From: a virus
Length of the DNA stretch: 22,945 bases
IMG/VR virus record: IMGVR_UViG_3300026304_000007
Coordinates: 1-22,945 of that record
Direction: 5' to 3' (one strand)
Below, piece by piece: positions 1 through 22,945 of this stretch. How positions within the stretch are numbered: position 1 is the first letter of the stretch; every line of letters starts with the position of its first letter. Under the pieces are notes generated by a model. That model had not been told where the DNA came from, did no database searches, and saw only the letters and a program-made list of their open reading frames with translations. Made by a program: the position numbers and the translations under genes.

Positions 1-1
1 C

Positions 2-40
2 AAACTCAACGACCGATGGAACGTCAAGGTGCAGAAATAA
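2..40 (+). CDS. 3' end of an upstream gene (partial)
   Basis: An open frame enters from the left edge and ends at TAA 38-40, giving the C-terminal residues KLNDRWNVKVQK. The composition looks like real coding sequence, but only twelve codons are visible, so no family can be named and the frame could be chance. Confidence 0.3.
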   Translation, partial: KLNDRWNVKVQK

Positions 41-162
41 ATCGCTGCAACTGCAGGTGCACCAGCTACTGCAACTGCAATATCCTAAGGGATATATTGC
101 AGTAGCAGCAAGGTGCATTAAATGTAAAAACTGTAAGAATTCATTTTAGCATTATTGCAGTA
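25..162. repeat. TGCA-rich repeat cluster with imperfect hairpin upstream of terS
   Basis: CAAGGTGCA occurs at 25-33 and 109-117. CTGCAACTGCA occurs at 45-55 and 69-79. GGTGCACC at 56-63 and CTGCAG at 51-56 are palindromes. TATTGCAGTA occurs at 95-104 and 153-162. An imperfect inverted repeat (CTGCAATATCC / GGATATATTGCAG, two-base bulge) lies at about 75-103. There is no T-run after the hairpin, so it is not a typical intrinsic terminator. Terminase small subunits often bind repeated sites close to their own gene, so a packaging site (pac or cos-like) or a repressor operator are both possible. Function is inference. Confidence 0.5.
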
Positions 163-219
163 AACTGTTAGCTAATAGCGTGCCAACTTCGTACTTAGTG
201 CCAACGTTCCACGTAGAAC
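41..219. other. non-coding leader before the packaging genes
   Basis: No convincing gene is seen here. Besides the TGCA-rich repeats, GTGCCAAC occurs twice at 180-187 and 198-205, 18 bp apart. I could not find a -35/-10 pair with good spacing. Confidence 0.4.
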
Positions 220-315
220 ATGCCCCTTAAACATCTCGCCCTTTGCCTGCTCGCCGGCGCCTTCTGCTGGACTCTGGTCACCTTCATCCTGTTGCACTTT
301 TTTGGCGTCCTATGA
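220..315 (+). CDS. small single-span membrane protein (31 aa)
   Basis: This ORF is too short for most callers. It starts at ATG 220 and ends at TGA 313-315. The product begins MPLKHLALCLLAGAF and is then almost entirely hydrophobic (Leu, Phe, Val, Ala), consistent with one membrane span and a short basic N-terminus. There is no clear SD. Its stop overlaps the ATG of a 10-codon ORF (312-344, ATGA), whose stop in turn overlaps the ATG at 341. A small phage membrane peptide is possible. The only support is the hydrophobic pattern and the coupled stop/start. Confidence 0.35.
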   Translation: MPLKHLALCLLAGAFCWTLVTFILLHFFGVL

Positions 316-340
316 AAGAATTGCGTTGCTACTCAGTGCC

Positions 341-430
341 ATGAGCCATATTGTCGCAAGCCAAATCAAATGGCGCGTCAAAGAGAGAGCGTATCTGCCC
401 ACAAGGCGTGAACGGGCTCCCGAGGCCTAA
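341..430 (+). CDS. hypothetical 29-aa basic peptide
   Basis: ATG 341 overlaps the stop of a 10-codon ORF (312-344, MKELRCYSVP). The product starts MSHIVASQIKW and is rich in Arg and Lys, ending at TAA 428-430, 26 nt before the terminase small subunit gene. The three micro-ORFs at 220-315, 312-344 and 341-430 form an unbroken ATGA-linked chain. No family is recognised and it may be chance. Confidence 0.22.
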   Translation: MSHIVASQIKWRVKERAYLPTRRERAPEA

Positions 431-456
431 AAACCTCCGCGCCACCTTTTGTTGCC

Positions 457-888
457 ATGGCCCGACCCCGTAAACAGGTTGATGCTGCCAAAGTCGAGCA
501 ACTGGCAAGCGTCGGATGTACTCCGGAGGAGATCGGTCTTCTCTTTGATGCTAGCCCGCGCACGATTACGCGACGTTTCGGCATTCCCTTTCAAAAGGGA
601 CAGTCGAAACTAAGGCACACGCTCAAACGCACTCTGTTCAAGCAAGCAATTAGTGGCAATACCGCGGCGCTTATTTTCGCCACTAAAGTCTATTGTGGCC
701 TTAGAGAGACTCCGGATACGACCATCAACGTCTCAGCTACTGCGGTCGGTGGGCAAGTGATTTTCTCCGAAGAAACTAAAAAGCAGCTCGAAGAGTTCCA
801 TGTGAAACTTCAGCAACGAGTCTTTCAACGTACTTACCCAAAAGAACCGGTTCCCAGTGGAAACGGCGACCAAACCGCTCTCAATTGA
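457..888 (+). CDS. terS: terminase small subunit
   Basis: The likely role is recognition of phage DNA for packaging and loading of the large subunit. The 143-aa product begins with a basic segment (MARPRKQVDAAKVEQL). A helix-turn-helix-like region follows at about residues 15-42 (CTPEEIGLLFDASPRTITRRF, typical of small terminases), then a helical middle and a Glu/Lys-rich C-terminal helix (SEETKKQLEEFHVKLQQR) that could mediate oligomerisation. It precedes the large subunit gene, whose GTG start lies 32 nt inside this gene. There is no clear SD before ATG 457. The assignment rests on the HTH pattern, size and position rather than a diagnostic motif. Confidence 0.8.
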   Translation: MARPRKQVDAAKVEQLASVGCTPEEIGLLFDASPRTITRRFGIPFQKGQSKLRHTLKRTLFKQAISGNTAALIFATKVYCGLRETPDTTINVSATAVGGQVIFSEETKKQLEEFHVKLQQRVFQRTYPKEPVPSGNGDQTALN

Positions 889-2278
889 TCCGCTCTACCA
901 ATATCCAAAAGGCGTTATACCCCCCTGGATGTTCGCTAACGTTGTTCTGGGCGTTACGAGCATTTACGATTGGCAAGGCGAAGCCATGGAAGCCGTCGGC
1001 CAAGGGCTCCCGACCGCGCTCCTAGCCGCTAACGCCAGCGGCAAAACTAAACGCGTCATTGCGCCGCTCCTACTCTGGTTGCTATTCAGCTTTCCGAAGG
1101 CAGTCGGCAAAATGACCAGCGGCTCCTGGCAACAGATCCAGGAACAGCTTCTCCCGGCTCTTAACGAGTTTAAACCACGGCTAGCTAGCCTCGGCTGGAA
1201 CTGGCTTGATGGCTGGATCGAATCATCGCAAGGCGGGTTTATCAGCGTATTCTCGACCGATCAGCCGGGCCGCGCGGAAGGCTTTCACGGCACGCCGGAA
1301 GCGCCGCTTATGTACATCATCGACGAGGCTAAGAGTGTCGATGACGGTATCTTTGCCGCAGCTGATCGCTGTACCGCGCAGTATCGCTTGATTGCTTCTT
1401 CGCCAGCCGGACCTGCCGGCAGGCTTTACGATTGTTTTAATCGGTTAGCCAGATTCTATTACGGTATCCGGATCAGCAGTTTCGAATGCCCGCATATCCC
1501 CGATGAAACTAGGGCTCGCGACCTGGAAATGTGGGGTGAGAGCGATCCGTGGTATCGCAGCCGGCACTTAGCGGAGTTTAGCGATGATGAAACATTCCCG
1601 AAGATTGTTAAGCCTCAATGGATTAGGGCCTGCTGGGCGGAACCTCCGACGTACAAAGCGGGGCAACTGCGAGCGTTTTGCGATTTTGCCGCTGGCGGCG
1701 CTGAAAATGTCATCGCAGTGGCTGATGGTAACAAGGTCTATATCGGCGCGGCTTGGCGTGAGACCGATACGGTTCAGGCGGCGCGTGCATTCCGGCGCGA
1801 GTTTGAACGTCTGGGCTTGAACCAGGGCCAGGTCTACGGCGACGACGGCGGCCTGGGCACCGTGATGATCGACCAGATCGCCGAGCTTGGGTTCCAGGTT
1901 ATCCGGGTAAGAAACGAAAACCCGGCTAGCGATGAAGAGCACTTCGCTAATCTCGGGTCCGAGATGTGGTATCAGGCGGCGCGCCTAATCGAAAAGCGCG
2001 AAGTCATCCTGCCCGAGGATAAGTTATTCTTTGATCAAGCCATTGGGCGGCGACGCGATTATGATAGCAAAGGGCGCTTAATCGCTGAGCCCAAGAAGAA
2101 GATGGCCGCCCGCGGCGTGGAATCACCGGACCGTGCTGATGCCGTCTTCGGTGCGCTCTACAATCCGTATCAGGGCGCGGTCACCGCCGAACAGCTCAAA
2201 GGCATCTATCTGCCGAGCGGTGGCGGGTTCCAGCGTGATGATCTCACCTTTACCAGTGCGGAACCGGGCGAGGGGTAG
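857..2278 (+). CDS. terL: terminase large subunit (ATPase-nuclease)
   Basis: This is the DNA-packaging motor: an N-terminal ATPase drives DNA into the prohead and a C-terminal RNase H-like nuclease cuts concatemers. Walker A is AANASGKT (residues 57-64). Walker B with the catalytic acid is LMYIIDEA (151-158; D156, E157). A likely coupling motif is IASSPAG shortly after. Candidate nuclease acids are D276 (FCDFAAGG), D329/D330 (YGDDGG) and D425/D428 (SPDRADA). The length of 473 aa is normal. The start is GTG 857, inside terS, and no nearby in-frame ATG keeps the full N-terminus. A small TM ORF (2238) overlaps its 3' end in another frame. Confidence 0.95.
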   Translation: METATKPLSIDPLYQYPKGVIPPWMFANVVLGVTSIYDWQGEAMEAVGQGLPTALLAANASGKTKRVIAPLLLWLLFSFPKAVGKMTSGSWQQIQEQLLPALNEFKPRLASLGWNWLDGWIESSQGGFISVFSTDQPGRAEGFHGTPEAPLMYIIDEAKSVDDGIFAAADRCTAQYRLIASSPAGPAGRLYDCFNRLARFYYGIRISSFECPHIPDETRARDLEMWGESDPWYRSRHLAEFSDDETFPKIVKPQWIRACWAEPPTYKAGQLRAFCDFAAGGAENVIAVADGNKVYIGAAWRETDTVQAARAFRREFERLGLNQGQVYGDDGGLGTVMIDQIAELGFQVIRVRNENPASDEEHFANLGSEMWYQAARLIEKREVILPEDKLFFDQAIGRRRDYDSKGRLIAEPKKKMAARGVESPDRADAVFGALYNPYQGAVTAEQLKGIYLPSGGGFQRDDLTFTSAEPGEG

Positions 2279-2393
2279 CCGTTCACTTGATTATCACCCT
2301 TTGTTGGTTGGCTGTTTTCTGGTCACGGCGGCCCTCGGCGGGTTGTTCATTTTGCTCTATCTGATCTCCTATTTTACCGGGTTTGAGCTTTGA
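2238..2393 (+). CDS. small one-TM protein, possible holin or antiholin partner
   Basis: This 51-aa ORF starts inside the 3' end of terL (ATG 2238; GTG 2256 and TTG 2301 are alternatives). It has an Arg-rich N-terminus (VRNRARGSRS) followed by one strong membrane span (VGCFLVTAALGG, FILLYLISYF), ending GFEL. Its TGA at 2391-2393 overlaps the TTG start of the hydrolase gene at 2390, which suggests coupled translation. Together with the two-TM protein after the hydrolase it looks like part of a lysis cassette. The start is uncertain and no family is recognised. Confidence 0.42.
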   Translation: MISPLPVRNRARGSRSLDYHPLLVGCFLVTAALGGLFILLYLISYFTGFEL

Positions 2394-3067
2394 TTAAGGA
2401 TTTAACCAAGATTGATTCGGTAGCCGGCGTTACGATTTATTCGGTTGCGGGTGAGCCCCAGTCTTTTATTTTCAAGGCTGGAATGACGATTGACGCGGAT
2501 GGCGCGCCGAATTGTTACGGCCCGAACAATTCCGGAATCGATTACACTGCCAATGGCGGCGACGATTCCGGGGGCGACTGGTGGGGTGGCCCGACCGATT
2601 CGAACGGGTACCCGATAAAGCAGAAAATCTATGATCCCTATCCCGGTTATTACGTGTCGGGGACCGCTCATACGAATCCTCAGTACGACTCTGAATCACC
2701 TTATTGTTATTTGGACTCGAGCTGCATTCCCTTTTTCGTTCTGCCTGGGCAACATGCTAACGGTGCGCGACTGGGAGATGTCGGATTGGTCTATAACGAG
2801 AAGACGGGTGACAATTGCTACGCGATTTACGGCGACATAGGCCCAAGCTCAAAGATTGGCGAGGGCTCGATGCGTCTTGCCCACGCTCTTAAGCTAGAAT
2901 CCAGTCCGAAAACTGGAGGCATCTCAAGCCACACAATTGTGTATCTGGTCTTTTTTGGAAGCGTTGGGAAATGGGTGCCACCGGCAAATTGGTTCGATGT
3001 TGCCAACACGCTGGTCAAGGCCTGGGGCGGTCTGGCTCGACTTAAGGAGATCGCCAAAAGCTTATGA
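2390..3067 (+). CDS. GH75-type chitosanase-like glycoside hydrolase, putative endolysin
   Basis: The 225-aa protein resembles glycoside hydrolase family 75, known from fungal and bacterial chitosanases. Visible family-like segments are DADGAPNCYGP (35-45), GGDWWGG (61-67), GYYVSGTA (86-93), IPFFVLPG (113-120), RLGDVGLVYN (127-136), and YAIYGDIGP followed by KIGEGS (144-160). Asp149 and Glu158, nine residues apart, match the spacing of the catalytic Asp/Glu pair of GH75. No signal peptide is seen, so export would need a holin. The start is TTG 2390, overlapping the stop of the preceding TM ORF; the domain begins near the N-terminus, so later starts would truncate it. Its ATGA overlaps the next, two-TM gene. 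A cell-wall-lysing role is inferred from context; true chitosanase activity, or a role in crossing a host glycan layer, is also possible. Confidence 0.82.
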   Translation: MIKDLTKIDSVAGVTIYSVAGEPQSFIFKAGMTIDADGAPNCYGPNNSGIDYTANGGDDSGGDWWGGPTDSNGYPIKQKIYDPYPGYYVSGTAHTNPQYDSESPYCYLDSSCIPFFVLPGQHANGARLGDVGLVYNEKTGDNCYAIYGDIGPSSKIGEGSMRLAHALKLESSPKTGGISSHTIVYLVFFGSVGKWVPPANWFDVANTLVKAWGGLARLKEIAKSL

Positions 3068-3255
3068 TGCTGGCGCTTATCCAATGGCTGGTCTTAGTGA
3101 TCGTGGTTTGCCTGCTGTACTGGGTGGTCTCGCAATTTGCGCCAGCGCCGATTCTGAAAGTCGTGTTGGTGGTCTGCGTGGTCATTGTGGTCTTGAGCCT
3201 GATCTTTTTGTTTTTGCCGTTGGCCGGCGTGCATTTAGGAGGGTATGGCCGCTAA
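3064..3255 (+). CDS. two-TM holin-like membrane protein
   Basis: The 63-aa product has two membrane spans, about residues 4-25 (ALIQWLVLVIVVCLLYWVV) and 33-57 (VVLVVCVVIVVLSLIFLFL), joined by the short turn APAPILK and ending GGYGR. This size and topology fit class II holins and common small phage membrane proteins. The ATG overlaps the hydrolase stop (ATGA 3064-3067). An AGGAGGG at 3237-3243, inside its 3' end, precedes the ATG of the broken portal 5' end at 3245. Holin function is inferred from topology and adjacency to the hydrolase. Confidence 0.68.
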   Translation: MMLALIQWLVLVIVVCLLYWVVSQFAPAPILKVVLVVCVVIVVLSLIFLFLPLAGVHLGGYGR

Positions 3256-3358
3256 CCCCGACGTTGTCGATACCACCAAGCCCGAAGCGATCGTTCCGGA
3301 CACGGCGACTCATGACTTTTTCCCTTCTCGGCGGCCCAAAGCGGCTGGAGATTTGTGA
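3245..3358 (+). pseudogene. truncated 5' end of a portal gene, left by HNH insertion
   Basis: ATG 3245 begins MAANPDVVDTTKPEAIVPDT, which aligns without gaps to the N-terminus of the intact portal at 3952 (MAENTELLDLDKPDAKLPDT). About 10 of the first 22 residues are identical and several others are conservative, while the DNA has diverged. Similarity stops at about codon 22 (3310). The frame then runs into DNA antisense to the HNH gene and stops at TGA 3356-3358 after 37 codons. AGGAGGG lies just upstream with very tight spacing. I read this as the start of the resident portal gene, cut off by insertion of the HNH gene and a foreign portal copy. Confidence 0.68.
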
Positions 3359-3911
3359 AATGAAAGCATTTTCGAAGCTCTGTTTGGTCCGAGAGGTCAA
3401 AGCTGTTGCAAGGCCGAATGTGATCGACGTGCCAACCGTGTCGTCCATAGTTCTCCCAGGTCATGCCGGGCTTGAATTGGATTTCGAGCCACGCTCTAAG
3501 GAAGACTCCTTCGCATCCACACAAGTTGCTTATTCGTGCAACTTTGGCTTTTCCAGCATGGCGGATGATGAGATTTATTCGACGACGACATTGTTCGAGA
3601 AACCTGTAAAGAGGATCGACGCCCAATCTTCTATGTCGTCTTTCAGCGGCTTGTTTGTTTCTTTTTTCTCTATTTTGCCAATGATATTTGCGCGAACTAA
3701 TGCATTTTTTCTCTTTAGTTTTGTCGTAATATTCGCGCTGCTGATTACGGATGGTTTCTTTATTTTTGGCGTATCGTTCGCGCTCTTTTGCTGCCCTGTG
3801 CTCTTTATTGTTGTCGCGATATTCCTTATATGCGTTTGGATGCCTTGTTTTAAAACGAACATAGACCAGATGGCGGACTCTTCGCTTATGTTCGATCGAG
3901 ACTTTTCGCAT
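3252..3911 (-). CDS. HNH homing endonuclease
   Basis: The 219-aa protein on the minus strand has a highly basic N-terminal half rich in Lys/Arg/Glu/Tyr repeats (DNA binding; KNKETIRNQQREYYDK). A C-terminal HNH module has GWHVDHIRPCNSF (H161, D163, H164) and FTNLQPLWA with N187; a GCEG segment near 132 precedes it. Such free-standing HNH enzymes cut DNA near their own insertion site and spread by homologous repair. The last ~18 residues (SPCPERSLRAWWYRQRRG) are read from DNA antisense to the portal remnant, so the original stop seems lost at the junction near 3310. Transcription opposes all neighbours and diverges from the portal start 40 bp away. Confidence 0.88.
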   Translation of the reverse strand: MRKVSIEHKRRVRHLVYVRFKTRHPNAYKEYRDNNKEHRAAKERERYAKNKETIRNQQREYYDKTKEKKCISSRKYHWQNREKRNKQAAERRHRRLGVDPLYRFLEQCRRRINLIIRHAGKAKVARISNLCGCEGVFLRAWLEIQFKPGMTWENYGRHGWHVDHIRPCNSFDLSDQTELRKCFHFTNLQPLWAAEKGKSHESPCPERSLRAWWYRQRRG

Positions 3912-3951
3912 CAGAATCTATATCGACTAAACCCGGCCATAGATTAACTAA
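3311..3951. mobile_element. inserted HNH cassette between portal remnant and intact portal
   Basis: The insert is bounded on the left by loss of similarity between the portal remnant (3245-3310) and the intact portal, and on the right by the start codon of the intact portal at 3952. It is AT-richer than the terminase region. The right limit is arbitrary because the intact portal 5' part probably arrived with it. On the + strand, ATG 3360 lies one base after the remnant stop and opens a frame in exact register with the HNH codons that runs to TAA 3945-3947, four bases before the portal ATG. Confidence 0.6.
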
Positions 3952-5901
3952 ATGGCAGAGAATACAGAACTACTTGATTTAGATAAACCGGACGCCAAGC
4001 TGCCGGATACCGAGACTACGCCTGTCATGGAACCGATGATCTCGGTGGACGTGTCCGATCGGCTACTCCGCCAGATTCAAAGGCGCATTTTTCCAACTGA
4101 CCTTGAATCGATTCTCCTTAGCGCCCAAGTTGGCGATTTGTGGTGGAAAAATCAGCTTTGGAGTTTAATGGTTCAGACTTGGCCGCGGCTCGCAACTAAC
4201 CTTGGTAAACTCAAACAAGCTGTTAGTTCGATGGAATATGACGTTAAGCCATTTGCTGAAAAAGGTGAAAAACCGACTAATAGTGCGATCGAAAAAGCTG
4301 ATTTTGTCGAGGACGCTCTATTAGGAATGCACGGGGACCTGGCGGCACAGGAACACGATTTTCAGCAAACCTTAGAGGACGTGGTCGATGCTTTGGTCTC
4401 AGGCTTTTTCGTGGCTGAGATTTATTGGGAAGTTAGAAATGGCGGCATGGTGCCGCAATGTACTCGTTGGACTCCTAGTCGGTACTGGCGCTTTCCATAT
4501 GTTTTGGATCAGAAAGACGAATTGCTATTAAATCCGTCAGGAATGTTAGGGGGTACTCAATTATTTCCGTTCCCGGAATACAAATTTATTCGAGCTATCA
4601 AGCAAACTCACGCTGATCACCCGGTCTTCTCCTGTCCGATGGATTGCTTAACCAGCTGGTGGTTAGCTTCTCGGTTTGGGCTCGAATGGTTTATGACCTT
4701 CGCCCAGCTGTTTGGGATTCCACGCCGTGTCGCGTATTATAGCCCCGGCGACGATATCACGTACCAAAAGCTGGTTCAGATGATGCGCCAGAGCGCGGCG
4801 GCGACCTGGGGCGTTTATCCTAAAGGCACACAAGTTGAGGACCAAGCCGCAGCAGGCTCGACTGGCGGTCATTTGCCGCAGGAACGCTTAATCGATGAAG
4901 CCGACAAAGTTTGCGATATCATGTTGCTTGGTCAGACCCTCACAACTGAAGTGCATGAAAGTGGCGGCAATCGTGCCTTAGGTCAGGTACATCGGCGTGT
5001 TCAGGATGAGGTCATGATTGCAGCGGCCAACTTTGTAGCCAAGATTTTTAATACACAGGTTATTCCCGGCATTCTTCAGTATAACTGGGGAAATATCTCT
5101 GAGATTCCGATTTTAGAACCTGTGGTCAATAGTCCGGTTGATCTGTTTAATCTGGCTCAGGCTTTAAAGATCATTGGTGTTGACATGAAACTTCCATTGA
5201 AAGCTGAAGAGGTCTACACCCGTCTTGAATTTACCCAGCCCGATCCAGATGAAGGAAATCTCTACGAGCCACCCGCAGCACCGATTGCGCCACCGCCCCC
5301 ATTTAGCGCACAGCCGCAACCTAACGGCACTAGACCAGAACCGGCTGGAGCGCCTAATGGCAGCAAGGAACCAGGGGCTAAGCCTAATATCGTGGAGCGC
5401 GTTGGGGCTGCTGGGCTCGGGGACGCTGACTGTTGCGATCCTACTTTTGATGATGGCGATGGAAACGCGGTCCATGCTGCTGCTCGCAAGGTGAGTTTCG
5501 CGCTCAATTACGGCGAGGAACCGGAACCGGGCGAGGTCTTACGGTTTTTGGAGCATGTCGAGGCGCGTGAACATGGTGTAACGACGGTGATTGCGCCGAA
5601 GCAACTCGATCGTTCGCCGGCGGAGGCGGCAGCGTCGCATGACACTGGCCAATACTTCCGGGAGAATGCGGCGACAATTAAGGGCGTAAAATGGCGATCG
5701 ATACTCGACGATAGAACTACTCAAGAATGCCGCGACTTGCATAACAAGCGGTGGACCTACCCGGATCTGAAACCGATCGGGCACGAGCTCGAATTTCCTG
5801 ATTTCCCGCCGATCAAGTATAACTGCCGCTCGAGTGTGATGCCGGTCCTGAAGACGTGGCCACAGATCCAGCAGTGGCTGAAAGGACTTTTTAAGCGATG
5901 A
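3952..5901 (+). CDS. portal protein (Mu gp29/DUF935 type) fused to a MuF-like C-terminal domain
   Basis: The portal forms the dodecameric DNA entry ring at the head vertex. Residues ~45-430 of this 649-aa protein resemble the Mu gp29-like DUF935 portal family (VGDLWWKNQLWSLM, WTPSRYWRFPY, TSWWLASRFGLEWFMTFAQL, FGIPRRVAYY). A Pro-rich linker follows at ~430-490. The C-terminal part (~575-635) resembles the Mu F minor head protein: GVKWRSILDDRTTQECRDLH, then KYNCRSSVMPVL. These two functions are separate genes in Mu (gp29, gp30). There is no SD before ATG 3952, which lies 40 bp from the divergent HNH gene. Parts of the first ~1.25 kb are AT-richer than the 3' part. Its stop overlaps the next ATG. 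Confidence 0.88.
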   Translation: MAENTELLDLDKPDAKLPDTETTPVMEPMISVDVSDRLLRQIQRRIFPTDLESILLSAQVGDLWWKNQLWSLMVQTWPRLATNLGKLKQAVSSMEYDVKPFAEKGEKPTNSAIEKADFVEDALLGMHGDLAAQEHDFQQTLEDVVDALVSGFFVAEIYWEVRNGGMVPQCTRWTPSRYWRFPYVLDQKDELLLNPSGMLGGTQLFPFPEYKFIRAIKQTHADHPVFSCPMDCLTSWWLASRFGLEWFMTFAQLFGIPRRVAYYSPGDDITYQKLVQMMRQSAAATWGVYPKGTQVEDQAAAGSTGGHLPQERLIDEADKVCDIMLLGQTLTTEVHESGGNRALGQVHRRVQDEVMIAAANFVAKIFNTQVIPGILQYNWGNISEIPILEPVVNSPVDLFNLAQALKIIGVDMKLPLKAEEVYTRLEFTQPDPDEGNLYEPPAAPIAPPPPFSAQPQPNGTRPEPAGAPNGSKEPGAKPNIVERVGAAGLGDADCCDPTFDDGDGNAVHAAARKVSFALNYGEEPEPGEVLRFLEHVEAREHGVTTVIAPKQLDRSPAEAAASHDTGQYFRENAATIKGVKWRSILDDRTTQECRDLHNKRWTYPDLKPIGHELEFPDFPPIKYNCRSSVMPVLKTWPQIQQWLKGLFKR

Positions 5902-6044
5902 ACGATCTTAACCGAGCAGCCGCCGATGAGGCGATGGGTCCGTTGATTCCGAACTCATCATTAGATCGATGTATCCCAAAGTTGGCCCGTGGGATTGAAG
6001 ACATCGCCTCGGGTTGCTCGGTTAACTTTTTTAACAGTCTATGA
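5898..6044 (+). CDS. hypothetical small protein (48 aa)
   Basis: ATG 5898 overlaps the portal stop (ATGA) and its own TGA at 6042-6044 overlaps the next ATG at 6041, so both ends fit a translationally coupled operon. The product starts MNDLNRAAADEAMGPLIP and has two Cys and a mixed composition. No family is recognised. Support comes from the exact tiling between two genes. Confidence 0.5.
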   Translation: MNDLNRAAADEAMGPLIPNSSLDRCIPKLARGIEDIASGCSVNFFNSL

Positions 6045-6247
6045 TGACGCGAGCCGAAAAGCTTTTCAATATCCGGGCCCAGGTCCAAAAGGCTGCGAGC
6101 GACATTGACCACGGTGACACCTACGGCGCTTGCTTAGCTTTGGGCGATGCGCTCTCGGCGGTGCTTGAATTTTTGGAGGAAGAGATGCCCGAGAAGGTGT
6201 TACCGGCGCTCCACGCCGAATCAATCAAAAACAAGGTTAAGAAATGA
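6041..6247 (+). CDS. hypothetical small helical protein (68 aa)
   Basis: The product starts MMTRAEKLFNIRAQVQKAAS, continues with a Leu/Glu-rich helix (LSAVLEFLEEEMPEKVL) and ends in a basic tail (SIKNKVKK). It looks all-helical. It overlaps the upstream small gene by four bases and its stop overlaps the ATG of the truncated protease gene (6244, ATGA). Start at 6041 or 6044. Function unknown; the position between portal and protease suggests a head-assembly accessory role. Confidence 0.6.
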   Translation: MMTRAEKLFNIRAQVQKAASDIDHGDTYGACLALGDALSAVLEFLEEEMPEKVLPALHAESIKNKVKK

Positions 6248-6318
6248 AAATTATTCAGGCGATTGAGAAACGTGAAGACGTTAGTCCGCAAGAAGGCACC
6301 CGAGAGTATGGTGACGGC
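6244..6318 (+). pseudogene. truncated 5' end of the protease/scaffold gene, left by HNH insertion
   Basis: ATG 6244 begins MKIIQAIEKREDVSPQEG and continues to EYGDG at about codon 25. It aligns with the start of the intact gene at 6891 ([19 protein letters not shown] to KYGKG), with about 16 identities over 26 columns and one gap. Similarity stops at 6318, exactly where the HNH stop codon (6319-6321, minus strand) begins. The + strand frame does not stop there: it stays open through the DNA antisense to the HNH gene to TGA 6892-6894, overlapping the ATG of the intact gene. I interpret 6244-6318 as the resident gene's remnant and the rest of the open frame as antisense. Confidence 0.75.
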
Positions 6319-6864
6319 TCATTTTTTAACTCGGGTATAAGGTTTTCTGTTAGGCGATTTTTTGCGCCTGTTGTTGGCCTGTTCCTTGTCGGTAGCCCAA
6401 CGGCAGTTCTCAGGCGAATACGATCCGTTATTATCAATGCGTTCAAGGCTCATATCCGAAGGACGCGGACCCATGTCTGCAAGGAAATCTTCAAACGAAT
6501 CCCGCCAACGATTACAAACCGTAATTCCACGTGCTCCGTATTTGTAGTAGCCGGAATGGTTTTGATTGTGACATCGGCCTTTCATAGAGCACCAAGTACG
6601 GTATTCAGGCGTTGTCTTCCCGCGACTGGCTTGTCCATGCGTCCGTTGGACTTGGCTAGTGACTTCCCGTTGATAACAACCGCAAGAAATGGTTTTGCCG
6701 CGTCGGAGTTGGTCACTGGTTATCCATTTGAGTTTCCCGCAATCGCATTCGCACGGCCAAACGGCTCTTCTATTAATCGTTTCACGCCATTGATGAGGCC
6801 CGATTACAATCAGTCTGCCGAATTTCTGTCCTTCCAGATCAATGAAGCGTTTCAGTTGTCCCAT
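6319..6864 (-). CDS. HNH homing endonuclease with zinc-binding Cys pairs
   Basis: The 181-aa minus-strand protein starts at ATG 6864 ([20 protein letters not shown]), the usual start of this phage HNH family; TTG at 6888 would add eight residues. CECDCG (C38, C40, C42) and SCGC (C61, C63) look like a zinc-binding site. The nuclease core is [16 protein letters not shown] (D144, N153), preceded by [12 protein letters not shown]. The basic tail ends TRVKK. It belongs to a different HNH subgroup from the one at 3252-3911 but has the same orientation and the same relation to its target gene: 3' end against a truncated N-terminus, 5' end diverging from the restored start. Confidence 0.9.
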
Positions 6865-6890
6865 AAGTCTAATATACAACGTCAGCAAAT
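6319..6890. mobile_element. inserted HNH cassette between protease remnant and intact protease gene
   Basis: The left junction is sharp: similarity between remnant and intact gene ends at 6318 and the HNH stop codon starts at 6319. The right edge is placed at the new start codon 6891, though the intact 5' part probably came with the cassette. The insert therefore holds one HNH gene plus about 26 bp of divergent spacer. Confidence 0.65.
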
Positions 6891-8192
6891 ATGAAATCTT
6901 TAGTAGAGGCTATCGCAAAAAGGGAAGATGTATCGCCCAAGGAGGGAGAGGGCAAATACGGCAAAGGCGTCACTTTTGCCGTTGAGAAGAATAAGAAGTA
7001 TCCGCTGGACACCGAAGCCCATGCCAGGGCCGCGCTTAGTTACTGGGGAATGCCGAAGAACCGAGCCAAGTACTCGGCCGAGGATCAGAAGACGATCGGT
7101 GGCAAGATTCGCGCGGCGGCTAAGAAGTTCGGGATCGAGACATCGGACGGCGGCGACAAGACCGAGAGCGCGCTGGTTTATGCCGCAGCCACGGTTGATC
7201 TAGAGGGTGAAACGCCTCCGTCGATTATGTATATGCCGAAAGGCGACTGGAAGATTTCGCCGGCTGTTCATGGCAAAGCAAAAATCGTTTCAATCAAAGT
7301 GGACGAGACTGTTGCCGCAACCTTGCAGCAGGATTTGACTAAACGGCTTGCCGAGCCACCGCGCCCATATGCTGGTTTTGATCATCAACCGGGCTCGGCT
7401 AGTTTTATTCCTAAGGCGTTTCGATGGGACGCTGAACAAGGCGTAATGTTGGACGTTGATTGGACCAAGCCAGGCGAGGAGGCGGTCAAAGGCCGTGGTC
7501 ATTCATATTTTTCGCCCACGTTCCTACTCAGTGACAAGGGCGACGTTGCCGGACTCCCGAGCACCGGTGAAATTGGGTCACTGACTAATAATCCCGCTTT
7601 TCGACGGATACAGAAAATCGCAGCGTCGGCGGATGACGATGAAGGAGAAGAAAGCAAAATGGTAAAATTGACAGATAAATTAGTGGAGCTTGAGGTGATC
7701 ACCGCCGAACAAGCGGCGGATGCGGATGAGGAACTGCTTGTGCGCGCGGTCACCGGATTACACGAGGCACTGGCAACGGTGCAGGCGGCTAACGCGCGGC
7801 TGATCAGCGAGAACACGGCCTTGGCGGCCAAGGCGATCGAGGTGCAGAAGGCTGAAGCGCTCTCGATTGTGCAAGCGGCAATTGCCGAGGGCAAGATTCC
7901 GGCCAAAGTGCAATCGGCGATTGATTTCTGGACGGCGCAACTGACCTCCAATCCGGAACAGGCTAAGAAAGCGCTAGCCACATTGCATCCCGCGCCGGTC
8001 TTGGAAAAAATGGTCGACGTCAAAATGAGCGACACTAAACGGGTCGTTGGCGGCCAGAGCGAGGCAGACTTAGTGCAAGCCCAGCATTTGGTGATTCATG
8101 AAATCCAGGAGGCGCATCCGAATTTGAGCTATACGGACGCGTTCAATAAAGCTAAGCGGGAGCACCCGGATGTCTTCCCGGTCGAAGCGTAG
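6891..8192 (+). CDS. prohead protease/scaffold (Mu I-like) with N-terminal DUF6582-like domain
   Basis: This 433-aa protein probably processes and scaffolds the prohead. Residues 1-75 resemble the small DUF6582-type domain ([40 protein letters not shown]). Residues ~95-240 resemble Mu I-like protease: PYAGFDHQ with D164/H165, [11 protein letters not shown] with H204/S205/S208, and [12 protein letters not shown]. From ~257 onward the protein is Ala/Glu-rich and helical (scaffold-like coiled coil). An internal in-frame ATG (7659, residue 257) has an SD-like AAGGAG at 7642-7647 and may give a separate scaffold. Catalytic residues are suggested, not proven. A truncated copy of its start lies at 6244. 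Confidence 0.85.
7642..7661 (+). promoter_or_regulatory. candidate internal ribosome binding site and start for a scaffold product
   Basis: AAGGAG at 7642-7647 with further purines lies before the in-frame ATG 7659-7661 ([11 protein letters not shown]), at the boundary between the protease part and the helical part. A 177-aa scaffold would result. Phages such as lambda (C/Nu3) make scaffold from an internal start in the same way. The 11-base gap from AAGGAG to ATG is somewhat long. Confidence 0.4.
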
Positions 8193-8224
8193 ATTTAACA
8201 CTTCTAACAATAGAAAAATAAAAT

Positions 8225-8623
8225 ATGTCAACAGTTGGAACTTTAGCCAAAGTGCCGGGGATTGTATCGATACCGATTGCCTCGACTGCTGTGACGATTC
8301 TTCGTGGCCAGTTGGTCACGATTGATACCGCCAGCCATACCGCCAAAGTGGCGGGCGTGGTTGGTGATCGCGTTGTTGGGGTCGCTTTAAGTGATGCCGA
8401 TCCAGATACGTTAAACGTGTCGGTCGGTTGTAAAGGTGGCTACACCATGAGCATGGTGCCAAAATCCGGCGATACGTTTTTTGTCGGAACAATCGTGAAC
8501 CAAGATCAAGCTACCTTCGGGCAGGTAACGACGACGGTAACAGCCGGTAAAGAGGTCGGCTGGGTGGTTAATCCGCAGAAGGATTCGCTCGGCAATCTCG
8601 AGGTCGCCTTCTTTCTATTTTAG
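8225..8623 (+). CDS. capsid cement/decoration protein (DUF2190-like)
   Basis: The 132-aa protein is beta-rich and Val/Gly/Thr-rich (ILRGQLVTIDTASHTAKVAG, VVGVALSDADPD, VGCKGGYTM, VNPQKDSLGNLEVAFF). This matches capsid cement proteins of the DUF2190 type, usually found between the scaffold/protease and the major capsid protein, as here. It would bind the outer capsid surface and stabilise it. The 32-bp gap before it (8193-8224) is A/T-rich and lacks a clear SD. Identification is by pattern and position. Confidence 0.7.
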   Translation: MSTVGTLAKVPGIVSIPIASTAVTILRGQLVTIDTASHTAKVAGVVGDRVVGVALSDADPDTLNVSVGCKGGYTMSMVPKSGDTFFVGTIVNQDQATFGQVTTTVTAGKEVGWVVNPQKDSLGNLEVAFFLF

Positions 8624-8657
8624 GGAGCTTGGCACTAAGTAATAAGGAACAAATTAT

Positions 8658-9566
8658 ATGACTAAAGACCATTTGCAGTTATTGACTTTCAGCCAAGGTG
8701 TAGTGGCTGATTACGAGCGCAAGAACTCGATCGGCTCTTTTTTAGCACCGGAAGTGGTGGTGGGCGGCGGGATCTATCACTACAAGGACTATGGGCTCGG
8801 CAACGCTTTTACGGCGATCGACATGCGCCGTGCCATCGGTGGACCCTCGAAGATGTTGCACCTAAGTGTTAACGATCTCCAGGATATCAACGTTGAGTAC
8901 AGTCTGGCGACCTTCATTGACGATCAGGAGCGGGAGAACAATCCAGCCAATATCAGCGTACTGGAACAGCGCAAGATGACCGATCTGGTCAACACTGCGA
9001 TGAACAACAACCTTTATCTGGTGTTGGCCTTGGCGCGCACTCTGACCAATCAAGCCGGTGTGCTTGCCGGAGTTACGGGAGCATGGAGCGCGGCCGCGAG
9101 CGGGGTTTCGACGAATGACCCGGTCAACGAAATCAACATTGCCTGCAAATATATCGCAGACACGTACGGGGTTGTGCCGAACCGGATTTATTTCGATTCG
9201 GGCGCTTGGTTGAAATATCAGAACAACACCAATGTCCGTGGCCGGTTCTCCGGCGTCTTGGTGCAATCGGTGACGCCAGAGAATACCGTCCAGTTATGGA
9301 ATGTGCCGATGCAGGCCAAAATTAATCTAGGGGCACTGTACGAGGGTGCCACCGGACTCAATGATGTCATTATTTTCTTTGGCCAGGACGGCCCGAGCCA
9401 GTACGACGTTTCCTTCATGAAAACCTTTGTTAACGTGGCCGGGAGATTCACCCGGGTCCGGAGCTGGCGGGACGAGGATACCTCGAGCGACAAGTACAAA
9501 GCGAGTTGGTTCCAGAAGATTAAGCTGACCGGGCAAGCGACGGCAGTGAAGCTAACGATAACTTAG
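8658..9566 (+). CDS. major capsid protein
   Basis: The 302-aa protein is probably an HK97-fold capsid subunit of the lambda gpE-like type. Near the N-terminus is FLAPEVVVGGGIYHYKDYG, then FTAIDMRRAIGGPS, the helical LEQRKMTDLVNTAMNNNLYL, ADTYGVVPNRIYFDSGAW and the C-terminal VRSWRDEDTSSDKYKASWFQ. An SD-like TAAGGA lies 8-13 nt before ATG 8658. Position after protease and cement protein and before connector genes supports the role. It does not look like Mu gpT, so the head module mixes Mu-like portal/protease with a different capsid lineage. No protease cleavage site was identified. Confidence 0.85.
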   Translation: MTKDHLQLLTFSQGVVADYERKNSIGSFLAPEVVVGGGIYHYKDYGLGNAFTAIDMRRAIGGPSKMLHLSVNDLQDINVEYSLATFIDDQERENNPANISVLEQRKMTDLVNTAMNNNLYLVLALARTLTNQAGVLAGVTGAWSAAASGVSTNDPVNEINIACKYIADTYGVVPNRIYFDSGAWLKYQNNTNVRGRFSGVLVQSVTPENTVQLWNVPMQAKINLGALYEGATGLNDVIIFFGQDGPSQYDVSFMKTFVNVAGRFTRVRSWRDEDTSSDKYKASWFQKIKLTGQATAVKLTIT

Positions 9567-9580
9567 GAAGGAAACTCTTT

Positions 9581-9739
9581 ATGGCAGATCCTGAAGTGTT
9601 TGCTCAGGTCACATTGACGCGGAGAGAGGTTATCTGCTGGCCGTCGCATGATTGTAAGACCAAGGGGGACGGAGCAATCCCGGCCTGGGTGTTTCAGGTC
9701 TGGGCAAAGCACGACATCATCAGAGTCTACGGATTGTAA
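9581..9739 (+). CDS. hypothetical small protein (52 aa)
   Basis: ATG 9581 follows AGGAAGGAAA at 9565-9574, a good SD, and the frame ends at TAA 9737-9739. The product starts MADPEVFAQVTLTRREVICW and contains two Cys and four Trp/Tyr. No family is recognised. The strong SD and clean spacing between the capsid gene and the next gene support it. Confidence 0.6.
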   Translation: MADPEVFAQVTLTRREVICWPSHDCKTKGDGAIPAWVFQVWAKHDIIRVYGL

Positions 9740-9757
9740 AGAAAGGAAACCAAAGTT

Positions 9758-9982
9758 ATGCCTGCTCCTTGGCCCGATGACGATCAGAAGAATGCGACTT
9801 TGCAAAACTTAGCTAATGCGCTTGGTTCCGAGATAAAGCCGCACAGTGAGACCGCTTGGCATATGGTGCGCGGTCAATCCGGTTTTGAGGACATCAATAA
9901 CGGCGACGACCTGCACTACGTGGCGCACCACTGGCCAGGGATTGAGGCGGGGTTCGATCCGCAGAAACAGCAACCGAAGTAG
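9758..9982 (+). CDS. hypothetical small acidic protein (74 aa)
   Basis: An SD-like AAAGGAAAC precedes ATG 9758. The product starts MPAPWPDDDQKNATLQNLAN and contains several His and Asp residues (INNGDDLHYVAHHWPGIEAG). No family is recognised. Its position after the major capsid gene suggests a minor head protein, but nothing in the sequence shows this. Confidence 0.6.
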   Translation: MPAPWPDDDQKNATLQNLANALGSEIKPHSETAWHMVRGQSGFEDINNGDDLHYVAHHWPGIEAGFDPQKQQPK

Positions 9983-9988
9983 GTTATG

Positions 9989-10007
9989 AAAGGAGGGTAA
10001 CGTTATT
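9989..10007 (+). promoter_or_regulatory. strong ribosome binding site in front of an ATT start
   Basis: AAAGGAGGG at 9989-9997 is the strongest SD in the head region and is followed 7 nt later by ATT 10005, the codon where the family's initiator Met falls. An ATG at 9986 in another frame gives only MKGG before a stop. The strong SD may compensate for the weak start codon. Confidence 0.6.
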
Positions 10008-10154
10008 CCGTTAAAATCTGGAAAAAGTAAGGCCACGATTGCGAGCAATATTCGTGAAATGGTTAAGGCTGGACATCCGGTTAAGCAAGCCGCGGCGGCA
10101 GCGTACAGCAAGGCGCGCGAGAGCGGGGCTAAGATTCCAAAGAAAAAGCCGTGA
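10005..10154 (+). CDS. small phage protein with an apparent ATT start (49 aa)
   Basis: The frame reads [20 protein letters not shown] and continues [19 protein letters not shown] to a basic KKKP end. This matches a widespread small phage family that begins MPLKSG and has a NI+[14 protein letters not shown] core. The codon where Met is expected is ATT (10005-10007), preceded by a near-perfect AAAGGAGGG (9989-9997) at 7-nt spacing. The same frame has a TGA at 9987-9989 and no ATG, GTG, TTG or CTG between it and ATT. ATT initiation is rare but known (infC, pcnB). A sequencing error or a mutation cannot be excluded. Function unknown; the stop overlaps the next GTG. Confidence 0.72.
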
Positions 10155-10606
10155 TCTACGATCCTACAACGGAGCAAGCGTCTCTTATCGCGGAGGCCAA
10201 GAGACTAAATCCCGGGGTCCACTGGGAGACGCTGTTTTGCTTTTTACGGACCCATTACCGGATCTATTTCCAGGCCGATGACCATGACGTGTTCGTCGTC
10301 GAGTACAATATGGGAATCGCGGCGGCTAGCGTGCCGCTGCCTTCACCAACCTTGTTAGCCTTGGCTCCAGGTACGATTGGGCATGGAAGCGCTGCTTTTA
10401 ATATCCAAGTAATCGGGCAAGGTTTCTTTAACGGTGCCCAGATTGTGTTTGATGGGAACGTGATCAATCCGACGACCTTCATTGACGCTAATTCGTTGGT
10501 CGGTGCGGTAAAATCAAATTGGATTACGACAGCTCGAACCGTGCAGGTCTCGGTCCGTAACGCGGACGGGCAAACCAGTGGCGCATTGTCATTTACCATA
10601 ACGTAG
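10151..10606 (+). CDS. virion protein with IPT/TIG-like Ig domain
   Basis: The 151-aa protein has a small N-terminal part (~1-55: ERL-type helix [20 protein letters not shown], then HDVFVVEYN). From ~64 an IPT/TIG-like immunoglobulin fold follows: [35 protein letters not shown], then [18 protein letters not shown]. Such domains are common on capsid and tail surfaces, where they bind carbohydrates weakly. It starts at GTG 10151, overlapping the previous stop (GTGA). It probably decorates the head or connector. The N-terminal part is not recognised. Confidence 0.72.
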
Positions 10607-10616
10607 GAGGTGCAAC

Positions 10617-11069
10617 TTGGCTTGGGTACCGATCAACTCTGACGCCATCATAAACAGTCTCACGAGCCAGGAACAGTCGATGATGACTGATCCGAGCTCG
10701 GCCAGCGACATGGCGACGATTATTTATAACGTCACGAACCTGGTGCGGGGTAAGGTGATGGGCTGGCAACCTAACCAGGCGTACATGGGGCCGGTCGGCA
10801 CGATCCCGGATGAGCTGATGGCGCCGGCGGTTGCTATCTGTCGGTACAAGTTTCTGACGCATTTGCCTGGCACGACTTTGATAACCAAGTGGCGCGAGGC
10901 CGAGAACACCGAGGCCTATGCGCTGTTGGCCGATGTGGCGATTGGCAAGTTTGTTATCCTGGCGCCGAACGGCAGCGTGCCGAACAACCCGGCCGATACA
11001 GGCGGTGAACCATATTTCCCGCCGTACCCGGTCTGGCAAGGCAGACCAGTTTGGGGAGGGTATTGGTGA
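10617..11069 (+). CDS. head-tail connector protein (DUF1320/gp36-like)
   Basis: The 150-aa protein starts at TTG 10617 behind a strong TAGGAGGTG SD (10605-10613). Its helical centre (PAVAICRYKFLTHLPGTTL, then LLADVAIGKFVI) resembles Mu gp36-like/DUF1320 or gp6-like connector proteins, in which a buried helical bundle ends before a short strand. The C-terminal tail is Pro/Trp/Tyr-rich (PYFPPYPVWQGRPVWGGYW). Its location between head genes and tail completion genes fits an adaptor ring below the portal. Confidence in the exact family is moderate. Confidence 0.6.
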   Translation: MAWVPINSDAIINSLTSQEQSMMTDPSSASDMATIIYNVTNLVRGKVMGWQPNQAYMGPVGTIPDELMAPAVAICRYKFLTHLPGTTLITKWREAENTEAYALLADVAIGKFVILAPNGSVPNNPADTGGEPYFPPYPVWQGRPVWGGYW

Positions 11070-11233
11070 TTAACGCTAAGCAAATTAAGGAACGGTATGA
11101 ATATTTTCGCGATAGGATGCCGCTGATCGCGACTGATTACGTTGATCTATTGTTGGCTGAAATCGAGAATTTGAATCATGAACGTCGAAGTCTCAATCCA
11201 GGAGAGTGTTCGGTTCAAGCGCATGCTGAGTGA
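11066..11233 (+). CDS. hypothetical small protein overlapping the tail-completion gene (55 aa)
   Basis: GTG 11066 overlaps the preceding stop (GTGA), with GGGGAGGG at 11053-11060 as SD; TTG 11051 is an alternative start. The product starts MINAKQIKERYEYFRDRMPL and looks helical and charged. Its last 56 nt overlap the next gene in another frame, which is long for this genome. No family recognised. Confidence 0.5.
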   Translation: MINAKQIKERYEYFRDRMPLIATDYVDLLLAEIENLNHERRSLNPGECSVQAHAE

Positions 11234-11753
11234 GATTGCGGCACTTTCCAGCGTGGTGCTGAACCAGGCCGGCCGTGAGGTGGCTGATTGGCTTCGGCGC
11301 TATCATGTGCGCTTTCGCCAAAAGTGGCAAGGCTCGCGGTATATGGCTGGACCGTGGAGTAATTTATTCTGGCAGGAAGTTGTTCGTGGCTGGCAGGATC
11401 CGGTAGTTAGTGGTAAGCGGGTGACGATTACCAACACGTTCGGGCTCCTCAAGTGGAAGACGACGGGGGGCACGATTACGCCCAAGCGCGCGCGGATGCT
11501 GACTATTCCGCTGGTGCCAGATGCCAAGGGATTAACCGTGGCAGAGTACGAAGCCGAGGAGGGGACACCGCTATTCAGAGCCGGGAACGCGCTGTGTCGG
11601 CGGATCGGCAAACGGCTCGAGGCGATCTACGCGCTCAAGGAATCGGTAGTCCAAGCGCCGACTGAAGGGGCAATGCCGCCGGATGACCAGATAAAGAAAG
11701 TGTTCACCGATTCGGTGCGCCAGCAGATTCGCAATATTGCAAAACAGCAATGA
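11178..11753 (+). CDS. tail completion / virion morphogenesis protein (HK97 gp10-like)
   Basis: The 191-aa protein has an N-terminal helical part (RFKRMLSEIAALSSVVLNQA) and then GGTITPKRARMLTIPL with VPDAKGLTVAEYE, the pattern of phage virion morphogenesis and HK97 gp10-type proteins that finish the head-tail joint. It sits between the connector and the tail-terminator candidate, and its stop overlaps the next ATG (ATGA 11750). Identification is by motif pattern and order. Confidence 0.68.
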   Translation: MNVEVSIQESVRFKRMLSEIAALSSVVLNQAGREVADWLRRYHVRFRQKWQGSRYMAGPWSNLFWQEVVRGWQDPVVSGKRVTITNTFGLLKWKTTGGTITPKRARMLTIPLVPDAKGLTVAEYEAEEGTPLFRAGNALCRRIGKRLEAIYALKESVVQAPTEGAMPPDDQIKKVFTDSVRQQIRNIAKQQ

Positions 11754-12244
11754 ACGCCGTCTCCATGCTCGAGCAATTGCAGGGTGTCGCGGTCGATGCC
11801 CTGGCGGCGGATCCGATGTTCAGCGGCCAAGTGAGCGCCAACACGCAGCCGGTGCCGATCGTGACCGAGCTGAAGGGCGATATCATGACTCAGATTGAGA
11901 CGGCGCTGGGCTCAGTGGGGATCTGCGCGCTGGTGATGACGCCGTTGCTCGAGCTCTTCAATGAATTGCTTCCTAATATGAGCGGATGGGCTCTCATCAC
12001 CGTGACGGTATTCGAAAACGTTCCGGCTAATCAAGGCAACGGCGGGACTAAGATCAGGGCGATTGCCTTAACGCAGCGCGTCTTTGCTGTTTTGCACCAT
12101 TTGCCCACGGGGCTGGCGACCGATCCAGGTGATGCGGATACGCCCAGCTTTATCGGGATAAAACGGCCATTTGAGATGCTGAGTGAAGGGCCGCCTTTGC
12201 AATACAATGTCAGCTTTCAGGCCCACGTAAAATTAATCGGATAA
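11750..12244 (+). CDS. tail terminator candidate (DUF1834/gp37-like)
   Basis: The 164-aa protein has a mixed alpha/beta pattern: N-terminal helix (SMLEQLQGVAVDALAAD), PVPIVTELKGDIMTQIETAL, strand ALITVTVFENVPAN and helix TQRVFAVLHHLPTG, with a C-terminal strand VSFQAHVKLIG. This resembles Mu gp37-like/tail terminator proteins, which form a ring at the end of the tail tube. It is followed directly by the tail tube candidate, as expected. The family assignment is tentative. Confidence 0.55.
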   Translation: MNAVSMLEQLQGVAVDALAADPMFSGQVSANTQPVPIVTELKGDIMTQIETALGSVGICALVMTPLLELFNELLPNMSGWALITVTVFENVPANQGNGGTKIRAIALTQRVFAVLHHLPTGLATDPGDADTPSFIGIKRPFEMLSEGPPLQYNVSFQAHVKLIG

Positions 12245-12257
12245 CAGGAACAAACTT

Positions 12258-12641
12258 ATGCCAGCACCAACCACCTATGTAGTAAAATTTCCCGCTGTTT
12301 CCACTTATACATTTGGGAGTACGGATGAGACTGGGATCTCGGTCGAAAGCTACGAACAAAACGATCAGACCGACACCTTTGAACAGAAAAACGGGGTCGG
12401 CGAAGTAATCGAGGTCGTTACCCATAACCCGCGCGGCGAGGTCACTTTAACCGGTGAAATGACTGGCGCGCTCACCGCTGTGTTGGGTCTATCGATGACC
12501 CTGACCAATCTGGTCAAGGAGCAGTACGGGGTTGGTGCACTTGGAATATTTATTTGTAAAGGCGTCGCGCACAGCAAGGGCCGGGCAAAGAATATGAGTG
12601 TGCGGATTACGGGTACCTATTATCCGTTAGTGGCAGCTTAG
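12258..12641 (+). CDS. tail tube protein candidate
   Basis: The 127-aa protein is almost all beta strand, with segments YTFGSTDETGISVESYEQND, VIEVVTHNPRGEVTLTGE and a C-terminal MSVRITGTYYPLVAA. Small beta-sandwich proteins of this length that precede the tail chaperones are usually tail tube subunits. SD-like CAGGAAC lies before ATG 12258. There is no sheath gene beside it, so a non-contractile tail is likely. Other small tail proteins cannot be excluded. Confidence 0.58.
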   Translation: MPAPTTYVVKFPAVSTYTFGSTDETGISVESYEQNDQTDTFEQKNGVGEVIEVVTHNPRGEVTLTGEMTGALTAVLGLSMTLTNLVKEQYGVGALGIFICKGVAHSKGRAKNMSVRITGTYYPLVAA

Positions 12642-12648
12642 ATCGTTG

Positions 12649-13110
12649 ATGGAGAGCGCTGTATATCACGAGCGGGGTTTCAGCACCGTTGACATGAAGT
12701 TTGCGGTGCTCTGCTTAATTTTTGGCGGCAAATTGCGGCAACACCTGCCGTTGGAATGGAATGATATTTATCCTTCGCTGGACGCGTACCTTGAAAATTT
12801 GCAAGATCCGCGCCGATCACCGCCGCAGACCCGGATTAGTTTTAATTTTGAACTAGTCAGCTTGCCGGACGAAATCTTGAGCGCTTGGCGAATCCAAGGC
12901 GGCGATTTAATCAGCTCTTTAATGGCGAATGGCGCGCGAACGGCCATTTTGGCGGCGCACGAACATTTACGCGAACTGATAGTGCTTTGGAGGGATAAAC
13001 GGCCGGATGCGAAATGGGAGACTATCAAAGGTGATCGTGCCGGTGAATCGGTTACCCTCGGCAAACGGTCAAGTCCGGAATTGCAGGCCGAATTTTTAGG
13101 TAAACTATGA
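12649..13110 (+). CDS. hypothetical tail-module protein (153 aa)
   Basis: ATG 12649 (TTG 12646 would add one residue) begins MESAVYHERGFSTVDMKFAV. The protein has helical segments (ILAAHEHLRELIVLWRDKRP) and a Pro-rich middle (PRRSPPQTRIS). No SD is seen. Its stop overlaps the next ATG (ATGA 13107). It lies between the tube candidate and the tail chaperone. I do not recognise the family; an additional chaperone or minor tail protein are options. Confidence 0.6.
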   Translation: MESAVYHERGFSTVDMKFAVLCLIFGGKLRQHLPLEWNDIYPSLDAYLENLQDPRRSPPQTRISFNFELVSLPDEILSAWRIQGGDLISSLMANGARTAILAAHEHLRELIVLWRDKRPDAKWETIKGDRAGESVTLGKRSSPELQAEFLGKL

Positions 13111-13514
13111 ACGTCGAAGAGATTGACATGACAACCGAACAGGCGCTGGTCTCGGCGCTGACACCGAAACAGGTTGGCGACATTGAGTTGCAACCCTTCA
13201 GCCTGTTGCGCCAAGTGATTGCAATTGATCTGTGCCGGAGTTCGAGCAGCAACTTCTTTAACGCCGTGATGACGGTCTGGGTCTGTACGCTCAAGCCATT
13301 GGAGGCGTTAAAGGTCCACGAGGACGTAGCACAAGCCCAGCTGCGCGCTTTTGAATGGGCCGAGGCTCAAGGATACTCGATCGTCAATTACCAGCCGCTG
13401 CTGGACGCCTACAAACGGCTTAATGATGAATTGGCAGCCAGTACCAAGGCGCGGGCGCGCGGCGGCCAGGACGGGGACGCGCCAAAAAACGTTGGAGGGC
13501 AGCCTCGGCTATAG
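13107..13514 (+). CDS. tail assembly chaperone, 0-frame product (gpG-like)
   Basis: The 135-aa protein sits just before the tape measure, where tail chaperones that coat the tape measure during assembly are found. It is helical (LVSALTPKQVGDIELQPF, YQPLLDAYKRLNDELAAS) with a Gly/Arg-rich end (KARARGGQDGDAPKNVGG). Near the end the heptamer A AAA AAC (13484-13490, codons CCA AAA AAC) would allow a -1 shift into the open frame that contains the next small ORF, giving a longer fusion protein, as with lambda gpG/gpGT. The 0-frame stop TAG is at 13512-13514. Confidence 0.72.
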   Translation: MNVEEIDMTTEQALVSALTPKQVGDIELQPFSLLRQVIAIDLCRSSSSNFFNAVMTVWVCTLKPLEALKVHEDVAQAQLRAFEWAEAQGYSIVNYQPLLDAYKRLNDELAASTKARARGGQDGDAPKNVGGQPRL

Positions 13515-13522
13515 AGGTTGCC
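13484..13522 (+). promoter_or_regulatory. programmed -1 frameshift signal (slippery heptamer plus hairpin)
   Basis: A AAA AAC at 13484-13490 is in the 0 frame as CCA AAA AAC. After a 7-nt spacer a 9-bp stem (13498-13506 with 13514-13522, one G-T wobble, 7-nt loop) can form. The -1 frame from 13490 is open through RWRAASAIEVAACI into the ORF at 13532, ending at 13705. All three parts of a classic signal are present. Confidence 0.8.
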
Positions 13523-13705
13523 GCGTGCATCATGCCATTAACTGGAATGACGCTGCAGGAAGTCTTGTGGATTTTGCCGGCTGCTGTCGCCTACCAGTTT
13601 CAGTTGGTTTATCTACAGATGCAGGGGTGCGAGTTTGTGATTGATAAAAGTTCGCCGCAACTCTTAGAGCGGCTCAAGAAAGCGAGGGCGTACCGTGGCC
13701 GATGA
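13490..13705 (+). CDS. frameshift extension of the tail chaperone (gpT-like)
   Basis: After a -1 shift at 13490 translation would continue RWRAASAIEVAACI and then MPLTGMTLQEVLWILPAAV to YRGR, adding 71 residues to 128 of the 0-frame protein (about 199 aa in total). An independent start at ATG 13532 would give a 57-aa protein but has no SD. The hydrophobic helix LQEVLWILPAAVAYQFQLV fits the T domain of tail chaperones that contacts the tail tube protein. The end overlaps the GTG start of the tape measure gene (13695). Confidence 0.75.
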   Translation, partial: RWRAASAIEVAACIMPLTGMTLQEVLWILPAAVAYQFQLVYLQMQGCEFVIDKSSPQLLERLKKARAYRGR

Positions 13706-15188
13706 TATCAACATCACTTTTGGGGCTGATACCACTGAGCTTGATGCGGCGGTCACTAAGGTCAAGAGAGAGATACAGAGCCTTGTGCCGGGTGCGCCTG
13801 GGAGCGGTGTTCTGACGCCGTTGCCAGCGGCTTTTGGCGGAGCGCCAGCTACGCTTCTAGAGAAAGCAACGGTTGCAGCCAAGGCCAATGCAGCTGCGGC
13901 GGCCCAGGCCGGCACTGCCATGAAAAATTATGGGCTTGAACTGGAGGAGGCAGGAAACAAGGCCGCACGGGCCGGGATAGATTTTGGGCGCATGGCCGAG
14001 CGCATGGCAACGCGCATAGTGATTTTCGAGATGATCCGGCTCGCCATTCAAGGCGTCAAATACGCCTTTGATGAAATTTCTAAGGTTCAACAAGCCCAGA
14101 TCCAGTTTAACGCGATGGCCGATGGGCTGGATCATTTAGGTGCCAGATTTAAGCAGCTACAAAAGGATACCAAGGAGGCACTGATACCGGAGGGAAAAGC
14201 GGTTCAGGTAATAGAGACTTTGCAAGATTACGGTGCTAGTGCGGATCAGGCCGGTATGGCCGTAAAAGATTTAGGTAAATGGTCTAATGTGCTTGGCGTT
14301 GACGCCAATACACTCGCGCAGGCTCTTGGCCGTGTGTCTGAGGGCGAGGGCTCGCTTCAGGATATGCGTCTAGTGACGCACATGATGGGTGAACAGGCTG
14401 CGGCTGGACGGACATTGGTCCAGACCATTGTCGATATGACTAGGGAGCTCAAGAATTTCGAAGCCGAACAGGCCACGGCCGAGAAAAGCATGGATGCGGT
14501 AATGCGCGCGACCGAACGGATGGGCGAAAAACGGGAGCGCACAATGGACCGGCAACTATCCATTACGGAGAAGTTAGCCAACGCGCAGGCCGAATGGGAT
14601 CGAAAATATGCCGGCGGTACCCGGACAGGTGAGGAACTTTTGACTCAACAATTTCAACAGGCTGCCAGAGGTCGGGAGGGAGCGCTGATCCCGGCCGGCG
14701 CGAGCCAGGAACAGAGGAACCTGCTCAAGAGTCAGCTTGATGAGTACAAGCAGGGCGTTGCCGAACTGACTAAAACGCTAGGGCCAATCGGAGTGCAACA
14801 GGCGTTACGTCCGGCTGAACAGGGCGGTTGGCTTGGTTACCGGGACGTGATCCAGGCGTACAAGGAAAGGCACCAGGATGAAATGCGCGATCTCCGTGAG
14901 GCCGATGAGGATCGAAGAGCGGCCATCGAAAGGCAGAAAACGGGAAGGGAGGCAGGTATTGCCGGGGCCAAGGCGGAGTTTGCCAGAGTAGGGCCGCAGG
15001 CCGTGACCGCGCCACCAGGTTTTGCCGAGTATACCAATTCGATTAAAGGCATGGGAGACCAATTCAAAGTCTCTCTTGATACCATAGTACAAAAGTTTTT
15101 TGATGGGGTAAAGGCATTAGCTAATCCGACCGATGACCTGTCTAAGGCCGTTAGTCGTTTTATCGATTTATTAGCTGGCGCTGGGTAA
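13695..15188 (+). CDS. tape measure protein (short)
   Basis: The 497-aa protein starts at GTG 13695 (MADDINITFGADTTELDAAV), a typical tape measure N-terminus. Long helical and Ala/Gln/Glu-rich stretches follow (IQFNAMADGLDHLGARFKQL, VIETLQDYGASADQAGMAV), with a charged coiled-coil region (~275-425) rich in Arg/Glu. One weak hydrophobic segment lies at ~100-120 (IVIFEMIRLAIQGVKYAF). Tape measure length sets tail length; at about 0.15 nm per residue this would give a tail near 75 nm. That rule is general knowledge and the value an estimate. Confidence 0.85.
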   Translation: MADDINITFGADTTELDAAVTKVKREIQSLVPGAPGSGVLTPLPAAFGGAPATLLEKATVAAKANAAAAAQAGTAMKNYGLELEEAGNKAARAGIDFGRMAERMATRIVIFEMIRLAIQGVKYAFDEISKVQQAQIQFNAMADGLDHLGARFKQLQKDTKEALIPEGKAVQVIETLQDYGASADQAGMAVKDLGKWSNVLGVDANTLAQALGRVSEGEGSLQDMRLVTHMMGEQAAAGRTLVQTIVDMTRELKNFEAEQATAEKSMDAVMRATERMGEKRERTMDRQLSITEKLANAQAEWDRKYAGGTRTGEELLTQQFQQAARGREGALIPAGASQEQRNLLKSQLDEYKQGVAELTKTLGPIGVQQALRPAEQGGWLGYRDVIQAYKERHQDEMRDLREADEDRRAAIERQKTGREAGIAGAKAEFARVGPQAVTAPPGFAEYTNSIKGMGDQFKVSLDTIVQKFFDGVKALANPTDDLSKAVSRFIDLLAGAG

Positions 15189-15205
15189 AAGCGCCAAAGA
15201 GAGAA

Positions 15206-16171
15206 ATGGCGATCCTTTTTAACAGCATTACCCAGTTTGTGCAGCAACCCGAGCGGACCAAGCGCCGGGTGAAACGGGATGATCTGGATACGCTCACCGA
15301 AGTCTGGGTGGGGCCGAGCTATGCCGAAGATTATTTCGTGCCGCGGATAGGAGCAGCGCACCCGGAAGCCAATTTAATGACTGTGATCGATACATCCATT
15401 AAGCGGATGGCGGCCGGGGTGGCTGAGGTGACGATTAATTACCATGGCAAACTGGATAACTCTGGGACGCACGGTTACACCAGTGTGCCGGACATCAGCC
15501 AATCTTGGATGGAAGGCGAGGTATCGTATTCTCAAGGCGGCTTCACTTATTCAAGGAGGTATACTGGCCGCTGTTGCCAGATATCTTATATCACCAACCG
15601 GCGGCCAAACGGCAACCCGACTAACATCGGGCTAAGCAAAGAATTTCTTGGGTTTACTAATGTCTGGGAAATGGTGACTGGGTTTACGCCAGGCGGCGGC
15701 AGTGGCGGAACCGGTACGCCGATTTCGAAATTGACTTGTACCGACGTGAAAATCGAAGATAAAGCGGACGGCTGGTACCGGGTCAGTGAGACCTATCAAA
15801 GCCGGCAATTCCCAGGCAACTACACCGGGGGTGATCCGGGTGGCACGATCACGGTGAAAACCACGCTTAATGATCAAGCGCCGACCAGCGCGGAGGCTTC
15901 CGGCCGAACGAGCGGGGCAGCGTATGCCGCTGCCAATTATAGCGGGGTGCCGCTTCCCACCAGTCCGGCGGGTACGGCTGGATATGACACCTATTTAATG
16001 ACCGCGATTGATCCAGCCTGGGGCCAGAGCGGCACGGTCCATGACGTCAATCGAGCGGCGGTCGCTAACCATGATCAGCCGCTTACTCCCGGGGTGGCGA
16101 TTCAGTCGGTATCAGAGAGTTTTCGGCCCGTAGATCCTATTCCACAGGGATCGGTGCCATTGAGTTATTAG
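15206..16171 (+). CDS. putative virion/tail-tip protein (321 aa)
   Basis: It follows the tape measure with an AGAGAGAA purine stretch as weak SD before ATG 15206. The N-terminus is basic (PERTKRRVKRDD). Much of the rest is Gly/Thr/Ser/Tyr-rich beta sequence (TYSRRYTGRCCQISYITNRR, GTITVKTTLNDQAP), with a Gly-rich linker near residues 165-173 (GGGSGGTGT). The family is not recognised. Position suggests a distal tail or tail-tip component; a Dit-like role is possible but not shown. Confidence 0.6.
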   Translation: MAILFNSITQFVQQPERTKRRVKRDDLDTLTEVWVGPSYAEDYFVPRIGAAHPEANLMTVIDTSIKRMAAGVAEVTINYHGKLDNSGTHGYTSVPDISQSWMEGEVSYSQGGFTYSRRYTGRCCQISYITNRRPNGNPTNIGLSKEFLGFTNVWEMVTGFTPGGGSGGTGTPISKLTCTDVKIEDKADGWYRVSETYQSRQFPGNYTGGDPGGTITVKTTLNDQAPTSAEASGRTSGAAYAAANYSGVPLPTSPAGTAGYDTYLMTAIDPAWGQSGTVHDVNRAAVANHDQPLTPGVAIQSVSESFRPVDPIPQGSVPLSY

Positions 16172-16174
16172 CTT

Positions 16175-16477
16175 ATGGATCACATCCGAATAGGTTGGCG
16201 ATGGCTTGAGCGCACCTTGAACGGGATCATTGACACGATTAATCAGCAGAGACCGGTTGGGAGCGCCACGATCGCGGTTGAACAATCGCCCAGCGGCATG
16301 CTCTTGAAAGTTGTCGGCAAACCGGATCAGCAAGGGGAAGTGGGTGCTGGCGGACCGGTCGGCGGCAGCTGGCAGCAACTAGTGGTTATTAAGGTCGTCA
16401 ATAACCAGTGTACTCAACAATATCTCTGGTATTACGGTACCAGGCCAACCGATAATCCTACTCCGGCGCCATCATGA
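16175..16477 (+). CDS. hypothetical small tail protein (100 aa)
   Basis: The product starts MDHIRIGWRWLERTLNGIID, contains a beta segment (GMLLKVVGKP, QQLVVIKVVNN) and ends with a Pro/Thr tail. It begins 3 nt after the preceding gene and overlaps the next (ATGA 16474). No family recognised; a minor tail-tip protein by position. Confidence 0.55.
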   Translation: MDHIRIGWRWLERTLNGIIDTINQQRPVGSATIAVEQSPSGMLLKVVGKPDQQGEVGAGGPVGGSWQQLVVIKVVNNQCTQQYLWYYGTRPTDNPTPAPS

Positions 16478-17217
16478 TCTATGCCAAAACCTGGTGTCCG
16501 GCCTATCCGTGTGATCCGTGTGTGTTAAATTTCAATCAATCCACACTTGACCAGACCGGAACGGAATTTCCGGTTGTTATTCCGGACACGGATTTTTGTC
16601 CAATCGGCGGTGGTCTGGCGATCGCGCCTAAGACCTCTAATCGTTTACAGGTTTTTAGTTATAGCGAGGAAGCGGCCGCAGTTTCGTATTTTAAAGGGGT
16701 ACGCAAATGGGGTTTGCTGGTTCAATTAGTGCCTGGATCTGACCCTAAACGGTTCGGCTTGCCGGTAACTGGAGGCATGACAGATGGAGCGCCATTGCCG
16801 CTCGGTCCTCTAACTGTGAGTTATGGCGGAACGATTGTTTTATCAGTTTCTGGACCAATCCAAGGGATTACTCCGGTTGGTCCTGGTCAAATTCAAGGAG
16901 ATGGCAGACGTCTTGTTACTTTTACCGGGTTTATTGAATTGCCGAGCACTGAGGTGATCCAAGCCATTAGATTCTCGCCATACGGTCCATTGTGGCAATG
17001 GCATTATCGTGGCCCGGCCATGTCTGATCCGCAAACTGTAACCATTAAATGGCGATGGCCTGGTGAGTTTCGTTATGCATGTAATCCACTCTGGAACGGT
17101 CACAATGCGCCCTACCTGTGGAATTACGGTGTCGATTCCAGATACTTTCTTGAGTGGGTTACGCCGTATCTGATTTTTTACCGAACCAAAATTGATGAGA
17201 TGGGGCCAACCACTTAG
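16474..17217 (+). CDS. putative tail protein rich in aromatic residues (247 aa)
   Basis: It overlaps the previous stop by four bases. The N-terminus has three closely spaced Cys (CPAYPCDPC), which could bind a metal or form disulphides. The rest looks beta-rich, with many Trp/Tyr/Pro (FSPYGPLWQWHYRGPAM, IKWRWPGEFRY, YFLEWVTPYLIFYRT). No family is recognised. It lies directly before the large fibre gene, so a fibre anchor or tail-tip role is plausible but only inferred. Confidence 0.55.
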   Translation: MIYAKTWCPAYPCDPCVLNFNQSTLDQTGTEFPVVIPDTDFCPIGGGLAIAPKTSNRLQVFSYSEEAAAVSYFKGVRKWGLLVQLVPGSDPKRFGLPVTGGMTDGAPLPLGPLTVSYGGTIVLSVSGPIQGITPVGPGQIQGDGRRLVTFTGFIELPSTEVIQAIRFSPYGPLWQWHYRGPAMSDPQTVTIKWRWPGEFRYACNPLWNGHNAPYLWNYGVDSRYFLEWVTPYLIFYRTKIDEMGPTT

Positions 17218-17226
17218 AGAACCGCC

Positions 17227-20200
17227 ATGGTAATAATCATAGATTTAGATTTGCAGCAGGCCGTTCAATCGTTCGGCTCGAAACAGGCTGCACCCCCGAT
17301 CACCGTCAAGAATCAGGATACGCCGACGCTCTCGATTTATTTCGCCAAGGGGAACGTTAACTATGATCTGGGCACCTCTCCGGGGATTCGGTTTGGGGTG
17401 TTTGGTAGCGGGCCAAATGCGCTGGTCGCATACAGCAGTTTCTCGCGAATACTCGATGCACAATCCAGAGTGACCTACGTCGGGTACCCGAACTTTAATA
17501 CGGTTCAGATGGCCGCGGCGATCGGGGCTCAAGCGTCAATCACTTGCGTTGGCGAGATTCGGTACCAGACCAGCTTCGGCACGATCGCGCGCACTTTAGA
17601 TATCGCCTTTACGGTTGAGCGTTCACTCTTAAGCGAGACGATCCTTGATACGACGATTGCCGCGTTCACGACCCCGGCGGTCAACGCGAATGTCACGGTC
17701 CGGATCAATAACACCGGCTGGCTCTCTACTGGGCTAAATCTGGCGATTGGGGCGGGTGCCGGTGCGTATCAGGTCGTTTCGATCACGAACGCGACCGATT
17801 TTGTTGCCCAGAACACGGGTGGCGCTGGCAACGCTGCGCCGGCAACCGTGATTCCTAGCGGTACGAACGTCGGGATCGCCGCAACGAATGTCATCCAGAC
17901 TTATCCGGATGCGTCGCTCTTGGAGCTGCTTACGCGCAAAGGGGTGGCGAGCGGGTACGCTGGCCTGAATTCTTCGGCTAAATTAATTGCGGCAGCTATC
18001 CCGGTCGACGGGACCACGATCAATCTTTCCAGCGCCGGGAATCTGCAATTTGCTTCAATCGCGGCGAGCGTCGCGGCCAATTTCGTGACTCCGGCCTCCG
18101 GTGGCACGGTTAACGTAACGGTCTCGAGCTCGAGTGCTTTCGTGGTTGGTCAATGGGTACGGATCCCGATTGCCGGTTATTACTCAGTGACGGTGGTGCC
18201 GGACGGAACTCATGTCACGATCCAGAACCTGGGCGATCCCTGGAATGCCGGCAGCGGCACCACGATCACGAGCGGTGCGGCGATTTTGCCTTGGACGTCG
18301 CTCGGCGGCACCGGCGGCGGCGGATCTCCGGGCCAGAACGCTTTTAGCACCACGAGCGCCAACTTCACGGTACCGGCCGCGTTGACGACGGTTGCAGTAA
18401 GCTTAGCGTCAACAGCGTGGCTAGGCGGCGCCGGGTACGTGGTCTTTATCGCCGGGGCTGGTTACTATTCGGTTTCATCGATCACCGATGCGACGCACGC
18501 GGTGCTGACCAATCTAGCGTATCCACTGACCAACGCGGCCCCTGGGACGGTGATTAGCTCGGGGGCGATGGTTACACCGGGCGGGATCGCCGGCCCATCG
18601 TCGACCGGTACCCCGGGGGCGAACGCCTATGATGCGACCAGTGCCTCTTTCACGATGCCCGCGGTGGCCGCAAGCGCGAATGTTACGATCGGCAACACGG
18701 CTTGGCTCAGTACCGGTCAGGTCATTTACATAACTTCGGCCGGCTATTTCCAGGTCGCGAGCATATTAAGTCCGACAGTCTTTAGCGCAACGGCTCTCAA
18801 TTATCCGGGAAACGCCACCGTAGGCGCGACGATTGCCTCCGGCGTCCACGTATCGCCTGGTGGCTTGATCGGGCCGGCAGGTGCCGGTGGCGCGGGTTTA
18901 AACGCTTTTACGACTTTAAGCGCGAGTTTTACCCAGCCTGCCGCGGCTGCCACGGTCTCGATTAATGTTGGCACCACGGCCTGGATGGTGGTCGGGCAAG
19001 CTGTTTTTATCCTAGGTGGCGGCTATTACACGGTTGCGTCTGTCACGGACATTAATCACGCGGTCGTGACGAATCTGGGCTATAGCGGCAACGCGGCACC
19101 TGGCGCGACGGTCGCCAGCGGTGGCGGGGTGGTTCCATCGGGGCTAAACGGGCAAGCTGGCACGAGCGCGTTTACGACTACCACGGCCAACTTCACGATG
19201 CCGACCAGCGGCTCGACGGTCACCGTCACGGTGGCGTCAACGGCATGGATGGCGCAGGGGCAGAACCTTTTTATTCCCACAGCCGGTTATCTCAGTGTGT
19301 CGGTTGTCACCGACTCGACTCATGCCGTCTTGACCAATAGCGGAACGATCGGCAACGCTGCGGCAGGAACGGTGATCAGCTCGGGCGCGCAGGTGTCACC
19401 GGCTGGGTCGCCTGGGCCAATCGGAGCGACCGGGCCGACCGGACCGACCGGCGGTGGCGGTGGTGGCGGAACAGCGACGCTCTTTGATCCGCGCAACGGT
19501 ATTTTTATTTATGACGATTTTCTGTGGAACCCTGCGTATCAAGGCGGCACCACGCTGCCTCAGGAATGGGAGGGCCAAGGCGGCGGGGGCGGCGGCGCTA
19601 TTACTTTTAGCTCTACCTACGGGCTTGATGCTACTCGACGTTCTCAGGGCATTATTGAGCTTTCGACCGGAGTAGCGGCCGCTAACAATTCCGGATATTC
19701 GGTTGCTCGTGGCAAGAATAGCGGGACAGCTAACGGTTCAATCTTACTTGGCTATGGTACCTGTGATATTGCGTTTCGGCTGGCTTTAGAAGAGGCATCC
19801 TTACCACCGACCGGGATTGGCTATGTCCTTCGGGCGGGTCTCTGGCTGCAAGGAACCGCTGGACACCCGACCGGAGTTGCAAACTGGTATGAGGCTCTAT
19901 TTCTGGAGTATTCGCCGGATAACAACAGTGGAATTCTGCGGATCGGGTATTTCAATAACGGTTACGGCAACCCAGGCACGACGATCAGTTACGTTAACTG
20001 CACCGCCGGAACCCCGACTCCGAACGGTTATGGTTGGTGGGAGCTTAAAGTTGATACCGCAGGCAACGTGACGGCTTGGCTTAATGGTACTCAGATTGGC
20101 TCGGCAACCGGGGTTGCGCCTTTAAGTCAGCCGATGGTGCCGATTGTTTTCTTCTATCGAAATTCCGCTTCGACGACCAATTTTCACATTGCTCTCGATG

Positions 20201-20232
20201 CCGTTTACATCAATTACCCGTACACCCGATGA
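17227..20232 (+). CDS. large tail fibre / receptor-binding protein with six beta repeats and collagen-like hinge
   Basis: The 1001-aa protein begins MVIIIDLDLQQAVQSFGS. Residues ~1-145 form a likely attachment domain. Then come six imperfect beta repeats of about 75-85 residues (~146-725), each with a F-T-P/FTMP start, an AWL or AWM turn, a GYY-V segment and a VI-SG end. Next is a collagen-like stretch (GATGPTGPTG then Gly run, ~727-750). The C-terminal ~250 residues are a beta-rich, Gly/Tyr/Trp-containing domain (FIYDDFLWNP, LKVDTAGNVTAWLNGTQIG), resembling lectin-like jelly-roll domains that bind glycans. Neighbouring genes also carry collagen-like and fibre-type motifs. Receptor binding is inferred. 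Confidence 0.78.
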   Translation: MVIIIDLDLQQAVQSFGSKQAAPPITVKNQDTPTLSIYFAKGNVNYDLGTSPGIRFGVFGSGPNALVAYSSFSRILDAQSRVTYVGYPNFNTVQMAAAIGAQASITCVGEIRYQTSFGTIARTLDIAFTVERSLLSETILDTTIAAFTTPAVNANVTVRINNTGWLSTGLNLAIGAGAGAYQVVSITNATDFVAQNTGGAGNAAPATVIPSGTNVGIAATNVIQTYPDASLLELLTRKGVASGYAGLNSSAKLIAAAIPVDGTTINLSSAGNLQFASIAASVAANFVTPASGGTVNVTVSSSSAFVVGQWVRIPIAGYYSVTVVPDGTHVTIQNLGDPWNAGSGTTITSGAAILPWTSLGGTGGGGSPGQNAFSTTSANFTVPAALTTVAVSLASTAWLGGAGYVVFIAGAGYYSVSSITDATHAVLTNLAYPLTNAAPGTVISSGAMVTPGGIAGPSSTGTPGANAYDATSASFTMPAVAASANVTIGNTAWLSTGQVIYITSAGYFQVASILSPTVFSATALNYPGNATVGATIASGVHVSPGGLIGPAGAGGAGLNAFTTLSASFTQPAAAATVSINVGTTAWMVVGQAVFILGGGYYTVASVTDINHAVVTNLGYSGNAAPGATVASGGGVVPSGLNGQAGTSAFTTTTANFTMPTSGSTVTVTVASTAWMAQGQNLFIPTAGYLSVSVVTDSTHAVLTNSGTIGNAAAGTVISSGAQVSPAGSPGPIGATGPTGPTGGGGGGGTATLFDPRNGIFIYDDFLWNPAYQGGTTLPQEWEGQGGGGGGAITFSSTYGLDATRRSQGIIELSTGVAAANNSGYSVARGKNSGTANGSILLGYGTCDIAFRLALEEASLPPTGIGYVLRAGLWLQGTAGHPTGVANWYEALFLEYSPDNNSGILRIGYFNNGYGNPGTTISYVNCTAGTPTPNGYGWWELKVDTAGNVTAWLNGTQIGSATGVAPLSQPMVPIVFFYRNSASTTNFHIALDAVYINYPYTR
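17662..19416 (+). repeat. six tandem coding repeats in the tail fibre gene
   Basis: Approximate repeat starts are 17662, 18079, 18358, 18643, 18922 and 19186. The first is separated from the second by a non-repeat spacer; later periods are about 264-285 bp. Each encodes F-T-P, AWL/AWM or similar, GYY/GYF, and SG-VSPGG segments. The DNA copies have diverged, so the array has been retained for some time. Confidence 0.6.
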
Positions 20233-20303
20233 CCGCCGATCCCTATGCCATTACGATCCGGAACACGTTCTTTTACCGTAACCTTCTGGGATACGCATTA
20301 TGA
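20229..20303 (+). CDS. very short coupled ORF (24 aa)
   Basis: ATG 20229 overlaps the stop of the fibre gene and TGA 20301-20303 overlaps the next ATG at 20300, so it tiles exactly between two genes. The product starts MTADPYAITIRNTFFYRN. It may act only to couple translation. No function is assigned. Confidence 0.3.
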   Translation: MTADPYAITIRNTFFYRNLLGYAL

Positions 20304-20695
20304 ATGACGGTTTTAATATAACGCTTTTCGGCATTCAGGGTGATCCGATTACCGTCCCTATCCAGTTTTGGAATACACGTCCTGATCCGGATGCGACTCC
20401 GCCAGTTATCGGCGTGCCGAAGGATATCTCTGGATTCACTTTCATGTTCAGCTGGAAACGCAGCTATGAAGATTCCGATCTAGACGCCCTTTGGATCTAT
20501 AATTGGACGATTGGCGACGGTACTAGCGGAGCAACTTCTTTGACCATTCCCGCCGCAAAAACCGCACCGGTCGAAGCCAAGAGCCAAACGTTTTGGGATT
20601 TGAAAAGCATCTCGGTTCCTGGTACGGATCGGACGACAGAATTGGCTGGTACAATCGTGCTGAGACCAACGGTGACACAGCGATCTTCGCCATGA
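20300..20695 (+). CDS. putative baseplate/fibre adaptor (BppU-like beta domain)
   Basis: The 131-aa protein starts MNDGFNITLFGIQGDPITVP and has a beta-sandwich pattern (ISGFTFMFSWKRS, SLTIPAAKT, AGTIVLRPTVTQR). This resembles the N-terminal domain of baseplate upper proteins that attach fibres, where a strand-loop pattern of the form material-law, tension and offset segments repeats. The stop overlaps the next gene (ATGA 20692). The assignment is tentative. Confidence 0.5.
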   Translation: MNDGFNITLFGIQGDPITVPIQFWNTRPDPDATPPVIGVPKDISGFTFMFSWKRSYEDSDLDALWIYNWTIGDGTSGATSLTIPAAKTAPVEAKSQTFWDLKSISVPGTDRTTELAGTIVLRPTVTQRSSP

Positions 20696-21150
20696 GAGAG
20701 CCTTTCAACATTGATGTTGCGCCCGATGTGGTGACTAGACCGATTGAGATTAGCCGTTGGCTCGCCACTATCGAAGTAGTTCAGGACGGTCCGACGACAA
20801 TTGAATCGGGCGCTTTGTCAGCAACGATTGATGTTGGGTTGCCGCCAATCAGACCAATTGAGATCAGCGGTGGACCGCCGGGGCCGCAGGGCATTCCCGG
20901 GCCACAGGGACCGCCCGGGCCACAGGGATCGGGAGGAGCAACAATCTGGGGGGAAACACCGACTGGAAGCATCAATGGAACTAATCGGAGTTACACTACG
21001 GCAAATTCTTATACTCCAGGTTTGTTGGCAGTTTTTCTCAATGGGTTACGACTGCGACGTGCTAATGATTACGTGGAAACCGGCAATCAGTCTTTCCAAT
21101 TTCTTAGTGCTCCACTGCCAGGAGACAGTCTGAGCATCGATTACATGTAA
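20692..21150 (+). CDS. fibre protein with collagen-like hinge and C-terminal tip domain
   Basis: ATG 20692 overlaps the preceding stop; earlier starts would run deep into that gene. The 152-aa product has RPIEIS twice (16-21 and 54-59), suggesting an internal repeat, then a collagen-like stretch [19 protein letters not shown] (61-79). The C-terminal ~65 residues ([35 protein letters not shown]) match the end of the neighbouring fibre protein at 21170-22807. This domain is common in phage tail proteins and likely trimeric. Role: a short side or tip fibre. Confidence 0.68.
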
Positions 21151-21169
21151 TTTCGGTAAAGGAGGCATT

Positions 21170-22807
21170 ATGGCTAGCACACAAATTCGCGGCACAACCC
21201 AGATCCAAGCATTAACCATCGCTGACGCTCAGGTCGCTACGGCGGCGGCGATTGCCCTGACCAAGTTGGCAAAAGTGCCCATTACGCCGGACGGCGCAAC
21301 GCCGTTTACGGCAGCGCAGTCGATGGGTTCGCAAAAGATCACGAGTCTGGCCGATCCTACGGTACCCACCGATGCCGCCACTAAAAACTATGTAGATAAT
21401 GTGGCCCAAGGCTTGGCGCCCAAACAATCTGTGCGGGTCCTGGCATCAGCTAACCTTGTTTTAAGCGGCACCCAGACGGTTGATGGCGTGGCCTTGTCGG
21501 CTGGCGATACGGTATTGTGCATAGCGCAGACTACGGGCTCACAGAATGGCTCGTATACCGTAGCTGCCGGGGCCTGGACGCGAACACCGGACTTTGCCGA
21601 CGTTAACGATGCCGTGCGCAGTCCCTATTGGTTTGTAGGCGAAGGCACGGCGAATGCGGGCAGTGGATGGGTGATGACCACGTGGCCCTATACCATTGGA
21701 GTTACGGCCCTGTCGTTTACGCAGTTTACCGGGGCTGGGGAGGTTATCGCGGGGAATGGTTTGCAGAAAGCGGGCAACACCTTGTCCATCAACACGGCGG
21801 TTACGGTTGATCTAAGTACCGCCCAGACCTTAACGAACAAATCGATTGCCGCCACCCAGCTAACGGGCACTCTGCAACCTGGACAGTTTCCAACTCTGAC
21901 CGGAGACGTTACTACTCCAGGCGCTTCCTTAGCTACAACCATTGCTAATGCTGCTGTTACACTGGCTAAGATGGCAAACTTAGCTGCCAATAGTGTCATT
22001 GGTAATGCTACCGGTAGTCCTGCTACGCCTACGGCGGTTCCAATAACCAGTGCGCCAACGGCCAGCACTGTAGCGTTTCGCGATAGTAATGCCAATTTGC
22101 AAGCAAACAACTTTATTGAGAATGCGGTAACTACGGCCACTGCTGGGACAACGACTACGCTCACAGTTTCTAGTGCAAAGACCCAACAGTTCACCGGTTC
22201 TGCTACGCAGACAGTTGTTTTGCCGAATGCCACGACTTTGGCCGTTGGGCATCAATTTGTCGTCATGAACCGTTCAAGTGGCGCGGTAACGGTTAATATG
22301 AATGGTGGTGGATTGCTCCAAACATTGGCCGCAAGCAGTTTCGCAATATTTACCTTAATCAACAATGGCACTGCTGCGGGAACCTGGGATGCCATCTATA
22401 GTTCCGGTGGTGGCTCCGGGACCGTAACCACCGTATCAGTCGTCACGGCTAACGGCTTTGCCGGCACGGTGGCTAATGCTGGAACGACGCCGGCGATTAC
22501 CATTTCCACTGGTGTCACTGGAATGTTGAAGGGTAATGGAACAGCAATTTCGGCGGCCGTACCCGGAACTGATTATATGGCTCCATCTGACTTTGTTACC
22601 CGGGAAACACCCGCCGGAACGATCAATGGCGTCAACACGGCCTTCACTCTGGCCAATACCCCGATTGTGGGAACTGAACAAATCTTTCTTAACGGACTTT
22701 TACTAGAGCCAGGAGCAGGAAATGATTACACCATTAGTGGTGCCGCTATAACCATGTTACTAGTTCCAGCTACCGGTGATCGGTTGAAAGCGTGTTATTT
22801 CAAATAA
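21170..22807 (+). CDS. tail fibre protein (545 aa)
   Basis: A strong SD, AAAGGAGG, lies at 21157-21167, just before ATG 21170. The protein begins ASTQIRGTTQIQALTIADAQ. A typical fibre shaft follows (MGSQKITSLADPT, PTDAATKNYVD at ~50-75), then TLTNKSIAATQ, FPTLTGDVTTPG and NLAANSVIGNATGSPATP. The C-terminal ~70 residues (RETPAGTINGVNTAFTL, IFLNGLLLEPGAG, DYTISGAAIT, GDRLKACYF) are a tip domain shared with the protein at 20692. The start resembles the next gene at 22812, so this region contains tandem fibre paralogues. Confidence 0.8.
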   Translation: MASTQIRGTTQIQALTIADAQVATAAAIALTKLAKVPITPDGATPFTAAQSMGSQKITSLADPTVPTDAATKNYVDNVAQGLAPKQSVRVLASANLVLSGTQTVDGVALSAGDTVLCIAQTTGSQNGSYTVAAGAWTRTPDFADVNDAVRSPYWFVGEGTANAGSGWVMTTWPYTIGVTALSFTQFTGAGEVIAGNGLQKAGNTLSINTAVTVDLSTAQTLTNKSIAATQLTGTLQPGQFPTLTGDVTTPGASLATTIANAAVTLAKMANLAANSVIGNATGSPATPTAVPITSAPTASTVAFRDSNANLQANNFIENAVTTATAGTTTTLTVSSAKTQQFTGSATQTVVLPNATTLAVGHQFVVMNRSSGAVTVNMNGGGLLQTLAASSFAIFTLINNGTAAGTWDAIYSSGGGSGTVTTVSVVTANGFAGTVANAGTTPAITISTGVTGMLKGNGTAISAAVPGTDYMAPSDFVTRETPAGTINGVNTAFTLANTPIVGTEQIFLNGLLLEPGAGNDYTISGAAITMLLVPATGDRLKACYFK

Positions 22808-22811
22808 ACAG

Positions 22812-22945
22812 ATGCCGATAACCACCATTCGAGGCAAGCAGGTTCTAGACGGGTCTATTCAGAGACCCGATCTGGACATCACTACTGCCGGACAAGCGGT
22901 CGTGGCCAAATTGGTCCAGGGCAGCGGCATCACTCTATCGAGCAC
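22812..22945 (+). CDS. tail fibre protein, N-terminal part (cut by window edge)
   Basis: ATG 22812 begins MPITTIRGKQVLDGSIQRPD and runs off the right edge after 44 codons (QAVVAKLVQGSGITLSST). The IRG-QVLDGSI and TAGQAVVAK-GSGI-LSST pattern is common in phage fibre N-terminal domains and partly matches the previous gene (IRGTTQI...AIALTKL). No strong SD is seen before it (AACAG only). Confidence 0.7.
   Translation, partial: MPITTIRGKQVLDGSIQRPDLDITTAGQAVVAKLVQGSGITLSS

Follow-up and report, generated by a model that had tools for sequence, protein, structure and literature searches.

Hybrid genes created by mobile open reading frames (ORFs) have been described in fungal mitochondria, namely, in atp6 of Allomyces macrogynus and in atp6, atp9, cox2, and nad3 of Glomus (PMC3630166). 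In these hybrids an endonuclease gene of the LAGLIDADG or GIY-YIG type lies within a conserved gene, a foreign C-terminal end is joined in frame to the gene body, and the native end is left as a stub beyond; the stub is 91 to 98% identical to uninvaded relatives at the nucleotide level, while the replacement is divergent (64 to 81%). The Seg and Mob genes of T4-like phages are likewise HNH or GIY-YIG genes that lie beside essential genes and co-convert flanking markers, but they are mostly intergenic, mobE (Aeh1) and mobA split their targets, and a stub together with a complete replacement end is not mentioned in the consulted passages of that review, which also describes T4 work showing that homology on one side permits illegitimate repair on the opposite side (PMC2988022). 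HEG-islands (Barth et al. 2023) resemble these systems in having nuclease genes at exchange boundaries beside packaging, capsid, and replication genes, but the boundaries separate blocks of genes, and the part of the paper that we consulted mentions neither stubs nor hybrid genes (PMC10448857).

The window, by which we mean the whole 22,945-nucleotide (nt) stretch of viral DNA analyzed here, carries two antisense HNH genes, HNH1 and HNH2, and its closest known counterpart is the fungal mitochondrial mobile-ORF hybrid. The parallel with Allomyces atp6 had been drawn in the first-pass annotation and is borne out by the literature. Like the mitochondrial genes, the portal and protease genes of the window have a resident stub and a foreign end joined in frame; C-terminal replacement was not found in the window, where the N termini are replaced instead, the nuclease genes are antisense, and the enzymes, as in most of the other phage cases described below, are of the HNH type. 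No phage precedent for a stub accompanied by a replacement end was found in the open-access literature searched.

At each locus the order is a start-codon fragment, an antisense HNH gene, and a complete gene (Table 1), as the first-pass annotation had described. The portal fragment is MAANPDVVDTTKPEAIVPDTAT (positions 3245 to 3310) and the protease fragment is MKIIQAIEKREDVSPQEGTREYGDG (6244 to 6316/6318); the latter begins where it had been placed, but similarity stops at about nt 6316 rather than 6318. Matches between fragment and intact N terminus, first counted as 10/22 and 16/26 residues, were recounted as 11/22 (portal) and 15/26 (protease). In a comparison of the flanks of 266 HNH genes, the two pairs in the window scored 80 and 59, against a null distribution of 8,000 mismatched pairings with 95% and 99% points of 36 and 42 and a maximum of 59. 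Another IMG/VR record, L002, shares the same 11,005 bases with a single mismatch, which argues against misassembly, with the caveat that L002 may come from the same sample.

Table 1. Features of the portal and protease loci, and further phages in which the same layout was found
Feature	Coordinates	Strand	Basis or remark
Small membrane-type ORF, resident flank upstream of portal stub	3064..3255	+	96-100% aa to L003, L005, L012
Portal stub, codons 1-22 of original resident portal gene	3245..3310	+	Identity to relatives
HNH1, predicted EndoVII-like HNH endonuclease	3252..3911	-	Conserved HNH core, annotated relatives
Portal, donor-derived part (codons 1 to ~453, whole Portal_Mu domain)	3952..5311	+	nt identity, GC3, changepoint
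Portal, resident-derived part (linker and Mu F-like domain)	5312..5901	+	75-95% nt to residents over most of stretch
Small ORF, resident flank upstream of protease stub	6041..6247	+	97% aa to L003, 93% to L005
Protease stub, first ~24 codons of original resident protease gene	6244..6318	+	Identity to relatives
HNH2, predicted HNH endonuclease, PHROG 374 type, CxC...SCGC zinc-ribbon-like motif, short C terminus	6319..6864	-	phrog_374 E 6.5e-63
Protease, donor-derived part (codons 1 to ~84, DUF6582 domain; may reach ~7580)	6891..7143	+	Changepoint, 5' tree
Protease remainder, mostly resident-derived	7144..8192	+	3' tree, aa identity
L375			Layout at helicase-like gene
L115			Layout with HNH of phrog_99
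L386			Layout with GIY-YIG-like gene (assigned by sequence)
L410			Layout present
L343			Layout at DUF7484 gene end (C terminus replaced)
L472			Layout at terminase end (C terminus replaced)
P8625			Layout at terminase end (C terminus replaced)

Uninvaded alleles of both genes, which the first-pass annotation had singled out as the natural comparison, were found in five related phage contigs (L003, L004, L005, L012, and L159), each with a single start per gene and without an HNH gene at these sites. Relatives that lack the HNH genes and still carry both fragment and full gene, which that annotation had named as evidence against its model, were not encountered: tblastn searches of the close relatives gave, without exception, a single N terminus for each gene. 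The portal stub is identical to the resident start of L005 and L012 in 22/22 residues and 63/66 nt, and is 86 to 100% identical at the amino acid level to four of the five relatives, whereas it matches the intact portal start of the window in only half of its residues and in 38/66 nt. Similarly, the protease stub is 83% identical in amino acids to all five residents versus about 60 to 61% to the intact start in the window, and in nucleotides it matches the residents at 53 to 58 of 73 positions versus 47/73 for L011. These comparisons support the conclusion that both stubs belong to the resident lineage. The presence of each N terminus twice might suggest that the gene start was duplicated in tandem and that an HNH gene then inserted between the two copies, but the intact portal copy, with 453 foreign codons, bears little likeness to the stub, which instead matches uninvaded relatives, making such a duplication highly improbable.

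The recombination breakpoints that the first-pass annotation had proposed to look for in the gene bodies were found. In portal, a changepoint falls after codon 453 (support 448 to 465; 0/2,000 permutations); the part upstream of it is 54 to 79% identical to residents in nucleotides, with a third-position GC content of 0.487 versus 0.72 to 0.75 in relatives. In protease, the changepoint falls after codon 84 (support 77 to 113; 0/2,000 permutations), and the switch to resident sequence occurs near there or at the latest at about codon 230, the breakpoint being blurred because the residents differ among themselves between codons ~110 and 230. The tree of the 5' part of protease groups the window with L011, L013, and L008 (99/99), while that of the 3' part (codons 232 to 433) groups it with L003 (82/83), a conflict in line with mosaic genes, and amino acid identity over codons ~264 to 324 is 85 to 100%. 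Both switch points fall in linkers, between Pfam domains. Taken together, the comparisons support foreign 5' ends and resident 3' ends in both genes. They also bear on the idea that the stub is a first exon and that splicing takes the HNH region out of the RNA; removal of 3311 to 4017 could indeed join stub and gene body in frame, but a complete start is present in the gene downstream, whose initial 453 codons are foreign, as an exon would not be, and no group I or II intron was found in the window at Rfam thresholds, so splicing is a most improbable explanation. An intein was rejected, since both HNH genes run antisense to the host gene, which begins anew at its own codon, leaving no in-frame insert in a continuous ORF.

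Both nuclease genes retain recognizable motifs. The HNH core of HNH1 (W-H-x-D-H...N-x-Q-P-L) is invariant, and its phage relatives are annotated as endonuclease VII and match the PHROG endonuclease VII family. The homing endonuclease F-CphI reportedly employs the catalytic motif of Endo VII (PMC6083498), and HNH1 may be likened to such enzymes through the PHROG match of its relatives. The HNH1 ORF crosses the junction, such that the opposite strand of the portal stub supplies its final ~19 residues and stop codon; the region conserved among its relatives stops at residue 199, and the junction lies at residue ~200. HNH2 most likely starts at the ATG at 6864, although the ORF could open at a TTG at 6888, and its R-I-D...Y-x-x-x-N-C-x-W motif is conserved. 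It has 16 residues past the last conserved motif, compared with 45 to 76 in 29/29 aligned relatives, and therefore a targeting segment may have been lost; a further relative, L116, is equally short. AlphaFold models of HNH1 and HNH2 had pLDDT values of 82 and 87. Foldseek searches of the PDB with these models returned nothing significant (PacI, 3ldy, for HNH2 only, at an E value of 2.2), and a sequence search of solved structures found no homologue of either protein. We infer that both enzymes cut DNA.

Overall, the sequence evidence supports the view that two essential capsid genes, portal and protease, were each invaded by an unrelated HNH gene, with a resident stub kept and a foreign start supplied. 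We consider it probable that the HNH genes are free-standing homing endonuclease genes that carry a replacement gene end in place of an intron or intein. The enzyme would nick or cut the resident gene 66 to 73 nt past the start codon, and the upstream half of the break would survive as the stub that is seen directly abutting the HNH coding sequence. The downstream side would be repaired from a related, divergent phage, with resident sequence resuming far inside the gene body, as is visible in the product. In this way, the HNH gene and a complete donor gene start would enter together, the essential gene would retain one full reading frame, and the divergent donor start may protect the new allele from cutting by the enzyme.

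A variant of this explanation, differing in the origin of the stub-side junction, is that donors already carried stub, HNH gene, and target gene as a unit that moved by two-sided homologous repair, the odd junction having been made once, long ago. Every clear case has the stub adjoining the nuclease ORF, with few or no intervening bases, and the stop codon of the nuclease gene falls inside the stub in HNH1, L343, and P8625; if the ends had been joined at random, one might expect spacers between them. Conversely, the wholly resident portal stub means that any left crossover must have lain at the junction or within the stub, and scans of IMG/VR and GTDB turned up no donor with this layout. These searches used a profile of portal codons 1 to 450 in IMG/VR and GTDB and the two HNH proteins in IMG/VR and annotated phages, and they likewise yielded no phage with the HNH gene beside a matching gene start. 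No HNH gene was seen upstream of the DUF6582-bearing proteases of other phages (L017 to L031). We regard this variant as possible, at somewhat less than even likelihood, and the confidence given to it overlaps that given to its parent.

Six other contigs and the cultured Verrucomicrobia phage P8625 show the same layout, either at the start or at the end of a gene. The nuclease genes involved are EndoVII-like HNH genes, members of two further HNH families, and a single GIY-YIG-like gene, and across the window and these seven clear cases the stubs span ~14 to 28 codons at the end of the target gene. The antisense orientation, included in the architecture as first described, does not carry over: the other instances are sense, and orientation is thus not essential to the pattern. 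For the L343, L472, P8625, and L386 genes, relatives are mostly 21 to 46% identical, too distant to tell which copy is native; those of L386 reach 65%, but their N termini are unrelated and do not allow the native copy to be assigned. Three further candidates were set aside: L047, a weak fit (12/19 residues) for which no relative was found and which was left out of the count; L326, with two tandem HNH genes; and L015, with an HNH2 relative antisense upstream of portal but no stub.

Phage genomes are mosaic, and in the window the slot upstream of orf63 varies too, as do other genes; ordinary mosaicism could therefore have imported a block in which an HNH gene lay by chance beside a foreign gene start, with no involvement of the nuclease. 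In keeping with such a passenger role, a strict automatic filter detected the signature at 4/260 HNH genes (one of the four a tandem HNH pair) versus 8/1,291 other genes, a nonsignificant difference (Fisher P = 0.13). In this function-blind scan, however, three of the eight control matches were themselves nucleases (one, P8625, included on purpose), four were tandem paralogues (L089, L109, L144, and L047:4227), and one was noise, a repeat artifact in L300. Enrichment of the layout at nuclease genes over nonnuclease genes is suggestive but not statistically proven. The recurrence of this geometry, at a pair of unrelated HNH genes within a single genome and in seven further clear cases with four nuclease types, also argues against a passenger, and we judge that explanation unlikely.

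Returning to the replacement-end reading, the chances seem to us about even that phages possess a third general homing element in addition to introns and inteins. Such an element would consist of a nuclease gene placed directly beside a replacement gene end that resists cutting; it would move as a unit and make hybrids of essential genes at either terminus, and several HNH families as well as GIY-YIG enzymes would have adopted it independently. The stub holds the presumed cut site and resident sequence, and the target of an uncharacterized enzyme may thus be predicted to within a few bases; the uninvaded relatives are ready-made substrates for the enzymes, and one instance sits in a cultured phage. 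On this reading, by bringing a replacement end along, a selfish nuclease gene can reside in an essential gene with no need for splicing; it leaves a readable scar in the form of a short stub beside the nuclease gene, and this would be one way in which phages acquire hybrid structural proteins.

The phage fragment (22,945 bases, in IMG/VR) encodes, in order, terminase, a Mu-type portal, a head maturation protease and the major head protein, and the two antisense HNH genes described in the first-pass annotation, each with a gene-start fragment (stub) before its target gene, are confirmed. Another record, L002, repeats the window's first 11,005 bases with a single mismatch. The moderate similarity of stub to intact start stands, but the counts, given as 10/22 and 16/26 residues, are 11/22 (portal) and 15/26 (protease) when recomputed. 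Upstream, the slot between terL and orf63 is variable, because the chitosanase-like gene, also present in L003 (70% amino acid), is swapped for others in L012, L005 and L004. Both intact starts lie 26-40 nt from a divergent HNH start and have no obvious Shine-Dalgarno sequence; relatives' portal starts likewise lack one, which hints at a possible A-rich start context in the host.

Features of the window and of compared contigs
Contig	Feature	Coordinates	Strand	Remarks
Window	GH75 chitosanase-like gene	2390-3067		Pfam E 1.4e-6
Window	Portal stub	3245-3310	plus	resembles start of following portal gene
Window	HNH1	3252-3911	antisense	
Window	Intact portal start	3952		Portal_Mu (69-425), E 4e-62; C-terminal Mu F-like domain (560-630)
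Window	Protease stub	6244-6316	plus	resembles start of following protease gene
Window	HNH2	6319-6864	antisense	
Window	Intact protease start	6891		DUF6582 (7-86; window 6891-7150); Mu-like protease domain (175-313)
L003	Partial tandem copies	4937-5889		portal C-terminal end and orf68, between portal and intact orf68
L015	HNH2 relative	4542-4814	antisense	directly upstream of distant portal gene, no stub
L375	Case			stub MNYHEFLARKRIVDP, PHROG-374 HNH, helicase-like gene starting MKSYHEFLEKKRIIDP
L410	Case			EndoVII-like HNH; 14/19 residues
L410	Gene next to HNH	3569-5833		Hint/intein-like segment (Pfam Intein_splicing at E 5e-7, short of the Pfam threshold)
L343	Case			gene end DKESYYRHIKLTSSGV, PHROG-374 HNH, stub DKESFYRHIKLTSSGV; 33/48 nt
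L472	Case			terminase end, EndoVII-like HNH, stub
L115	Case, control scan			HNH of PHROG 99; 16/27 residues
L386	Case, control scan			GIY-YIG-like gene by sequence, no PHROG match; 13/23 residues
P8625	Case, control scan			terminase end repeated directly after gp07; 9/14 residues
L047	Possible extra case	5556-6857		MKKNIDTKNRIVDYWDIST before, MKKNIDIANRVVEYSNVES after EndoVII-like HNH; in-frame stop near 3' end of HNH ORF

IMG/VR searches with portal and protease found five uninvaded related phage contigs (L003, L004, L005, L012 and L159; the residents), each with one start per gene and no HNH gene there; the pairing of a fragment with a full gene is thus seen in none of the five. Apart from the portal of L159, these alleles are closer to the stubs than the window's intact starts are. 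The portal stub matches the L005 and L012 starts at 22/22 residues and 63/66 nt, L004 at 59/66 nt and L003 at 56/66 nt, versus 38/66 nt for the intact start in the window itself; residents are not uniform at the portal start, since the N-terminus of L159 differs (32/66). Protein identity of the protease stub is 83% to all five residents and 61% to the window's intact start. The small upstream ORFs are also resident, orf63 (before the portal stub) being 96-100% in L003, L005 and L012 and orf68 (before the protease stub) 97% in L003 and 93% in L005. Since stubs and neighbors alike match the residents, both stubs are the original resident gene starts.

The intact portal and protease genes are mosaics. 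Window portal DNA matches that of the residents at 54-79% before roughly codon 453 and, for the most part, at 75-95% beyond, versus 75-93% along the whole gene among residents. Breakpoints within the gene bodies, as the first-pass annotation had proposed, were found after codon 453 (portal; support 448-465) and codon 84 (protease; support 77-113), both unmatched in 2000 permutations, although residents carry two allele types between codons ~110 and 230, which would allow a protease switch as far in as codon ~230. Before the portal changepoint, third-position GC is 0.487 in the window versus 0.72-0.75 over the corresponding codons of four residents and of another contig, L011. The protease 5' tree groups the window with L011, L013 and L008 (99/99), and the 3' tree groups it with L003 (82/83). 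In the portal 5' tree the residents form a clade excluding the window (99/99); in the 3' tree, with long branches and weak support, the window lies closest to the residents (L003, 86%) and well apart from the others. Both switches are interdomain, between Portal_Mu and the Mu F-like domain and between DUF6582 and the protease domain. Other phages (L017-L031) also have DUF6582 in genes of the protease region, in some by itself and in others within a gene or at its end, and it looks like a freely exchanged module.

The portal stub ends 66 nt past its own start codon, and the very next base is HNH1 sequence. The HNH1 reading frame extends across the stub, whose antisense strand supplies the stop codon and the last ~19 residues of the enzyme; HNH1 relatives are conserved as far as residue 199, next to the junction at residue ~200. 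Similarity of the protease stub to residents reaches ~6316, just short of the HNH2 stop codon at 6319-6321. After its last conserved motif HNH2 has 16 residues, versus 45-76 in 29 aligned relatives, and another relative, L116, is equally short; HNH2 may thus be fully or less than fully active. HNH1 belongs to an EndoVII-like HNH group with relatives annotated as endonuclease VII, its nearest annotated relative being gp07 of Verrucomicrobia phage P8625, and HNH2 to PHROG 374, an HNH family with >1000 phage records. AlphaFold modelled both with fair confidence (pLDDT 82 and 87), and Foldseek found no significant PDB match for either, so the HNH assignment rests on sequence. The L015 arrangement is possibly an intergenic, donor-like state.

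Flanks were compared for 266 distinct HNH1- or HNH2-family genes from viral contigs and, under a strict filter, for 1291 other genes. The filter left the signature at 4/260 HNH and 8/1291 other genes, with no significant difference (Fisher p 0.13), in part through its loss of the window portal pair, L375 and L472. The claim that the layout recurs therefore rests on inspected cases, among which L375, L410, L343, L472, L115, L386 and P8625 (purposely fetched, not a random control) are clear. The five other control matches are four tandem paralogues and one repeat artefact, and 100 randomly sampled control genes included no nuclease family with >2 members among families listed. No relatives were found for the L047 candidate. 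The Intein_splicing segment beside the L410 HNH means that two kinds of mobile element may share one gene.

In these cases hardly any DNA, or none, separates the stub from the nuclease coding sequence. The nuclease stop codon lies inside the stub in HNH1, L343 and P8625; in L375, L115 and L386 (sense, start replacing) it overlaps the intact gene's start codon (ATGA). Because nuclease and target run in the same direction in the outside cases, antisense orientation is not essential. Native and foreign copies were told apart for the window alone, relatives of the other genes being too distant.

The best reading is one-sided repair after a nuclease cut. The enzyme would cut or nick the resident gene near its start; repair of the gene-body side from a related donor would bring in HNH and the donor gene start, switching back to resident sequence deep inside the gene, and the other side would be joined at or near the break. 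We infer the cleavage, the direction of transfer and the expected resistance of the donor start to the enzyme. In T4 experiments, homology on one side alone led to illegitimate repair of the other (PMC2988022), and markers flanking free-standing phage nucleases travel together with them. Equally serious is the reading that stub, HNH and gene were arranged in this way in the donor beforehand and were transferred together by ordinary homing; the tight stub-nuclease fit slightly favors such a preformed unit, but the fully resident portal stub is compatible with both. The product of the one-sided recombination first proposed is supported by resident stubs and mosaic genes and extended by the further cases.

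The Allomyces parallel drawn in the first-pass annotation holds: in fungal mitochondria, Allomyces and Glomus mobile ORFs bring a foreign gene end that becomes part of a hybrid gene, while the native end stays behind, with 91-98% identity to a relative for native and 64-81% for foreign ends (PMC3630166). Those ORFs affect C-termini and encode LAGLIDADG or GIY-YIG enzymes, whereas the window involves gene starts and HNH. For phages, open-access papers describe split genes, nucleases of the free-standing type and exchange bounded by nuclease genes (PMC2988022, PMC10448857, PMC12724721); no phage stub with replacement end was found among such papers, which is not proof of priority. Overall, the window shows in a phage the product known from mitochondria, with a putative active role for the nuclease.
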